Source: Verrucomicrobiota bacterium
GTDB taxonomy: Bacteria > Verrucomicrobiota > Verrucomicrobiia > Limisphaerales > Fontisphaeraceae
Assembly (NCBI GenBank): GCA_037139415.1
Contig: JBAXGN010000010.1
Location: 1-64,000 of the forward strand
Direction of reading: 5' to 3'
DNA length: 64,000 bases
A program made the translations under genes and the position numbers. Every line of letters begins with the position of its first letter. Position 1 is the stretch's first letter. Shown piece after piece: positions 1 through 64,000 of the stretch. The notes beneath the pieces are model-generated. The model saw nothing but the letters and a program-made list of their open reading frames with translations. It was not told where the DNA came from and ran no database searches.

Positions 1-4
1 CGAG

Positions 5-37
5 CGCCCCTCGAGAAATCGGGGGGCGTTTCGTTTT
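5..37 (+). terminator. Rho-independent terminator of a gene upstream of the window
   Basis: CGCCCC (5-10) pairs with GGGGCG (23-28) around a 12-nt loop and is followed by TTTCGTTTT. This is the usual hairpin plus T-tract. No gene in the window ends here on the plus strand, so it probably ends a transcript that starts outside. Confidence 0.55.
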
Positions 38-164
38 ACCCTGGCACCGTCACCAACCGCCCCAGGAATGACCGGACCCGCGTTAGGTATGTTTGACCAC
101 CCGGCACCCGTTGACACGTCCAGAGGGCAGGGGATGGCATGGAATAGCCAATAAATGGCCAGCC

Positions 165-285
165 GGAAAAGTGTTGAAGCGCCTGCAAAAGTGTTGAAGT
201 GGTCAAGTGGAAGTGTTGCAAGGCGCGGCGAAAGTGTTGCAAAAGGCCGGTTTTAACCTTTGAAAGTGTTGCAAAAGTGTTGCAT
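165..285. repeat. Degenerate array of GTGTTG units with helical spacing
   Basis: GTGTTG occurs at 171, 191, 213, 234, 266 and 277, mostly as AAGTGTTG(C/A)A. The spacings are 20, 22, 21, 32 and 11 bp, close to whole turns of B-DNA. The array lies directly 3' of tRNA-Arg. Short open frames across it (36-242 minus, 199-405 plus) look like by-products. No other gene is seen in 38-360. Confidence 0.6.
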
Positions 286-360
286 GAAGCCTTTTTTGCT
301 TATGCTGCTTTGTTGGGGGAAAGTGCTGTTTTAGCCCTGTTTTACCGAAGTGTTTTAAAA

Positions 361-437
<77 letters not shown>

Positions 438-450
438 ACCGCGAAGGCAA

Positions 451-479
451 AATTTACGTGCGCGCCTCCGTTTTCGCAA
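451..479 (-). promoter_or_regulatory. Probable sigma70-type promoter of tRNA-Arg
   Basis: On the minus strand TTGCGA (479-474) is followed after 17 nt by TAAATT (456-451). Transcription would start near 444, about 7 nt before the mature tRNA 5' end. Spacing and position fit; this is motif matching only. Confidence 0.45.
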
Positions 480-535
480 GCGTTCTTTTCACCTTTTTTC
501 TATCCCGAGTTTTATCCGTAAGCCCTGAATTTCGA

Positions 536-1780
536 TCAGACCTGATCCAGTGCCACTACGCGGAAGACTTCTTCCAGAGAGGTTTGCCCCTTCAAGGCCC
601 GGCGGAGCGCCAATTGCCAGAAGGTGGACATGCCCTGTTGGGTGGCCACTTGTTGCAGTGAGCGTGTTGGCATTTTTTGGAGCACCGCCTCGCGGAAGGT
701 ATCATCCACCGCCAGCAGTTCGGCCAGCGCGGTGCGTCCGGCAAATCCAGTGTTCAGGCACGCCTCGCAACCGGGGCCTTTCATGAAATTGGCGTGGGGA
801 ATTACTTCCGCCGGCACGTAGCGCAAAAGGGCCGGTTCCGGGTCGTAGGGTAAGGCACAATGGGGGCAATTGGTGCGCAGCAGGCGCAGTCCGACGACCC
901 CGATAATGCTGGAGGCGAGCAGAAACGGTTCCACTTCCATGTTCATCAGGCGGGCGAACACCCCGGAACTGCTGCCACTGTGAATGGTACTGATCACCAA
1001 GTGCCCGGTGAGCCCGGCTTGAAGGGCGATGACGGCGGTGTCCACATCACGGATTTCCCCCACCATAATTACTTGGGGGTCCTGGCGGAGGAGGGAGCGC
1101 AGCGCCATCGCGTAGGTGAAATCTTTGGCCAGATTGATTTGCGACTGGCTGATCATGGGCAGCCGGAATTCAACAGGGTCCTCCACGGTGCTGATGCTGA
1201 CGGACGCGCCGGCGCGCTGGACGATATGCATCAGGGCACTATAAATCGTGGTGGTTTTTCCGCAACCCGTGGGGCCGGTGAACAGGATTAACCCGTTGGG
1301 ACGTCCCAACAGAGTGGCCAGTTTTTCGCGGATATCCTCTTCCAAACCCAAATGGGCCAGATCAAAACTGCGGTTGCGCGGATCAAAAATACGGACGACG
1401 ATTTTTCCACCCCAAACGTTGGGAAAGATGGAGACCCGCAATTCGGTGCCGCCGTAAAGAGCGTTGGCCTCCACGCGACCTTCCGCCGGGAGATCGTTCT
1501 GGTAGGAAATCATGTTGGCCATGACTTTGAAGCGGGCCGTGATGCGGTCTATGAATTCCAACGGGAGGTTCACCAGTTGGGTCAATACGCCGCTGAGCCG
1601 CAGGCGGACGGCCACGCACGTTTCCCAAGCTTCAATATGAATGTCGCTGGCCCCGGCAGTGATGCCATCCAGCAACAGGGAATCCACCAGTTTGGGAATC
1701 TCGATTTGCGAGTATTCCGTCACGGTCTGCATGTATTCATTGGTCTTGCCCATAGCGAAAATCCTGTCTGATGGGCGCAT
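536..1780 (-). CDS. GspE/PilB-family secretion or pilus assembly ATPase (short form)
   Basis: Hexameric ATPase that drives assembly of type II secretion pseudopili or type IV pili from the cytoplasmic face of the inner membrane. The 414-aa protein shows Walker A GPTGCGKTT (169-177), Asp box EDPVE (200-204), Walker B ending GEIRD (241-245), His box around TIHS (265-268), and a zinc-binding pair CPHC (305-308) and CEAC (338-341). Family members usually have 500 or more residues; here the N-terminal docking domain is almost absent, so contact with a GspL/PilM-like partner may differ. A second ATG at 1753 has AGGA 8 nt upstream and may be the true start. It is the last gene of a minus-strand run with aroE, a prepilin peptidase and a PfkB kinase. 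Confidence 0.9.
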   Translation of the reverse strand: MRPSDRIFAMGKTNEYMQTVTEYSQIEIPKLVDSLLLDGITAGASDIHIEAWETCVAVRLRLSGVLTQLVNLPLEFIDRITARFKVMANMISYQNDLPAEGRVEANALYGGTELRVSIFPNVWGGKIVVRIFDPRNRSFDLAHLGLEEDIREKLATLLGRPNGLILFTGPTGCGKTTTIYSALMHIVQRAGASVSISTVEDPVEFRLPMISQSQINLAKDFTYAMALRSLLRQDPQVIMVGEIRDVDTAVIALQAGLTGHLVISTIHSGSSSGVFARLMNMEVEPFLLASSIIGVVGLRLLRTNCPHCALPYDPEPALLRYVPAEVIPHANFMKGPGCEACLNTGFAGRTALAELLAVDDTFREAVLQKMPTRSLQQVATQQGMSTFWQLALRRALKGQTSLEEVFRVVALDQV

Positions 1781-1849
1781 TCTTTAGCCGAAATTCCGAC
1801 CTTGGACAATCAGAATCCCGAGAAATTTTTCCGTGTGTACGGGAAAAAT

Positions 1850-2779
1850 TCAGGGGAGGCATTCCACGGAAACGTCTTTGGCCAGGCGGGTCACATCGGC
1901 GGGGTGTATCTCCCCGGCCATCCAGGTCAGGGCGTTGGCGGTACCGCAGGCGGCGCCCCAGCGGCAAGCTTCGCCCAAATCGTCGCCGCGCCCGAGCCGC
2001 GAGGCGCATCCGGCGGTGAACGCGTCGCCTGAGCCGATCGGATTCACGGCGGTGATTTTTGGCGAGCCAATCTTCCAGAAGTTGCGGCCATCGAAAGCCA
2101 TGGTCGGCGCACTGCCCGCAGTGATTACCACGCGTTGTGCGCCGAGTTCCGCCACGGTCCGCATGGCTGCGCGCAATTGGTCTTCGGTGTTCAAGGCGTA
2201 GCCAACGGTGGCGGCCAATTCCTGGCGGTTCGGTTTGACCAGTCCGGGCCTCGCTTTGAGGGCTTCCATCAGCACCGCGCCTTGGGCATCCACAATGGTC
2301 ATCGCTCCGATTTGGTCGGCCCAGCGGATGCAGCGCGCGTAGAAATCCACCGGCCCGCCGGGGGTAATGGTGCCGGACATAATCGCCACACGGATGCTCG
2401 CATGGCGCTGAATGTTCGTAAATAACTCCTCATACGCGGCGGGTTCGACCGCGCGGCTTTCCTCGACCAACTCCGTATGCATTCCGGTGCTCTCGTCAAT
2501 CACCGTAATGCATTGCCGGGTGGGCGCAGCGACGTGGACAAACTCCAGGGTGATCCCCAGTGATTCCATTGCGCCACGGACGATTTCACCGCGCGGACCA
2601 CCGTAGAAGCCCGCCGCCACGGGGTTTTCGCCGAGAACTTGCAGGACTTTCGCGACGTTAATCGCTTTGCCCGCGACTCCATCCAGAGTGGTCACGGCGC
2701 GATTGACGGCGTCGAGGGTCAACTTTCGGAAAACCATGACTCGTTGAACGGCGGGGGTGGTGCCAATGGTGAGAAACAT
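1850..2779 (-). CDS. PfkB-family sugar-phosphate kinase, 1-phosphofructokinase type
   Basis: ATP-dependent kinase of the ribokinase fold, most like the FruK/LacC branch that phosphorylates fructose-1-phosphate or tagatose-6-phosphate. The FruK-type signature GGKGINVA appears as AGKAINVA (36-43). VKPNRQEL (181-188) is the family's conserved 'KPN.xEL' segment, and NPIGSGDAFTAG (246-257) carries the anion hole and catalytic Asp252, with Ser where most members have Ala. Its 309 aa match the family. No fructose PTS or partner gene is adjacent, so the substrate is inferred from sequence only. It lies 54 bp after the prepilin peptidase gene and 69 bp before gspE. Confidence 0.85.
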   Translation of the reverse strand: MFLTIGTTPAVQRVMVFRKLTLDAVNRAVTTLDGVAGKAINVAKVLQVLGENPVAAGFYGGPRGEIVRGAMESLGITLEFVHVAAPTRQCITVIDESTGMHTELVEESRAVEPAAYEELFTNIQRHASIRVAIMSGTITPGGPVDFYARCIRWADQIGAMTIVDAQGAVLMEALKARPGLVKPNRQELAATVGYALNTEDQLRAAMRTVAELGAQRVVITAGSAPTMAFDGRNFWKIGSPKITAVNPIGSGDAFTAGCASRLGRGDDLGEACRWGAACGTANALTWMAGEIHPADVTRLAKDVSVECLP

Positions 2780-2833
2780 ACTCCGGATCCAACTTATTTA
2801 TGCGCCAGTGGTGGTTCGCGTTCTCCGATTGGG

Positions 2834-4153
2834 TTATTGCAGCCGGGTGAGGAGTGCAAAAATTTCCTTGCCCCAAAACAGCCAGACGGTGGCGGCCATG
2901 GCAATATACGGCCCATACGGAATCAGGCTGGACCACCCGCGCTTTTTCATGACCACCAAACCCAGGCTGACGACCGAGCCGATGATCGAACTGAAAAACA
3001 GTGAGAACACCGCGCCCTGCCAGCCGAGAAATGCGCCAATCGCGCCCATGAATTTAACATCGCCCAGCCCCATCGCTTCTTGCGGCAGGGAAATCTGGTC
3101 GGTGACGACTTCCAGTTGCACCACCTGCTCGGGGTTGAACACTTCCTCGTCAATTTCCAAGCGATCCAGGAACAGCCGGATGCGGACATTCTCGAACTGT
3201 TTCTTCCCTTCGGACGCAACTGCGGCAGGGGAGGGTACAATAACGGAATTTTCAACCGAGGCGGATTCCGGCGGATTCACCGGGGCGACGGTCATCGGCG
3301 CAACTACGCTGGCGGGAGTTTCGGTCACGCGATTCTCCATGGACACCGGCTCGGGAACGCTTGTTGTGGCGGCCACCGCAGGTTTCTCAGCGGAAACCTC
3401 CGCGGCCGAGACACTCTCCCGCTTTTCCACCAGCGTTACTTGCGCGGCTTGCACTTCAATGCAATCGGTTTTGCGGTAGAACACTTCTTCGTAGGGGATT
3501 TCCTGATCGGGCAGTTTGACGCTGCTCTCGCCAAAGATGACAGTGGAACCCGCAGGGACTTTGATGCGACGTTTCCCGAACAATAACTTCCCTCCCCGCA
3601 GAAAAAGATAAATGACACCCGCGCCCACCACGATGCCGATGGCGCTCTTTTCGAGCGCTTCTTTGGCAGTGGCGACGTGATGCAATGCAGGAACGACCGC
3701 TGAGATCACAAACCCAACCGCCATTCCGCCTTTGGTGATGGAATCCGGGATGATGAAATGTTCAAAGTCAATAAAGGTGGCTACCATGAACCCCGCCAGG
3801 ACCAGGCAATGCACCAGCGCGACGCCCGGATGCTCCCGCCCGAACGCCAGCCACGCGCAGAGGAAAAGGATGCCCGTCAATAACTCTACCAGGAAATACC
3901 GGAAGGCAATCGGGGCTCCACAATGGGCGCATTTTCCCCGCAGCCAGAGCCAGGTCGCCAGTGGAATGTTCAGGAACCATGGGATGGAGTATTGGCAATG
4001 CGGACAATGCGACGGCGGCGAGATAATGCTTTCCTCGCGCGGCAGCCGGTGGATGCAGACATTGAGAAAACTGCCCACGATGGTCCCGAAGATAAACAGC
4101 ACCGCCGTCCAGAAATGGAACGGCACCTCCGACCAGGTTGAAAAATCCAGCAT
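2834..4153 (-). CDS. Prepilin peptidase (A24 family) with a large internal insert
   Basis: Membrane aspartyl protease that cleaves and N-methylates type IV prepilins and pseudopilins. The N-terminal methylase-type region has the zinc cysteines Cys50/Cys53 and Cys75/Cys78. The catalytic aspartates lie in FIDFEHFIIPD (Asp129) and GLGDVKFMG (Asp365). About 170 residues (190-358) sit between the two catalytic motifs where the family normally has a short loop and membrane helices. The insert is soluble-looking, with an Ala/Val/Pro/Glu-rich low-complexity part and a charged segment near 320-350. Length is 439 aa against roughly 250-290 usual. The gene begins 7 bp after aroE ends, so the two are probably co-transcribed. 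Confidence 0.9.
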   Translation of the reverse strand: MLDFSTWSEVPFHFWTAVLFIFGTIVGSFLNVCIHRLPREESIISPPSHCPHCQYSIPWFLNIPLATWLWLRGKCAHCGAPIAFRYFLVELLTGILFLCAWLAFGREHPGVALVHCLVLAGFMVATFIDFEHFIIPDSITKGGMAVGFVISAVVPALHHVATAKEALEKSAIGIVVGAGVIYLFLRGGKLLFGKRRIKVPAGSTVIFGESSVKLPDQEIPYEEVFYRKTDCIEVQAAQVTLVEKRESVSAAEVSAEKPAVAATTSVPEPVSMENRVTETPASVVAPMTVAPVNPPESASVENSVIVPSPAAVASEGKKQFENVRIRLFLDRLEIDEEVFNPEQVVQLEVVTDQISLPQEAMGLGDVKFMGAIGAFLGWQGAVFSLFFSSIIGSVVSLGLVVMKKRGWSSLIPYGPYIAMAATVWLFWGKEIFALLTRLQ

Positions 4154-4160
4154 GATGAGT

Positions 4161-5081
4161 TTAACCGTAAATGTTTTTTAACAGCGCCTGTCGCATGGCG
4201 GCTTCCGGAGCCGGTTTGCCAGTCCAAATTTCCAGCGCCTTGGCTCCTTGGTAGAGCAGCATCCCAATCCCGTTGGTGACGCGGCATCCGGCGGCGCGGG
4301 CGGCTTTTAGCAGGGACGTCTCTGCCGGGCGATAGATCATATCAAACACCGACCCGGCGCGGGTCAGCGCAAATTGTGCGGCATCCCAGGGCAGGGGATC
4401 CTCCGCCTTTAATCCCAGCGACGTGGCATTGACCAGAAAGTCCACCGTTTGCGTCGGATAGCCGAGGTGCGCCGCTACCGTGGGATAGCGCTGCCGGATT
4501 TCTTCGGCAATCTGGGCTGCCTTGCTGGCGGTGCGGTTCACCAGGAACAATTCCTTGACGCCATCGGCGGCCAGTTTGAGCGCCGCCGCGCGCCCGGCCC
4601 CGCCCGCCCCCAATAATAACACACGCGCACCGGAGGGTTCCACACCGAGATCGCTGCGCAACGTCCGTGTGATGGCGTCCGCGTCCGTATTGAAACCGTG
4701 GGCGCGAATATCCTCGGGAATATCGCCGGGGAAATCGCCGAGGGAACGCCAGACGCCGTCGGTGTCGCGCGCCTCGAAGCGAATCGTGTTCACCGCGCCC
4801 CAAGTCTTGGCCGAAATATCCAACACCTCTACCATATCCATGGCCAGCAATTTATGCGGGACGGTGAGATTCAACCCGATGAACTTCATCGCGCGCGCCC
4901 CGTTGATGGCGGTACGCAAATGGTCCGGGTGTACGGCGAACGCAAGGTAGCGCCAGTTCAAATTCAGTTGGGTGATCCCGGCATTCTGCATGGCGGGCGA
5001 CGCCGAGTGACGCACCGGGTGCCCATAGACTGCGCAATAACGCGTCGTGGCGCCCAACGGGGTTGCAAATACGTCGTTCAT
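4161..5081 (-). CDS. aroE: Shikimate dehydrogenase
   Basis: NADPH-dependent reduction of 3-dehydroshikimate to shikimate in aromatic amino acid synthesis. Visible features are the shikimate-binding HSASP (25-29), the catalytic lysine in NLTVPHK (Lys77), GAVNT (95-99), NTDADA (131-136), and the nucleotide-binding GAGGAGRA (158-165). The segment between GAVNT and NTDADA (about residues 104-129) is longer than the short DG-containing turn usual in AroE. Length, 306 aa, is slightly above typical. It is the first gene of a run with the prepilin peptidase, the PfkB kinase and gspE. Confidence 0.93.
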   Translation of the reverse strand: MNDVFATPLGATTRYCAVYGHPVRHSASPAMQNAGITQLNLNWRYLAFAVHPDHLRTAINGARAMKFIGLNLTVPHKLLAMDMVEVLDISAKTWGAVNTIRFEARDTDGVWRSLGDFPGDIPEDIRAHGFNTDADAITRTLRSDLGVEPSGARVLLLGAGGAGRAAALKLAADGVKELFLVNRTASKAAQIAEEIRQRYPTVAAHLGYPTQTVDFLVNATSLGLKAEDPLPWDAAQFALTRAGSVFDMIYRPAETSLLKAARAAGCRVTNGIGMLLYQGAKALEIWTGKPAPEAAMRQALLKNIYG

Positions 5082-5270
5082 GGCGGCAGTTTACGCTGTC
5101 CCCAACAGAGTTTAAAGCCGAAATATTTTCAACGCGCATTTCCGCAGGGCTGCCTCAAGCTCGGTTTAGTTCAAGCTGGAAACGGCGGTTCAGGTATTCC
5201 CATGGCCGCGGAATTACCCGCATGAAAGTGAAGCGATTAAGCTGATTCCCTCAGCCGGATAATGAAAATC

Positions 5271-5311
5271 CTCTCCCCGAGGGAGAGGAAACAGGTGAGG
5301 GGGTACGGAAC
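5271..5311 (+). repeat. REP-like interspersed repeat, copy 1
   Basis: A short palindrome CTCTCCCC-GAGGGAGAG followed by GGTGAGGGGGTACGGAAC. Close copies lie at 22326-22362 (inverted) and 22488-22532 (same orientation, ending in the same GGGGGTACGGAAC). It lies in the 337-bp space between aroE and the next gene (5082-5418), where I see no other feature. Confidence 0.75.
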
Positions 5312-5418
5312 CACAGACCTTGCCCACCTCGTATTTTTCGTAACGCACCAACGCGCTTGAGGCAGCCCTGGCATTTCCGCGCCTTGCTTCCGTCCCAGCT
5401 AACCGGTACCGTCCCCCA

Positions 5419-5940
5419 ATGAATTTGATGTCCGTGAATCTGGGGGAATATCTGGTCAAGGGGAGCGCCTGGTGCAGTGCGTTCCTCATGCTCGCCGCGT
5501 TTCTGGCCGCCCGGCGCGAGCGTCCCACCCGCAATTTGTGGACGGCGGCCTGCGCAGTGTACCTCCTGCACTTTTGCCTGGGTTTTGGCGGGTATCATAA
5601 CTGGAGTCACGCCGCCGCCGCCAGCTATACGGCCATGCTCACCTACGATGTCATTCACGTTCGCACCAGCGCGGTTCTATGGGGCAACTACCTTTTCACC
5701 CTCGTTTGGGTGGCGGATGTGCTCTGGTGGTGGCTTTGGCCAATGGCGCGTCAGCAACGTCCCCGCTGGGTCGCACTAATAATATATGGCTTCCTGGCGA
5801 CAATCATGTTCTGCGGCACTTTCATCTTCACGTCCAACCCTCTTCGCTGGGTGATCCTTGGAGGGGTGATTGCCGTGAGCAGCGTTCGGTGCCGCAATCG
5901 CGCCATGAATAATACGCCCGAGCCGCCGCTGCCAGCTTGA
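5419..5940 (+). CDS. Small integral membrane protein of unknown function
   Basis: 173 aa with about four or five hydrophobic segments: roughly 12-32, 40-57, 85-107, 117-137 and 143-155. There are several Trp and His residues in the loops (for example GYHNWSHA, 58-65). No catalytic motif is recognised. A start three codons in (5428) is equally possible. It is a single gene on the plus strand between a REP-like repeat and a long non-coding stretch. The protein nature is supported by the even pattern of membrane segments; function is unknown. Confidence 0.6.
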   Translation: MNLMSVNLGEYLVKGSAWCSAFLMLAAFLAARRERPTRNLWTAACAVYLLHFCLGFGGYHNWSHAAAASYTAMLTYDVIHVRTSAVLWGNYLFTLVWVADVLWWWLWPMARQQRPRWVALIIYGFLATIMFCGTFIFTSNPLRWVILGGVIAVSSVRCRNRAMNNTPEPPLPA

Positions 5941-6455
5941 ACCAAACCAAGCTGGATGCAGTTCTCTGAGTTTTAATTTTTAAAAATTAAACCAAAACAG
6001 TACAAAACATTAACAGAACATATACAAAAGTAAACATAACGGACCGCGCGGGAAACGCGAAACCGGGCAGCACGGCATACTGGGGGGCCAAGTTTTCCGC
6101 CATCCGGGCCGGCCTTGCGGGTGAATGCAAGAATCATGGTGGTGGGTGGGTAATTCCCGCCCGGTGGCGGTCAAGGTCGGCACCAAATCGCCGGTCCATG
6201 GCCACACGGCTGCAAAGCGCCTGAATGGGAATGGGCTTCGTATTTATGCAACTACCTTCGGGTGAGTCGCTTGCAAATCTATTCATGGGCGATCCCGCAA
6301 GGTCGTTCATACTGCCGACAATTCAGTAGCAAAAGCCGTGCCATCTTTCAGTTTATATGTGTGTTATTCTTAAATAATTTCCTTTGAAAAGATTACAGAG
6401 ACATGCAATATTGCTCACGTGTTACGGATAATAGTTGGAACAAAATTAGAAAGTT
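5941..6455. other. Non-coding region, AT-rich toward its 3' end
   Basis: No credible gene is seen in these 515 bp. The first part (5975-6040) is A-rich with repeated ACAAAAC/ACAGAAC-like words. The middle (6040-6240) is GC-rich and holds a 65-codon minus-strand frame that looks fortuitous. The last 150 bp are AT-rich and serve as the leader of the PEP-CTERM gene. TTGAAA (6384-6389), 17 nt, then AATATT (6407-6412) is a weak promoter candidate. Confidence 0.4.
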
Positions 6456-7229
6456 ATGAAGAATATGCAAAGTTTACTAAAAAATGCGGCCATGTCCTTG
6501 GTGGTGGGATGTGGGTTAAATTTGGCGACTGACGCTCGGGCGGATGTGGTTCTTCCCGCGATGGCGGATAACGAGTGGGTTGCTTATAACAGTCTTAATG
6601 CGCCTGTTACCCCAAATGGCACCTATTATGCAGAAAGGGGTGAAGGAGTGTCAACCTCGGGTGGCAGACGGGGACTTGCACAACAATTTTTGGTTACTTC
6701 TGCTCAAGGGGCGTACATTTCAGCGATCTCGCTGATGATGCTTGATAATGGTGGTAATAGTAGTAGTACCGTTGATGTGGGTATTTATAACGATAGTGGT
6801 AATAAGCCGGGTACCCTGATAGGGAATTTTACCGGACAAGTTCCAGGTTCTCTTAATGATAATTCTTTTCAGTTGACTACTTTTAAAAACGCAGATAGCC
6901 TTCATACCATCCATACTGGTGCGGGCGCATACTGGGTGGTTATTAAACCTACAATTGACAATGTCGATGCTTTTAGTTCGATTAGAGTACAAGATAACTT
7001 AAGTACTACTAATACTTATCTTCATAGCGGTTTTGGGTATTCAACTAGGGAAATGGTGTTAAATACTTCAGGCGGTTGGAGTTCTACAACTGGGACGCAC
7101 CCCCTCATGATGGAAATCACTGCGGTGCCCGAGGCCAGTCAGTGGGCAATGATGGGGATCACTGTGATGGGCGCGGGCGGATTTTATCTGCGCCGTCGTC
7201 AGGCTGGCCAATTGCCGGTTCAAGTCTGA
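6456..7229 (+). CDS. PEP-CTERM exported protein, exosortase substrate
   Basis: 257-aa exported protein with an N-terminal signal peptide ending near ADARA (26-30). The body is beta-rich, full of Ser, Thr, Asn and Gly, and resembles choice-of-anchor-type PEP-CTERM proteins. The C terminus is a PEP-CTERM sorting tripartite: VPEAS, a hydrophobic stretch (about 230-244), then RRRQ. Known PEP-CTERM proteins are cut and anchored by exosortases, and an exosortase gene follows 170 bp downstream. The coding sequence is visibly richer in A/T than its neighbours. A strong terminator follows, so it is its own transcription unit. Confidence 0.85.
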   Translation: MKNMQSLLKNAAMSLVVGCGLNLATDARADVVLPAMADNEWVAYNSLNAPVTPNGTYYAERGEGVSTSGGRRGLAQQFLVTSAQGAYISAISLMMLDNGGNSSSTVDVGIYNDSGNKPGTLIGNFTGQVPGSLNDNSFQLTTFKNADSLHTIHTGAGAYWVVIKPTIDNVDAFSSIRVQDNLSTTNTYLHSGFGYSTREMVLNTSGGWSSTTGTHPLMMEITAVPEASQWAMMGITVMGAGGFYLRRRQAGQLPVQV

Positions 7230-7273
7230 GGTATTCTCGGCCAATGGGTCACACAAAAATTTAATATTATCAC

Positions 7274-7304
7274 AGCCGGATCCTAATGGGTCCGGCTTTT
7301 TTTT
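7274..7304 (+). terminator. Strong Rho-independent terminator
   Basis: AGCCGGATCC (7274-7283) and GGGTCCGGCT (7288-7297) form a stem around a short loop, followed by a run of eight T. It separates the PEP-CTERM gene from the exosortase gene. Confidence 0.9.
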
Positions 7305-7403
7305 GGCAATTACCGCTAACATTTTTGAGCCCGTACGCCTTGTTTCTTCGATGCGTGCGAACACGGTTCCGAAATACTGGTGAACTGCGCTACCGTTTTG
7401 TTA

Positions 7404-9009
7404 ATGACGTCCCAAACCAATATTGCCATAACGCAGCCGGTTTCAACCGGCGGATTTATGCCGCCAGGGGCCGGGCTGACCCGCAACCAATTATTGCTGA
7501 TGGTGGCTGGCTTTGGGCCGGTGCTGGTCTTATTTTTCCTTAATCTGTGGGGGCGGCCTCATTATCAGTTTTTTCCCTTGGCCTTGGCGGGGGCGGGTTT
7601 CTTGGCGTGGACGCGCAGCCAAGCGATGCCGCAACCGCTAGCTCCGGGCAACCCTTGGATCATTGCCCTGGTGCTCGGCACCTCCGGGTTGCTCTTGGGG
7701 ACCGCCGGAATGCTTTGGACGCCGTGGCTGGGGAGTATCGCCGCGTTCCTCATGTTGGCCGGGGTGATTTGGTGGCTGGGGGGGGGCTGCCGGGCTCCGT
7801 GCCTACCTGCCCGCGCTTCTGCTGACGCTGACGATCATCCCCCCGCCCCTCAAGCTCGATACTGAACTGACCATGCATTTGCGGTCATTGGCGGTGATAT
7901 GCAGCGGGCGGTTGCTGGATTTGCTGGGGGTGGTGCAGCATACCGGTGGAAACGTGATTGAAGTGCCGGGTCATCGGCTGTTGGTGGAGGAGGCTTGCAG
8001 TGGCATCAATTCCGTGTTGTTCATGCTGGCGACCTGTCTATTTTATACGCTTTGGAAACGCCGGAGGCCGGTGCGCATTCTGGTCTGCCTGACTCTCACT
8101 GTGGGATTTGTCGTCATGGGTAATATTTTTCGGATTACGGTGGGCGGATGGTTGCAGTACAAATTCCATGTGGATTTGCTCACCGGCTGGCCGCATGAGG
8201 TTTTAGGTCTGGTGTTGGTGGTTACCTACCTGGGCTTGATCTTCAGTCTGGACCGCCTTTTGACATTTCTGTTGCTCCCGGCCACCGCGTCGGTAAAGCC
8301 AGTCATAGCGCCAACGCCGCCCGTGCCAAAGGCCACCGTCCGCATCGCGCCCCGGTGGGGTCAGGTGGCTGCCGTGTCGTTTCTGGTGGTGGGTTTGGCG
8401 GGGGCGGCGGTCGGATGGAAGCGGCATCAAGGCGCGTTGAGCCTGACTGCCAAAAGCGCGCTGCGCGCCGGTGCCGCCTTTACGATGCCGGAAAAGTTGC
8501 TGGAATGGCAGCGGCTCAGCCGCGATGTGGCCACCGGCCATACGATCGAGACTACCGGGATTTCGTCGCATCAGTGGCAATTCCAGAAAGGAAACTTGCA
8601 AGTGACGCTGGGCTTGGATTATCCGTTCTCGGGCTGCCATGACGTTGGGGTCTGCTACATTAAAAGCGGGTGGAAATTTTCCCAACAGCGGCAGCGGGAC
8701 GCCATGGGCACAGACAAGCTGCCGATCGTGGAGGTGCAAATGACCAAGGACGGAGTTCAGCACGGCTATTTGCTGCATGGCACGGTGGATGAACAAGGTC
8801 ACTGGCTGCAGTTGCCCGGTTTTGGGGATGGCAATTTGAAATCCCGCTTTGCCACGGTCAAAGGGACCGAACCAACGACCTACCGCGTGCAGTTGCTGGC
8901 CGTGCGCTACGTGGCGCTGAGTCCCGAGGAACGCCAGCAGGTCGAGGCATTCTACGAGGCGGCGCGGCGGGTTATGTGGCAACAACTGGCGAGTCAACTG
9001 CAACCCTGA
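7404..9009 (+). pseudogene. Exosortase with EpsI-like C-terminal domain, interrupted by a frameshift at a G9 run
   Basis: Exosortases are multi-pass membrane transpeptidases that process PEP-CTERM proteins. The reading frame starting at 7404 runs through about five hydrophobic segments to a run of nine G (7778-7786), after which that frame leaves the family pattern and stops at 7865. Removing one G joins codon 127 to the +1 frame at 7786, giving AAGLRAYLPALLL and then the core to 9009 (534 aa in total). The catalytic triad lies downstream: Cys in EEACSGIN (codon at 7996), Arg in GNIFR, His in GWPHE. After the last membrane helix, a periplasmic domain with GCHDVGVCYIKSGW resembles EpsI. Either this is an inactivated or phase-variable gene, or the run was mis-sequenced. 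Confidence 0.8.
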
Positions 9010-9011
9010 TC

Positions 9012-10724
9012 ATGACTATCCATCGTTTTCTGTATCGGGTAAAGAAATGGGCCCAGAGCTGGTACGAAACCTTGGTGCCCCAAGTTGATTTGCCCGGGCC
9101 GTCCTTCTTTCGTCGTTTTCTGTATCGGGCAAAAAAATGGGTCTGGCGCGGGCACGAAACTTTGGTGCCGCAAATTAATTTGCCCGGGGCATCCTTCTTT
9201 CGCCGATTGCGGATGCGGGTGGTGATGGGGGTGAAGTATTTTTTTTCGCTGGAGCTGCCGGATTTTACGGGCACGATTGGCATGCCGGTGGTCCGCTGGT
9301 TCAAGACCCGGCCCTACGCAATCCTATGGAGTGTGCTGCCGGCCGCGCTGAGCGGTTTGCTGCTGCTGGTTACCGGTGGCATTTGCCTCCAAGTTTGGAG
9401 CCCATGGGAAACACGGGTGGAATATCAGGCCATCGTGGAGCAGGCGTTGAGCAACAAAGAGTTTGAACGCGCCCGGGTGGCCAGCCAGCGTCTGGCCAGC
9501 CTGGGCACGGTGAAAGATCCCTATCTGTATTACCTGGCGCTCAGCTTGGAAGGCTTGGGGCGGCGGCAGGAGGCGGCGGACGTCATTGGCCTGCTCGCCC
9601 CGCTGTCGCACCCGGTGCTAGGACTCGCGCATCTGCGGGTGGCCCGGGAAATGCTGCAGCAGACCAACATTTCCCCGCAGGTACTTGACAAGGCGATTAC
9701 CCATCTCCAGCATGCGCTCAGCCTCGATCCGGACTCCCTGGAGGCCAATAATATGCTGGGCAGCATTTATTTGCAGTCCGACCGCTGGGATCTCGCGAAA
9801 GGTCACTTGGCAAACGCCGCGGAGAACAGTCCTTTTGCCGCAGTAAAGTACGCCGCCATATTGTTGGACAAAGGCGAAACGGAGACGGCAAAAAGTTGCG
9901 CGGTCGGCGCCACCAGACTGTTTGCGAAGAAATTCTCCCAAGAGAAAAGTTTTGACGTCCAACGGGCTTGGGCCATGGCCATGGCGCTGACCGGAGATTT
10001 TGAGGGGGCTTTGACCCGTATGCAGTTGGCGATGAACCGCTCTGAGGATGCCACGTATGCCTTGGCAATGGGCGACATCTATTTGCTTTGGACCCAAGCG
10101 GTGACACGCTCCCGCCCGGATGACTTTCCGACGGTGATTGACCTGCTGCAAAAAGGCCTCCGTTTTGCGCCTAATAATTCCGGATTATTGAACGTGCTGG
10201 TGAAACTCAGCCTGCGGGACGATGTGAAAATCGAGGCGGCCCGCGGCCTGTTGAATAAAATGCTGGCCCAGGGGCGTTCCCCGGACATCCTGCATTTCCT
10301 GATCGGCAGCGCGGCGTGGGAAAAGGGCGATGTCGCCTTGTCCAAGGAGCATTTTCAACTGGCGTATCAAGTCTCGTCCAGCTCGGCTTGGGTGGCCAAC
10401 AACGTGGCTTTCCTGCTGGCCATGGGGGAAAATCCCGATTTGCCGCGGGCGCTTGCCATCATTAACCCGCTGGTGGAAAAATACCCCAACAACTTCCATT
10501 TCCGCGACACCCGCGGTCACGTCCAGATAAAAATGGGCCGTTGGCGCGAAGGCATTGCCGACTTGGAAATCACGTTGCCTAAACTGGACAACCCACGGCC
10601 ATCACACACCGCCCTAGCCCAAGCCTATCGGGCCTTGGGCATGGGTGATTTGGCAAGCGAGCACGAACGGTTGGCACATCCGGTTGGCACGGGCGCAAAA
10701 GACGTGGTAACCGGCAAAAACTGA
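9012..10724 (+). CDS. Membrane-anchored TPR protein
   Basis: 570 aa. The ATG at 9012, 2 nt after the exosortase stop, is preferred over 8976, which would overlap exosortase codons. Residues 5-34 and 35-64 are two near-identical 30-residue copies (RFLYRVKKW... and RFLYRAKKW...), encoded by a 90-bp tandem duplication; a third, faded copy follows. One transmembrane helix lies at about 111-135. The rest is tetratricopeptide-like helical repeats, with ALSLDPDSLEANNMLG a typical unit. TPR proteins are protein-protein scaffolds; next to an exosortase this one probably serves assembly or export of the anchored surface material, which is inference. Tight spacing suggests co-transcription. Confidence 0.8.
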   Translation: MTIHRFLYRVKKWAQSWYETLVPQVDLPGPSFFRRFLYRAKKWVWRGHETLVPQINLPGASFFRRLRMRVVMGVKYFFSLELPDFTGTIGMPVVRWFKTRPYAILWSVLPAALSGLLLLVTGGICLQVWSPWETRVEYQAIVEQALSNKEFERARVASQRLASLGTVKDPYLYYLALSLEGLGRRQEAADVIGLLAPLSHPVLGLAHLRVAREMLQQTNISPQVLDKAITHLQHALSLDPDSLEANNMLGSIYLQSDRWDLAKGHLANAAENSPFAAVKYAAILLDKGETETAKSCAVGATRLFAKKFSQEKSFDVQRAWAMAMALTGDFEGALTRMQLAMNRSEDATYALAMGDIYLLWTQAVTRSRPDDFPTVIDLLQKGLRFAPNNSGLLNVLVKLSLRDDVKIEAARGLLNKMLAQGRSPDILHFLIGSAAWEKGDVALSKEHFQLAYQVSSSSAWVANNVAFLLAMGENPDLPRALAIINPLVEKYPNNFHFRDTRGHVQIKMGRWREGIADLEITLPKLDNPRPSHTALAQAYRALGMGDLASEHERLAHPVGTGAKDVVTGKN

Positions 10725-10765
10725 TTATTCAACCAACGGGGCGTGTGGTTAAAAAGATCGAGCCA

Positions 10766-10788
10766 CGCGGGCCGGAGGCCCGCGCTCC
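10766..10788 (+). repeat. GGA-loop hairpin repeat, copy 1
   Basis: CGCGGGCC-GGA-GGCCCGCG followed by CTCC. It shares its design (stem, GGA loop, stem, then GCGCT[A/C]C) with 36944-36964. It lies in the space before metX. No SAM riboswitch was recognised in 10725-10925. Confidence 0.55.
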
Positions 10789-10925
10789 ATCCATTGCTCA
10801 GGCTCGGTGGTTCGCGCCGCATGGGCGTCAGCCATAATTGTCTCTCCCCCCTGCCGAATTCCCGCTTGCACCAGCCACGGGAGTGTTCTAGCTTATCAGC
10901 CGGATATTTACCGTTTATCATTAAC

Positions 10926-12122
10926 ATGAGCCGCAATAAAAGAATGGATCAGGGCACGCCGTTTTCCGCCACCGCTGCGGGGAAAAAGGTGGAGACGCAT
11001 TTTTTCAACCTGGACGAGCAGGGTGGGCCGATGACCCTCCTTTCCGGTGAACGCTTGGAAGGTGCCGTCCTCGCTTACGAGACCTATGGCACGCTCAACG
11101 CCACAGCTACCAACGCCGTCCTCGTGTTCCATGCCCTCAGCGGTAGCCAGCACGCCGCCGGTTTCAACCCTGCCGTCCCCGGTGTCGGCGCGTTGTGGAC
11201 CGATGAATGTCAGGCCGGTTGGTGGGATGGTTTTATTGGGCCTGGTTGCGCGGTGGATACCGATCACTTCTTTGTCATCTGCTGCAACTACATTGGCGGC
11301 TGCTACGGCTCCTCCGGGCCGCTCTCCCTCAACCCCCGCACCGGCAAACCGTACCTCTCCACCTTCCCGCGCGTCACCCTCTCCGACATTGTCAATTCCC
11401 AGATGCGCCTGGTGGATCATTTCGGCATCGGCCAACTCCACGCCGTGATGGGCGCTTCCCTCGGCGGGATGCTTTCCCTCTGCCTGGCCACCCGGTATCC
11501 GGACCGCGTCCGCGCCGTCATCCCGTGCGCCACTGGACTCCTCGTGCCGGTCCTCTCACGCATCCATAACTTTGAACAAATCTATGCCATCGAATCCGAT
11601 CCCCTCTTCAAGGGGGGCGATTACGATCTCAAGAACCCGCCGCGCCGGGGCTTGGCCGCCGCCCGCATGATTGGGCATAAATCCTTCGTCTCGCTGGACG
11701 CCATGGCTGAACGCGCACGCCGGGAGATTGTTCGCCGCAACGATGACCTCGCGTGGTATCACCTCAGCAGCCCGATTGAGAGCTACATGCTGCATCAGGG
11801 CGCCAAATTTGTGAAACGTTTCGATGCCAACAGCTACCTCCGCATCCTGGACGCTTGGAACCGCTTTGACGTTGTGCGCGAAGCCGTCGCCGAGGACATC
11901 GTTTCCGTCTTTGAACGCTGCAAGAACCAGAAATACCTCGTCTTCACCATTGATACCGACGTCTGCTACTGGCCGGAAGAACAGGAGCACCTCGTCAAAT
12001 CCCTGGAAAAAGCCGGCATCGAAGCCACCTGGATCACCGTTCACTCCGATAAAGGTCACGACTCTTTCCTCCTGGAGCCGCACCTCTACCGCCCATTCCT
12101 GCGCGCCGCCCTGATGGATTGA
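10926..12122 (+). CDS. metX: Homoserine O-acetyltransferase, MetX family
   Basis: Alpha/beta-hydrolase-fold acyltransferase that activates homoserine for methionine synthesis, using acetyl-CoA or succinyl-CoA. The 398-aa protein starts at ATG 10926; the frame upstream to 10743 is open but has no family-like residues. Motifs are HALSGSQHAAG (69-79), the nucleophile elbow GASLGG (176-181, Ser178), the acid-bearing FTIDTDV, and the histidine in DKGHDSF near the C terminus. The frame is intact and of full length. The usual partner metW is not next to it; a UVR-motif gene follows after 6 bp. Acetyl versus succinyl specificity cannot be told by eye. Confidence 0.92.
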   Translation: MSRNKRMDQGTPFSATAAGKKVETHFFNLDEQGGPMTLLSGERLEGAVLAYETYGTLNATATNAVLVFHALSGSQHAAGFNPAVPGVGALWTDECQAGWWDGFIGPGCAVDTDHFFVICCNYIGGCYGSSGPLSLNPRTGKPYLSTFPRVTLSDIVNSQMRLVDHFGIGQLHAVMGASLGGMLSLCLATRYPDRVRAVIPCATGLLVPVLSRIHNFEQIYAIESDPLFKGGDYDLKNPPRRGLAAARMIGHKSFVSLDAMAERARREIVRRNDDLAWYHLSSPIESYMLHQGAKFVKRFDANSYLRILDAWNRFDVVREAVAEDIVSVFERCKNQKYLVFTIDTDVCYWPEEQEHLVKSLEKAGIEATWITVHSDKGHDSFLLEPHLYRPFLRAALMD

Positions 12123-12128
12123 CGTCAC

Positions 12129-12911
12129 ATGAGTGATGCCTTGGACATTCGCGGCATTTTGGATGCCTGGCCGTATGATCCTGAAAACGACGCACGGTTT
12201 GCGCGCGGCACAGATGGGCGTGAGATATTGCAGGTGCGATTGCCGTTGGGGATCGAGCAGTACGAATTATCCGGGCGTCCGGATGGCCGGGTGATAGCGG
12301 ACTGCGAATCCTGGTTTGATTTTCAACAACAGCGGCAGAGCCAGGCCGAGGCGGCGCACTCCGGGATTCGCTTTGGGCTGAAGGTCAACGAATGCGCGGA
12401 ACTGTTCGCCGAGGGGCAGTTGTATTACTTGCGCTATTTGCGGCTGTTTCAGATGCGCGATTGGCGGCGCACACTGCGCGATACCAACCGCAACCTGCGC
12501 CTCTTCGATTTTGTGCATCGCTTCGCCCAGCGGGAGCAGGACCGCTTTTACCTGGAGCAATGGCGCCCGTACATCATGCGCCTTAACACCACCGCCGCCG
12601 CCATGATCGAATGGGAGGCGTTGCGGCACGAGGCGGCGCTGGAACTGGTGCGCCAATGCGTGGAGAAAATCGCCGCGCTGCCCGAGTTGGACCTGGATAC
12701 CTTCAAGTTTGAACAAGAACGGTCGGTGACGGCGCTGCGCGAACTGGCCCGGCAGATCAAATCCACCCGCCCCATCTCCGAGATGGAACGCCTGGAAATC
12801 GCGCTGAAAGAGGCGGTCGCCAAACAAGCCTTCGAGCAGGCCGCCGTCCTGCGTGACCAACTCCGGGCCTTGCGAACCAAACCGGAGGATTCATCCCCAA
12901 TGTCCGGGTGA
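12129..12911 (+). CDS. UVR-motif protein of unknown function
   Basis: 260 aa, no signal peptide, rich in Arg and Glu and mostly helical. The C terminus (about 217-248) is a UVR motif, as in UvrB, UvrC and McsA: ISEMERLEIALKEAV followed by FEQAAVLRDQL. That helical hairpin mediates protein-protein contacts, for example UvrB-UvrC. The N-terminal 200 residues are not a family I recognise. It starts 6 bp after metX and is likely co-transcribed with it. No zinc cysteines of the McsA type are present, so a direct McsA role is unlikely. Confidence 0.7.
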   Translation: MSDALDIRGILDAWPYDPENDARFARGTDGREILQVRLPLGIEQYELSGRPDGRVIADCESWFDFQQQRQSQAEAAHSGIRFGLKVNECAELFAEGQLYYLRYLRLFQMRDWRRTLRDTNRNLRLFDFVHRFAQREQDRFYLEQWRPYIMRLNTTAAAMIEWEALRHEAALELVRQCVEKIAALPELDLDTFKFEQERSVTALRELARQIKSTRPISEMERLEIALKEAVAKQAFEQAAVLRDQLRALRTKPEDSSPMSG

Positions 12912-12971
12912 ACGCCGCCAAGGTCGCGGTTATGTTTGACTCTCAAGGCCTCCTTTCTTACCTTCCCCGCC

Positions 12972-13127
12972 ATGGCAAGTCCGCTTGGATATGAAGCGTT
13001 TGAGAACGGCCACAGTGTGGGGACGGGGCGGTTTGTTTTGATCCGGTCCTTGGGAGTGGGCGGCATGGGGCAGGTCTGGCTGGCCCAGGATGCGGAGTTG
13101 AACAAAAAGGGCTCCTCGCTATTTTGA
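12972..13127 (+). pseudogene. Truncated start of a Ser/Thr protein kinase gene
   Basis: The 52 codons from ATG 12972 encode the beginning of a Hanks-type kinase: GRFVLIRSLGVGGMGQVW is the glycine-rich ATP loop in its bacterial PknB-like form, followed by LAQDAEL. Reading stops at 13127 after KGSSLF, before the catalytic lysine and everything after it. No rest of the kinase exists in the window. The break coincides with the start of a repeat-rich segment, so the gene was probably cut by insertion or deletion there. Confidence 0.7.
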
Positions 13128-13734
13128 ATGGAATAGGGGTCCAGCTAAATCCGAAATCCGAGGGCCGAAAACCGAAAGAATTCCGAAGCCGGAATCCGAT
13201 GGCTGGCACGCGGTTGGTGGCCGGTTCGCTTTTCACGTTGAAACGCGGCGTTTTTCCAGCCCGGCGACGGCCACAGGCGTCGGTGGCTCCCCTCGTGGAT
13301 GGGGCGTGTTTTCGGATCTCGGATTTCGGATTTCTTTCGGCATTCGGATTTCGGGCTTCGGGATTCCACTGAGTATTCCACCGAAAATAGCGGGGAACCG
13401 ACGATTCGGGCGGCAAATCATGGCCGTGAGGCGGTTTGGCGTCGCGGCAGTTTCCATCGGCAAGTAAACTCCTGACTCCATACTTCTATTTTCTCCGGTT
13501 TTATTCATTGTTCGCGTTGGTTGACGTCCATGCGCGGGCCGCGCTCCACGGGCTCCCCTTTGCGGCATTCTAACTCCAAATTCCTGGCTCCTATCTTCTG
13601 ATACTATTATTTTGCCATGTCGGTTCATGGGCGGCATTGGCCGTGCCGGGGTGATTTTGGCGGTGTGTGCAGTCTTGACAGCGTCCACGATTGGATAATA
13701 CTGGGCTCGTAGTCCATAACATAAACAAATATCT
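13128..13734. repeat. Repeat-rich intergenic region with a CCGAAATCCGA-type inverted repeat
   Basis: 13146-13200 is built from words such as CCGAAATCCGAG and CCGAAAACCGAAAG. 13309-13372 is built from the reverse-complement words (TCTCGGATTTCGGATTTC and TTCGGGCTTCGGG). The two arms flank about 110 bp and could fold into an imperfect hairpin. Further on (13465-13600) are loosely repeated ACTCCTGACTCC-like words. No gene was found. The left arm begins about 20 bp after the broken kinase frame. Confidence 0.6.
13675..13702 (+). promoter_or_regulatory. Probable promoter of the ThuA-like gene
   Basis: A perfect TTGACA (13675-13680), 16 nt, then AATACT (13697-13702), ending 32 bp before the start codon at 13735. 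Confidence 0.45.
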
Positions 13735-14490
13735 ATGCATAAACGATTGATCGCGATTGCGGCGGTGGCGCTAACCTCTTTCACCCTGTCCGTTTCGGCG
13801 GCGGAAGCGGCCAAGCCGAAGAAAATTAACGTGCTGATCCTGACCGGGGATGATGTGTCGGTACACCCGTGGCGGGAAGTGTCCCAAGGCACGCGTGATT
13901 TGTTGCAGGCCTCGGGCAAGTTCGAGGTGAAAATCTGCGAGGACACCGGCATCCTGGAATCCACCACGGCCTTGAAACGCTACGACGTGGTTTATATGGC
14001 GATGTACAACGCCAAAACGCCGACGTTGAGCGACAGCGCCAAACAAAACTTGATCGAGTACATCAAGGGGGGCAAAGGTTTCGTGCTGAGCCATCTCTCC
14101 AGCGGTTCGTTCAAGGAATGGGATGAGTTTCGGAAGTTGAGCGGGCGTTATTGGGTGTTCGGCAAGGGGAATTCCGGGCACGGCCCGCGCAGTGTGTTCA
14201 AGGTCAAGATCGCGAACGCGAACCATCCGATCACGCAGGGCGTGCAGGATTTTGAAACGGATGACGAACTCTATGCGCGGATGCAAGGGGACGCGCCGAT
14301 CACGGTGCTGGCGACGGCTGATTCGGATTGGAGCAAACAAACGGAGCCGCTGGCGTTCACGGTGGAGTACGGGGCCGGGCGGGTCTTCCATCATACATTT
14401 GGGCATGACGGCAAAGCCCTGGCGAATTCCAACCTGCAGAAGTTGTTGCAGAACGGCACGCAATGGGCCGCCACCGGAAAGGTGGAATAA
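13735..14490 (+). CDS. Secreted ThuA-domain protein
   Basis: 251 aa with a signal peptide (about 1-25, ending AEAA). The mature part is a ThuA-like, glutamine-amidotransferase-like fold: a first strand KINVLILTGDD, YDVVYMAMYN near 83-92, GGKGFVLSHLSSGSF near 112-126 where amidotransferases have their nucleophile elbow, and VFHHTFGHDG near the C terminus. The elbow carries His-Leu-Ser rather than the Cys of amidotransferases. The family is abundant in Planctomycetes and Verrucomicrobia glycan loci; the biochemical role is not settled. It is a single gene with its own promoter candidate. Confidence 0.85.
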   Translation: MHKRLIAIAAVALTSFTLSVSAAEAAKPKKINVLILTGDDVSVHPWREVSQGTRDLLQASGKFEVKICEDTGILESTTALKRYDVVYMAMYNAKTPTLSDSAKQNLIEYIKGGKGFVLSHLSSGSFKEWDEFRKLSGRYWVFGKGNSGHGPRSVFKVKIANANHPITQGVQDFETDDELYARMQGDAPITVLATADSDWSKQTEPLAFTVEYGAGRVFHHTFGHDGKALANSNLQKLLQNGTQWAATGKVE

Positions 14491-14688
14491 CACCGTCGCC
14501 GATGGCCGGCGCGGAGCCGGAGGGCAGTGGTGGCGCGGATTGCGCAGCTTCCGGCACCAGGCGGGTTTGCGGCAGCAGTTCCGGCGGTGGGGCAATCCGC
14601 CGCCGGGAGTTGCGGTGGTTGCCGCCCAATGGCCCGTGCTCACTTTCTGCTTCTATATTTTTTTCGGGGACGGCACACTGACACGCAC

Positions 14689-15933
14689 ATGACTAACACA
14701 CGCAACACATCGCAACTCGGCGCGGCCCAATGGTTGACGCTGGCCGCCGCGTTTTTAGGCTGGATGTTTGACGGGCTTGAAATGGGGATGTTCCCCGTGG
14801 TGGCTCGCCCGGCCTTACAGGAGTTGTTACACACGCAAAGTGAAGCCCCCATTGGGCAATGGATGGGGTACATCACGGCGTTGTTCCTGCTCGGGGCCGC
14901 CAGCGGCGGGCTCATCTTCGGTTGGTTGGGGGACAAGGTCGGGCGGGTGCGCGCCATGACCGCCAGCATCCTCACGTATTCGCTTTTTACCGGCTGCGGT
15001 TATTTCGCGACGGAGGCGTGGCATCTGGGGGCGTGCCGTTTTGTGGCCGCGCTGGGGATGGGCGGGGAATGGGCGCTGGGCGTGGCGCTGGTGGTGGAGT
15101 ATTGGCCGGAGGAAAAACGGCCATTGATGGCGGGGGTGATCGGCGCGGCCTCGAATATCGGGTACGCGTTGATCGGTCTGCTGACGTGGCTGGTGCCGGT
15201 ACATGTAGATTCGTGGCGTTGGGTAATGCTGGCCGGGGCGGCACCCGCGCTGCTCGCGCTGTTGATCAGTTTGTTCGTGCCGGAATCGGAGAAATGGAAG
15301 GATTCCGTGAAGAATGTCACGGTGAATCCGCTCGCGGAAATCTTCGGTCCCAAACTGTGGAAGACGACGTTGATTGCCGTCGGGTTGTCGTCAGTGGCCT
15401 TGATCGGGACGTGGGGGTCGGTGCAATGGCTGCCGCTCTGGGCGGATAAGCTGGCGGGCAAATCGTTGCCGGAAGCGAAGGCGATGACGATGTTCATGCA
15501 ATCGGCCGGGGCGGTTGTCGGTTGCTTCATCGGGCCGCTCTTCGGGGCGCGGGTGGGGCGGCGTCCGGCTTATTTTGCGATGTGCCTGGGTTCGCTGGTG
15601 GTGTGCGCGGTGCTGTTCCGCACGGTGCATGCGTTCGGTGCGCCATTCCTGATCGGGGCGTGCGTGGCCGGGGCGATCACGGCGGCGTTCTATGGCTGGT
15701 TGCCGCTGTATCTGCCGGAGTTGTTCCCGACCCGGGCGCGGGCGACGGGGCAAGGTTTCTGTTATAACGGCGGCCGCGTGCTCGCGGCGGGTGGCGCGCT
15801 TATGCAAGGGCAGTTGGTTGGCTTTTATGGCAGCTACGCCGAAGCCGGGGCGGTTATTACCATGGTATATGCCATCGGCATGGGGCTGATCTGGCTGGCC
15901 CCCGAGACCAAAGGCAAACCGTTGCCGGATTAA
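14689..15933 (+). CDS. Major facilitator superfamily transporter, metabolite:proton symporter type
   Basis: 414 aa with about 12 membrane segments. ATG 14689 is chosen because the upstream 54 codons (from 14527) are a GC-rich non-family extension. FLGWMFDGLEMGMF in helix 1 and GWLGDKVGRVRAM in the loop between helices 2 and 3 are the MFS signature. The Asp/Glu pair in helix 1 is seen in sugar and aromatic-acid:H+ symporters. The second half ends RARATGQGFCYNGGR, also conserved in the family. The substrate cannot be assigned. It lies between a ThuA-like gene and pgi on the same strand, 198 bp after the former; that gap holds only GC-rich hairpin-prone DNA. Confidence 0.85.
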   Translation: MTNTRNTSQLGAAQWLTLAAAFLGWMFDGLEMGMFPVVARPALQELLHTQSEAPIGQWMGYITALFLLGAASGGLIFGWLGDKVGRVRAMTASILTYSLFTGCGYFATEAWHLGACRFVAALGMGGEWALGVALVVEYWPEEKRPLMAGVIGAASNIGYALIGLLTWLVPVHVDSWRWVMLAGAAPALLALLISLFVPESEKWKDSVKNVTVNPLAEIFGPKLWKTTLIAVGLSSVALIGTWGSVQWLPLWADKLAGKSLPEAKAMTMFMQSAGAVVGCFIGPLFGARVGRRPAYFAMCLGSLVVCAVLFRTVHAFGAPFLIGACVAGAITAAFYGWLPLYLPELFPTRARATGQGFCYNGGRVLAAGGALMQGQLVGFYGSYAEAGAVITMVYAIGMGLIWLAPETKGKPLPD

Positions 15934-16012
15934 TCAGGGGCTAATCGAATTTTAATCGGGCAACGTTCACGTCCCTCTCGACAACCGCCTGCCAGACAGG
16001 TATGCTCGCCGC

Positions 16013-17599
16013 ATGATGAAACTGACACAAGCGCAACTGTGGAAACGGTTCCAACAATATTACACGGAATTTCCGGAACTCGGCCTCGCCGTGGACCTGA
16101 GCCGGATGAATTTCCCGGATGATTTCTTTGCCCGCATGGCCCCCGCCATGCACCAGGCGTATGACGCGATGACGGAGCTGGAGCGCGGGGCGATTGCCAA
16201 CCCCGATGAGAAGCGGCAGGTCGGCCACTACTGGCTGCGCAACGCCGCGCTCGCACCGGATCCGAACGTCGCCAAAGAAATTACGGATACGGTGGCGGCG
16301 GTCAAAGCCTTCGCCAAGCAGGTGCATGACGGCAGCTTATCGGGCGCGCGCGGGCCGTTCAAAAATCTGTTGGTCGTGGGCATCGGCGGTTCTGCGCTTG
16401 GCCCACAGTTTGTTGCGAATGCCCTCGGACATCCGACCACGGATAAACTCGACGTTTTCTTTTTCGACAACACCGATCCCGACGGCATGGACAAGGTGTT
16501 GGGCCGCATCGTCACGGAACTCGGGCAAACGTTATGTGTGGTCATCTCCAAATCCGGCGGTACCAAGGAAACCCGGAACGGAATGGTCGAAGCGAAAGCC
16601 GCGTGGGAACACGCCGGCCTGGATTTCGCGCGCCATGCCGTCGCGGTCACGGGTGCCGGGAGCGAGTTGGATAAAGCGTCCACCCATTGGCTGGCACGCT
16701 TCCCGATGTGGGACTGGGTCGGTGGCCGCACAAGCGAAACGTCGGCGGTCGGTCTGCTGCCCGCCGCGCTGCAAGGGTTGGATATTGATGCGTTCCTCGC
16801 CGGCGCCAAGGCGTGCGACAGCCTCACGCGTTTGCCGGATACATCCAGGAACCCTGCCGCCCAACTGGCCTTGATGTGGCACTACGCCGGCAGTGGGCGC
16901 GGCGCGCGCGACCTGGTCGTGCTGCCCTATAAAGACCGGCTGGAATTATTCTCCAAATATCTGCAACAACTGATCATGGAATCCCTGGGCAAGGCGTTGG
17001 ATTGCCAGGGTAAAACCGTGAATCAGGGCCTCGCGGTGTACGGGAACAAAGGTTCCACCGATCAGCATGCGTACGTGCAACAACTGCGCGACGGCTTGAA
17101 TAATTTCTTCGTGACCTTCATCGAAGTGCTGCGCGACCGCCAGGGTGTTTCGATGGTCGTGGAGACCGGCGCGACGTCCGGTGATTATTTGTCTGGCTTC
17201 TTTCTCGGCACGCGCCGTGCTTTGCATGAAAACGACCGCGAATCCATCACGCTGACCATCGCCGAAGTGTCGCCCTTCACCGTTGGCGTGTTGATCGCGC
17301 TGTTCGAACGGGCGGTGGGCTTTTACGCCTCGCTGATTAACATCAACGCATATCATCAGCCGGGCGTCGAGGCGGGCAAGAAAGCCGCTGGCGAAGTGCT
17401 GGCGTTGCAAGGCAGGATTTTGTGCCAACTGGCAACGAAATTGCCGCAGAGCGTCGAACAAATCGCGCAGGCCATCCACGCGCCCACGGAGATGGAAACC
17501 ATTTTCAAAGTGTGCGAACACCTGGCGGCCAATCCCGACCGGGGAATTCAGAAGCTAACCGGGAAAAACATCCTGGAAACCCGGTACCAGCAGGCCTGA
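16013..17599 (+). CDS. pgi: Glucose-6-phosphate isomerase
   Basis: Interconverts glucose 6-phosphate and fructose 6-phosphate in glycolysis and gluconeogenesis. The 528-aa protein has GIGGSALG (123-130), SKSGGTKET (179-187) for phosphate binding, [11 protein letters not shown] (237-247), an IMESLGK segment with the likely catalytic Glu, and [10 protein letters not shown] with the catalytic His. It is intact. A start one codon later is equally possible. It is followed after 21 bp by a PLP-dependent decarboxylase gene and then a kinase-like gene on the same strand, probably one transcript. Confidence 0.95.
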
Positions 17600-17620
17600 G
17601 ACGGCGAACGGCTCCGCGCA

Positions 17621-18922
17621 ATGAAAGCCACTGCCCGGCGTTTCCAAGGCAGGCCGTCCAGCAAGGCCGAGCGTGCGCCGCGCGCCATTGCGTTTGGTCA
17701 TTCGCGCCGCGAAATAAGTTTTTGGCGGCGCCTGGCTGCTCAGGCGATCCAACAGGTGCCCACACCGTTTTACCTGTTTTCCGCCGACCCGCTCCTGGGT
17801 GCCATCGAGGAAATGGACGCGGCGCTGTGCACCAGCCCGGTGCCGGTGCGACACTGGCTCTCATGCAAAACACAGCCCTTGGCTCCCCTGTTGCAGTGGT
17901 GGCAGCCGCAGGGACGCCCCATCGAAGTCGTGAGCGAATACGAGTTTCGCGCGGCGATCCGTACGGGCTTCAAGCCGCCGGAGATTTTAGTGAACGGTCC
18001 GGCCAAACATCGCTGGCTGCCCAACCTGGCAGACCAGACGATGATCGGGTTATCCGTGAACTTCGACTCGCTCAGCGAATTAAAGGCCCTGTTGCCCTGC
18101 GCGAAACAACTCCATTGGCGGGTGGGCATCCGCTTGCAAACCGCTCAGGAGTTCGACCCCGAACACCCCGGACAACCAACCCAGTTCGGATTTACCGCCG
18201 CCGAGGCGCAGCCCGCGTTGCGCGCCTTGCAACGCGCGGGTATCCACCCGGAGATCGTGCATTTTCATCTGCGCACCAATGTCGCCAGTCCACAAATCTA
18301 CGAACGCGCCATTCAGGAAGTGGCGGGTATCTGTCAGGCGGCGAAATTCTCCCCCCATTATCTGGACTGCGGCGGAGGTTGGCCGCCGCGCCATACGTGT
18401 TCGCACGATGGAACATTTTACGCGGCGGAGTTCGACGCGCCCCGTTTGAAATGCGCCCGGGAGTTATTCCCGGACTTGCGGGAAATCTGGCTGGAGAACG
18501 GACGCTTCGTCAGCGCCCGCTGCGGCGTGCTCGTCATCTCTGTACTGGATGTCAAAGACCGGCCAGGAATGCGGCAACTCATTTGCAATGGAGGCCGTAC
18601 GATGAACGCCTTGGTGTCCAGTTGGGAACAACACGAGCTGTTATGCCTGCCGGAACGTCGCGGACGCCAGGTCTTCACCACCGTCTATGGCCCGACGTGC
18701 ATGGTTTTCGATCAATTGGCGCGCCGCCCGTTACCGAAAACAATTCGCGCCGGAGACCATTTGATTTGGCTGGAGGCCGGCGCGTACCACCTCCCGTGGG
18801 AAACCCGTTTCTCTCATGGTCTGGCGGCGGTGGTCTGGCATGAAGCGGGCAGCTTGCAGATCACGCGCCCGCCCGAATCGTTTGATCAATGGTGGGGCAG
18901 GGCAGGGGCATCATGCGCATGA
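17621..18922 (+). CDS. Fold-type III PLP-dependent decarboxylase (LysA/NspC-like)
   Basis: 433 aa of the group IV decarboxylase superfamily (diaminopimelate, ornithine, carboxynorspermidine decarboxylases). HWLSCKTQP carries the PLP lysine (Lys83). IEVVSEYEF (101-109) matches the 'VVSGGEL' segment. FHLRTN, LDCGGGWP and ENGRF follow in the right order for phosphate binding, and YGPTCMVFDQL holds the catalytic Cys of the partner subunit, then GAYHL. The barrel starts about 40 residues in, after a basic N-terminal extension. The substrate cannot be told by eye. Its stop overlaps the start of the downstream kinase-like gene, so translation is coupled. No lysine or polyamine genes are adjacent. 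Confidence 0.75.
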   Translation: MKATARRFQGRPSSKAERAPRAIAFGHSRREISFWRRLAAQAIQQVPTPFYLFSADPLLGAIEEMDAALCTSPVPVRHWLSCKTQPLAPLLQWWQPQGRPIEVVSEYEFRAAIRTGFKPPEILVNGPAKHRWLPNLADQTMIGLSVNFDSLSELKALLPCAKQLHWRVGIRLQTAQEFDPEHPGQPTQFGFTAAEAQPALRALQRAGIHPEIVHFHLRTNVASPQIYERAIQEVAGICQAAKFSPHYLDCGGGWPPRHTCSHDGTFYAAEFDAPRLKCARELFPDLREIWLENGRFVSARCGVLVISVLDVKDRPGMRQLICNGGRTMNALVSSWEQHELLCLPERRGRQVFTTVYGPTCMVFDQLARRPLPKTIRAGDHLIWLEAGAYHLPWETRFSHGLAAVVWHEAGSLQITRPPESFDQWWGRAGASCA

Positions 18923-20319
18923 ACCTGAATTCTTTTCGGCTTAAATTTGCGCTGCTGGCCGGGCTGCTCATGGCCGGGCTGCTGCTGGTTACCGGAGGGT
19001 TCCTGTGGCGCGTGACGCATCAAACCGGCCTGGCGCGATTGGACCGCGAGTTGCTTAATCTGGCGCAGCCCAATTTGGACCAGGAACACGGCCCGTCACA
19101 TTACCAGCGGTTTGAAGAGACGTTATCCGTGCTGGGTGGGGAGCCCGCCACCTTTGTGCTGCTCGTGCTGGATGAACATGGGAAGATTCAGCATGTCTCG
19201 CTCCATTGGCCAAAGAGTTTGATGATTCGTTCGTTTCCCATTCCCGCACAGTACGCCGCATCATTGCCGGGGGCGCGGGCTGCCGGATCGCCCTCGGTGG
19301 GGGCGGCGAAGGCGGCGCCGTTGCCTCAAAAAATCCCGCGGTTTGAAGCCCGTGAGGCGGGCGAAGCGAGCTGGCGCTTTGCCGTGATGGGCAATGCGCG
19401 CGCCACGCTGGTGCTCGGCAAAAGCCTTCGCCCCTTCAACGAGGAGATGCGGGCATTGCGGCGGCTGTATCTGTTTGGGACGGGGGCGGCGATGCTGCTG
19501 GCTGGGCTGGGGGCGTGGTGGCTCGCCCGGCAGGCCATGCGCCCTATCACCGCGCTCACACAAAACGCCGAGCGGGTCACGGTTGCCGGCATGAACCAAC
19601 GCATTCCGCTCTTGGGCCATGACCAGGAATTCGAGCGGTTGATTCAGTTATTTAATCAGATGCTGGAGCGGATGGAGGCCAATGACCGGCAACTGACGCG
19701 TTTTAACGCGGAGGCATTGCGGGAGATTCAGGCGCGGCTGGCGCAGCTTAAACCAGCGACGGTTGGGGGGACGGAGCAAAACCCGGATGGCGGACGGAGC
19801 GAGGAAGTGCAGCGCCTGGGCCACCTCGTGCAAAAGCTGCTCCTTGCCATGGCGGAGACGGGCCGTCTCCCGCTGGATCGCCAGCCGGTGAATCTGTCCC
19901 GCCTGCTGAATACGCTGGCCCAAACGTGCCAAACCGCCGTGCCGGGGTTGCGGGTGAAGTGGCAACTGGAACCGGAGGTGCAAATAAAGGCGGATGCGGG
20001 GCTCCTGCATCAAGCGTTGCACCTTGTCATCGGCCACGTCATGGAGGTCAATCCGCCGCCGGAAACCATCCGGTTCGAGTTGATGACGCGCAGCCTTCTG
20101 GCGACGCTGCGCATCGTTTGTGCCGGGACCGTTATTCCGATTGCCGTCCGGGAACACATCTTCGCGGGGCAACCGGACACCCAGGGCATCGAGCAGGGCT
20201 TGGGGCTGAAGCTGGCGCGTGAGATGATCCGGGCGCATGATGGCGACTTGACGCTGGAACCGCCGGAAGGCAACCTGACCGTGTTCACCATCCGGCTGCC
20301 GATGGTGAAAAACCAGTAA
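18913..20319 (+). CDS. Histidine kinase-like membrane protein with degenerate catalytic boxes
   Basis: 468 aa laid out as a sensor kinase: TM helix (10-32), extracytoplasmic domain (33-183), TM helix (184-206), HAMP (207-258), a dimerisation-like helix pair, then an ATPase-like domain. The key residues are missing. Where the phosphoacceptor His is expected (F-x-A-x-A-S-H-E) the protein has FNAEALREI, with Arg270. The Mg-ATP Asn of the N box aligns with Gly374 (HLVIGHVME). The Asp of the G1 box is Cys403 (IVCAGTV). Only the G2-like GLGLKLAREMI is normal. ATG 18919 (ATGA overlap with the upstream stop) is an alternative start. No response regulator is adjacent. It may be a non-enzymatic signalling scaffold. 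Confidence 0.8.
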   Translation: MRMNLNSFRLKFALLAGLLMAGLLLVTGGFLWRVTHQTGLARLDRELLNLAQPNLDQEHGPSHYQRFEETLSVLGGEPATFVLLVLDEHGKIQHVSLHWPKSLMIRSFPIPAQYAASLPGARAAGSPSVGAAKAAPLPQKIPRFEAREAGEASWRFAVMGNARATLVLGKSLRPFNEEMRALRRLYLFGTGAAMLLAGLGAWWLARQAMRPITALTQNAERVTVAGMNQRIPLLGHDQEFERLIQLFNQMLERMEANDRQLTRFNAEALREIQARLAQLKPATVGGTEQNPDGGRSEEVQRLGHLVQKLLLAMAETGRLPLDRQPVNLSRLLNTLAQTCQTAVPGLRVKWQLEPEVQIKADAGLLHQALHLVIGHVMEVNPPPETIRFELMTRSLLATLRIVCAGTVIPIAVREHIFAGQPDTQGIEQGLGLKLAREMIRAHDGDLTLEPPEGNLTVFTIRLPMVKNQ

Positions 20320-20335
20320 ACGGAAGCACTGTTTT

Positions 20336-21166
20336 ATGAAGCGTATGCATATTGAACCAAGTCCGATTGGTCGCGCGCTGTTATTGGGACTCGCGCTGAG
20401 TGTCAACGTAACCGCCGCCACATTGGAGTACTCCAAAGACGGCGCGGGCATTCCGGGTTACCGGGATACGCCCGTGCAACCATGGTCCGGATTTCACGTG
20501 CATGATCCAGACCGGCCGGTGGCGCCCAAAGTCACGGCGGGCGAGTTCATGACGCAGGACAAGCCGGGCACCGCGCCGTCCGATGCCATCGTATTATTCG
20601 ATGGCAAGGACATGGCGGCCTGGCTGCCGACGGCGGAATGGAAGCTCGATAAAAATGAACTCGTCGCCGGCAAAGGACTCCTGACCACCACCCAGGCCTT
20701 TGGCAGTTGCCAGTTGCACCTGGAATATGCAGCACCGAATCCGCCGGTGGGCGTGCCCTTCGATCGCGGCAACAATGGCGTATTCATGATGGGGATGACG
20801 GAAATCCAGATTTTCGATTCGTACACCAACAAGTTATATGCGGACGGGCAGGCCGCCTCGGTCTATGCCCAGACGCCGCCGCTGGTCAACGCCTGCCGCC
20901 CGCCTGGGGAATGGCAATCGTATGACATCCTCTGGCAGTCGCCGGTGTATGCCGGGGAGAAGCTGGTGCAACCGGCGCGTTTGACCATGTTGCACAACGG
21001 TCTGCTGGTGCATTGCAACCAGGAAGTGTACGGCACCACCGCGCATCGCGGTCTGGCCAAGTACATTCCGCAGAAAACCAGCGGGCCGCTTTCCCTGATG
21101 GGGCATAACAATCCGGTACGGTTCCGCAATATCTGGATACGCCCATTGAGTACGGCTGCCCCGTGA
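20336..21166 (+). CDS. Secreted DUF1080 (3-keto-disaccharide hydrolase-like) protein
   Basis: 276 aa with a basic start and a hydrophobic signal segment (about 12-26). The DUF1080 domain begins at DAIVLFDGKDMAAWL and continues with LHLEYAAP, RGNNGVFMMG, EIQIFDSY and PGEWQSYDI to the end at FRNIWIRPL. This jelly-roll domain resembles LamG/GH16-type folds, and some members act on 3-keto glucosides. It starts 16 bp after the kinase-like gene and is the last of the pgi-started run. No lipobox is seen, so it is predicted to be periplasmic or secreted. Confidence 0.88.
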   Translation: MKRMHIEPSPIGRALLLGLALSVNVTAATLEYSKDGAGIPGYRDTPVQPWSGFHVHDPDRPVAPKVTAGEFMTQDKPGTAPSDAIVLFDGKDMAAWLPTAEWKLDKNELVAGKGLLTTTQAFGSCQLHLEYAAPNPPVGVPFDRGNNGVFMMGMTEIQIFDSYTNKLYADGQAASVYAQTPPLVNACRPPGEWQSYDILWQSPVYAGEKLVQPARLTMLHNGLLVHCNQEVYGTTAHRGLAKYIPQKTSGPLSLMGHNNPVRFRNIWIRPLSTAAP

Positions 21167-21445
21167 TGAGGCTTCAAGTCGGCCGCGCGGCAATTACATT
21201 TCTAAAAATTTCGATTCCCATCATTATCGGGTTAGGTCAGTACTCGGGCGATCCGCAGACTGACTAATCGAGACGCGCTGGCACATTTCCATACATTCGT
21301 TGCGTATTCCGGGCAAACTCCGACCCAGAAATCCGGCGCGCTGCAAAGCGCGACCTTGACCATTTCCCTTGCCTCCTGCCCAATGCTGGCGCGGGCGCAG
21401 CGGGGTGCCACTGGCCAAACCAGCCGCCCCGGTAAATCATTCCTT
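21167..21445. other. Non-coding spacer before the 21-bp array
   Basis: No gene, hairpin terminator or recognisable regulatory site was found in these 279 bp. Confidence 0.3.
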
Positions 21446-21970
21446 GGGTTCTCTGACACTCCCCGATAGTCCTCCACGGGTAGTAGAGGGTTCTCCAAAC
21501 CAGTTCGCGGGTTCTCCGAGACCGGTAGAGGGTTCTCCAAACCTCTCCGAGGGTTCTCCGAGACCGGTAGAGGATCCGCCAAACCGTTCCGAGAGTTCTC
21601 CAAGACTGGTGGAGGGTTCTCCAAGACTCTCCGGGGGCTGTCCAAACCATCCCGACAGCCCGAAAAATCATTTTTATGGCTCTCCAAACCATTCTTTGGG
21701 CATAATGACGGTCGCACAGGACATAATACCACCAGCACAGGGCATAATAAACCGTTTATTGGGTCCAATGATGCCGCCAGAGGGCATAATACCACCGCCA
21801 GAGGGCATAATACCACCGCCACAGGGCATAATAAACCGTTTACCGGGTCCAATACCACCGTCAGAGGGCATAATAACACCGCCAGCCAGCCCAATAAACC
21901 GCTTATTGGGTCCAATAAATCATTTATTGGGCTTATAAAATGGTTCATAAACGCCCGTAACCCGTTCAAA
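21446..21970. repeat. Tandem array in exact 21-bp register (25 units, two unit types)
   Basis: Twenty-five successive 21-bp units without a slip. Units from 21446 to 21697 are mostly GGGTTCTCC-type, alternating CCAAAC and CCGAGAC endings. Units from 21698 to 21949 are GGGCATAAT- and GGGTCCAAT-type, such as those at 21782, 21803 and 21824. Because 21 is a multiple of 3, frames stay open on both strands: 258 codons minus (21232-22008) and 189 codons plus (21369-21938), giving heptapeptide repeats such as GSPRPVE and GIIPPPE. I found no start signal or family match for either and treat them as consequences of the repeat. Confidence 0.85.
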
Positions 21971-22171
21971 AAGGCCACTTTACAGCAAAAACTGCCAAAA
22001 CGGGGCAAATTAGACGTATTTTGCCCGGTCGGCGGCTTGAGACCTGCTTTTATGAGAACCGTCTATTTCGATTCCGGCTTCCAACTAGACGATCCCAGCT
22101 ACCAACTCGAACCGGGGGACCCGAAACGGAGTTCGACTAAACAATGCACGGTGGTAATTCGCGCCGTCACC

Positions 22172-22614
22172 GATTTTGGAGTGCGTGCGGCAAGGCGGGG
22201 TGCAGGGGCCGCGACGCCGCTTTGGATTTGCTCCGTTCATTTGAGAGGGTGCGGGTGTCCATGAGGAGACGCAACGAGAGTGGCGCGGGGGATTTTGGCG
22301 GTGGGGAAATTTCCAGAGTTTCATACCCCCTCACCTCTTTCCTCTCCCTTGGGGAGAGGAGGTCTGTTCTGCGGCTGGGCAGCAGAGGATGGGTTGCTTG
22401 TGTGTAAGGTGGCGTCTGGCACAGCAACCTTCCGCGGCGGGAGCGCACAAATGCCCTTTGGAATCTCCATACGCGGCGAGCGGTTTTCCCTCTCCCAGAG
22501 GGAGAGGGCTAGGGTGAGGGGGTACGGAACTCTCGAATTCAGAATGCGGAATATCCAAAGCGGTGTCGCCAGCCGACCCCTTTTCCACGGCAGTTGCCAC
22601 CGCAGTCCAAAATC
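22172..22614. repeat. Nested inverted-repeat structure with two REP-like elements inside
   Basis: The left outer arm (22172-22229) reads GATTTTGGAGTGCG ... CGACGCCGCTTTGGAT. The right outer arm (22553-22614) is its degenerate reverse complement (ATCCAAAGCGGTGTCG ... CGCAGTCCAAAATC). Inside, REP-like copies at 22326-22362 and 22488-22532 are inverted relative to each other and related to 5271-5311. The whole 443 bp is therefore a two-layer palindrome. No gene lies in 21971-22698. Confidence 0.65.
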
Positions 22615-22698
22615 ATCCACCGCCCCGGTTGCGGGCTACGGGTCGGTGGCGCTGTTGATGAGGATTTTTTCGCGGTGCGCTAAAGCGTGGATTTGAAA

Positions 22699-23169
22699 TT
22701 ACGGCTCCCGCTTTACAATGATCAACCAATTTTTCTTTGCCCCGTCTCCGGCAAATTCAGTTGGCCGTTCCTGGCCGCCCGAGCCGGTACACCACGTCAG
22801 GGTGTTGCCTTCGAGTTTGAGGATTCCCTGAAATGCTTTGCCTTTGAAGTTGCCCGTGCTGCCCACGGCCTCGATGGTTTTGCCATCGGCTGAAACTTTC
22901 AAATCACCCTCGCCTACCGCCTGGCCGTCGGGAAGCTTTTTGCACGTGATGTGACTGTCCTTGATCGTCAGTTCCAGCTTCACGCCTTTGGAAGGGTCTT
23001 CGCCTTTGCCGGCGCCAAACCGGGCCCCGCGCCAGACGCCCTGCAAGGCTTTATCCGAAACGGGGGCATCCGCCGCCCCTGCGAATCCGGGGCCGGCAAA
23101 CAACAACGCCAGACCCGCCATGGTGGTGAGAATCGGTCCCGAAAGAAACGGTGTTTTGAATGTTTTCAT
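22699..23169 (-). CDS. Exported TIGR03067-type protein
   Basis: 156 aa from ATG 23169; an upstream start at 23187 is possible. A signal peptide ends near GAADA (about residue 34). The mature domain has LQGVWRG and, near the end, GNTLTWCTGSGG then ERPTEF, the pattern of the TIGR03067 family found in Planctomycetes and Verrucomicrobia. It looks like a small lipocalin-like beta barrel. Function is unknown. It is on the same strand as and downstream of the beta-CASP gene, 114 bp away. Confidence 0.75.
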   Translation of the reverse strand: MKTFKTPFLSGPILTTMAGLALLFAGPGFAGAADAPVSDKALQGVWRGARFGAGKGEDPSKGVKLELTIKDSHITCKKLPDGQAVGEGDLKVSADGKTIEAVGSTGNFKGKAFQGILKLEGNTLTWCTGSGGQERPTEFAGDGAKKNWLIIVKREP

Positions 23170-23283
23170 AGTTGTGCTCAGTCCCAAACGCTACCTATTT
23201 GGATGGCCGCGCGTCAATGGCATTCTGATGATGAATTCCCAACCGATTTGGCTGGCAAAAGCCAGGCCAACTCGCCAACCGGT

Positions 23284-24678
23284 CTAAATTTTCATGACAT
23301 CACCGGTGTTGGGCACCATCACTTCCGCGTTGGGTTTCAGCCTTTCCAAGGTTTCCGCAAACGCCAGGGATTGACTTTCCTCACCGTGAATCACGGCAAT
23401 CTTCTTGATGTTGCCGGTCAGTTTCTGGACATAGCGGGTCAGTTCGTTTTTATCCGCGTGGCCGGAAAAGGCGTCAATGGAGGCCACCCGTGCCCGGACG
23501 GCATACGGCTCGCCAAAGATGTTCACCGGGTTCTGGCCTTTCATGATCTGTGCGCCCAGCGTGTGATCGGCGCAGTAACCAATGAACAGCACCAAGTTCC
23601 TGGGATCGCCGATGTTGTTCTTGAGATGATGCCGGATGCGCCCCGCTTCCGCCATGCCGGACGCGCTGATGATGATGATCGGTTCCTTGACGTCGTTCAG
23701 CTTCATCGAGTGGCTGAGTTCCCGGATGTACGTCAGGTTTTCCATGCCGAACGGGTTGGCCACATCCCGCAGAAACGCGTAAGTACTGTCGTTGAAACAT
23801 TCCGGATGCAGGCGGAACACCTCGGTGGCGTTGACGCTTAGCGGGCTATCCACGAAAATGGGCACTCTGGGAATTTTTCCGTCCAGGCAATATTGATGCA
23901 GCACATAGACGATCTGCTGGGTGCGTCCCACCGAGAAGGACGGGATGATTACTTTGCCATTTTGGGCCAGCGTGCTGTTGACCAGTTCCACCAGTTTGCT
24001 GATCGCCTCCGGTTTCGTGCCGTGCTCGCGTCCGCCATAGGTGGACTCGACTTGCAGGTAATCCACACCTTCCACCGGCACCGGGTCGCGCAGGATTTCA
24101 TCCTGGCCGCGCCCCACGTCGCCACTGAACAGATACCGGAATTTTTTGCCGTTCTCGCGAATGTCCAGCACCACCTGTGCCGAGCCGAGGATGTGGCCGG
24201 CATCCACAAACGTTACCGTGACACCGTCACCAATCGGCATGGGGCGATCATAATTGAAGGCGACGAATTGGCGGACCGCCTTTTCCGCGTCGGCGGCGGT
24301 ATAGAGTGGTTCCACCGGTGGCAGCCCTTGTTTGGCGCGTTTCTTGGATACAAACTCGGCGTCCGCGCGTTGCACTGCGGCGGAATCTTGCAGCATGATG
24401 CTGGCCAGGTCACGGGTGGCGAAGGTGCTGTAAATATTCCCTTGGAATCCTTTCCGGCACAGGTTGGGCAGGTTGCCGCAGTGGTCAATATGCGCGTGGC
24501 TAAGCACGGCGGCGTCTAATTTTGAGGGATCAAATGGAAAGTTTCGGTTGCGTTCGATGGATTCGTCGCGCCGGCCTTGATACATGCCGCACTCGAGCAA
24601 AATACGCTGGTCATTCACCTCCAGTAAATACATGGAGCCGGTGGTGGTTCGTGCCGCACCATAAAAATGAACTTGCAT
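23284..24678 (-). CDS. Metallo-beta-lactamase/beta-CASP RNase
   Basis: 464-aa RNA-processing nuclease of the CPSF73/RNase J-like superfamily. The zinc ligands HAHIDH (61-66), GHILGS and SGDVGR are present, followed by the beta-CASP insert with ISASGMAEAG and the C-terminal FSGHADKNEL, all hallmarks of the bacterial 'RNA-specificity' exonuclease/endonuclease group. It acts in the cytoplasm. It is 53 bp downstream of the SNF2 gene on the same strand. Whether it works as exo- or endonuclease cannot be read from sequence. Confidence 0.9.
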   Translation of the reverse strand: MQVHFYGAARTTTGSMYLLEVNDQRILLECGMYQGRRDESIERNRNFPFDPSKLDAAVLSHAHIDHCGNLPNLCRKGFQGNIYSTFATRDLASIMLQDSAAVQRADAEFVSKKRAKQGLPPVEPLYTAADAEKAVRQFVAFNYDRPMPIGDGVTVTFVDAGHILGSAQVVLDIRENGKKFRYLFSGDVGRGQDEILRDPVPVEGVDYLQVESTYGGREHGTKPEAISKLVELVNSTLAQNGKVIIPSFSVGRTQQIVYVLHQYCLDGKIPRVPIFVDSPLSVNATEVFRLHPECFNDSTYAFLRDVANPFGMENLTYIRELSHSMKLNDVKEPIIIISASGMAEAGRIRHHLKNNIGDPRNLVLFIGYCADHTLGAQIMKGQNPVNIFGEPYAVRARVASIDAFSGHADKNELTRYVQKLTGNIKKIAVIHGEESQSLAFAETLERLKPNAEVMVPNTGDVMKI

Positions 24679-24731
24679 GGCGAAACGATGGCAGAGGCGA
24701 TGATCGGTTTAAAGCGAAATTTTTCGTGCGC

Positions 24732-27700
24732 CTACGCCATCAATTCCTGGATTTCATCCCAAGTCAGCACTTGACTCAGTGACTCCTCGTCGCCCAGCGT
24801 GCCCTTGAGCAAGTCGCGCTTGCGTTGTTGCAGACTCAGGATTTTTTCTTCCACCGTGCCGCGCGTGATCAGTTTGTAACTGGTCACCACGCGGGTTTGG
24901 CCGATACGATGCGCGCGGTCGGTGGCCTGGTCTTCCACGGCGGGATTCCACCAGGGGTCCAGGTGGATCACGGTATCTGCGCCGGTCAGGTTCAGGCCCG
25001 TGCCCCCCGCCTTCAAGCTCAGCAGGAAGACCGGGATTGTTGCGTCCTGCTGAAAACGGTCCACCACTTCCGCCCGGTTGATGGTGGAGCCGTCGAGGTA
25101 GCAGTAGGTGATTTCTTCTTTGGCCAGCGTTTCGCGAATCAGGCTTAGCAGGCTGGTGAATTGGCTGAAAATCAGGACGCGATGTCCGCCATCCACGACT
25201 TCTTCAAGTAATTCTTGGAAAAGGTCCAATTTACCCGAGGCTTCCTGCGGATCAATATTCTCCAGCTTGAGCAGACGCAGATCGCAGCAAATCTGCCGCA
25301 ACCGTAGTAGGGTGGTGAAGATGAGCATCCGGCTTTTCGCCAGCCCCTGCGCGCCCACGCTCTCGGTGATTTCCCGCCGTCCGGCTTCCAGCACCTGCCG
25401 GTAAACTTCCGCCTGTTGACCCGTCAGTTCGCAAAAGCTGACCTGTTCGATCTTCGCCGGCAAATCGCGGGCCACCTCCTGTTTCAACCGGCGCAGCAGG
25501 AACGGGCGTATGCGCCGCGCCAGGCGCGCTTGGGCCGCCGTATTCTTTTCCCGCGAGACGGGCAACTCGTAGCGCTCCCGGAAATCCTTCGCTTGGCCGA
25601 GATACCCCGGCATCACGAAATCAAAGATGGACCACAGGTCCAGAACGCTATTTTCCATCGGTGTTCCCGTCAGCACGAAGCGCGTATCCGCCCGGATGGA
25701 TTTGACTGCTTGCGCGTTCTGGGTTTGCCGGTTTTTGATATGTTGCGCCTCGTCCAGCACTGCCACGGCAAATTCAATGCCACGATAGAGTTCGGCATCG
25801 CGGCGAATCAACGCGTAGCTGGTGATGAGAATGTCGTGCTGCGCGATGTCCTTGAAATTTTTCGCGCGATCCGGCCCATGCAAAGCCAGTACCCGCAGTG
25901 CGGGTGTGAATTTATTTGCTTCCGCCACCCAGTTAAATACCAGGCTGGTGGGGCAGATCACCAGGGAAGGGCGGGTGTCCCAGGTTGGTTGGTAGTACGA
26001 TTGCAGAAAGGCGAGCATTTGCAGGGTTTTACCCAACCCCATGTCGTCCGCCAGAATGCCGCCACAGCCGTTGCGGTGCAGAAAATTCAGCCAGGCAACC
26101 CCAGTTTTTTGGTAGGGTCGCAGGCGCGTTTCCAGTTCGCCCAGCGGTGGGCATTCCGCCGTTTCCATGGCGGAAGTCGAGGCGAAACGGCGCTGCCAAC
26201 TCTCGGGAGCCTTCAGTTGCCAGCCAGTTTGGTTGCGGACGGTGGCCGTCAGGAAACCGGCCTGGGTATTGGCCAACCGGAAGCCGTTGGCATGTTGGCG
26301 CGGTGCGCAATCCAGCAGCACTTCCTGCAACTCTTCCACTGCGCCGGTGTCAATCACGGCAAATTTTCCGTTATTCAACCGCCGATGGCTTTGGCCCGAT
26401 AACAGCAGCCGTTGAATTTCCGTCGGTGAAAAACGCTCTCCAGAACTGGTCTGGTAATCCACCTGCAAGTCGAACCATTGCTCGCCGGAGGGGGTGATTT
26501 CCAGGGTCGGTTCAACCCGTTCAATGTTTCGCGCAATGCTTTGGTCCAGTCGCTCCTCCAGCGTGACCTCCCACTCTTTTTGCAGACGATAGAATTCTCG
26601 CGCAAAAAAATTGAGCACTGCGTTCTGGCCGTTCAGTTGCCAGCGGTATTGCGTATCGGGTCCGGAGAAACCGGCTCGCATCAGGCGGCCCATGGCGGCC
26701 TGCTCGGCGGCCAGGTCGCGGGTGGAATAACGGGTGGGCTGATCGGGATCAGGCAGCCAGAGTGATTCACTGGCGTTGGCAGTTCCCAAGGGCAGGATGC
26801 GCGGTCCATACGAGCATTGCAGCAGGGCTTGGAGCTGACTTAAGCCTCCTTGGAGGGTAAGTACAAAGCGTGGTGCCTTGGGCGCAAAGGAGAAATCACC
26901 AGGCTTGAAGTTGGCCTCCACGGAACCACTTTGCGCCAGGGCCTGCCAATCTTGCCCCATGAAGAGCGGGATTTGCGCGCGCGTGAGGCGCATGGGGCCA
27001 GCCATGACGCCTTGGTAACGAGTCGGTAACCCGATGGGCTGAAGGATGGCGGCGTGGAAGACCCACGGCTTCTGGCCATTCAGGATGGCGGATGAGGTGG
27101 GCGCCGGCCCAACAGCACGTAGTGCCAGCACGATTTCACCATTGACCTGCAAGCTGGCCGTCAGGGGCGGAATCCATGTCTGTGGCGAAACGGCAATGGA
27201 TTGGCTTTTCCCCAGGGTGATCCGTGGATGATCAATCAGGATGGCCAGTAAACCGGCAAAGGCATCCGCCTTCAATTGGATCATGCCCGGCGTGTCACCG
27301 CCCGCCATTTCCTCCAGATGATTCAGCAGTGTGAGGTCGTTTGGTGACAAGGTGAAAGGGGTGTTCTTATCCAGACTGTTCAGCGGCATCCGTCCTCGCC
27401 GTCCTTCTCCTTCCAGGCAGACCATGATGGAGCCTTTGGTGATTGCTTGCGTCAGATTCGGCGGCAGGATCACCGAGATTTGCAACGGTTCTCCCTGCGT
27501 GCCGACTTCGGCTCTTCGCAGACAGCGTCCGCGCGTACGTTGTAAGGGCAGGGGAACGGTCGCCTTTGGCTGGCTGGGTGCCTGGCTTTGAGGAGCGGCA
27601 GGGGCTGGTGGTTGGCTGGCCAGTTTTTCGCGGCGCACATGGTGCAGCCCTACCGCCACTGAATGCACGCACATGGTGCCCCATTGGCGGGATTCCCGGC

Positions 27701-27917
27701 AGCCGCACATGTTCTCCACATTGGTCGTGCTCTTGATGACCAGCCCCGCGCGGTACGAAATAGTGCCCTCTTGGACCACCCCTTTGAGGATGGGCGGTGT
27801 CCAATTGGAACTGAGAACCTTGTCCGTCTCCAACAAGGCTCGCGCGCGCTTCATGGCTTCCCAACCGGCAATTCCGGCCAGAAACGCCTCATTCAATTGC
27901 ACCTCACTCATACTCAT
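24732..27917 (-). CDS. SWIM-domain SNF2-family DNA translocase
   Basis: 1061 aa from ATG 27917; the frame continues upstream to a TTG at 27932. The N terminus has a SWIM zinc finger (Cys71, Cys73, Cys83, His85), then a long bacterial SNF2-associated region. The C-terminal ATPase has DDMGLGKT near 625, DEAQHIKN near 720, TGTPMEN, and the second lobe with LIFSQFTSL and DRAHRIGQTR near 1000. Such proteins move along double-stranded DNA or remodel DNA-bound proteins, RNA polymerase included (the HepA/RapA relatives). No nuclease domain is seen. It lies 53 bp before the beta-CASP gene. Confidence 0.9.
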   Translation of the reverse strand: MSMSEVQLNEAFLAGIAGWEAMKRARALLETDKVLSSNWTPPILKGVVQEGTISYRAGLVIKSTTNVENMCGCRESRQWGTMCVHSVAVGLHHVRREKLASQPPAPAAPQSQAPSQPKATVPLPLQRTRGRCLRRAEVGTQGEPLQISVILPPNLTQAITKGSIMVCLEGEGRRGRMPLNSLDKNTPFTLSPNDLTLLNHLEEMAGGDTPGMIQLKADAFAGLLAILIDHPRITLGKSQSIAVSPQTWIPPLTASLQVNGEIVLALRAVGPAPTSSAILNGQKPWVFHAAILQPIGLPTRYQGVMAGPMRLTRAQIPLFMGQDWQALAQSGSVEANFKPGDFSFAPKAPRFVLTLQGGLSQLQALLQCSYGPRILPLGTANASESLWLPDPDQPTRYSTRDLAAEQAAMGRLMRAGFSGPDTQYRWQLNGQNAVLNFFAREFYRLQKEWEVTLEERLDQSIARNIERVEPTLEITPSGEQWFDLQVDYQTSSGERFSPTEIQRLLLSGQSHRRLNNGKFAVIDTGAVEELQEVLLDCAPRQHANGFRLANTQAGFLTATVRNQTGWQLKAPESWQRRFASTSAMETAECPPLGELETRLRPYQKTGVAWLNFLHRNGCGGILADDMGLGKTLQMLAFLQSYYQPTWDTRPSLVICPTSLVFNWVAEANKFTPALRVLALHGPDRAKNFKDIAQHDILITSYALIRRDAELYRGIEFAVAVLDEAQHIKNRQTQNAQAVKSIRADTRFVLTGTPMENSVLDLWSIFDFVMPGYLGQAKDFRERYELPVSREKNTAAQARLARRIRPFLLRRLKQEVARDLPAKIEQVSFCELTGQQAEVYRQVLEAGRREITESVGAQGLAKSRMLIFTTLLRLRQICCDLRLLKLENIDPQEASGKLDLFQELLEEVVDGGHRVLIFSQFTSLLSLIRETLAKEEITYCYLDGSTINRAEVVDRFQQDATIPVFLLSLKAGGTGLNLTGADTVIHLDPWWNPAVEDQATDRAHRIGQTRVVTSYKLITRGTVEEKILSLQQRKRDLLKGTLGDEESLSQVLTWDEIQELMA

Positions 27918-28089
27918 TAAAATACGGCGCAAGCTTCCGGTTCATAATGCAGCCGGTCAAGTGGGATCGAGTAAAAATCTTCGTGGCGATCCGTATTGGC
28001 ACAGCTCCTCATTACTCATATTCCCTCCTAATCAAGTCGAAAGGAAATCGGCTGGCGACTTGCAGGTTGTGGCGTTTGCCTGCGAGACC

Positions 28090-29481
28090 CTATGCATGAA
28101 TCGCCCGGCCATCCACGGCCAGGCAGGCTTCCTTGATGGCTTCGGACAGGGTGGGATGCGCATGGCAACAGCGGGCAATGTCCTCGGCGCTGGCACCAAA
28201 ATTCATCGCCACGGCGGCCTCGGCAATCAACTCGCCTGCGTGCGGTCCAATGATATGCACGCCCAGCACGCGATCCGTGGTCTGGTCCGCGAGCACCTTG
28301 ACTTTGCCCTCGGTGGTCCCAGCGGCACGCGCCCGCCCGTTCCCCATAAAATTGAAAACGCCCTTGCGATAACTAATCCCGGCTTCTTTGAGTTGTTCCT
28401 CGGTCTTCCCAACGGAAGCAACTTCCGGGTGGATGTAGGCCACGCCGGGGATGGTGTTGTAATCCACGTGTCCGTAGCCTGTGACCAGATGCTCCACGCA
28501 GGCAATGCCTTCCTCCTCCGCTTTGTGCGCCAGCATGGGGCCGCGAATCACGTCGCCAATGGCGTACACCCCGGCGACTGGGGTGGCAAAATGATCATTC
28601 ACGGGAATGCGTCCGCGTTCATCCAATTTCAGGCCAACGGTTTCCAGCCCCAGATTGTCCGTGTTGGGAATGCGCCCCACCGCCAGCAACACGCGGTCAC
28701 ACTGAATCGGTTCCGCCCCTTCCACCGTCACCGTGCATTGTTCCCCATTGACAGTAGCGCCGGTGACGCGCGAGCCGAGCCGGAATTCAAAACCTTGCTT
28801 CTTTAAAATGCGAAGGGCGTCGGCGGCGATCTCCGCATCGGTGCCCGGGAAAATGCGGTCTAGGTATTCCAGCACGGTGACCTTCGCACCCAAGCGCCGC
28901 CAGACGGTGCCGAGTTCGAGGCCGATGTAGCCCGCACCGATGATCACCAGGTGTTTGGGTACTTCCGGGTAGGTGAGGGCCTCGGTGCTGGTGCCGATGC
29001 GGTTGCTATCCACCGTCACCCCTTTGAGCGGGGCCGACTTGCTGCCGGTGGCGATCAAAATACTCTTGGCTTTAAGCTCTTCGTTGCCCGCCGCGCCTTG
29101 CACCACCACGCGGCCTGGACCGTCCAGGCGGGCGTGGCCCACAAAACGTGTGATCTGGTTTTTCTTGAACAGCCCTTCCACACCCTTGGTGAGGATGGTC
29201 ACCACGGAATCCTTGCGTCGCAGCATCGCCGGCAAATCCAGCTCGACCGTTCCCACCTTGATGCCAAAGGTGGCGAGGCCGTTCTTGGTTTGTTCGTAAT
29301 GCTCGCTGGCTTCCAGCAGCGCTTTGCTGGGGATGCAGCCGATGCGCAGGCAGGTGCCGCCCAGCGCCGGTTCCTTTTCCACGCAGGCCACTTTTAAGCC
29401 AAGCTGCGCGGCCCGAATGGCGGCCACATAGCCGCCCGGCCCCGCGCCAATCACCACCAGATCAAATTCAATCACAGGCAT
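28090..29481 (-). CDS. lpdA: Dihydrolipoyl dehydrogenase (E3)
   Basis: 463-aa FAD flavoprotein that reoxidises the lipoyl arm of 2-oxo acid dehydrogenase complexes and passes electrons to NAD+. The FAD-binding GAGPGGYVA (12-20), the redox-active disulfide GGTCLRIGCIPSK (Cys44 and Cys49), the NAD-binding GAGYIGLELG, AIGDV, and the C-terminal HAHPTLSEA with the catalytic His are all present. ATG 29481 fits the family start; the frame extends upstream to 29517. It follows sucB by 54 bp as the last gene of sucA-sucB-lpd. Confidence 0.96.
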   Translation of the reverse strand: MPVIEFDLVVIGAGPGGYVAAIRAAQLGLKVACVEKEPALGGTCLRIGCIPSKALLEASEHYEQTKNGLATFGIKVGTVELDLPAMLRRKDSVVTILTKGVEGLFKKNQITRFVGHARLDGPGRVVVQGAAGNEELKAKSILIATGSKSAPLKGVTVDSNRIGTSTEALTYPEVPKHLVIIGAGYIGLELGTVWRRLGAKVTVLEYLDRIFPGTDAEIAADALRILKKQGFEFRLGSRVTGATVNGEQCTVTVEGAEPIQCDRVLLAVGRIPNTDNLGLETVGLKLDERGRIPVNDHFATPVAGVYAIGDVIRGPMLAHKAEEEGIACVEHLVTGYGHVDYNTIPGVAYIHPEVASVGKTEEQLKEAGISYRKGVFNFMGNGRARAAGTTEGKVKVLADQTTDRVLGVHIIGPHAGELIAEAAVAMNFGASAEDIARCCHAHPTLSEAIKEACLAVDGRAIHA

Positions 29482-29535
29482 AATCGTACCAAGTTCAGAT
29501 TCCAAATTTCCGATCACGAATCCCCGTTCGTCATT

Positions 29536-30747
29536 CTAAATCTCTAGCATCAAGCGCACGGGGTCTTCGGCGATTTCCTTGATGCGCCGCAAAAAGAGCA
29601 CCGCGTCGCGGCCATCCACAATCCGGTGATCATACGTCAGCGCGAGGTACATCATGGGGCGGATGACCACCTGCCCGTTGAGGGCCACCGGGCGCTCCTG
29701 GATGGTGTGCATCCCCAGTACTCCGCTTTGCGGCGGGTTGATGATCGGGGTGGACATCAGCGAACCGAACACCCCGCCATTCGTGATGGTAAAGGTGCCG
29801 CCTTGCAATTCGTCCGGCAGGATTTTGTTTTCCTTGATGCGCTTGGCAAAGTCGGCGATGGCCTTCTCAATTTCCGCCAGTCCCATGCGCTCGGCGTTGC
29901 GCAGCACCGGCACCACCAGGCCTTTGACTCCGCCGACCGCGATGCCGATATCGAAATAATGCCGGTACACCATTTCGGAGCCGCGGATTTCGGCGTTCAG
30001 GGCCGGATGTTCCTTCAGCGCTTCAATCGTGGCCTTCACGAAGAACGACATCATGCCCAGTTTGATCTGGTAACGTTCGAGGAATTTTTCCTGGTACCGC
30101 TCGCGCAAACCCATGATGGCGGACATATCCACCTCGTTGAACGTGGTGAGCATGGCCATGGTGGCCTGGGCGTGCAACAGTCGCTCGGCAATGCGCCGGC
30201 GCAGCAGGCTCATCGGCACGACTTCTTCGGGGCGCAGACTGGTCGGTGCAAAGGCCTCGGGAGCGGCGGGCGGCGGCGGTGGAACTGGCGCCACGGTTGG
30301 CGTGGGCGTCTCGGGTTTCGCCGTGCTGGTGCGTTGCACGTCTTCCTTGAGCACGCGTCCGCCCGGCCCGGTCGGCGTCACCGCCGAGACCGGCAGATTC
30401 TTTTCCGCCAGCAGTCGGGCGGCGGCGGGCATGACCATGGGTTCCTTGCTGGCAGCCGGTTTGGCGGCGGGAACGGATGGGGCAGGGGTGGCTGGCACGG
30501 TTGCCGGGCTGCCTTCCTCGATGAGTCCTACCACCTCGCCCACGGTGGCCTTGGTGCGCTTACCCTTGAGAATTTTCCCCAGCCGGCCGGTGACCGGCGC
30601 GGACACTTCCACCGTGGCTTTGTCCGATTCAATCACGAGCAGCACCTCGTCCCGTTGGACAAGGTCGCCCTCTTGCTTCAGCCAATCAGCGATTTCCACT
30701 TCGGTCACTGATTCGCCCACCGACGGCACTTTAATTTCGATAGCCAT
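29536..30747 (-). CDS. sucB: Dihydrolipoyl succinyltransferase (E2 of 2-oxoglutarate dehydrogenase)
   Basis: 403 aa. An N-terminal lipoyl domain with the lipoylated lysine in ESDKAT (Lys43), an Ala/Pro linker, a peripheral-subunit-binding domain at about 110-140 ([12 protein letters not shown]), a second linker, and the catalytic domain with the active-site [10 protein letters not shown] near the C terminus. [18 protein letters not shown] is typical of the succinyl-transferring branch. ATG 30747 follows an AAGAGA ribosome site; the frame opens at a TTG at 30762. It transfers succinyl to CoA in the TCA cycle and is 56 bp after sucA. Confidence 0.96.
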
Positions 30748-30803
30748 AATCTCTTTCGTCAATTGTTTTCCAAATCACTAAAAACACCAAGTTTAAAAAC
30801 GTA

Positions 30804-33662
30804 TTACACCAGTTGCTTGACACTCGTCACCGTTTCCGTGCGCGGACGCGGCTGGCTGTCGCCGATGCTGAAGGCCCGGTTCAGCAGGTCCGCCTGTTCA
30901 ATGTGATGCGCCGCTGGCGACCCGGTCGCCGGGCTGGAGCAGGCCGGGCGGCAGATGCCCGTGAAGGGCAGGCGGCCCAGAAACTGCATGCTGACCGTGA
31001 CGCGCAGATAGCGCCAGGCTCCCATGTTTTCGGCCTCCTCTTGGACCCAGATCACGTTGGTCCCGTCGCGGCATTCGGAAAGCATGGCTTCCAGTTCCGC
31101 TTTGGGGAAGGGGTACAACTGTTCGAGGCGGATGATCGCCACATCGGTCCGGCCCAGTTGTTCCCGCTGGTTCTCCAATTCATAGTACAGTTTGCCGCTG
31201 CACAGCAGCACGCGGCTGGCCTGGGTCAGGGGCACTCCCTTACTATCGCCAATGATCCGCTGGAACCGGCCGGTCGTAAGCTCCGTCAGCGGTGAAACCG
31301 CCTTGGGATTGCGCAGCATGCTTTTCGGAGTCATCACGATGAGCGGCTTGCGCCATTTGCGCACCACCTGTCGCCGTAATAGATGAAAGATTTGCGCGGG
31401 CGTGGTGGGAGCCACCACCTGGATGTTATCCTCCGCCCCCAGCGCCAGAAAACGTTCCAGGCGTGCGCTGGAATGTTCGGGGCCCATCCCCTCCAGCCCG
31501 TGCGGCAGCAGCAACACCAGGCCGCTCAGCCGCCCCCATTTGTCCTCGCCGCTGACAATGAACTGATCAATGATGACCTGTGCCGCGTTGGCAAAGTCTC
31601 CAAATTGCGCCTCCCAGAGCACCAGTCCGTCCGGGCAGCCCAAGCTGTAGCCGTATTCAAAGCCCAACACGCCGGCTTCGGAAAGCGCGCTGTTGAAAAT
31701 TTCCAGCGGCCCCTGTTTTTCGGACAGGTGCTTCAGCGGCGTATGGGTTTTGCTGGTCTGCACATCGTGCAGCACCGCGTGGCGATGGCTGAAAGTGCCG
31801 CGCTGGCTGTCCTGTCCGCAGAGCCGGATGCGATGCCCCTCGGCACTCAAGGTGGCCAGGGCCAGGGCTTCCCCCGCCGCCCAATCGAGTGGCCGCGTGC
31901 CTTTGGCCATCTCGCGACGCTGCTCCAATAGCCGGGCCAATTTCGGATGAACGGTGAAATGCTCTGGATACTCGGTCAATTTTTGGAGCAGGCTGGCGAG
32001 TTTGCGTTGCGATACGCCGGTGTCTGGATCGTTATCCTTCGGTTCGGGTCCGCCGGTGAAGCCTTTCCAGATGCCTTCCAGGCTGCTAGAGAGCGCCGTG
32101 CGCGCGCGCGTACGCGCCTCGGACAAGTGCTGTTCCAGGTAGTCGTACCGCTTTTTTGAAATCTCATCCGCTTCCTCGCGGGTGACCTCGCCCAGCTTCA
32201 GCAAGTGCTCCAAGTAGGCATCACGGACGGATTTGCGCTTTTCGATGAGCGAATAGAGCAGCGGCTGGGTAAAGGATGGTTCATCGCTCTCGTTATGCCC
32301 CAAACGGCGGTAGCAATACATGTCAATCACCACATCCATCTTGAATTTATGACGGAAATCCAGCGCCAGTTCGATGCACCGCGCCACCGCTTCCGGATCT
32401 TCCCCATTCACATGAAAGATGGGGGCTGGCAGCATTTTGGCCACACTCGTGGCGTACATCGTCGAGCGGCTGTCCGTTGGCTGGGTGGTGAACCCAATCT
32501 GGTTGTTGACGATGATATGCACCGTGCCGCCAACGCGGAAACCGGGCAACCGACACAGGTTCAGGGTTTCCTGCGTGATGCCTTCGCCGATGAATGCGGC
32601 GTCGCCATGAATCAGCAGCGGCATGACATGCGAACGATCCAAATCGCCATTAAAGTCCTGTTTGGCGCGCACTCGCCCCAACGCCACTGGGTTGACGAAT
32701 TCAAGATGGCTGGGATTGAAACACAGCGTGAGGTGTACCTTCTTCCCGGCGGAGGTCACATAGTCGCTGCTATATCCCATGTGATATTTCACGTCGCCTC
32801 CTCCCTGGTATAGTCCCGGATCTTTATCTTCAAATTCCCGGAAAATTTCGCGCGGGCTTTTGCCGATGATGTTGGCCAGCACGTTGAGCCGTCCGCGATG
32901 CGCCATGCCGACGACGATTTCCGTCACGTCTTGCGCCCCGGCTTTTTCAATCGCCAAGTCCAGCATGGGAATCAGGGTCTCCCCGCCTTCGAGTGAGAAG
33001 CTTTTTGCGCCGACAAACTTTTTGCGGATGAACTGTTCCAGCACGACGGCATCCGTCAGGCGCGTTAAAATGCGCAACTGCTTGGTCCGGCTCAGAATGA
33101 TTTCATGTTCCAGGTGTTCAATCCGTTGCTGAATCCAGTGGCGCATGTGCAGGTCATCAATATGCAGGAACTGAAAGCCGATCGCCCCGCAGTAAATCTT
33201 GCGGAGTTCCTGGACGATTTCCCGCAGTGGCACCCGTTTCAGTTTGTGCAGGTTCTCGAAGAAGAACGGACGGTTCATATCCTCGTACGAGAATCCGTAA
33301 TACTGCGGATCCAACTCCGGCACATGCGGCACCCATTCACTCAAGGGGTCCAACCGCGCCTGCATGTGTCCGCGCACCCGGAAGGCCCGCACCAACCGGT
33401 CCACCCGGTGTTGCAGGAGCAGCATCTTTTCAAAATATTCGCTGGATACTCCGGCGGTGCCGCCGATGGGGTTGAACACACTCCGGCGGTTGATGGCGGG
33501 GCTGGCCCGGAAATCCGGCTGCGGCGCGGCGTCTCCGGTGGTTTCCGCGAAATACGTGCGCCATGCCTCCGGCACCAATGCCGGATCACGCACATACTCC
33601 GCGTACAACTGTTCGGCAAACGCCAGATTTAACACATCCAAGGATTGACCTTCATCACTCAT
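30804..33662 (-). CDS. sucA: 2-oxoglutarate dehydrogenase E1 component
   Basis: 952-aa thiamine-diphosphate enzyme that decarboxylates 2-oxoglutarate and loads succinyl onto lipoyl-SucB. The N-terminal E1 helix (LNLAFAEQLYAEY) that docks to the core is present, then VVGMAHRGRLNVL, the thiamine-diphosphate motif starting GDAAF and ending in NNQIGFTT, and the C-terminal transketolase-like half with HGLEGMGPEHSS. Length is normal. ATG 33662 has an AGGGGT ribosome site 6 nt upstream on the minus strand. It is the first gene of sucA-sucB-lpd, a complete TCA-cycle complex. Confidence 0.97.
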   Translation of the reverse strand: MSDEGQSLDVLNLAFAEQLYAEYVRDPALVPEAWRTYFAETTGDAAPQPDFRASPAINRRSVFNPIGGTAGVSSEYFEKMLLLQHRVDRLVRAFRVRGHMQARLDPLSEWVPHVPELDPQYYGFSYEDMNRPFFFENLHKLKRVPLREIVQELRKIYCGAIGFQFLHIDDLHMRHWIQQRIEHLEHEIILSRTKQLRILTRLTDAVVLEQFIRKKFVGAKSFSLEGGETLIPMLDLAIEKAGAQDVTEIVVGMAHRGRLNVLANIIGKSPREIFREFEDKDPGLYQGGGDVKYHMGYSSDYVTSAGKKVHLTLCFNPSHLEFVNPVALGRVRAKQDFNGDLDRSHVMPLLIHGDAAFIGEGITQETLNLCRLPGFRVGGTVHIIVNNQIGFTTQPTDSRSTMYATSVAKMLPAPIFHVNGEDPEAVARCIELALDFRHKFKMDVVIDMYCYRRLGHNESDEPSFTQPLLYSLIEKRKSVRDAYLEHLLKLGEVTREEADEISKKRYDYLEQHLSEARTRARTALSSSLEGIWKGFTGGPEPKDNDPDTGVSQRKLASLLQKLTEYPEHFTVHPKLARLLEQRREMAKGTRPLDWAAGEALALATLSAEGHRIRLCGQDSQRGTFSHRHAVLHDVQTSKTHTPLKHLSEKQGPLEIFNSALSEAGVLGFEYGYSLGCPDGLVLWEAQFGDFANAAQVIIDQFIVSGEDKWGRLSGLVLLLPHGLEGMGPEHSSARLERFLALGAEDNIQVVAPTTPAQIFHLLRRQVVRKWRKPLIVMTPKSMLRNPKAVSPLTELTTGRFQRIIGDSKGVPLTQASRVLLCSGKLYYELENQREQLGRTDVAIIRLEQLYPFPKAELEAMLSECRDGTNVIWVQEEAENMGAWRYLRVTVSMQFLGRLPFTGICRPACSSPATGSPAAHHIEQADLLNRAFSIGDSQPRPRTETVTSVKQLV

Positions 33663-33854
33663 AAGCACCCCTATACTCTGGCATTAAATTCACAGAATGC
33701 CACTATTTATAACTGGCTGTAAAATAACCAGTTGCAGGCTGGCACACGGTGGCTCGCGACGATCCGCAAGCCATCAAGTCTTGCCCAACCGGTCTGCTGA
33801 TTCCCAACTCTCTGTGCCGGCCTCCGGTTCGGTATTCGGTATTCAGTATTCCCT

Positions 33855-34781
33855 TCACCCGCACCACGGACGCGTCCGCCCCCGCGCTTTCTGGTACGCC
33901 TGCGTCAGGATTCGCGCATCGTCCCCGACCTGAATGTCCAGCATCCCCACGCACAGAAAATCCGCACCGCTCTCAAACGCATATACAAAGCCTTGATCGG
34001 GGCGGATGGCCCCCGCCCCCAACACTTTGCAGGCGATCCATGGGCGATTCACTTCCGCCATGAAATTCGCGGTTTCGGATGGTTTCTCATCCCAGATATT
34101 GTCCCGGCGCGGTTCCACCGTGGCGGACCAATAGCGTTTGCTGTTAAAGGTCTTGAGGTACACATCCGGTTTCCATCCCGCTTCTTCGCTGGCCATCACG
34201 GTTTGAATCTGGTGCGCGCCCAGCCCGGCCACCATTCCCTTTTGCCGGATCAGTTCCAACGCCTTCTCCAGGACCGCGCCCTTTTTGGCTTTAAGCAACG
34301 CCTCAGCGGCTTCGCCATCCACCACGATTCCTGCCGCTCCGGCATCGGCCGCCTTCTGGATTTCCGTGTTCAGATTGGCTTCCGTCAGCACCGCTTGGGC
34401 AATCCATTGGCATTTGCCGCCTTGCTTTGAACGGTAGTTCTTCAGCCAGCCCAGGATCGGTTCCTCGGGCCGCAGCAGGAGCGTATTGATGCCGTTCGCC
34501 TCGCACAATTCCCAGGTCTCATACACCTTGGCTTCGGTGAAATACTTTTTCAGAAAATCCGTGACGTACAGCAAATCCCGGCCATGGCCGATGCCGCTCA
34601 TCAGGTTGCCGCCGAAAATCAGGCGGCTGACGGAAAGTTTCCCCAGCTTGCCTTGCGGCAAATCCTTGACGGCGGCGGGTGGCGCGGACGGCTCGGCGCC
34701 GGTGGCGGTTCCAATGGCGGCCAGCGTGGAGACGCCCAAGGTGTTCCGCATGAAGTCGCGGCGATTCAGTGAGTTACTCAT
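33855..34781 (-). CDS. Tat-exported aldo/keto reductase-like protein
   Basis: 308 aa with a twin-arginine signal (NRRDFMRNTLG, about 6-16) and cleavage near ATGAEP. The mature part opens with KLSVSRLIFGGNLMSG, as in aldo/keto reductase-type barrels (KLGKTGLKVSRLGFGG), and continues as a TIM-barrel-like pattern. The catalytic Tyr/Lys/His of true aldo/keto reductases could not be placed, so it may be a non-reducing relative. Such proteins are common in Planctomycetes and Verrucomicrobia. It is 43 bp downstream of the fucosidase gene on the same strand. Confidence 0.65.
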   Translation of the reverse strand: MSNSLNRRDFMRNTLGVSTLAAIGTATGAEPSAPPAAVKDLPQGKLGKLSVSRLIFGGNLMSGIGHGRDLLYVTDFLKKYFTEAKVYETWELCEANGINTLLLRPEEPILGWLKNYRSKQGGKCQWIAQAVLTEANLNTEIQKAADAGAAGIVVDGEAAEALLKAKKGAVLEKALELIRQKGMVAGLGAHQIQTVMASEEAGWKPDVYLKTFNSKRYWSATVEPRRDNIWDEKPSETANFMAEVNRPWIACKVLGAGAIRPDQGFVYAFESGADFLCVGMLDIQVGDDARILTQAYQKARGRTRPWCG

Positions 34782-34823
34782 AATGTTTGGATGTAGATTC
34801 GTTTCCGGCGATGCAGGTTGGGA

Positions 34824-36326
34824 CTACTTGTTTTCCTTGACCACTTCCGCCCCGGTGATCTTGAAGGTGAAGGCGTGATGGCACGGCGCCTCTTCCGGCC
34901 CAAGGGCCGGAGTTTCAAGCGTCAGCGTTGTTCCCTGCACCTGGTATTTGAGTTTTTGATCCACCCCAAGCAGCGTGATCTCGCTGTTGGCGGGCACGGT
35001 GATGTCGCGCACGAACAGTTCCTTGCCGGGCCAACCGGTGGTGATCGCGTAGAGTGCCCCCGGCTTCTTGGTGAAGAAGATTTGTTTGACCGCCAGATCG
35101 TTCTTGGGCTTTTGTCCCGCCTGGGCCATCAGGTCATACTTGATCATGTATTCGCCGTATTGTTGCCCCGGACGCTTGCCGTCGCTCCACTGGCAGGCTC
35201 GGCCGGAATAGCGGCTGCCATAGATGGCCTCGCCATTGACCTTGAGCCAGTCGCCCAACTCGATCAGCCGCTGCTGCATGATCACCGGGATGCGCCCATC
35301 CGCCGTCGGGCCGATATCCAGCAGGAAATTGCCGCCCCGGCTCACCAGATCGCACAGGATGAAAATGAATTCGCGGGCCGTCTTGTAATCGCCCAAGGCC
35401 TCGGCGCGGTTGTAACCATACGAGTAGGCCATGCCACGGCTTTCCTCCCAGGGATGCGAATCATCCTTCAGCCCGGCGGCGTACTCGGTGGTGTAATACC
35501 CCCCGTGCTTGTGCCGGGAATCTTTGCCCCAGCGATCATTGATGACCACCTCGTTTTTGCATGCCGCCTCATTGAACAGCCAGGCCAGCAATTCCTCGCT
35601 GCGCCAGTCCTTGGAGTGCAGGTCCCACTCGCCATCCGAGAAAATGATCGCCGGCTGGTAACGCGTCACCACGTCCTTGAATTGCGGGAACAGGTGCTCC
35701 TCGACAAACCGTTTCTTATCACTTTGCCACAGCGGGTTGTACCACTCATACAGCGAGTAATAAAAACCAAACTTGATGTCCCGTTTCCGCACCGCCCCGG
35801 CCAGCTCGCCCATCAAATCCCGTTTGGGACCGATCTCCATGCTGTTCCACGGACGCCCATACGCCTTGCTGGCCTGCTCGTTGGGCCACAGGCAGAAGCC
35901 CTCGTGATGTTTGGAAGTCGGCACGATGTACTTGGCCCCGGAGCGCGCAAAAATGTCGGCCCACTGGTCGGCGTTGAATAACTCCGCCCGGAACTGCGGC
36001 GCGAAATCCTTGTAATCAAAATTCTCCCCGTAATTCTTGACGTGAAACTCCCGCCATTCGTTGGTGGGTTTCTTGGGGTTCTTCGTCAGCATGTTATGCC
36101 AGTACCATTCGGCGTACTGTTTGGGCGCGCCCCAGCCGGGCACCGAATAGACTCCCCAATGAATAAAAATGCCGAATTTGGCATCCAGGAACCACGTTGG
36201 AGTGGGCCGTTTATCCAGCGATTCCCACTTCGGTTCATACTGGGCTTGGGCGGGCGCGGCCAACAGCGTCAACAGCACGGCACACCCCAGCCACCATCCA
36301 TGACGTAAAGTACGTGAGCTATTCAT
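34824..36326 (-). CDS. Secreted alpha-L-fucosidase, GH29
   Basis: 500 aa from ATG 36326, which gives a clean signal peptide ending AQAQ (about 26-29); the longer frame to 36422 does not. The GH29 features are KFGIFIHWGVYSVP (50-63), SKHHEGF (138-144) and the nucleophile-bearing AIIFSDGEWD (Asp231). A small C-terminal beta domain follows (about 400-500). GH29 enzymes remove alpha-linked fucose with retention. It is likely periplasmic or secreted and co-transcribed with the Tat-signal protein downstream. Confidence 0.92.
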   Translation of the reverse strand: MNSSRTLRHGWWLGCAVLLTLLAAPAQAQYEPKWESLDKRPTPTWFLDAKFGIFIHWGVYSVPGWGAPKQYAEWYWHNMLTKNPKKPTNEWREFHVKNYGENFDYKDFAPQFRAELFNADQWADIFARSGAKYIVPTSKHHEGFCLWPNEQASKAYGRPWNSMEIGPKRDLMGELAGAVRKRDIKFGFYYSLYEWYNPLWQSDKKRFVEEHLFPQFKDVVTRYQPAIIFSDGEWDLHSKDWRSEELLAWLFNEAACKNEVVINDRWGKDSRHKHGGYYTTEYAAGLKDDSHPWEESRGMAYSYGYNRAEALGDYKTAREFIFILCDLVSRGGNFLLDIGPTADGRIPVIMQQRLIELGDWLKVNGEAIYGSRYSGRACQWSDGKRPGQQYGEYMIKYDLMAQAGQKPKNDLAVKQIFFTKKPGALYAITTGWPGKELFVRDITVPANSEITLLGVDQKLKYQVQGTTLTLETPALGPEEAPCHHAFTFKITGAEVVKENK

Positions 36327-37229
36327 GGCCGCACTATGCCCAAAGCCAGGGCGGATGGCAAGACCGGGAATCATGAAATCGTTGCTGCAAATTACATCAG
36401 GGGCATGGCATTGGCATGTCATATTGTCATTAAACGTTCAATTGCCGCCCAACCCAGCAAAGGATTGAAACCCTAGCCAAGTCGCTTGCAACCGAAAATA
36501 CCACAAACAAGACCCTGTCCGGCTTGGACAAGACCCTTTCGATCACCGACAAAACCCTTTCGGCGCGGGCCTTGATGCGGAGGGACTTAGCTTCCTTTCA
36601 AGGTACGGAAGGTTGTGGGGGTGCATCGGTGGTTGGCCCCGGTTTCCCCAGTGATCGGTTGCTCAGCAGGGGAAAGGGGCTGACCGCCGGTAAACGTCGT
36701 TGCGCCGAAGCACCCTGGAGGGATGCCACAAATGCGCCCCGGAAACGTGCTTGCCAGCCACGGCGGAAGAGCGTTAAATCACCACCATGTTCAACACATT
36801 CCAGAAACCGCAAAAATCGCAAGGTGGGCGGGCCCGATGGAATTTTGCCGTGTAAAATTCTGGCATTTCTTTAGGATGCGTCAAGTTTCTGGTGCGCACC
36901 GGTGGTCGGCCCCTGTGCCCCTTGCCGACTGACCGCGACACAGCAGACTGGAAGTCTGCGCTACAGGGGAGCCTGCCCACCGTGAATGCCACACTCTTGG
37001 CCATGCGACGCTGGCGACTCTATATTTAGCAAAATGCGAGTATTGCAAGCTGTTATGGTAAGGTTTAATTGGCACTTGACGGCCATTAGCGGGGAATTAA
37101 GATCACCGCTATGAACCTTGCTCGAAAGCAATGCGCTATAGTCCAATTCCATCGAGTCACGAAGGATGGGCTATTGAAAAATATTTTCAATCAATTCATT
37201 TCCCCACAGCAACACTATAATTAGGATTT
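36327..37229. other. Gene-free region with 21-bp repeats, a hairpin repeat and a diverged direct repeat
   Basis: 36507-36569 carries three 21-bp units starting ACAAGACCC/ACAAAACCC (36507, 36528, 36549). GTGCATCGGTGGTTGGCCCC near 36619 recurs as GTGCGCACCGGTGGTCGGCC near 36892. A GGA-loop hairpin, CAGACT-GGA-AGTCTG then CGCTAC, is at 36944-36964, related in design to 10766-10788. From about 37020 base composition shifts toward A/T. The short open frames (36524-36874 plus, 36598-36822 minus) have no family-like content. Confidence 0.55.
36507..36569. repeat. Three-unit 21-bp tandem repeat
   Basis: Units begin at 36507, 36528 and 36549 with AC-AAGACCCTGTCC, AC-AAGACCCTTTCG and AC-AAAACCCTTTCG. 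Read on the plus strand they give DKTLS-xx heptads. Period equals that of the large array at 21446-21970, but the unit sequence is unrelated. Confidence 0.75.
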
Positions 37230-37592
37230 ATGAATTATCGAAGACTTCTTCCCAGCCTCGAATATCGAAGACTCGTTAAAGGTGTCAAACGCAACTACCA
37301 TGTACTCGAAGCACCACAACATTATATAATTTTTTCACCGAATAAACACGAGGATGCCGGCAACTATACTATTGTTCCCAAAAAAGCACTCAACTTCATC
37401 GTGAAAAAACTCGGTGGCACGAAAAGCATCACAACTGCCGAGGTGTTGGCTGCCTGTAAAGGCTCCATGTATTTTGGGAATCATTTTTCTGCGCTAAACG
37501 CCATGTACGCTTTAATCGGAGCGAAAGGGGCGCGAGTGTCGAAAATTTCCGGTAACAAATTATTCTTTAACATTTGGAAAAATGGTAAGTGA
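37230..37592 (+). CDS. AT-rich orphan gene 1, unknown function
   Basis: 120 aa, basic, no signal peptide or membrane segment. Segments such as YTIVPKKALNFIVKKLGG and TAEVLAACKGS suggest a compact alpha/beta protein, perhaps DNA- or RNA-binding by charge, but I recognise no family. Codon use and GC are clearly lower than in flanking genes (hand count of 37321-37380 gives about one third GC), which suggests recent acquisition. Its neighbour 95 bp downstream shares this composition. Confidence 0.55.
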   Translation: MNYRRLLPSLEYRRLVKGVKRNYHVLEAPQHYIIFSPNKHEDAGNYTIVPKKALNFIVKKLGGTKSITTAEVLAACKGSMYFGNHFSALNAMYALIGAKGARVSKISGNKLFFNIWKNGK

Positions 37593-37704
37593 ATGCAGAC
37601 ATTAAAGGGCTGTTGCTTCTCTTTTAATTTACCATGAACCATGGTCAGCTGATGCAATCATTTTGAGGTGTGCCACTTTTATTTAATTGCTTCACAATAT
37701 TGCT

Positions 37705-38250
37705 ATGAATCTATTAAATGAATGGGAGCGAAGTTTCAGAACTGCGGCGCGAGTCGACAATTGTGGCGTTTTTCGAGAGCATATCAAACGACTCAATCTT
37801 CCGAGCAAACCAAAGCAAATGCTTGAAGGTACTGTTTGTGTCGTGCAAATGTGCGTGGCCAATCTATGCTTGGATAACCGCAATAAACACGTCGACAGGT
37901 TCCTTAGCTCGCAGAAATATAACCCAGCAGGGCTTGCAAACGTACGCTATGCGTACACTTTTGATCTTTTCGGGAAAGCTTTTGCCCGAATTCTAGTGGA
38001 TCCAAAAGCCAAAGATGTCGATTTGGCCGACCTTTTTGGATCTCGTTGCTATGCCTACAAAGTGGCTGGTTTCGAAAAATTCTGGATATCCCATCTTGAC
38101 TGGTCTCCACTCAAGCGCAATGAATTGCGTAAGCTTGAGAATTCCGTTGCTAGCGATCTACTCTTTGATTACGAGAAGGATGAAATAAACTTTTGGTTCG
38201 ATTTACAACCTGATCCAAGTTGCCTCTGCGTTACAGTCCATGATGTTTAA
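37705..38250 (+). CDS. AT-rich orphan gene 2, unknown function
   Basis: 181 aa from ATG 37705; the frame opens at 37687. No signal peptide. It starts NLLNEWERSFRTAAR, is mainly helical, with several Cys (for example CVVQMCVANLC) and an acidic C terminus. No family recognised. It has the same low GC as the gene before it and may form a two-gene module with it; a toxin-antitoxin type pairing is conceivable but nothing in the sequence shows it. Confidence 0.55.
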   Translation: MNLLNEWERSFRTAARVDNCGVFREHIKRLNLPSKPKQMLEGTVCVVQMCVANLCLDNRNKHVDRFLSSQKYNPAGLANVRYAYTFDLFGKAFARILVDPKAKDVDLADLFGSRCYAYKVAGFEKFWISHLDWSPLKRNELRKLENSVASDLLFDYEKDEINFWFDLQPDPSCLCVTVHDV

Positions 38251-38376
38251 AAAATGAGTGAACAATTGCATCGTGGAAAGCGAATTATTCTATAACTTTT
38301 CTCAATTTCTCCGGCTCGAACACGGTCTAACGATTACCCGTTCCAGCCGTTGAATTTTGATCATCCGCAATCCGCC

Positions 38377-40572
38377 TTACTTCACCGCTGCCGGGTAGCC
38401 GCCGGGGAGTTTGGCACCGGTCCAGGGGAGCAGGCGGCCTTTGAGGGGTTGATCGGGGGCCAGGCAGGCGTGCAAAAAGGCGTTGGGGGCCATCGTTTCC
38501 CAGATGGTGAATTCATTTTGCAAGACGACGGACCAACCGTCGGTGATGCGCCGCGCCAACGGCAGTTGTTCCATGGCCGGGTAGAGGTGCTGCGTCACAG
38601 CGGTGACATGCGGGCGCTTACCGGGCGGTTCGGTGATGCCATAGATGACCAGGCCCGGCGCCGGACCCCGGCCTGCGCCGAGCATAAAGTATGAGTCGAG
38701 GTGCAGCGGGTTATAGGGCGGGCGCACACCGAGGCCGCTGGTGAAGCACCAGCCGGGTGGGTTCGCGCCCAGGGCAAAATCGGCGAGCCGGGCGGCGGCG
38801 GCGCGGTACCGGGCGTCGCCGGTGAGGCGCCAGGCGTGAATGAGGAAGTCGCCATAGCGTCCGACGCCGGTCGAAGCGCCCCAACTGGCGGTGGAAATCG
38901 TCGCGAAGCCGTCGCCGCTGAGTTTTTTCAGGTATTCATCGGCTTTGGCGAGGAGGCTTTGGCGGGCGGCGCGGAGAATTTCCGGGTCTTTGGGGCGCGA
39001 ATCGTCCAGGAGGTAGGACGCAAAGTAATGGGTGAAGGCCGCGCCCTTGGCGATGGTGTCCATATTGAAGTAGGTGCCGTTGTATTGCGCGGGCCACACG
39101 CTCTTTTGCCCCGCGAGGTTGAAGAAATAGGCGGCTTCGCGGCGAAAGACGTCGTGATACTCGGGCTTGCCCGTCGCGAGGTAGAGCTGGCCGGACGCGA
39201 ACAGGCGCACTCCGGGCGACCATTGGTACGCGGGATCTTTTTCGTGTTGCCGGAAGAAGCCCCAGGCGCGCTCGGCCCGCGCGGTGAGTTCGGCGGCGCG
39301 TTCGGCGGCGAACGGTTTGATCATGCGCCCGGCGTAAGCCATCAGTGCGGCGCCCGCAAGGGTGGTGTGGCCGTACCGGGCGAAGGTGCGGTAGGTCAAT
39401 TTATCGGTTGCGGCGGACACTTCGCCATAGGCGGGGTGCCGATCCGCCTCGAACCCGGCGCGAATGCCGCCGTCGTCGCACTGAAGGGTTTCCCAGGCGC
39501 GAATGCTGTAGAGGGCTTCGTCCAAAAGGTCCGGGATGCCGTTGTTGCCCTCGGGGATGTCGAGCTGGCCGTCAATGAACTTCTGCGGAAAGAGTTCGTA
39601 GGCGTTCAGCAGCCAGCCCGCGACGAGCGTATGCGCCAGGCGCACGTCGAAATCGCCCGCGTCGTGGTGCCCGCCGACATGCGGGATGCGCCGGGTGCCG
39701 TGTTCCTTGATGAATTCGGGCGGGGCGGCGTCGGTGACTTCCAGTTCCGTGTGGCAGGCGGCGCGTTCCCACTCGGTGTATGGTTTGCTGAGCGCACTGC
39801 CGCAGCGCTGCTGGTAAAATCCCTTCAGGTGCGCGTAAAAGGCGTGATGGGCATAGACATCGCCGACGCCGAACTCCGCACTGCGGCCCGCGCCGCGCGC
39901 ACAAAGGAAATAGCGGCCCGCATTGGTGACGGTGTCCAGCGCGACGCGCCAAAGGGGGCCGCCATTCAAGGGATCTTGGGGCAGCGGTCGCAAGGGCAGC
40001 GTGGCCAAAACGTTGCCGGTGGCCGCATCGTGCAATTGGACTTCCGCCGGCAGGCCGTTGGTGACCGCACCGAGATCGCCGCACCACGGAGCATAGAACG
40101 CTGCGCGCCGCATGCCCGCCAATGCATAGCCCACCTGGTTCACTTTGAAGGATTCGCAGAAGAAGGCGCGGGATTGAAAGGTGAAGTTGGTGCGCCCGCC
40201 GGGGAATTCGATGGTGCAGGGCGCGTCTTCCGGGAGCGGCGCGGGCAGGACGAGGTACACGCGGTGCCCGATGATTTGCGGGTAGCGTTGTTGTTTCCAA
40301 TCGGTGCATTTTTCCTCGTACCACGTCGCGGAGTAGCGCCCGACTTGGAGCGGGGCCTGGCCGTTGACGCGGTAATCGGCGGGCAGTTGCGAGGGGGCGG
40401 CGTGGTCATCGTAATCGGCCATTACTAGCGCGAGCACTTGCGGGGAGGCCAGTTCCACGGCCACGAGCCGGCGCTCCGGGATGAGACGCGGGGCGGGCGT
40501 TGCGGCGGGCAAAAGCGCGGTGGTCAGGAGGATGGCACCGGCTACGAGGAAACCAACGCGTGCTGCCCGCAT
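38377..40572 (-). CDS. Secreted GH9-family glycoside hydrolase with CelD-type N domain
   Basis: 731 aa with a signal peptide (about 1-24). An Ig-like CelD_N-type domain includes VNQVGYA (144-150). The (alpha/alpha)6 catalytic domain has HHDAGDFDVR (302-311), carrying the paired aspartates of GH9 enzymes, a central GNNGIPDLLDEALY, and a C-terminal NEFTIWETM (686-694) with the likely acid Glu. GH9 members are mostly endoglucanases, but the family also holds other beta-glycosidases, so the substrate is open. It starts 4 bp after the lyase-like gene ends, probably translated from the same message. Confidence 0.85.
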   Translation of the reverse strand: MRAARVGFLVAGAILLTTALLPAATPAPRLIPERRLVAVELASPQVLALVMADYDDHAAPSQLPADYRVNGQAPLQVGRYSATWYEEKCTDWKQQRYPQIIGHRVYLVLPAPLPEDAPCTIEFPGGRTNFTFQSRAFFCESFKVNQVGYALAGMRRAAFYAPWCGDLGAVTNGLPAEVQLHDAATGNVLATLPLRPLPQDPLNGGPLWRVALDTVTNAGRYFLCARGAGRSAEFGVGDVYAHHAFYAHLKGFYQQRCGSALSKPYTEWERAACHTELEVTDAAPPEFIKEHGTRRIPHVGGHHDAGDFDVRLAHTLVAGWLLNAYELFPQKFIDGQLDIPEGNNGIPDLLDEALYSIRAWETLQCDDGGIRAGFEADRHPAYGEVSAATDKLTYRTFARYGHTTLAGAALMAYAGRMIKPFAAERAAELTARAERAWGFFRQHEKDPAYQWSPGVRLFASGQLYLATGKPEYHDVFRREAAYFFNLAGQKSVWPAQYNGTYFNMDTIAKGAAFTHYFASYLLDDSRPKDPEILRAARQSLLAKADEYLKKLSGDGFATISTASWGASTGVGRYGDFLIHAWRLTGDARYRAAAARLADFALGANPPGWCFTSGLGVRPPYNPLHLDSYFMLGAGRGPAPGLVIYGITEPPGKRPHVTAVTQHLYPAMEQLPLARRITDGWSVVLQNEFTIWETMAPNAFLHACLAPDQPLKGRLLPWTGAKLPGGYPAAVK

Positions 40573-40576
40573 ATAA

Positions 40577-42949
40577 TTATTTTACGAAGACGTCCGCATT
40601 GAAGGTGGCGGTGGCCAAGGTGGCGATGTTCGTCACCCCGGCTTTGCGGAAGCCGACCAACGTGGATTGACCGTTGCGCGTGAAGCGAATGCCGATGGCG
40701 CTGGGGGTTTCGAGGCGTTCGGCCTGCCAGGGGTCCGCTTTCGTGGAGGGATACGGGACCAGCACGGTCAACATGCCCAGTTCACTGCGTTTGTCGGTGG
40801 TGGAGGCTTCCACATGCCACTGGTTGGGGAACTCTTTGGTCGGCTTCGGCTTGAAGCCGTCCCATTGACGGAAGGTCAGCGGGAGCGCAGCGGACGGCAG
40901 GTACTGCGCCATGACGCCCGCCTTCGGCTGTTGCACGGATAGGCGGTTGGCTTTTTCATCAAGGTCGAACGGTTTCAGGGCGTGGAGCATGAATTGGAAG
41001 CTGGCGGGGGCCGCGGCGGCGAGGTCGTCGTAGAGCACGATGAGGTTGGGCTTCACAAAGAGGACGCGGCGCTGGTAACGGGTGAGTTGCTTGCCGTAAG
41101 CGGCGGAGGCGTCGCCCGCAACGTAGTCCCAGCCCGGCGCAGATTGGAAATCGGTGATGCGACCGAGCGGTGCGGCGGTGTGTTTCGTCTGTCCCTCCCC
41201 GTTCACGAGCACGCCGTTATGCGCCACGGTGCTATGGACCCATTCATAATGGAATTTGCTGCCATGCAAATCGCGATAGACACACGTTGTGAGCAATGAT
41301 TCCCCGTACGCATTCAATTGGAAGATGTTTTGGGGGTTATGGCCGTGGCTCTGCGAGCCAAACGGGCTGGACTTGAAAAGGAAATGCACGTCATTGGAGG
41401 AATGGAGCAGCGTATTGTGCAGGCTGGCGACACCAATGCCGTGAAAGACCTTGGACTGCGGCAGATCGCTCGGCGCTTTGGCGGGCGGCATGTCCGGCAA
41501 ATTGGCCGCGAACAGGAAACCAAAGATGCCGCCCTCGCGCGACATGTTGCTGGTCTCCATCCACCAGCGCCAGTAGGCCGCACTTTTGCCTTCCGGACGC
41601 GCACCTTTGGCGCGGATGAAGTATTCGAGGAAATTGCCAACGCTCGCGGAGGGCGGGCGATAGGAAAGATCGCCAAAGCCGCTGTTGGGCGTGCCGGGCG
41701 GCGCGACATACATCGGGAAATCACCGACCTGATCGAAGAACGGCTTCTGCAAACCGTCTATGTTCAGCGCGGATTTGGAAAATTGCATCCAGGTGACGAC
41801 TTTGCCCATGTAACCGGCCCAGTAGCTCACGCCCTCATGCCAGCCGCCGTCGTCATCGGACCAGATGGGGTAGCAGGAATAGAACTTGTTCACGGCATAA
41901 TCCAGCCACATCTCGGCCTCGGGCGCTTCGCCCAGCATGGCGATGCCGCCTTCGGCGATCTTGTGCCAGATGCGGTTGCCATGGCTGTTGTACGGCGCGT
42001 TCAAATGGCCGGTGCCGCGCGCAATTTCGCCGCTTTCCCAGGCATCCTTGATGCGGCGGCGCCACATGTCGCGAATGACCTGGCGATCGGCGGGCGTGAG
42101 CGCGTCATACGCCCAATCGTAGGCGCGCATGGGGCGGTAGAGCATCGCTTTGCCGGCTTCGCAGTTGAGCTTGAAATTTGTGGGGCCGTCCGGGTCCCAC
42201 GCGGCGAGTTGCAAAAGCCATTTGCGGGCGGCCTCGCCGTATTTGGGTTCCTGCGTGATCAGATAAACAAACGCAATCGTCTCGGCCTCGCGCGTTGCCT
42301 TGTCCGATTGCTCGCGATTGGGCCACCAGTATTTGACGGCCTCGGCATCTTCCTTGTCACGGGAGGAACCGCGATGCGCCGGCTCGGGCGTGGGGCCCGC
42401 TTTGATGATTTTGTCCGCGTCGGCGACGATTTTCTTGAAGGCCTTGGACTCTTTGCCTTTGGCCAATTCGCGCAGGCGCGGCAGTTCCTCGGGGCGCAGG
42501 AACAGCCGGGGGTGTTGCTGCGGCACCCGCTCGCGTTGTTGCGCGCGCGTGGGCATCGGGAACGCCGCCGCGTCGGCCGGGACGATGACGGAACGGACCT
42601 GGCTCCAACCGGAACGCTCGCCCTTCTTGTTCACGTACTGATAGCGCCAGAAATATGTGCCGGGCGTGAGCGCCGCCGAGTGCGTGTACGTGTTCCAAAC
42701 GAAATTGCTCGCCGTAACGGCGTCGGTGAAGTCCGCCTTTTGCGCCCATTGCATGGCATAGGTGACGGCCTCCGGTTCATGCAGCCAGATGAACGACGGC
42801 GGGTTGAGCCGCACCGACGCGCCATCGGCTGGGCGGTAACCAATTTCGCCGGGTTTCGGCGCCCGGTTGGGGATGACGGGCGTGGCGGCGTGAATTGACG
42901 AGAGATTCACGCACCAACACACCCAAACGGTTAGCAAAGGATACTTCAT
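40577..42949 (-). CDS. Secreted heparinase II/III-like protein with DUF4962 N-terminal domain
   Basis: 790 aa from ATG 42949, which gives a signal peptide ending SIHAATP; the longer frame to 43042 has no such signal. The N-terminal DUF4962-type part includes PSFIWLHEPEAVTY and a fibronectin-like segment; the (alpha/alpha) toroid follows with YRPMRAYDWAYD and SHGNRIWHKIAEGG; the beta-sandwich has GSQSHGHNPQNIF, the histidine-containing motif of the heparinase II/III fold, and a Tyr-rich HYEWVHSTVAHNG. Lyases of this fold cut uronate-containing glycans by beta-elimination. It shares a transcript with the GH9-like gene. Confidence 0.83.
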   Translation of the reverse strand: MKYPLLTVWVCWCVNLSSIHAATPVIPNRAPKPGEIGYRPADGASVRLNPPSFIWLHEPEAVTYAMQWAQKADFTDAVTASNFVWNTYTHSAALTPGTYFWRYQYVNKKGERSGWSQVRSVIVPADAAAFPMPTRAQQRERVPQQHPRLFLRPEELPRLRELAKGKESKAFKKIVADADKIIKAGPTPEPAHRGSSRDKEDAEAVKYWWPNREQSDKATREAETIAFVYLITQEPKYGEAARKWLLQLAAWDPDGPTNFKLNCEAGKAMLYRPMRAYDWAYDALTPADRQVIRDMWRRRIKDAWESGEIARGTGHLNAPYNSHGNRIWHKIAEGGIAMLGEAPEAEMWLDYAVNKFYSCYPIWSDDDGGWHEGVSYWAGYMGKVVTWMQFSKSALNIDGLQKPFFDQVGDFPMYVAPPGTPNSGFGDLSYRPPSASVGNFLEYFIRAKGARPEGKSAAYWRWWMETSNMSREGGIFGFLFAANLPDMPPAKAPSDLPQSKVFHGIGVASLHNTLLHSSNDVHFLFKSSPFGSQSHGHNPQNIFQLNAYGESLLTTCVYRDLHGSKFHYEWVHSTVAHNGVLVNGEGQTKHTAAPLGRITDFQSAPGWDYVAGDASAAYGKQLTRYQRRVLFVKPNLIVLYDDLAAAAPASFQFMLHALKPFDLDEKANRLSVQQPKAGVMAQYLPSAALPLTFRQWDGFKPKPTKEFPNQWHVEASTTDKRSELGMLTVLVPYPSTKADPWQAERLETPSAIGIRFTRNGQSTLVGFRKAGVTNIATLATATFNADVFVK

Positions 42950-43047
42950 GAGGCTTTTGTAGCGGCTGGAACCGGAAAAGAACATAGAAAAATGAGCGCG
43001 AAAGACTTGCGAAACGGCGGTGCGGAGTTTATGAATGACCAACGTTT

Positions 43048-43578
43048 ATGCAGGAAAACATACCCACCGCGTTACAGGTGATATTTGGCCGGCGAAGCAT
43101 CCGGGTGTTTCGTCCGGGAGCCGTGAGTGAAGCAACGGTTGAGTTGCTGCTCCAAGCCGCCATGGCCGCGCCCTCCGCCGTCGCGAAGGACCCGTGGCAT
43201 TTTGTGGTGATCCGCCAGCAGGACAACCTGCAACGCCTCGCGGACGTTCTGCCGCATGGGAAAATGCTGGCCAGCGCCGCGGTGGGCATCGTGGTGTGTG
43301 GCGATCTGGAAGTGGCGCACGACCGGCAACTCAGTTACCTGCTGCAAGATTGCTCGGCGGCCATCGAAAACCTGTTGCTCGCGGTGCAAAGCCAGGGGCT
43401 GGGGGCGTGTTGGTTGGGCGTACACCCGCGCGAGGATCGTATTCGCGACGTGAAAGCCATTCTCGGGTTGCCGGACTCCATCATTCCCGTCTCAGCCATT
43501 GCCATCGGGCAGCCTGGCGAGATCAAAGAACCGCGCACCCGTTACCAGGCCAGCCATGTACGCTTCGAGAAATGGTAA
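43048..43578 (+). CDS. Nitroreductase-family FMN protein
   Basis: 176 aa. FGRRSIRVFRPG (13-24) is the phosphate-binding start of nitroreductases, followed by AAPSAVAKDPWHFVV (40-54) and a C-terminal GACWLGV (near 124). Short members of this family bind FMN as dimers and reduce nitro groups, quinones or flavins with NAD(P)H; the physiological substrate is unknown. It is divergent from the heparinase-like gene and 42 bp before rdgB on the same strand. Confidence 0.88.
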   Translation: MQENIPTALQVIFGRRSIRVFRPGAVSEATVELLLQAAMAAPSAVAKDPWHFVVIRQQDNLQRLADVLPHGKMLASAAVGIVVCGDLEVAHDRQLSYLLQDCSAAIENLLLAVQSQGLGACWLGVHPREDRIRDVKAILGLPDSIIPVSAIAIGQPGEIKEPRTRYQASHVRFEKW

Positions 43579-43620
43579 TGGCAGTGGGACTCAAGACTTG
43601 GGCGGCTTGATCAGCACCAG

Positions 43621-44277
43621 ATGAAAACCATCGTCATCGCCACGCGCAACCGTCACAAGGTGCAGGAGATTCGCGCCCTGCTGGACGGCGTTACGCTTCT
43701 GGATTTAAATGACTTTCCGGCGGCGCCACCCGTGGTTGAAGACGCGCCGACCTTTGCCGGCAATGCGATCAAAAAAGCGGTGGAACTGGCCCGCTGGTTA
43801 CATTCGCAGCGGCACCTGAACGCCGGGCATTGTGTGTTGGCGGATGATTCCGGCCTCGAAGTGGACGCGTTGCACGGCGCGCCCGGCGTGTACTCGGCAA
43901 GATTCGCGGCGCTCGATGCTCCCGCCGGAGCAACTTCCAATGGCAATTCTCCCGACACCGCCAACAATGCCAAACTGCTCCGGCTTTTACAGGATGTTCC
44001 CCTCGCAAACCGCACCGCGCGCTTCCGCTGCGTCCTGGCGCTGGCCACGGTTGGGGGAAACCAGGCACCGTGGTTGTTTGACGGCGCGTGTGGAGGCCAC
44101 ATTGACTTTGCGCCGCGCGGTAAATCCGGTTTTGGCTATGACCCATTGTTCATCCCTAATGGCCATGTAGAATCCTTTGCCGAACTCGGGGAATCGGTAA
44201 AGAACCGCATGAGTCATCGGGCCCGCGCGATGATCAAATTGCAACTGTGGCTAAATTCCGGCAGCGACAAGCTTTGA
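43621..44277 (+). CDS. rdgB: XTP/dITP diphosphatase (Ham1 family)
   Basis: 218 aa. The N-terminal IATRNRHKVQEI (6-17) binds the triphosphate. VLADDSGLEVDAL carries metal-binding acidic residues; FGYDPLF and SHRARAM complete the Ham1 signature. It removes ITP, dITP and XTP from the nucleotide pool. A modest insert (AALDAPAGATSNGNSP) lies after the GVYSARF segment. It ends before a bidirectional terminator. Confidence 0.93.
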   Translation: MKTIVIATRNRHKVQEIRALLDGVTLLDLNDFPAAPPVVEDAPTFAGNAIKKAVELARWLHSQRHLNAGHCVLADDSGLEVDALHGAPGVYSARFAALDAPAGATSNGNSPDTANNAKLLRLLQDVPLANRTARFRCVLALATVGGNQAPWLFDGACGGHIDFAPRGKSGFGYDPLFIPNGHVESFAELGESVKNRMSHRARAMIKLQLWLNSGSDKL

Positions 44278-44339
44278 AAAACACCGTTACCCTGCGGAAG
44301 GGTCAGCCGAACATCGCGCTCCGCGAACGACATAGCATG

Positions 44340-44365
44340 AAAAGCCGACGCGCGATTCGGTTTTT
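44340..44365 (+). terminator. Terminator after rdgB
   Basis: AAAAGCCGA (44340-44348) pairs with TCGGTTTTT (44357-44365), loop CGCGCGAT. A/T tracts on both sides would allow it to work in either direction. Confidence 0.5.
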
Positions 44366-44427
44366 CGGGCGGCTATTGAGCTGCGGTTTTGAATAGGCTT
44401 TTCTATAAAAACGTCCACTCTACCTTT

Positions 44428-47118
44428 ATGCGAAGCTCATGTTTCAGTTATCTCAGGTTAGGCTGTATCCTGACGCTGACATTCATCAGTGCAATGGATG
44501 GCGCGGAGCCAGACTTTATCGTGGCCACCAATGGCAACGATGGTTGGTCCGGTAAGGCATTCAAAACACCGGCCAGCAAAAGCGACGGCCCGTTTGCAAC
44601 GCTCCAACGCGCCCGTGACGCCGTGCGGCAGTTAAAGGCCGCCGAACCCGGGCGGAAACGCCCCATCGTGGTGCAAATTCATGGCGGCACATACTGGCTG
44701 GCGGACACGCTCGTCTTGGAAGCCGCCGACTCAGGCACGGATGCAGCACCAATCGTGTATGAAGGAGCGCCGGGAGAGGAAGTGTTGCTGAGCGGGGGCA
44801 CGCAAATCGCAGGCTGGCGGGAAGTTTCCGCCGGACGTTGGGAAACACAACTGCCCACAGTTGCCTCAGGGGAATGGAACTTCTCCCAGCTTTACGTAAA
44901 CAACCAACGACGCGCCCGCCCGGTAGTCCCGCGCGATGGTTACTTTTTTGTCGCCGCGCAAGTTCCTCCCAGTACGGGCCAGGGCCATGATCGCTTTCGT
45001 TTTCATCCAGGCGATTTGCGGGCTGATTGGCATAACCTGCCGGACGTGGAAGTCACCACCTTCCATCTGTGGACCATGGATCGTCTGCACATTAAAACGG
45101 TGGATGCCGAACAAAACCTGGTCACCTTCACCGGGCCCACCCACAGCACGGAACAAGGCGCGCTCAAGCCCTCAACCTGGTACCGGGTGGAAAATGTAAA
45201 GGAAGCGCTGCAGCCCGGCGAATGGTACCTGGACCGAAAGAGCGGCGTGCTGACACTGCTGGCGCGGGCCGGTGAAAACGTGGCGACCGCCCAGGTAATC
45301 GCCCCGCGCCTGCCACAGGTGGTCAGATTTCAAGGCAGCAGCCAAGCGCCCGTGAGCAACATTACCCTGCGCACCCTTACCTTGGCGCACAATGCCTGGA
45401 ATACACCGGCTCGCGGCTGGGGACATCCGCAGGCCGACGCCTCCATTGAAGCGGCCATTACCGCCCGCTTCGCGCAACGCTGCGCGATCGAGCAATGCGT
45501 CATCCGCCACACCGCCACCTATGGTGTGGACTGGAGCGATGGCTGCCACCAGAACCGGGTGGAAGGTTGCGAACTCTATGATCTGGGGGCCGGTGGCGTT
45601 AAAGTGGGCCCGTCGAAACTGGGTTGGGAACCCGATACGAACAAGTGGAGCAGCACCACCATCATCCGCGACAACCTGATCGCCCATGGCGGACGCATCT
45701 TCCCGCCGGCCGTGGGCATCTGGATCGGCCATGCCTGGAGCAACGACGTCTCGCATAATCATGTCTTTGACTTCTACTATTCGGCAGTGTCAGTGGGCTG
45801 GAAATGGGGCCCCGGTTTCAGTCCCGCCCACCACAACCTGATTTACAACAATCACCTGCATGACATCGGTCAGGGTGTGCTCAGCGACATGGCAGGCATC
45901 TACACACTTGGGGAATCGCCCGGCACCCGTTTGCAGTTGAATCGCATCCACGACGTCAGCAGCGTGCGCTACGGCGGCTGGGGCATTTACTTTGATGAAA
46001 GCAGTTCCAACATCGTCGCCGACTGCAACCTGGTCTATCACACCAAGGATGCCGGGCTGCACCAGCATTACGGCAACAACAACACGGTGACCAATAACAT
46101 CTTCGCCTTTGGCACCAACGGCCAGATCCGACTGAGCAACCCGGCCAAAAGCGGGCCGATCCTCATCGCCGGAAATATTTTCTATTATAACAGCTCCAAC
46201 CTCTTTGAACTGGACCGCATGCACGACCGGATGGAGTTCCGCCGGAACGTCTATTGGCGAGAGGGTGGTCCCGTGCTCTTCACCAACCGGACTCCCATTG
46301 AAACCTGGCGCTTGCGCGAGCCTGATGCCCTGGTGGCCGACCCCGGTTTCAAGGCGCCGCATGCGGAAAATTTTGAACTGGCAACGAAGTCCCCGGCCAT
46401 TAAAGCCGGTTTCCAGCCATTCGACATTTCAAAAGCAGGCCGCCTGACCCGACATGATCGAACAGCCTCCCTGCCAGCGGTCACCCGCGTATTCCCGCCC
46501 GGCCCGCCTGAACCGCCCAAACCGGTAAACGTCACAATTCGCGACGACTTTGAAATGTACGCACCCGGCCAGCCTATCATGCTATTTACACAGGAAAAGA
46601 ATCAGGGCGACATCCTGAAAGTCATCAACACCACCGCCGCCAACGGCAAGCAGGCATTGCAATTCACCGAAGGCACCGGCCGTGAACCCGCCTGGCGTCC
46701 GCACATTTATACACACGCGAACTTTGCCAACACCCGGATGCGGGCCACGCTCGCCCTGCGGGTGGAACCGGGCGCCCAACTCAACTACGAGTGGCGCGAC
46801 TGGCCCAACGGTGGCAAATACGCCCCCGGCCCTTCGTTAACCGTCAAAGCCGACGGCACGTTGACGGCCAACGGTACCAAAATCACGCAGTTACCCACCG
46901 GACAATGGGTGAAACTGAACATCGAATGCGGCATTGGCGATAAAGCCACCGGCACGTACCAACTGCAAGTCACCCTGCCCGGGCAACCGCCCATCACCAA
47001 GACCGACCTCCATTATCAAAGCGCATTCAAAACCATCACCTGGGTGGGGATCTGCTCGTTTGGCGAGGTGGGAACCACTTTTTACGTGGATGACTTCCTG
47101 CTGGAAGCAGTCAAATAG
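44428..47118 (+). CDS. Secreted right-handed beta-helix protein with C-terminal beta-sandwich
   Basis: 896 aa from ATG 44428, giving a signal peptide ending MDGAEP; the frame opens at 44389. It starts with FIVATNGNDGWSG and GPFATLQRARDAVR, the usual opening of Pel-type beta-helix proteins. The helix then shows repeated coils such as NRVEGCELYDLGAGGVKVG, HNLIYNNHLHDIG and CNLVYHTKDAGLHQHYG. From about 710 a LamG-like beta-sandwich follows (RDDFEMYAPGQPI onward). The layout resembles GH141-type or pectate lyase-like enzymes; the catalytic residues were not identified. It begins a run of glycan-use genes with KDPG aldolase and KDG kinase. Confidence 0.8.
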   Translation: MRSSCFSYLRLGCILTLTFISAMDGAEPDFIVATNGNDGWSGKAFKTPASKSDGPFATLQRARDAVRQLKAAEPGRKRPIVVQIHGGTYWLADTLVLEAADSGTDAAPIVYEGAPGEEVLLSGGTQIAGWREVSAGRWETQLPTVASGEWNFSQLYVNNQRRARPVVPRDGYFFVAAQVPPSTGQGHDRFRFHPGDLRADWHNLPDVEVTTFHLWTMDRLHIKTVDAEQNLVTFTGPTHSTEQGALKPSTWYRVENVKEALQPGEWYLDRKSGVLTLLARAGENVATAQVIAPRLPQVVRFQGSSQAPVSNITLRTLTLAHNAWNTPARGWGHPQADASIEAAITARFAQRCAIEQCVIRHTATYGVDWSDGCHQNRVEGCELYDLGAGGVKVGPSKLGWEPDTNKWSSTTIIRDNLIAHGGRIFPPAVGIWIGHAWSNDVSHNHVFDFYYSAVSVGWKWGPGFSPAHHNLIYNNHLHDIGQGVLSDMAGIYTLGESPGTRLQLNRIHDVSSVRYGGWGIYFDESSSNIVADCNLVYHTKDAGLHQHYGNNNTVTNNIFAFGTNGQIRLSNPAKSGPILIAGNIFYYNSSNLFELDRMHDRMEFRRNVYWREGGPVLFTNRTPIETWRLREPDALVADPGFKAPHAENFELATKSPAIKAGFQPFDISKAGRLTRHDRTASLPAVTRVFPPGPPEPPKPVNVTIRDDFEMYAPGQPIMLFTQEKNQGDILKVINTTAANGKQALQFTEGTGREPAWRPHIYTHANFANTRMRATLALRVEPGAQLNYEWRDWPNGGKYAPGPSLTVKADGTLTANGTKITQLPTGQWVKLNIECGIGDKATGTYQLQVTLPGQPPITKTDLHYQSAFKTITWVGICSFGEVGTTFYVDDFLLEAVK

Positions 47119-47157
47119 TATTGCTTCGTCAACCAGTTTTCGATTGGATTCCATGCC

Positions 47158-47811
47158 ATGGAACACATGTTATCGAGAATTCATCAGGCCGGCGTCATCG
47201 CCGTGCTGGTCATCGAACGGGCTGAAGATGCCGTGCCGCTGGCACGTTCCCTGCTGGACGGCGGCATTGACGTCATTGAATTAACCCTGCGAACGCCAGC
47301 GGCGCTGGAAGCGCTGCAACGGATCAAACGCGAGGTGCCGGAAGTACTCTGCGGGGTCGGAACCATTCTCACCCCGGAACAGGTCAGCGAGGTGGTGGCC
47401 GCCGGAGCCGCCTTTGGGGTGGCGCCGGGAATGAATCCCCGGGTTATCCAGGCCGCAAAGCAAATGGGACTGCCATTCGCCCCGGGGGTGTTGACACCTT
47501 CAGATATTGAACAGGCTTTGGAGTTGGGATGCCGGCTGCTAAAGTTTTTCCCAGCCGAACCGTCCGGCGGACTCAAGTATTTGAAAAGCATGGCGGCTCC
47601 GTATATGCATCTGAATGTTCGCTTCGTGCCGCTCGGCGGCCTGGAGGCCAGCCACATCACCACCTATCTGGCGGAACCGATGATTCCGGCGCTGGGCGGT
47701 TCCTGGCTCGCACCCCGCGACGTGATCCGCAAGCAGGACTGGGCAGCCATCACCGCCAACGCCCGGGCTGCCTCGGATCTGGTTGCCAAGGTGCGGGAGC
47801 CCAAGCGATGA
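47158..47811 (+). CDS. eda: 2-dehydro-3-deoxy-phosphogluconate (KDPG) aldolase
   Basis: 217-aa class I aldolase that cleaves KDPG to pyruvate and glyceraldehyde 3-phosphate. Key segments are IELTLRTP (Glu of the active site), GVGTILTPEQV, and LLKFFPAE with the Schiff-base lysine at about residue 129. It is the last step of uronate catabolism. Its stop overlaps the kdgK start as ATGA (47808-47811), so the two are translationally coupled. It is 40 bp after the beta-helix gene. Confidence 0.93.
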   Translation: MEHMLSRIHQAGVIAVLVIERAEDAVPLARSLLDGGIDVIELTLRTPAALEALQRIKREVPEVLCGVGTILTPEQVSEVVAAGAAFGVAPGMNPRVIQAAKQMGLPFAPGVLTPSDIEQALELGCRLLKFFPAEPSGGLKYLKSMAAPYMHLNVRFVPLGGLEASHITTYLAEPMIPALGGSWLAPRDVIRKQDWAAITANARAASDLVAKVREPKR

Positions 47812-48857
47812 GCCGCATCATCACTCTCGGTGAGATCATGGGGCGCCTAGCCGCCCCCGGGTTCAAACGGTTCCAGCAAGCCATGCCGGGTTCAGTGGAC
47901 GTCACGTTTGCCGGAGCGGAGGCCAGCGTGGCCGCTTCCCTCGCTTATCTGGGCGGCGACGCCGCGTTTGTCACGGCCCTGCCCGATCATGCCATTGCCG
48001 ACGCTTGCGTGGCCAACCTGCGCGGCATCGGGGTGGATACCAAACATATCCTGCGGGTGCCGCACGGCCGCCTGGGCCTGTATTTCCTGGAACACGGCAC
48101 CAACCAGCGTTCGGGGAACGTAATCTATGACCGCGAAGGTTCCGCCATGGCGATCACGCCGCCGGAGGCTTATCCGTGGCCGCGTATTTTTGAGAACGCC
48201 GGTTGGTTCCACATCTCCGGCATCACCCCGGCCATCTCGCGAAATGCCGCCGCCGTGGCACTGACGGCGGTGCGGGAAGCCGCCAAGCGCGGCCTGCAAA
48301 TCTCCTGCGACATGAACTACCGCAGCAAACTCTGGCAATGGGATCCGGCACTGAAACCACGCGAACTGGCCACCCACACCATGCGGGAATTACTGCCGTT
48401 GGTCGATCTGTTCATCGGCGGACGGGAGGACGTGGAAGCCATACTCGGTCTTGATGGGGCAGCCTCACTCGAAGACCTTGTCCGGCAAATCACGCAACAG
48501 TTCCCGCGCCTTCAGCGCGTCGCCATGACGCTGCGCGAAGGCATTTCCGCCACACATAACAATTTCGGCGGCCTGCTCTACGACCGGCACGCGAACCAAT
48601 TCTGCCATGCCCCACAACCAGGGCACCTATATCCGATCACCAGCATCGTGGACCGCCTCGGCGCCGGCGACGCCTTCACTGCCGGGCTGATCCATGCGCT
48701 CACAACCCCCAAGCTTGCCGCCCCGCAAACCGCCATCGCGTTTGCCACTGCCGCCGGCTGCCTCGCGCACTCCATTGAAGGCGATTTCAACTTCAGCACC
48801 CGCGCTGAAATCGAGGCGCTCATGAACGGCAGCACCTCAAGTCGCGTGAGACGTTGA
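47808..48857 (+). CDS. kdgK: 2-dehydro-3-deoxygluconokinase (PfkB family)
   Basis: 349 aa. ATG 47808 overlaps the eda stop; the open frame upstream to 47529 is the shadow of eda. It is a ribokinase-fold enzyme with GAEASVAASLAYLGGDA near the N terminus and GAGDAFTAG near 284-292 with the catalytic Asp. SCDMNYRSKLW matches the substrate-lid and anion region of KDG kinases. It phosphorylates KDG to KDPG, the substrate of the gene it overlaps; this adjacency is the main support for the specific assignment within PfkB. Confidence 0.88.
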   Translation: MSRIITLGEIMGRLAAPGFKRFQQAMPGSVDVTFAGAEASVAASLAYLGGDAAFVTALPDHAIADACVANLRGIGVDTKHILRVPHGRLGLYFLEHGTNQRSGNVIYDREGSAMAITPPEAYPWPRIFENAGWFHISGITPAISRNAAAVALTAVREAAKRGLQISCDMNYRSKLWQWDPALKPRELATHTMRELLPLVDLFIGGREDVEAILGLDGAASLEDLVRQITQQFPRLQRVAMTLREGISATHNNFGGLLYDRHANQFCHAPQPGHLYPITSIVDRLGAGDAFTAGLIHALTTPKLAAPQTAIAFATAAGCLAHSIEGDFNFSTRAEIEALMNGSTSSRVRR

Positions 48858-48872
48858 TTATTTTCACCAACC

Positions 48873-49094
48873 ATGAATACCCCGCGCGCACCTTATTGGC
48901 TGGCCACGGCACTCGCTGGGCGGCTGCGTTGGGTGTTGATCTTCTGGATGTTCCTGATGGGAGCGGTCACAGATCAATTCGGATGGACCGCGTCGTTTCT
49001 CGTCGCCGCCAGCCTTAGTTTTGCAGGTTCGCTCGCGTGGTTGTTCGTGAATCCGGATGTGCCGATTCCCACCCCCGATAAGCTCGCGAAATGA
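48873..49094 (+). pseudogene. Remnant of an MFS hexuronate-type transporter
   Basis: 73 codons. The C-terminal part (LMGAVTDQFGWTASFLVAASLSF, then AWLFVNPDVPIP) is the last transmembrane helix and tail of an anion:cation symporter-type MFS protein, the group that includes hexuronate transporters. About ten helices upstream are gone and the N-terminal 25 residues are a hydrophobic stretch of uncertain origin. It sits exactly where a uronate locus would carry its transporter. It overlaps the next gene start by 4 bp (ATGA), so its reading frame is still used for coupling or has not long been lost. Confidence 0.7.
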
Positions 49095-51466
49095 AATATA
49101 CATTTACACTCATTACCGCCCTCCTGATGGCTCCGCCAGCCTCGCGGGGAGCTGAAGCGATGGAGGGGCGCGTCGGGCTCATGCCACGGACAGAGGATTA
49201 CACCTTGCTGTGGTGGGCCGACGGGCCACCCAGTTTCCTCAGCAGCAAAGCGCCGCCCGCCACCGAGACACTGTGCTTACAATCCGGCTCGTGGGGGTTG
49301 GCGTTTGATGCCAATAAAGTGCGGGCCTTGCGGGCCGGCAAATGGGCGACCCCGATGAGGGAGGAACTGGCTGTGCTACCCGGACGCACGGCACTGGCCG
49401 AGTTACCGACCGTTGCCTGGGATTGTGCGGTGGTTGCCGATGGCCACAGGTTCACCTGTGTGGGGCGAATGGAAACCAAAGGGGAGTTCTTCCAACCTGT
49501 GCGCTTCGTCGAGAGCGGGCGATTTTTCCAGCGCGTGGTAATTGAGGGTTTGAAGTTTGCCGACAGCACTGGAAAGGAATTCTCCGGCGGCGCGCGCCTG
49601 GAAATTTCGGCGTGGCCGGATCGGCTGGCCTTACGGTTGGAATTGGAACCCAAAGACCTGCCGGCAGCAGGAACTGCTGAGTTGCGATGGGATGAGCGTT
49701 GCGTCTCCGCCCCGCTGGTTGCCAAAACCTCTGTCCAGCTTGAAGTGTTTGACAATCAAACCGACCCACGCCCCACCCTGGAAGCCGACCCGGCGTTGAG
49801 GCTCGGTTTCGACACCGCACTTGGCTGCCAAACGCTTCAGTTACCGGAAAATCCATGGAGCAACTCAAAGGGCACCTATTATCCGGAAGAGCATTTGGAC
49901 CGACTGGATCGCTGGCGCTTCCGACTGCAAAACAATTCAGATCGCCCAACGGTGGCCCGCCTGATGTTCACGCAGCAGAAGAATATCAATCTCACTGGCT
50001 TCACGCCGATGCTGTGTGAAACCAATGGCACGCCCACGGGGCTGCCGGTGCAGATTTCCAAGAACTGGCACCGACGCCCGGAGAAAGGCGTCTTACCGCA
50101 CGAAGGTCCGTGGTTCCACGGTTGCGCGTTTGTCCGGTTGCCGCCAAAGTCAAAGCGCGAACTGGTGTTTCAGATGGTCTATGCGCGCTACGGCGGAATT
50201 TTCGCGGCATCGCACGCACAACTCTGCCTGATCGGCTGGGGGCACAACCAGTTCTGGGACCAGACCGCCATCGGAAGTTTCGGCGAAAGCATCTGTTTCG
50301 AGCCGGGACGCGTGCAACGGCGCTGCTTCATTGACGATGTGCGGCCCCTCATGACGCTACCGCATGACAAGCCCACCAAACCTTGGGGCTGGGCGGAAAA
50401 CTGCGGTGGCGGCGACTTTTTCATGTGGCAGGATGCGACGGGACGCTATCAGCCGATGCGTGCCACCCGCACCGATTACCGCGCCTATGGGCCCTGCCTC
50501 ACCGATGTGAGCTACACTGAAGAATCAACCGGCGGTGAACTGGCCGCACGCATGGATGTTTCATTACCCCGCAGCGACGACCACCTGCGCACCTTCTTCC
50601 GGCTGCGCTACGATGTACGCCGTCCGATGCAATGGCAGCGGTTGGCATTTTTCCAACTGGGCGCCGATTTCTATAACGATGTTCCCGCCCGCCGGGTCGC
50701 GGTCGGCGACATGAACGGTTTACGCGAGGAATGGGAACCGAAGCGAGCGAAGGATGTCTTCGACCGCTGTGCGGTGCCGCTAACCGGCGCGCAACCGTGG
50801 ATGTCCATCCACGGAGTGGAGCGCGAGGCGCTTCGTACCGGAAGTGCCGCTGCCAGCCGTGGGCTCATCGTGCGCAGTTGGCGGGCGGTGCTCGGCGGCA
50901 AGCCTTCACCCCAGCCGCACGCCTCGTTTTTCTGCACTGAATGGGGCAAAGGCAATTATCGCACCGTGCTCGAACTTGCGCCGCCGGCGAACCTCAAGGA
51001 ATTGCAGCCCGGCGACTTCGTGGAGGCTGACCTGGAACTGGTGGTTTTGCCCGCCACGGCCACCGCCTACTACGGGCCAGATAAAGCCTTTCGGGAAGCG
51101 CGGGCGAACAGCGCTGACACTTGGCGACTCGTCCAGCGGGAAGCGGCAGGCAATGCGGTGAACCCCCAAGCACGTCGCGGTAAAGTGCTGAAACCATATC
51201 CCTTGCGCATCGAGGTGGACGACCGCCAAACGGCCGAGGTGACGCTATGCGGCGGCCTGGGTTATGTGCCAGCGACCTTCAGCGGGTTGACCGCGCCTGA
51301 TGGGTATGCGCTTTTTGTTGATGGACAGCCCCTCAATCAGAGCGTACACGGCAACGACTTCTGGCAGACTGATTATAACCCGGCTACCCAACAATGGCAG
51401 CAAACCTTTAACCTCGCGTTCTCCACGAACCAGTTCCACACGGTGCGCCTGGAAAGAAAACCTTAA
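49091..51466 (+). CDS. Large secreted protein of unknown function
   Basis: 791 aa with a signal peptide (about 1-20, ending SRGAEA). Beta-rich throughout, with many Trp/Tyr/Phe (YTLLWWADGPPSF, KPWGWAENCGGGDFFMW), as in carbohydrate-binding or beta-sandwich proteins. Two candidate domains: a beta-sandwich from about 20 to 270, and a larger one after 280. I recognise no family and no catalytic motif. It begins at the ATGA overlap of the transporter remnant and precedes two sialidase-type genes by 15 bp and more on the same strand, so a role in binding or cutting the same glycan is likely but unproven. Confidence 0.7.
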   Translation: MKYTFTLITALLMAPPASRGAEAMEGRVGLMPRTEDYTLLWWADGPPSFLSSKAPPATETLCLQSGSWGLAFDANKVRALRAGKWATPMREELAVLPGRTALAELPTVAWDCAVVADGHRFTCVGRMETKGEFFQPVRFVESGRFFQRVVIEGLKFADSTGKEFSGGARLEISAWPDRLALRLELEPKDLPAAGTAELRWDERCVSAPLVAKTSVQLEVFDNQTDPRPTLEADPALRLGFDTALGCQTLQLPENPWSNSKGTYYPEEHLDRLDRWRFRLQNNSDRPTVARLMFTQQKNINLTGFTPMLCETNGTPTGLPVQISKNWHRRPEKGVLPHEGPWFHGCAFVRLPPKSKRELVFQMVYARYGGIFAASHAQLCLIGWGHNQFWDQTAIGSFGESICFEPGRVQRRCFIDDVRPLMTLPHDKPTKPWGWAENCGGGDFFMWQDATGRYQPMRATRTDYRAYGPCLTDVSYTEESTGGELAARMDVSLPRSDDHLRTFFRLRYDVRRPMQWQRLAFFQLGADFYNDVPARRVAVGDMNGLREEWEPKRAKDVFDRCAVPLTGAQPWMSIHGVEREALRTGSAAASRGLIVRSWRAVLGGKPSPQPHASFFCTEWGKGNYRTVLELAPPANLKELQPGDFVEADLELVVLPATATAYYGPDKAFREARANSADTWRLVQREAAGNAVNPQARRGKVLKPYPLRIEVDDRQTAEVTLCGGLGYVPATFSGLTAPDGYALFVDGQPLNQSVHGNDFWQTDYNPATQQWQQTFNLAFSTNQFHTVRLERKP

Positions 51467-51481
51467 ACAAACACACTCACC

Positions 51482-53101
51482 ATGACACTGCGATTCATCC
51501 CGATTCTCTTGCTAACCCTCATCACCCTCCTGGCGGCCGATGATCCGCAAATTTCGGCCGTGCGTGCGGCGGATGATGAACGCGTGGCCGCCACCCTCAC
51601 AGCGGACCGCGGACGGCTCACTGCGCTTTTTTCTGATGACCTGCGCTATGCGCATTCCACCGGCATGGTTGATACAAAGGCGACGCTCACGGAGACCATT
51701 GTGAGCGGACGCACCAAATACGAGGTCATCCGCTATGAGGAGCGGAATTTCACCATCCCGGCACCCGGCATCGCGCTCATGGCGGGGCGCGCCAACTTTA
51801 AAACAACCAACGCCAAAGGCACTGCGGATGTGCTGTTAAGTTTCCTGAGCGTCTGGCGATTCGAACAAGGGCAGTGGCGGTTTCTCGCGTGGCAATCCAG
51901 CAAAATACCAGCGCCGACGGAGGACACGGTTTCAAACCCGGCCCAGGAGGCGCCAAAAGCAATTCAAGACCATGGCGCGGGAGCCCTTGCCGGGCAGGCT
52001 TTGAATCCCAAGCAAGCGGCAGACCGCGTGCTGGCCGGCCTCTTCAAGGTCACCGCGCCGGAAGTGAAGGGTGCACATGATGCGGAATTTGCCTGCGTCG
52101 GCGATCGGGCATATATCGTCGCAGAGGTCAACGATGAGAAGGCGAGTGAAAGTGCGGGCTGGCCAATCATCTATTCGGCGCTGTCCATTGTGGACCTCAA
52201 GACACTGGCGGTGGTGAAGACTCTCCCCTTTGCCAAAAGCGGGCAGGCCTTTGAGAACGAAACGCTGCCGACCGGCGCCTGTTTTGTTCCGCGCATCATC
52301 CAGAAGGATGCCAGGACCGTGCGCTGTTACTTCGCCAGCGAGGCGCCCACCAAACGTCAATCGCAGACCTGGTTCCTGGATTTCAATATTGAACGCATGG
52401 AGTTTGAAAAACAAATCCACCGTGCCAAGCTCAAGACCGACGCTGGCGTGTTCGACCTGCAGCCGCAATATTTTCATGCCGATACCGCCGCGCACGGGTT
52501 CAAGCGTCCGGCCAAGGATTTCGGTCTTTACCTCTTTGACTCATTCAAAACCTTTGACGGCAAGACTTATGTGGCACTCAACAATTACCCGGGCGGACAG
52601 AATGCGCTGGCCATGGCCAACGAGGCGCTCGACACGTTTGAGATCGTCGGGCATTACAATGAACCGTTTGATTTGAATCTGACGGAGTCAGCGGTGAACC
52701 GCCTGCCCGATGGCACCTGGATGGCCATCTGCCGCCAGGAGGGTGGCAACCGGAATTACACCTTCACCACGAGCAAGGATGGCAAAACGTGGTCGCGCGG
52801 GGAGCATCGCGACTTCGTCCCAAACGGGAGCAGTTCCAAGCCCACCTTCGATAAATTTCGCGGCGTTTATTACCTCGGCTGGCAGGAGTCCACCCGGATC
52901 AACGGCGTCGGGCGCAGCGTGTTCAACCTGGACATCTCCAGAGATGGCAAGACGTGGGAGCGCAAGTATCGTTTCGAGACCGGGAAATCCTTCCAATATC
53001 CCACCTTCCACGAGCATCACGGCAGTATCTGGCTCGCGGTGACACAGGGCGACACTGATTCAAGCCGGAAGGAACGTATCATGTTTGGAAAACTGGAATA
53101 A
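51482..53101 (+). CDS. Secreted SnoaL-like (DUF4440) and sialidase-like fusion protein
   Basis: 539 aa. A signal peptide (1-19) is followed by a 120-residue DUF4440/SnoaL-like alpha+beta domain (DERVAATLTADRG through VWRFEQGQWRFLAW), and then a beta-propeller-like region with Asp-box repeats TSKDGKTWSRG and SRDGKTWERKY. Canonical sialidase Arg triad residues were not located with certainty. The two domains are normally separate, so the fusion is notable. It lies 15 bp after the large unknown secreted gene and 28 bp before the next sialidase. Confidence 0.75.
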   Translation: MTLRFIPILLLTLITLLAADDPQISAVRAADDERVAATLTADRGRLTALFSDDLRYAHSTGMVDTKATLTETIVSGRTKYEVIRYEERNFTIPAPGIALMAGRANFKTTNAKGTADVLLSFLSVWRFEQGQWRFLAWQSSKIPAPTEDTVSNPAQEAPKAIQDHGAGALAGQALNPKQAADRVLAGLFKVTAPEVKGAHDAEFACVGDRAYIVAEVNDEKASESAGWPIIYSALSIVDLKTLAVVKTLPFAKSGQAFENETLPTGACFVPRIIQKDARTVRCYFASEAPTKRQSQTWFLDFNIERMEFEKQIHRAKLKTDAGVFDLQPQYFHADTAAHGFKRPAKDFGLYLFDSFKTFDGKTYVALNNYPGGQNALAMANEALDTFEIVGHYNEPFDLNLTESAVNRLPDGTWMAICRQEGGNRNYTFTTSKDGKTWSRGEHRDFVPNGSSSKPTFDKFRGVYYLGWQESTRINGVGRSVFNLDISRDGKTWERKYRFETGKSFQYPTFHEHHGSIWLAVTQGDTDSSRKERIMFGKLE

Positions 53102-53129
53102 TTTTATAACCACAGAACCCATCATAGCT

Positions 53130-55811
53130 ATGAAAGGCAAAATGATCGCTCCCCTCATGTGCTGGCTGGTGACGGCAACCGCCGCGTTCAGCGCCGCCAG
53201 TGAGCCGGTTATTCCACCGCTCAATGCCACGCCCGGCCCGGAATACGCCGATGAGGTGCGCATGTTCCAAGGGATCCCGGCCATCGAACGCGCACCCAAT
53301 GGCCGGCTCTGGGCGGCGTGGTACGGCGGCGGCATCACCGAAGACAAAAACAACTACATCATACTCGATACCAGTGGCGACGACGGCCGTACCTGGCAAC
53401 GGGCGCTGATCCTGGATCCCGACCGCGACGGGCCGGTGCGCGCGTTCGACCCCTGCCTCTGGCACGACCCCGCCGGCAAGCTCTGGCTCTTCTGGGCGCA
53501 GCGGCCGGACAGCCGGCCGGCCGATTGCATGGCGATCACCACCACTGAATCGGGCAATGCCAAAGCGACGTGGTCGGCACCGCGCCGGTTTTTTGAGGGC
53601 ATCATGATGAACAAGCCGACAGTTGCGGCAGACGGGCGCTGGCTGGCGCCGGCGGCGGTCTGGTTCAGCAACGATAGCGCGCACGTCATGGCCACGGTGG
53701 ACCAAGGGAAGACCTACACGCAAATCGGCGCCGCCAACATCCCGGATAGGAAAGACCGCAACTGCGATGAACACATGCTGGTGCAAAAGCGCGACCAAAG
53801 CCTCTGGCTGCTTGTACGCACCCGCTACGGCATCGGAGAAAGCGTTTCCAAGGATGGCGGCAAGACCTGGCCAGAGGTCGTTCCCAGCCCGATCCCCCAC
53901 CCCACCACGCGCTTTTTCATCCGCCGCCTCAGCAGCGGCAACCTATTGCTGGTGCGACATGATCCCCCCAATAACGCCCGCACGCGCTCCCATCTCAAAG
54001 CCTTCCTGTCGGAAGATGATGGCCAGACCTGGAAAGGCGGTCTGCTGCTGGATGAGCGGCGCAATGTCTCCTATCCCGACGGAGTGCAAGCCAGCAATGG
54101 ACTCCTCTATGTCATCTACGATTGGGAACGCCAACGCGACAAGGAAATCCTGATGGCCACGTTCCGCGAAGCGGATGTGCTCCAGGGAACAATGGTGTCG
54201 CCCGATGGCCGCTTGCGGGCGCGCATCAACCAGGCCACCGGCACCAATGCCCCCGCCACCGTGCAAGGCAAGCGCGCAGCAAACGAGGACGGCAAACCGT
54301 TGCTCAAAGGACCGGCGCCGGAAATCGAGTACGGCGAAGGCGAAGCGGATGTGATGAACCCCGGCGCCAAGCTTTTCCTGGATCGCAATTACACGGCTCA
54401 GGAAGTGCCGGCGGCACTGCGCGGCAATAAGTTTGTCCGGTTCAACATCGGGGGCGGGCGCATCCTCTGCCGTCAACCCGGCGTGGTCTATCTGATCACC
54501 CCTTCGGCCGGACGGCAGCGAGACAGCCTGGCGGAGGCGCTTTTGAAGAGCGGTTTTGAAAAAGTCAAACTTCCGGAATTCCTGATGTTCGATGGGGAAC
54601 AAAATGTGTGCACGGTTTTCCAAAAGCGACTGGTCAAAGAAGAGGCCTTGAATGTGGAGAAGTGGGGAATCCTGGTGCTACCCGGTCAGGAAGCGAAACT
54701 CAGCCGGATCTCTTCGGTTGAACTCGCGGCGGATACCGAGACCCTGAAGTTGTGGGATCCGCAAGTGCCCTTCCCGCCTTACGATGAGATGCCCGATCTG
54801 CCCGTGGTGACCCATGTACAAGTAGAGCGCGCGGTCCAAGGCGGCTACCACTACCTGCATGAACCTGCCCTTGCCTGGCACAAAAATGTTCTGCATGCCG
54901 GCTGGGCCAATCACCGGCTTTTTGAGATCAACGTGAAAGACGAACTGCTGCGGGGCACCACCTCCACCGATGGCGGCCTCACCTGGGCTCCCGCCAAGAT
55001 CTGGGCGGAGAAGCCGCTGCTCGGGGGCGAGTCCTTTAATCATCCCGTGCTGTATTCGCATCAGGGCAAGCTCTGGGGATTCTTCACCCGCTGGGAAAAG
55101 GAACAGCCACGCACGGAACTGTTCACCCTGGACGAAGCCGCCGGTACCTGGCAACCGCTCAACCAGCACATCCCCGGCTTCATTCCGTTTACCCCGCCGC
55201 GCAAGCTGCGGGATGGCAACTGGATCATCGGCGGCGAACTGCTTTGGTACGAGGCGGCGGTCGCGATCAGCTACGGGGATGATTTCACGCGATGGGACGT
55301 GGTGCAAATCCCCCGGCCGGAAAGCATCAAACTGATGTTCCCGGAAACCACCTTCCTGGAACAGGGCAATGCCCTGGTGGCCATTTGCCGGCCCAAGGAT
55401 GCCAAGACCGCCCCGGCCTCCGTCAGCACGGATTGCGGACGCACCTGGACACCGTTGCGCCAGAGTAATTTTCCGTTGGCCGCCAGCAAACCGCTCAGCG
55501 GACGGCTCAGCACCGGCCAGCAATACCTCATCACGGGCAATCTGGAACAAGGTCGCAACCTGATGAGCATTGCGGTGACCGCCCCCGGTGACCAGACGCT
55601 TTGCCGGATTTGGAAAATCCGCCACCAGCAGTCCCCCAAGCGCCGCCTGCTGGGCAGCCAGGACGGCAAAAAGACGCATGTGGGCAACAGCACCGAATGG
55701 TCTTATCCGGCGGCCGTGGAGCACGACGGCAAACTGTACATCATCTACACCCAGGGCAAGGAAGACTGTGCGCTGTCCATCATTCCGGTGACCGCGCTGG
55801 CGGTGAAGTGA
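53130..55811 (+). CDS. Secreted two-domain exo-sialidase-type protein
   Basis: 893 aa from ATG 53130; the open frame starts at 53085 inside the preceding gene. A signal peptide (about 1-22, ending SAASEP) precedes two sialidase-like beta-propellers. Asp-box repeats include SEDDGQTWKGG, STDGGLTWAPA and STDCGRTWTPL. The first half has RAPNGRLWAAWYGGG, the usual start of BNR-type exo-alpha-sialidases. Verrucomicrobial members may act on non-sialic substrates. The 3' end overlaps an antisense gene remnant by about 30 bp. It is the last gene of the run that starts at 44428. Confidence 0.85.
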   Translation: MKGKMIAPLMCWLVTATAAFSAASEPVIPPLNATPGPEYADEVRMFQGIPAIERAPNGRLWAAWYGGGITEDKNNYIILDTSGDDGRTWQRALILDPDRDGPVRAFDPCLWHDPAGKLWLFWAQRPDSRPADCMAITTTESGNAKATWSAPRRFFEGIMMNKPTVAADGRWLAPAAVWFSNDSAHVMATVDQGKTYTQIGAANIPDRKDRNCDEHMLVQKRDQSLWLLVRTRYGIGESVSKDGGKTWPEVVPSPIPHPTTRFFIRRLSSGNLLLVRHDPPNNARTRSHLKAFLSEDDGQTWKGGLLLDERRNVSYPDGVQASNGLLYVIYDWERQRDKEILMATFREADVLQGTMVSPDGRLRARINQATGTNAPATVQGKRAANEDGKPLLKGPAPEIEYGEGEADVMNPGAKLFLDRNYTAQEVPAALRGNKFVRFNIGGGRILCRQPGVVYLITPSAGRQRDSLAEALLKSGFEKVKLPEFLMFDGEQNVCTVFQKRLVKEEALNVEKWGILVLPGQEAKLSRISSVELAADTETLKLWDPQVPFPPYDEMPDLPVVTHVQVERAVQGGYHYLHEPALAWHKNVLHAGWANHRLFEINVKDELLRGTTSTDGGLTWAPAKIWAEKPLLGGESFNHPVLYSHQGKLWGFFTRWEKEQPRTELFTLDEAAGTWQPLNQHIPGFIPFTPPRKLRDGNWIIGGELLWYEAAVAISYGDDFTRWDVVQIPRPESIKLMFPETTFLEQGNALVAICRPKDAKTAPASVSTDCGRTWTPLRQSNFPLAASKPLSGRLSTGQQYLITGNLEQGRNLMSIAVTAPGDQTLCRIWKIRHQQSPKRRLLGSQDGKKTHVGNSTEWSYPAAVEHDGKLYIIYTQGKEDCALSIIPVTALAVK

Positions 55812-56010
55812 TGGTCGTCTGCCCGGATATGAATGCAACACCCTTAACACCTTGGAAGGTGGTCTGAGCGACGACTTCGACGCGGGTCAGGTTGAGAGCG
55901 GCCCCTTCCGCCTGAAAAACCGTGGCGGCCGCAGCGGCAAAACCGGCGCCCGCCAACGTCATCGCAAACAGCAAACAATAGATGATCCGCATATTCATTT
56001 TTGAAATCAC
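55780..56010 (-). pseudogene. Truncated carbohydrate-binding (CBM6/35-like) secreted protein
   Basis: 76 codons; the natural start is ATG 55998 (NMRIIYCLL). A signal peptide is followed by TVFQAEGAALN and FQGVKGVAFISGQ, the opening of a CBM6/CBM35-type module (xFEAEDA...GYSGxGYV). The frame then runs antisense into the end of the sialidase gene and stops. The rest of the gene is missing; the break is at about 55812. The GTG at 56010 overlaps the stop of the helicase gene. Confidence 0.6.
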
Positions 56011-59000
56011 TTAGGCTTTGATGCCTTGACGCGGTGGGTTCTTCCGGTTCCTAACCAATCCCCCATTCCTCTCCAGCCTTTGCTACTGTAGGTCTTATTT
56101 GGGTTAGTGGGAATATCCATGGGGAATCGTCCCAACTGCGTTATCTCGCCCCTGATAAAAGCAAACCACTCGGTACGACTCTTTAGTTTGAGATCTCTGA
56201 CAAATGCTCGTGCCTCGTGAAAAGAACGATATTTCCGCAAGAAAGTTGCCACAGTACCGGTTCCCAGCCAATCTCCATACCCTTTCCAGCCTTTCCCCAA
56301 ATACACAGTTTGCGGAGTTGCAGGGATATCCTTTGGAAACTGCCCTAAATGCGGCACCTCGCCCTTACAGTAGGCACACCATTCGGTATTGTTTTTAAGT
56401 TTAAGCTTACGGACGAAGGACCGCGCCGAAACAAACGGACGATATTGCTTAAGCCGAGGACAAATCGAACCTGTCCCCAGCCAGTCGCCGTAACCTCTCC
56501 AACCTTTTTTAGCGTAAGTGCCGCTGGGATTAGCCGGAATGTCCTTGGGCAGTCGCCCCAAATGACACATTTTACCCATACAAAAAGCTCGCCATTCAAG
56601 TTGATTCTTAAGCTTTAAATTTCGGGTGAATTTTCGCGCGTTATGAAAAGAGCGATATTCCTTTAAGAAGTTTGCTACGTTGCCAGTTCCTAGCCAGTCG
56701 CCGTAACCCCTCCAACCTTTTTTAGCGAAAGTATGGCTGGGGTTGGCCGGGATATCCTTGGGTAGTCGCCCCAAATGATGCATTTTTCCCTTACAAAAGT
56801 CTTGCCATTCAGTTTTACTCTTGAGCTTGAGCTTGCGAACAAAAGAACGAGCTTGGGGAAACGGGCGAAACTGCTTTAGCTGATTCGCAACAGTACCTGT
56901 CCCCAACCAATCCCCCATACCTTTCCAGCCTTTGTCAGCATAAGTCCGTGCGGGTCCAGCCGGAATGTCAGATGGTAACTTTTCAAGATGAGGCAGATGG
57001 CCTTTACAAAAGGTAGACCATTCATCTCGATTTTTAAGTTTAAGTTTACGGACAAAAATCCGCGCTTCTCTGAATACACGATATTTTTTTAGTTGGTCTG
57101 CCACTCTCTTGGTTCCAATCCAATCCCCCATTCCTTGCCATCCTTTGCTGGAGTAAGTCCTATATGGTTTTGCCGGAATATCGTTGGGTCGTCGTCCTAG
57201 CTGCGGTATTTCACCTTTACAGAAAGCACGCCATTCGGAGCTACTTTTGAGACCAAGCTTACGGGCAAATGACCGGGCTTCCCGAAACGGACGGAACTGT
57301 CTCAGGCTTGGCGCAACCGTGCCGGTTCCCAACCAATCGCCCATGCCCTTCCAGCCCTTGCCTATGTATGTGTTTTTAGGGGAAACTGGAATATCTGCAG
57401 GCAGTCGCCCTAATTTTGGCAACTCTCCTTTGCAGAAAGCAAACCACTCCGTTCCACTCTTCAATTTCAGTTTGCGAGCAAACTCACGCGCCTTGTAGAA
57501 TGGACGGTATGTTCTGAAATTCGTTGCTAATCTGCTGGTCCCTAGCCAATCGCCCATCCCCTTCCAGCCTTTATCGGCATATGTTCTCTCCGGACTGGCG
57601 GGAATATCTTTAGGTAACTGCCCCAGCTTTGGCATCCCACCTTTACAAAAATTGGACCATTCATCTCGGTTATTTAATTTCAGCCTGCGAGCAAATGCAC
57701 GCGCCATATGGAATGGACGAAATTCTCTAAGGCGTGTCGCAACTGTGCCTGTTCCTAGCCAATCACCCATGCCTTTCCAACCTACGCTAGCATAAGACAG
57801 ATTGGGATGTAACGGGATATCAGCTGGCATCCGGCCAAGGTGGCACATCCTTCCACCGCAATATGCAATCCATTCATCTCGACTTCTAAGTTTGAGGGTA
57901 TGAACAAATGCGCGCGCAGCGCTGAACGGACGGTATGTCTTGAGTTGATTGGCAATTCTTCCAGTCCCCAACCAATCGCCTACGCCTTTCCAACCTTTAT
58001 CTGCATAAATCCTCTCAGGTTTTTGTGGTATATCTACAGGCAAATACCCTAGCCGCAGCATTTTACCCTTACAAAAGGTATTCCATTCGATCCGATTGTT
58101 AAGTTGAAGTGACCTGGCAAACTCACGCGCTTCTTCAAACGGGCGCCACGACAATTTAGCTAGGCGATTCCAGCACTTGAGATCAATTTCGCGAACGAAC
58201 TGGGCGAGGTTAATCCGTTTGGCGAGACGTTCGCCCACGTCGAACTCGACGCTGCCGCCACTGGTGCGTTGCCGACCTTGGGAGACGCCACGGAAATATT
58301 CGATGATGCGGTCGTCGTTGGCGGCCAGGGCGCGGAGGGTGGTGAGCACTTCCTGAAACGAGTCTGACTCGAAGATGTCCTCCGGCAGGGCGTCCGCATC
58401 GTGAAGGATCGGCACGATGACATAGCCCAGTTTTTTGCCAGGACTCGGACGCAGGGCGCGGCCCACAGCCTGGACGATGTCCACCGCGCTCCGGCGCGGA
58501 TCGGCAAACAGCACGCAATCAATGCCCGGCACATCCACGCCCTCGGTAAGGCACCGGGCATTGGTAACCAGGCCGCGCCTGGCCTGCGCAAAATCGCCAA
58601 TGATGCGGGCACGGGTGCCGGTAGGGGTGCGCCCGGAGACATGGAACGTTTCCAGGCCACCATACCTGGGGAACGCGCGGGTGAAGGCCTCGTTATGGGC
58701 CTTGAACAGTTCCGCCCGCTGGATGCTGCCGTGGAACGACACCGCATGGCGGATGGGATGCCGGACCATCGCCTTGCGCAGCGCGATGAGGGAGGCGAGC
58801 ATATCGGCCTCGATCTCCCGGCTCCACCGTCCCTGGTCCGGTTTGACAAAGACATTTTTCCGGATCAGTTCCGCGACCTCATCGCGGGAGACGCAGATGC
58901 TGATGATCTTGTAATCACTGAGGATGGGCGGGGCATATTCCAGCGCCCGCTTGAAGGAGAGCAGATGGAAGGTCTCACCGTAGATGGCGGGGTTATCCAT

Positions 59001-60158
59001 GCTCAACACCGCGTCGCTCTGGCCCACGTAGCGCCGCTCGGTGGCGGTCATGAACAGGCGGCGGCGGATGGGCAGGTTCGCATCGTGCAGCAGGTGGGAG
59101 AACAGCTTGTCCGCGGCACCCACGGTCTTGTGTGCCTCATCCATGATACCGAGGTCAAAGCGGAATTTGGCGGAGCGCGCCGCCCGGGCGAGGGCCTCGC
59201 CGCTCTGGTAGGTGGTGAAGACGACCGTCCACCCGTGGTGCTTTCGTTTCAGCCACGCGGCAATATCCTCCGGGGCCGTGAGGCAAGGAACGCCGAGATC
59301 CTGCCGCAGCACGGCGACGTCATCACGCTCGATGCGACCGGCGGATTCATCGCTGCACACGCAAATCCACTCCACGGCCCGGCCGTTGGCCAGGGTTTCG
59401 CGCAGCCACACCTTGAGGGTCTGCCGGATGAGGGCGAGGCTGGGCACGGCAATGACGATACGTCGGGCCTGGAGCTGATCCGCAATCCAATAGGCGGTTA
59501 GGCTCTTGCCGCTGCCGCACGGCATGATGAGCTTGCCGCGCTTCGCCTTTTTGACGACAAAGTGATGGTACCCGTCCTTGACCGCACCCTTTTGATGCGG
59601 ACGCGGTTTCAAGGGGGCCAGCGATTCGGATTGATGAGCAAGGTGAGCCCGCAAGCGGGCGAAGAATTCGGCGTCAAGCCCCTGCCACACATCGAGCGCG
59701 CAGAACCCGATGCGCTCCTGATCCTTGAGCACGTGTGTGATGCGCTCGGTAGTGGAGCAGATAATGCCAAACGAGAAGCCGCGACACACACCAAAGGCGA
59801 GGCCGGTGAAGGTGGAGATTTCGCGCCAGGCCAGGGAGCGATCGGTTGGCTGACGAAACTTGCATTGGACAGCCCAGAACTCGCCATCCCGGGTCTCGGC
59901 CACGAGATCAATGCCCTGATCGGTGGCGGGGAGCTTGAGCTTTTCTCGCACGGCGGATGGCACGTCCCGTTGCAGCCAGACGTGCCGGAGCTTGCTCGCA
60001 TATTCCGGCTCCAGCAGGAGGTAGGCTTTGACGAGTTGCTCGAACAGGTCGCCCTTCTGTTGTTCGGTGAGCTGACGACAACAGCGCTCGACGTCCGCCC
60101 AGGAAGCACAGCTCCGGAGCGCGCCAGATACTGACCGAGTTGTTTCAGCATTCATCAT
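56007..60158 (-). CDS. Mrr-like nuclease + SF2 helicase protein with ten 71-residue integrase-type repeats
   Basis: 1383 aa. Residues 1-180: Mrr/restriction-endonuclease-like fold with Glu40, GIDLV (Asp84) and VQCKF (Gln98, Lys100), the D...QxK form of the PD-(D/E)xK site. Residues 185-640: SF2 ATPase with Walker A MPCGSGKS (Lys218), DEAH (340-343), TAT (371-373), a domain 2 from about 460 and QAVGRALRP (563-571). Residues 672-1383: ten tandem repeats of 71 aa (last 73), each with AR, EW, C, DIP, GW and GDWLGT at fixed positions, close to the phage-integrase repeat unit. The front half matches the start of type ISP restriction proteins, but no methyltransferase is present or adjacent. Proposed role: stand-alone DNA defence or processing. 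Confidence 0.85.
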   Translation of the reverse strand: MMNAETTRSVSGALRSCASWADVERCCRQLTEQQKGDLFEQLVKAYLLLEPEYASKLRHVWLQRDVPSAVREKLKLPATDQGIDLVAETRDGEFWAVQCKFRQPTDRSLAWREISTFTGLAFGVCRGFSFGIICSTTERITHVLKDQERIGFCALDVWQGLDAEFFARLRAHLAHQSESLAPLKPRPHQKGAVKDGYHHFVVKKAKRGKLIMPCGSGKSLTAYWIADQLQARRIVIAVPSLALIRQTLKVWLRETLANGRAVEWICVCSDESAGRIERDDVAVLRQDLGVPCLTAPEDIAAWLKRKHHGWTVVFTTYQSGEALARAARSAKFRFDLGIMDEAHKTVGAADKLFSHLLHDANLPIRRRLFMTATERRYVGQSDAVLSMDNPAIYGETFHLLSFKRALEYAPPILSDYKIISICVSRDEVAELIRKNVFVKPDQGRWSREIEADMLASLIALRKAMVRHPIRHAVSFHGSIQRAELFKAHNEAFTRAFPRYGGLETFHVSGRTPTGTRARIIGDFAQARRGLVTNARCLTEGVDVPGIDCVLFADPRRSAVDIVQAVGRALRPSPGKKLGYVIVPILHDADALPEDIFESDSFQEVLTTLRALAANDDRIIEYFRGVSQGRQRTSGGSVEFDVGERLAKRINLAQFVREIDLKCWNRLAKLSWRPFEEAREFARSLQLNNRIEWNTFCKGKMLRLGYLPVDIPQKPERIYADKGWKGVGDWLGTGRIANQLKTYRPFSAARAFVHTLKLRSRDEWIAYCGGRMCHLGRMPADIPLHPNLSYASVGWKGMGDWLGTGTVATRLREFRPFHMARAFARRLKLNNRDEWSNFCKGGMPKLGQLPKDIPASPERTYADKGWKGMGDWLGTSRLATNFRTYRPFYKAREFARKLKLKSGTEWFAFCKGELPKLGRLPADIPVSPKNTYIGKGWKGMGDWLGTGTVAPSLRQFRPFREARSFARKLGLKSSSEWRAFCKGEIPQLGRRPNDIPAKPYRTYSSKGWQGMGDWIGTKRVADQLKKYRVFREARIFVRKLKLKNRDEWSTFCKGHLPHLEKLPSDIPAGPARTYADKGWKGMGDWLGTGTVANQLKQFRPFPQARSFVRKLKLKSKTEWQDFCKGKMHHLGRLPKDIPANPSHTFAKKGWRGYGDWLGTGNVANFLKEYRSFHNARKFTRNLKLKNQLEWRAFCMGKMCHLGRLPKDIPANPSGTYAKKGWRGYGDWLGTGSICPRLKQYRPFVSARSFVRKLKLKNNTEWCAYCKGEVPHLGQFPKDIPATPQTVYLGKGWKGYGDWLGTGTVATFLRKYRSFHEARAFVRDLKLKSRTEWFAFIRGEITQLGRFPMDIPTNPNKTYSSKGWRGMGDWLGTGRTHRVKASKPK
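56010..58145 (-). repeat. Ten in-frame 213-bp coding repeats within the helicase gene
   Basis: Repeat 1 spans 58145-57933, and each following one is 213 bp lower: 57932, 57719, 57506, 57293, 57080, 56867, 56654, 56441, and 56228 for the last (to 56010). Fixed residues per unit are F3, A6-R7, F9, E20-W21, C25 (Ile in repeat 10), P36, D38-I39-P40, P43, G51-W52, G54, G56-D57-W58 and G60-T61. Positions 4-5, 11-18, 28-31 and 44-50 vary. GC by hand is about 45-53% on sampled lines, against 65-70% for the helicase part. Confidence 0.9.
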
Positions 60159-60338
60159 TCAGGGCAGCCGGACTTTAACCGGTAACGGTTGAAATAGGAA
60201 GCCAAAGCTGCTCACGGTATTTGCAGGCAGAATATCAGCGCCGACTGACGTCGAGCGGCTGCGCACTTTAGGAAATGCCAGAATCGCACTCCGGAATTCG
60301 TGCTTGCCCCGTAACAATAAAGGCGTAAGCTCCCATAC

Positions 60339-61898
60339 ATGAGCACAAGACATGATGGCGAGCCAAATGCCATGCTCCCTTATCGCCGCGCGACAAGTGA
60401 AAATCATGGAGCACGCGGGAAAGTCATTGCTTATCATTTCAGTTTGCAACCAAGCAGGTTTGCCCAAGCTGGCAGCCTTGGCCTTGCTGTCGCCTTGGCC
60501 GGGCTGTTCCTAACCACCGCCTGCAAGCCCTCGCACCAGGAGGCCAAAGACGTCAAGCTCGCCCAATCGCAGTTGGACCTGCCCACGCCCTCGCCGCAGC
60601 AACAAAAGGTGGCCGACGCCCACCTGGATTGGAACATGGAAACCCTCGTCGGGGCTTACGAAAAGGTCGGCTTAAAAAGCCCGAAATGGGATTCGGCGGC
60701 CCGAACCGCACTCAAACATTTTGCACAGGTGCGGGCGTATGGACCCAACGTGGAAGGGTTCCCGACCCAAATCCGTAATTATACGAGCATGGCGGTCAAC
60801 GCTGGCTGCAATGACCCCCTGATTAAGTACCTGCATGGCCGCTTCGTTCTGGACGCAAGCCGGAAGACCCCAGAGCAGATGGCGGAGATTTGGGAGGAGA
60901 TTGTGAACGGGCTCGAGAGCAGTTCCTACCCTGAGATTCGCAAATTTTATGTCCACGCACAGGCCAAGGAGATTTATGACCACCTCAAACCCCTTCCGCC
61001 CCAGTGGGGCGATCACATTCGGATCGCCCAACAGCACCTGGTAGCCGCGCTGGCTGACAAGTCCATACCCCCGATTGAGGTGGACGAGGCCGGACACCGG
61101 TTCCTGAGCCTGATCGAGCGGGTCCGGGCCGATCAGAAGAAGCAGGCCTACGATGAAATGGCTGCGCTGCTGGAAAAACGCTGGCCAAAGGCCGCGCTGA
61201 CCTATTTGCTTGAAGGTGAATTCTACGTGGAATATGCGTGGGACGGACGCTCCAGCAAGATGGCCGACAAAGTCACACCGGAACAATGGAAGCTATTCGC
61301 CGAACGTCTGGCGACCTCCGAGAAACTGCTATTGAAAGGCGCCGCCCTGAACCCCAAGGAAGGGCGCATTCCCGCTACGATGATCAAGGTGGTCTCCGGC
61401 CAAGGCAAAGGGTACCCAGAGATGCGGCAGTGGTTTGAGAAAGCGATGGACGCCGATCCCAACAACTACACAGCCTGCAACAATCTCCTCTACTTTTTGC
61501 TCCCGCGTTGGTATGGCTCCCGCGAAATGATGCTGGCGTTCGGACGCGAATGCGCCACCTCCGAGAAATGGGGCGGAACCGTGCCCCTGACCCTGTCGGA
61601 TGCGCATGAACTCTATTACCGCTTCGATGGCCCGAAAGACCTCAGTTATTGGCAACAACCTGAGGTTTGGCCCGACATCCGCACCGCCTTCGACAAGTTC
61701 TTCGCCCGGAATCCCAACGCCACCAGTTGGCGGCACAACTACGCCCGCTATGCCTGGTGGTGCCAGCAATGGGACGTCCTGCAGGAGCAGTTGAAACTGA
61801 TGGGTGACAACGTCAATTACGAATACTTTGGCGGGGAGGCTGAATTCCAGAAAATGGCCGACGAAGCAAAAAAACACGCACCGGCAGCCGCGAAATAA
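60339..61898 (+). CDS. Putative lipoprotein, DUF4034-like
   Basis: 519 aa. A hydrophobic segment followed by LTTAC (residues 58-62) fits a lipobox with Cys62, although the signal would be long from ATG 60339; a TTG at 60444 would give a normal one of about 27 residues, so the start is uncertain. The mature protein is helical and Trp/Tyr-rich (EWKLFAERL-like, YACNNLLYFLLPRWYGS-like segments) and resembles DUF4034-type or TPR-related proteins of Verrucomicrobia; I cannot assign a function. It ends 14 bp before the pilin-like gene, likely one transcript. Confidence 0.6.
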   Translation: MSTRHDGEPNAMLPYRRATSENHGARGKVIAYHFSLQPSRFAQAGSLGLAVALAGLFLTTACKPSHQEAKDVKLAQSQLDLPTPSPQQQKVADAHLDWNMETLVGAYEKVGLKSPKWDSAARTALKHFAQVRAYGPNVEGFPTQIRNYTSMAVNAGCNDPLIKYLHGRFVLDASRKTPEQMAEIWEEIVNGLESSSYPEIRKFYVHAQAKEIYDHLKPLPPQWGDHIRIAQQHLVAALADKSIPPIEVDEAGHRFLSLIERVRADQKKQAYDEMAALLEKRWPKAALTYLLEGEFYVEYAWDGRSSKMADKVTPEQWKLFAERLATSEKLLLKGAALNPKEGRIPATMIKVVSGQGKGYPEMRQWFEKAMDADPNNYTACNNLLYFLLPRWYGSREMMLAFGRECATSEKWGGTVPLTLSDAHELYYRFDGPKDLSYWQQPEVWPDIRTAFDKFFARNPNATSWRHNYARYAWWCQQWDVLQEQLKLMGDNVNYEYFGGEAEFQKMADEAKKHAPAAAK

Positions 61899-61912
61899 AG
61901 AAAACATCAAGC

Positions 61913-62803
61913 ATGATCTCCAGCACGACCACGTGGAAGGATGGTTCGGCGCGGCAAAATCGTCGACGTGCCTTCACCTTGGTTGAATTGCTGGTGGTGG
62001 TCGCCATTATTGGCATCCTGAGCGCGTTGCTGCTGCCGGCCCTTGGCTGGAGCAAACTCAAAGCCCAGGGCATTCAGTGCATGAACAATCACCGGCAGCT
62101 CACTATGGCGTGGCGCATGTACGTGGACGATAACGAGGACCAGATGCCCTTCGCCAGTCGTAATCCCAGCCTCCCGCAATTGAATCGGTACGCCTGGGTG
62201 ACCGGCGACCTGGATTTTGATCCAAATAACCGTTCCAACTGGGACGTGACCCAGGACATCATGAAAAGCCCGCTCTGGCCTTTTTGCGGCAATTCTGCTA
62301 CGCTCTGGAAGTGCCCAGCCGACCGATCCACCGTGACGGTCAACGGAACCGCCCTGGCGCGGGTACGCAGCATGTCGATGAACATGTGGATGGGTGGTTT
62401 TGCCGGTTATGACGGTGGACTCTCTGGGGGAGACTTTCGCACCTTGGGTGGCAACCCCTGGCGCGTCTATTTGAAAATGTCAGAATTGCAGGACCCGGGA
62501 CCTTCTCAAATCTTCCTGTTTTTAGACATGCGGGAAGACAGCATCGATTGGGGCAACTTTGCCACCGACATGCGAGGTTATCCAGACCAACCGCAAAAGA
62601 TCAGTTTTTATGATCTGCCCGGCAGCTATCACGGACGCGCCGGCGGTCTTTCCTTTGCGGACGGACATTCGGAGATTAAGCGCTGGCAGGATGACCGCAC
62701 GATGCCGCGTTTGATCGAGGGTGGTTTGATTCCAGACGTTTTTCCATCCCCAAACAACAAAGACATTCTCTGGTTCCAAGCGCATGCCACGCGCCGGAAA
62801 TAA
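61913..62803 (+). CDS. Prepilin-type protein with C-terminal DGH motif
   Basis: 296 aa. RRAFTLVELLVVVAIIGIL (20-38) is the type IV prepilin/pseudopilin signature, with cleavage before Phe and Glu at position 5 of the mature protein. The C terminus has FADGHSEIKRW, as in the large verrucomicrobial and planctomycetal pseudopilin-like families (DUF1559-related). It should be processed by the prepilin peptidase at 2834-4153. Such proteins are highly copied in this phylum; their role is not known. It follows the lipoprotein gene by 14 bp. Confidence 0.88.
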   Translation: MISSTTTWKDGSARQNRRRAFTLVELLVVVAIIGILSALLLPALGWSKLKAQGIQCMNNHRQLTMAWRMYVDDNEDQMPFASRNPSLPQLNRYAWVTGDLDFDPNNRSNWDVTQDIMKSPLWPFCGNSATLWKCPADRSTVTVNGTALARVRSMSMNMWMGGFAGYDGGLSGGDFRTLGGNPWRVYLKMSELQDPGPSQIFLFLDMREDSIDWGNFATDMRGYPDQPQKISFYDLPGSYHGRAGGLSFADGHSEIKRWQDDRTMPRLIEGGLIPDVFPSPNNKDILWFQAHATRRK

Positions 62804-62849
62804 CCTAAGTGGTGCCTCGAAGAGTTGGCAGACAGGCGGACGAGGCTAT

Positions 62850-63722
62850 TCATTTCGCCGGTTGTTGCTGGCGGTACACTCTGGGTGAGACGCCCATCTG
62901 GCTGCGGAATTGGCGGGTGAAGTAGTTGCTGTCGTTGAACCCCACCTGGAAGGCAATCTCGGTGACCGGTTCATCGGTTTGGCGCAACAGATTCGCCGCC
63001 CGATTGATCCGCAGTTGGATCAGGTACGCAATGGGGGAGTTTCCGGTCGCTGCCTGAAAGGCCCGCATGAAACTCCGGCGGGACATGTGCGCGGTAGCGG
63101 CCAAAAGCGGCAGCTCAATGGGTTCCCGGTAGTGCGTTTCCAGATGAGAGATGGCCTCGGCGATGCGCAACAATGCCCGCGAATCCGGATTCCAGGCCCG
63201 GTGATAGCAGCGGGATAAATACCCGATGATCTGCATGAAGTTGGCCATGGATAGAAAGGCAAATCCCGGTGCACGGTGCTTTAATTCCGTTTCGAGTTGT
63301 TCCAGATAGCCCAGCACGGTGCGCAATTCCGGCGGGGAAAGGTGCAACCGGCTTTTAAACTGGTGACGGCGACGCCACGCCGGTTCCAAGGTGAACAACG
63401 CATGATACCCCGCCAGCGTTGGAAGATCAAAGAGCGCCAGGTTCAGCTTATCGGGCTGGAACAAGACATTGACCAGACAAAGACGATCCATCCGCTCGTA
63501 CGTGTGCGGCCGTGACCCGCTAATGACAAACACGTCCCCGGCGCTCAGCGGCCAGGATTCCTTGGTGGTCACGTGCCATCCGCTGCCGCTGGTGATGAGG
63601 ACCAGCTCCGAAAACTCATGGGCGTGCATGCCGAACGGCGCCTGAGGTTCCCGCCGCTCGACGGCGATCGGGAAACCGTCCTGGTGGAACCACTCATTGG
63701 TCTTTAGCTTCTTATGGCTCAT
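62850..63722 (-). CDS. AraC-family transcriptional regulator, probably rhamnose-type
   Basis: 290 aa. An N-terminal cupin-type sugar-binding domain (HAHEFSELVLITSGSG, LSAGDVFVISG) is followed by a C-terminal double helix-turn-helix (about 188-285) with MSRRSFMRAFQAATG and FNDSNYFTRQFRSQMGVSP. It is divergent from an L-rhamnose isomerase gene, 125 bp away, so a role like RhaS/RhaR, activating rhamnose genes when the sugar is bound, is likely; the sugar itself is inferred from the neighbour. Confidence 0.85.
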   Translation of the reverse strand: MSHKKLKTNEWFHQDGFPIAVERREPQAPFGMHAHEFSELVLITSGSGWHVTTKESWPLSAGDVFVISGSRPHTYERMDRLCLVNVLFQPDKLNLALFDLPTLAGYHALFTLEPAWRRRHQFKSRLHLSPPELRTVLGYLEQLETELKHRAPGFAFLSMANFMQIIGYLSRCYHRAWNPDSRALLRIAEAISHLETHYREPIELPLLAATAHMSRRSFMRAFQAATGNSPIAYLIQLRINRAANLLRQTDEPVTEIAFQVGFNDSNYFTRQFRSQMGVSPRVYRQQQPAK

Positions 63723-63847
63723 GCTTCGGATTCACTGTGTGGCACTTTTATGCTAAACTTTGGCGCGATAGTCAAGGCTTCCGCAACTTGAAATGCCTAC
63801 CCTATGCCTGCTGAATATCAAATAGAACACGTAGAATAATTGTGCTT
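63723..63847. promoter_or_regulatory. Divergent control region between the AraC regulator and rhaA
   Basis: These 125 bp must hold both promoters and any AraC-type operator. It is A/T-rich toward rhaA (TCAAATAGAACACGTAGAAT). TTGAAA at 63789-63794 is a possible -35 for rhaA. No clear paired half-sites could be assigned. Confidence 0.35.
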
Positions 63848-64000
63848 ATGGCAACGAAAAACAAATCCATCGAAGCCGCTTACAAGCTGGCCAAAGAACG
63901 GTATGCAACGTATGGCGTGGACACCGATGCCGTGTTGAAACGGCTGGTCCAAGTGCCCGTCTCCCTGCACTGCTGGCAGGGCGATGACGTGGGGGGATTT
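63848..64000 (+). CDS. rhaA: L-rhamnose isomerase, 5' part only
   Basis: 51 codons from ATG 63848 run off the window. [20 protein letters not shown] and [16 protein letters not shown] match the start of RhaA, which has the conserved [14 protein letters not shown]-type segment. It converts L-rhamnose to L-rhamnulose, the first step of rhamnose use. The divergent AraC gene supports the assignment. The rest lies beyond 64000. Confidence 0.88.

What the first reader, a model, noticed from the sequence alone, without database searches (positions are those of the whole stretch)
56007..60158. Nuclease-helicase fused to ten phage-integrase-type repeats: candidate stand-alone defence protein
Seen: an Mrr-like PD-(D/E)xK domain, an intact SF2 motor, then ten 71-aa repeats with constant framework residues and variable positions. 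Known: the first two domains in this order occur at the start of type ISP restriction proteins, where methyltransferase and target-recognition domains follow. Here the repeats take that place and no methyltransferase is nearby. Inference: the repeats are a modular DNA-binding tail that selects targets, and the protein is a restriction-like system without modification, or a processor of foreign or recombining DNA.
Basis: partly seen in the sequence, partly recalled or inferred. Interest (0 to 1): 0.88.

Follow-up and report, generated by a model that had tools for sequence, protein, structure and literature searches.

The report
Restriction-like enzyme with swappable recognition repeats
A single bacterial protein joins a DNA-cutting and DNA-pumping engine, shared with a known class of anti-virus restriction enzymes, to a string of interchangeable repeats; in nearly identical marine bacteria the engine is the same but the repeats differ completely, as expected for a one-gene defence whose target can be changed by swapping modules.

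Summary
Window 56007-60158(-) encodes 1383 aa: an Mrr-type PD-(D/E)xK nuclease, an intact SF2 motor (LlaBIII, type ISP: E 2e-55; structural Z 31 over 599 residues) and ten 71-aa repeats. Homologues exist in at least eight phyla, with 3-12 repeats.

(2) In one pair of relatives two adjacent repeats are replaced inside an otherwise 94-99% identical array. (3) In four SAR11 genomes the gene sits alone, without methyltransferase or integrase, between copies of a tRNA end. (4) No partner gene recurs among 103 neighbours. (5) The same repeats are fused to GIY-YIG nucleases and SF2 helicases in viruses, and occur in the VPA1269 protein of gamma-mobile-trio elements. (6) A sister branch carries HA repeats instead.

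Best reading: a methyltransferase-free, type-ISP-like nuclease-translocase whose modular, hypervariable array selects DNA targets; probably stand-alone defence against phages or mobile elements. DNA binding, specificity and defence are inferred, not shown.

The parts
56007..60158 (-). Whole gene: nuclease-motor-repeat protein, 1383 aa
   Evidence: intact ORF; only copy in its genome
59724..60011 (-). Mrr-type PD-(D/E)xK nuclease core (aa 50-145); invariant D80, D84, Q98, K100 (E40 in the preceding helix)
   Evidence: Pfam Mrr_cat_2 3.7e-18; aligned to LlaBIII D..QxK; invariant in 49 homologues
59040..59612 (-). SF2 motor, first RecA-like domain (aa 183-373): Walker A K218, DEAH 340-343
   Evidence: Pfam ResIII 5.5e-14; invariant residues
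58446..58763 (-). SF2 motor, second RecA-like domain (aa 466-571): motif VI Q563/R567/R570
   Evidence: Pfam Helicase_C 6.5e-10; invariant residues
58161..58364 (-). Helical linker between motor and repeats (aa 599-666); lies roughly where the coupler of type ISP enzymes begins
   Evidence: AlphaFold2 model; structural alignment to LlaBIII reaches model residue 721
57948..58160 (-). Repeat 1 (aa 667-737)
57735..57947 (-). Repeat 2 (aa 738-808)
57522..57734 (-). Repeat 3 (aa 809-879)
57309..57521 (-). Repeat 4 (aa 880-950)
57096..57308 (-). Repeat 5 (aa 951-1021)
56883..57095 (-). Repeat 6 (aa 1022-1092)
56670..56882 (-). Repeat 7 (aa 1093-1163)
56457..56669 (-). Repeat 8 (aa 1164-1234)
56244..56456 (-). 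Repeat 9 (aa 1235-1305)
56031..56243 (-). Repeat 10 (aa 1306-1376), then a 7-aa basic tail

Best explanation
A single-protein, methyltransferase-free relative of type ISP restriction enzymes. The C-terminal array of INT_rpt-type repeats binds a particular, probably long, DNA sequence, each repeat contributing a few base pairs through its variable positions. Binding on incoming phage or mobile-element DNA switches on the SF2 motor, which translocates, and the Mrr nuclease cuts or nicks when motors collide or stall. Self DNA would be spared because it lacks the array's target, not because it is methylated. Targets change by adding, losing and swapping repeats or whole arrays on a conserved chassis carried, where the borders are visible, in small tRNA islands. 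Shown: the domains, intact catalytic residues, modular hypervariable arrays, absence of a recurring partner gene, island location in several relatives. Inferred: sequence-specific DNA binding, translocation and cleavage (by homology to LlaBIII/LlaGI), defence as the role, and the way self DNA is spared.
For: Type ISP chassis: LlaBIII E 2.3e-55 over residues 32-618, Z 31.3, 599 residues, rmsd 2.9, next non-ISP row 18.6; catalytic D..QxK and Walker A aligned and invariant. Modularity: 49 full-length homologues, 315 repeats, 3-12 each. Hypervariability: SAR11 pairs 93-96% identical in nuclease-motor but 33-40% in register in repeats, background 36%; nucleotide identity 88-90% stops at repeat 1 and resumes in the last codons and the syntenic flank; L046/L056, 94-96% identical flanks and N-terminal part, about 1 kb of repeats without detectable similarity. 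Module exchange: L010/L024, repeats 1,2,5,6,7 94-99% identical, 3 and 4 replaced. Framework G56, W57, G61, W63, G65 kept in 104 of 104 repeats; amino-acid change concentrated at variable columns (pN 0.40 v 0.14, pS equal). Arrays basic, +8.7 net charge per 100 aa v +2.2. Same repeats on GIY-YIG nucleases, an HNH-like phage protein, SF2 helicases and the GMT VPA1269 protein. Stand-alone: no neighbour family in more than 2 of 103 proteins, no credible methyltransferase motif pair in flanks while ISP relatives from the same search show NPPY; SAR11 islands holding only this gene.
Against: No direct evidence that the repeats bind DNA, let alone a sequence; no target is known. Neighbourhoods are not strongly enriched in defence genes. 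Type ISP enzymes need two convergent sites for a double-strand break (PMC7049714), awkward for a rare long site. The distant HA-repeat relative TtrA acts in conjugation of linear plasmids (PMC8743542), so this lineage may also contain non-defence functions. The set of variable columns was picked from data overlapping those used to test it.
Confidence: 0.55

Rival explanations
1. Mobile-element accessory or DNA-transfer factor: the protein helps an integrative element or plasmid move, like the distant HA-repeat relative TtrA of Streptomyces linear plasmids, and the array recognises element ends or insertion sites.
For: Gene lies in tRNA-bounded islands with short paired iterons just outside the gene at both ends in several SAR11 loci; the repeats also occur in the VPA1269 protein of gamma-mobile-trio elements; HA-type relatives sit at ends of Streptomyces linear plasmids and ttrA is required for SLP2 conjugation (PMC8743542).
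Against: SAR11 elements with the same tRNA-Thr site and the same iterons carry completely different arrays, so the array does not read the element's own ends; TtrA-like matches begin after residue about 157, i.e. without the nuclease; the single-gene islands carry no transfer genes.
Confidence: 0.15
2. Homing-type selfish nuclease: the gene cuts alleles or sites that lack it to spread itself, the array defining a long homing site.
For: Same repeats on GIY-YIG and HNH-like proteins of viruses, the classical homing nucleases; single-gene islands.
Against: The insertion site is the same tRNA-Thr while arrays differ wholly; a homing nuclease fixed at one site should keep its recognition part. An ATP-driven type ISP motor is not used by known homing nucleases (own knowledge).
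Confidence: 0.1
3. The arrays recognise something other than a DNA sequence (a phage protein, RNA, a DNA structure or modified base), the nuclease-motor being the effector.
For: Hypervariable repeats also fit ligand recognition; no binding data exist; the five-repeat model had no match among solved structures.
Against: The repeats recur on enzymes that act on DNA: GIY-YIG, HNH-like, SF2, GMT recombination module; arrays are basic; they occupy the place of the methyltransferase and DNA-recognition domains of type ISP enzymes.
Confidence: 0.15
4. Repeats are a non-specific DNA-holding tail under relaxed constraint; hypervariability is drift and recombination without specificity, and the protein is a repair or processing helicase-nuclease.
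For: Basic arrays; variable number of repeats; SF2 resemblance to RadD/XPB is detectable.
Against: Invariant framework in 104 of 104 repeats; total array turnover over a chassis with dN about 0.02; patchy distribution (3 close homologues in 289 genomes of the phylum), unlike a housekeeping repair gene.
Confidence: 0.05

Closest known systems
Type ISP restriction-modification enzymes LlaBIII / LlaGI
   Same: Mrr nuclease followed by SF2 translocase in one chain; conserved catalytic residues; structural Z 31
   Different: No gamma-class N6-adenine methyltransferase (no NPPY), no TRD; a tandem repeat array instead; separate, well supported branch of the tree
Mrr-SF2-HA 'Helicase associated domain' proteins of actinobacteria and others (e.g. 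WP_064689746.1), and TtrA
   Same: Same chassis (WP_064689746.1) with a C-terminal tandem array of about 70-aa repeats (PF03457) and no methyltransferase
   Different: Different repeat family; TtrA-like members at linear plasmid ends lack the nuclease match; function of the nuclease-bearing ones not described in papers found
INT_rpt (PF14882) repeats; VPA1269 proteins of gamma-mobile-trio elements
   Same: Same repeat family by homologues above the curated cut-off and by tblastn
   Different: There in a recombination module next to gmtY and gmtX; here on a nuclease-translocase
TALE and other modular DNA-binding repeats (BurrH, MOrTL, STAR)
   Same: Tandem repeats with a fixed framework and variable positions, modular length
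   Different: Repeat length 66-71 aa instead of about 33; sequence unrelated; no code known; not among the families characterised in the main text of PMC11417379

Membership tests
Type ISP restriction-modification enzyme | N-terminal Mrr-family nuclease | tested here: met
   Mrr_cat_2 3.7e-18; aligned to LlaBIII
Type ISP restriction-modification enzyme | SF2 helicase-like ATPase after the nuclease | tested here: met
Type ISP restriction-modification enzyme | Helical coupler domain | tested here: inconclusive
   a helical linker follows the motor and the LlaBIII alignment runs to model residue 721, not compared in detail
Type ISP restriction-modification enzyme | N6-adenine methyltransferase in the same chain | tested here: not met
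   no Pfam methyltransferase match and no NPPY in the protein; ISP relatives have NPPY
Type ISP restriction-modification enzyme | C-terminal target recognition domain of the ISP kind | tested here: not met
   the whole C-terminal half is ten repeats
INT_rpt repeat family PF14882 | score above curated cut-off | tested here: not met
   window protein itself has no match; homologues L021 and L017 pass, so membership is by homology only
HA-domain (PF03457) nuclease-helicase proteins | HA repeats at the C terminus | tested here: not met
   no HA match in the window protein v 369 bits in L091
Modular DNA-recognition repeat protein (TALE-like in logic) | tandem repeats, fixed framework, variable fixed positions | tested here: met
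Modular DNA-recognition repeat protein (TALE-like in logic) | sequence-specific DNA binding set by the variable positions | not testable with these tools
   needs SELEX/PBM/B1H
Anti-phage defence system | reduces phage infection or foreign DNA uptake | not testable with these tools
   only indirect signs: tRNA islands, hypervariable arrays, PADLOC type IIG/ISP-kind hit 8.7e-94 over residues 29-620

The most novel reading that the evidence does not exclude
A protein-programmed restriction system: INT_rpt repeats are a further natural modular DNA-reading code beside zinc fingers and TALEs, and bacteria (including SAR11) use arrays of 3-12 of them on an ATP-driven nuclease to attack long specific sequences of phages or mobile elements without any self-modification, diversifying by shuffling repeats and arrays.
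Probability: 0.35. Interest if true: 0.96.

Novelty: new variant of a known kind. Interest (0 to 1): 0.85.

Why it matters
If the array reads DNA, it is a naturally modular recognition domain of 66-71 aa units already attached to an ATP-driven nuclease and to homing-type nucleases, helicases and a recombination module, hence both a possible new code for DNA targeting and a restriction strategy that needs no methyltransferase. It would also give streamlined marine bacteria such as SAR11 a defence of which each carrier strain has a different version. Near-identical chassis with different arrays make the question directly testable: the main variable between the proteins is the array.

Tried and rejected
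Direct PF14882 search of the genome: silent, and controls silent too, so uninformative. Structure search of the five-repeat model: no PDB match at E <= 0.001 and no Z >= 2 among the 172 chains compared, one viral match at E 1.1e-5, a 309-aa protein without a name; inter-repeat geometry is uncertain (pTM 0.44), so I do not claim a new fold. Looking for an empty site in the window's relatives: the flanking gene is not conserved in 5 relatives. Looking for att-like repeats around the window gene: none of 15 nt or more within 4 kb, and no second copy of the window's own tRNA-Arg end. Conserved partner gene: none. The hypothesis that the array reads the element's own ends: rejected for SAR11 because arrays differ while ends are equal. 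The MOON family (marine DNA-binding repeats, PMC11417379) was checked and is a different, FHA/PP1-linked animal family. Literature on PF14882: only a low-quality contact model in PMC8078820. The gamma-mobile-trio paper itself was not found in the library.

Full report
OBSERVATION. The ORF at 56007-60158 on the minus strand is intact, 1383 aa, and is the only copy in its genome, a 7.9 Mb assembly whose closest homologues are in Verrucomicrobiota. Pfam gives Mrr_cat_2 (50-145), ResIII (183-373) and Helicase_C (466-571), all over their cut-offs. From residue 667 to 1376 there are ten units of exactly 71 aa with no gap; the DNA shows nine 213-nt spaced copies at 62-71% identity, far beyond chance. 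The repeat half of the gene has 48.4% GC, the nuclease-motor half 62.5%.

RELATIVES. A scan of about 85,000 species genomes returned 80 loci; 49 full-length proteins (counting the window's and one from a later search) have the same order nuclease-motor-repeats, with 3 to 12 repeats, 315 in all. Hosts include Verrucomicrobiota, Lentisphaerota, Bacteroidota, Pseudomonadota (among them SAR11), Campylobacterota, Nitrospinota, Melainabacteria, Myxococcota and Fidelibacterota. The family is patchy: 3 close homologues besides the window's in 289 genomes of the phylum, a handful in about 300 and 400 sampled SAR11-group genomes. The repeats of the window protein do not reach the Pfam model INT_rpt, but those of L021 (88.8 bits) and L017 (48.0 bits) do (cut-off 26.5).

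CHASSIS. Residues 32-618 match the type ISP enzyme LlaBIII (E 2.3e-55); the catalytic D..QxK and Walker A segments align. The AlphaFold2 model of residues 1-1021 (pLDDT 84.5) aligns to LlaBIII at Z 31.3 over 599 residues, LlaGI 24.4, and the next rows at 18.6 or less. G36, E40, D80, D84, Q98, K100, K218, D340-E341-A342-H343, Q563, R567 and R570 are invariant in 49 homologues. In the chassis tree the ISP enzymes form one branch (100/100) and 30 of 31 repeat-bearing proteins another (100/99); the exception, L082, groups with an HA-repeat protein (L083), i.e. the C-terminal array was exchanged on that chassis.

ARRAYS ARE HYPERVARIABLE AND MODULAR. In SAR11, proteins whose nuclease-motor parts are 93-96% identical (L041, L044, L045, L048, L055) have 4 to 7 repeats that are 33-40% identical in register, against 36% for repeats of unrelated proteins. 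At DNA level identity of 88-90% runs to the start of the repeats, disappears through them, and returns in the last codons and over 7-8 kb of syntenic flank. In L046 and L056, with 94-96% identical flanks and N-terminal parts, about 1 kb of repeats is unrelated (the L056 ORF is interrupted in its repeats). L032/L035 and L003/L024 show the same in weaker form. L010/L024 show the step itself: of seven repeats, 1, 2, 5, 6 and 7 are 94-99% identical and repeats 3 and 4 are replaced. L013 has a young, expanded array of 12 repeats, mean 72.6% identical. The framework is strictly kept (G56, W57, G61, W63, G65 in 104 of 104 repeats of the 71-aa class) while columns 27, 42, 23, 9, 49, 39, 36, 24 and 50 are the most variable. 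Between similar repeats of one array pN is 0.40 at the variable columns and 0.14 elsewhere with equal pS (0.55, 0.52); the columns were chosen from overlapping data, so this is support, not proof. In the model of repeats 3-7 (pLDDT 91, all helical) columns 23, 24, 27 and 28 lie on the second helix with the spacing of one face, as in a recognition helix; that is inference.

THE SAME REPEATS ELSEWHERE. In viral contigs the repeats are fused to GIY-YIG-type proteins (about a dozen loci; confirmed by Pfam in L144 and L146), to SF2 helicases (L130, L134, L140), to SNF2-type helicase plus methyltransferase proteins of large contigs (L127, L131, L139), or stand as arrays alone (in L129 six adjacent genes). 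A huge-phage protein carries an HNH-like segment (recognised by eye; no Pfam hit) and five repeats. In plasmids they occur in VPA1269 family proteins, which lie between gmtY (recombinase) and gmtX of the gamma-mobile-trio module. All partners with a recognised function act on DNA.

CONTEXT. In four SAR11 genomes (L041, L045, L048, L055) the gene is the only gene between two 43-54-bp copies of the 3' end of tRNA-Thr(UGU), an island of about 3.4-3.7 kb; L044, L046, L056 and L040 have variants, L040 at tRNA-Leu. Short paired iterons lie just outside the gene at both ends and are equal in L041, L044 and L045 although their arrays differ, so the array does not read the element's ends. In Verrucomicrobiota, L011 lies between 41-bp copies of a tRNA-Arg end. 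No integrase is in the single-gene islands, so movement must be helped in trans. Among 103 neighbouring proteins no family occurs more than twice; the few defence-like ones (AbiEi/AbiEii, a BrxHI-like helicase, DUF3644, DUF1016) are scattered. A search for paired methyltransferase motifs in all ORFs of at least 180 aa in the flanks found none credible, while the ISP relatives show NPPY. The window shows no island boundaries.

MECHANISM. Type ISP enzymes recognise a site, translocate and cut when two converge head to head (PMC7049714, PMC4666363, PMC4872093). Here the array takes the place of methyltransferase and TRD. I infer that the array binds a DNA target, starts the motor and leads to nicking or cutting; that self DNA is spared because the target is absent; and that array turnover follows changing phages or mobile elements. 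Sequence-specific binding has strong indirect support; the defence role is the likeliest but not the only reading; the need for two convergent sites is an unsolved point.

RIVALS AND KNOWN RELATIVES. A sister architecture carries HA repeats (PF03457, 369 bits in WP_064689746.1; also L083 and L104). Streptomyces 'Helicase associated domain' proteins at linear plasmid ends match only from about residue 157, i.e. motor plus HA without nuclease; in position they fit TtrA, which is required for conjugation of SLP2 (PMC8743542). This keeps a DNA-transfer role open. No paper found in the library describes the function of PF14882 repeats or this protein; a 2024 survey of DNA-binding tandem repeats describes other families in its main text (PMC11417379).

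VERDICT. It is filed as a new variant of a known kind (a type ISP-like nuclease-translocase), not as a type ISP member, because the methyltransferase and TRD were tested and are absent.

Noticed in passing
L041 1922-5598; L044 1292-6684; L045 440-3922; L048 9726-13235; L055 9724-13230: SAR11 tRNA-Thr(UGU) 3' end is a hot spot with islands of about 3.4-3.7 kb that hold a single gene, and in L044 two islands in tandem; short paired iterons flank the gene inside the island and differ between island types.
   Followed up: partly
L040 4072-7789; L011 1730-9632: The same gene family lies in a tRNA-Leu island in another SAR11 genome and between copies of a tRNA-Arg(acg) end in an Akkermansiaceae MAG.
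   Followed up: partly
L142, L144, L146-L148, L151-L159: GIY-YIG-type proteins of viral contigs with two to five INT_rpt-type repeats: probable homing nucleases with a modular recognition tail.
   Followed up: partly
L129 1746-8683: Six adjacent genes in a 308-kb viral contig, all made largely of these repeats (4 to 9 each).
   Followed up: no
L127 4992-9221, L131 4989-8489, L139 4788-8939: Proteins of viral contigs joining a repeat array, an SF2/SNF2 helicase and a Methyltransf_8 domain.
   Followed up: no
L160 5971-9806: Two neighbouring VPA1269 family genes between gmtY and gmtX on a Pseudomonas plasmid; repeats may set the insertion site of gamma-mobile-trio elements.
   Followed up: no
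L091 3911-7555, L083, L104: Sister proteins (motor, with a clear nuclease match in L091) carrying HA repeats (PF03457) instead; function apparently undescribed.
   Followed up: partly
L105 1465-4152: A SAR11 protein related in its motor region, with neither HA nor INT_rpt repeats nor methyltransferase.
   Followed up: no
L013 11972-14509: Twelve very similar repeats in a Victivallis MAG: a young, expanding array.
   Followed up: partly
window 56007-60158: Sharp GC step inside one ORF: 62.5% in the nuclease-motor half, 48.4% in the repeat half.
   Followed up: yes
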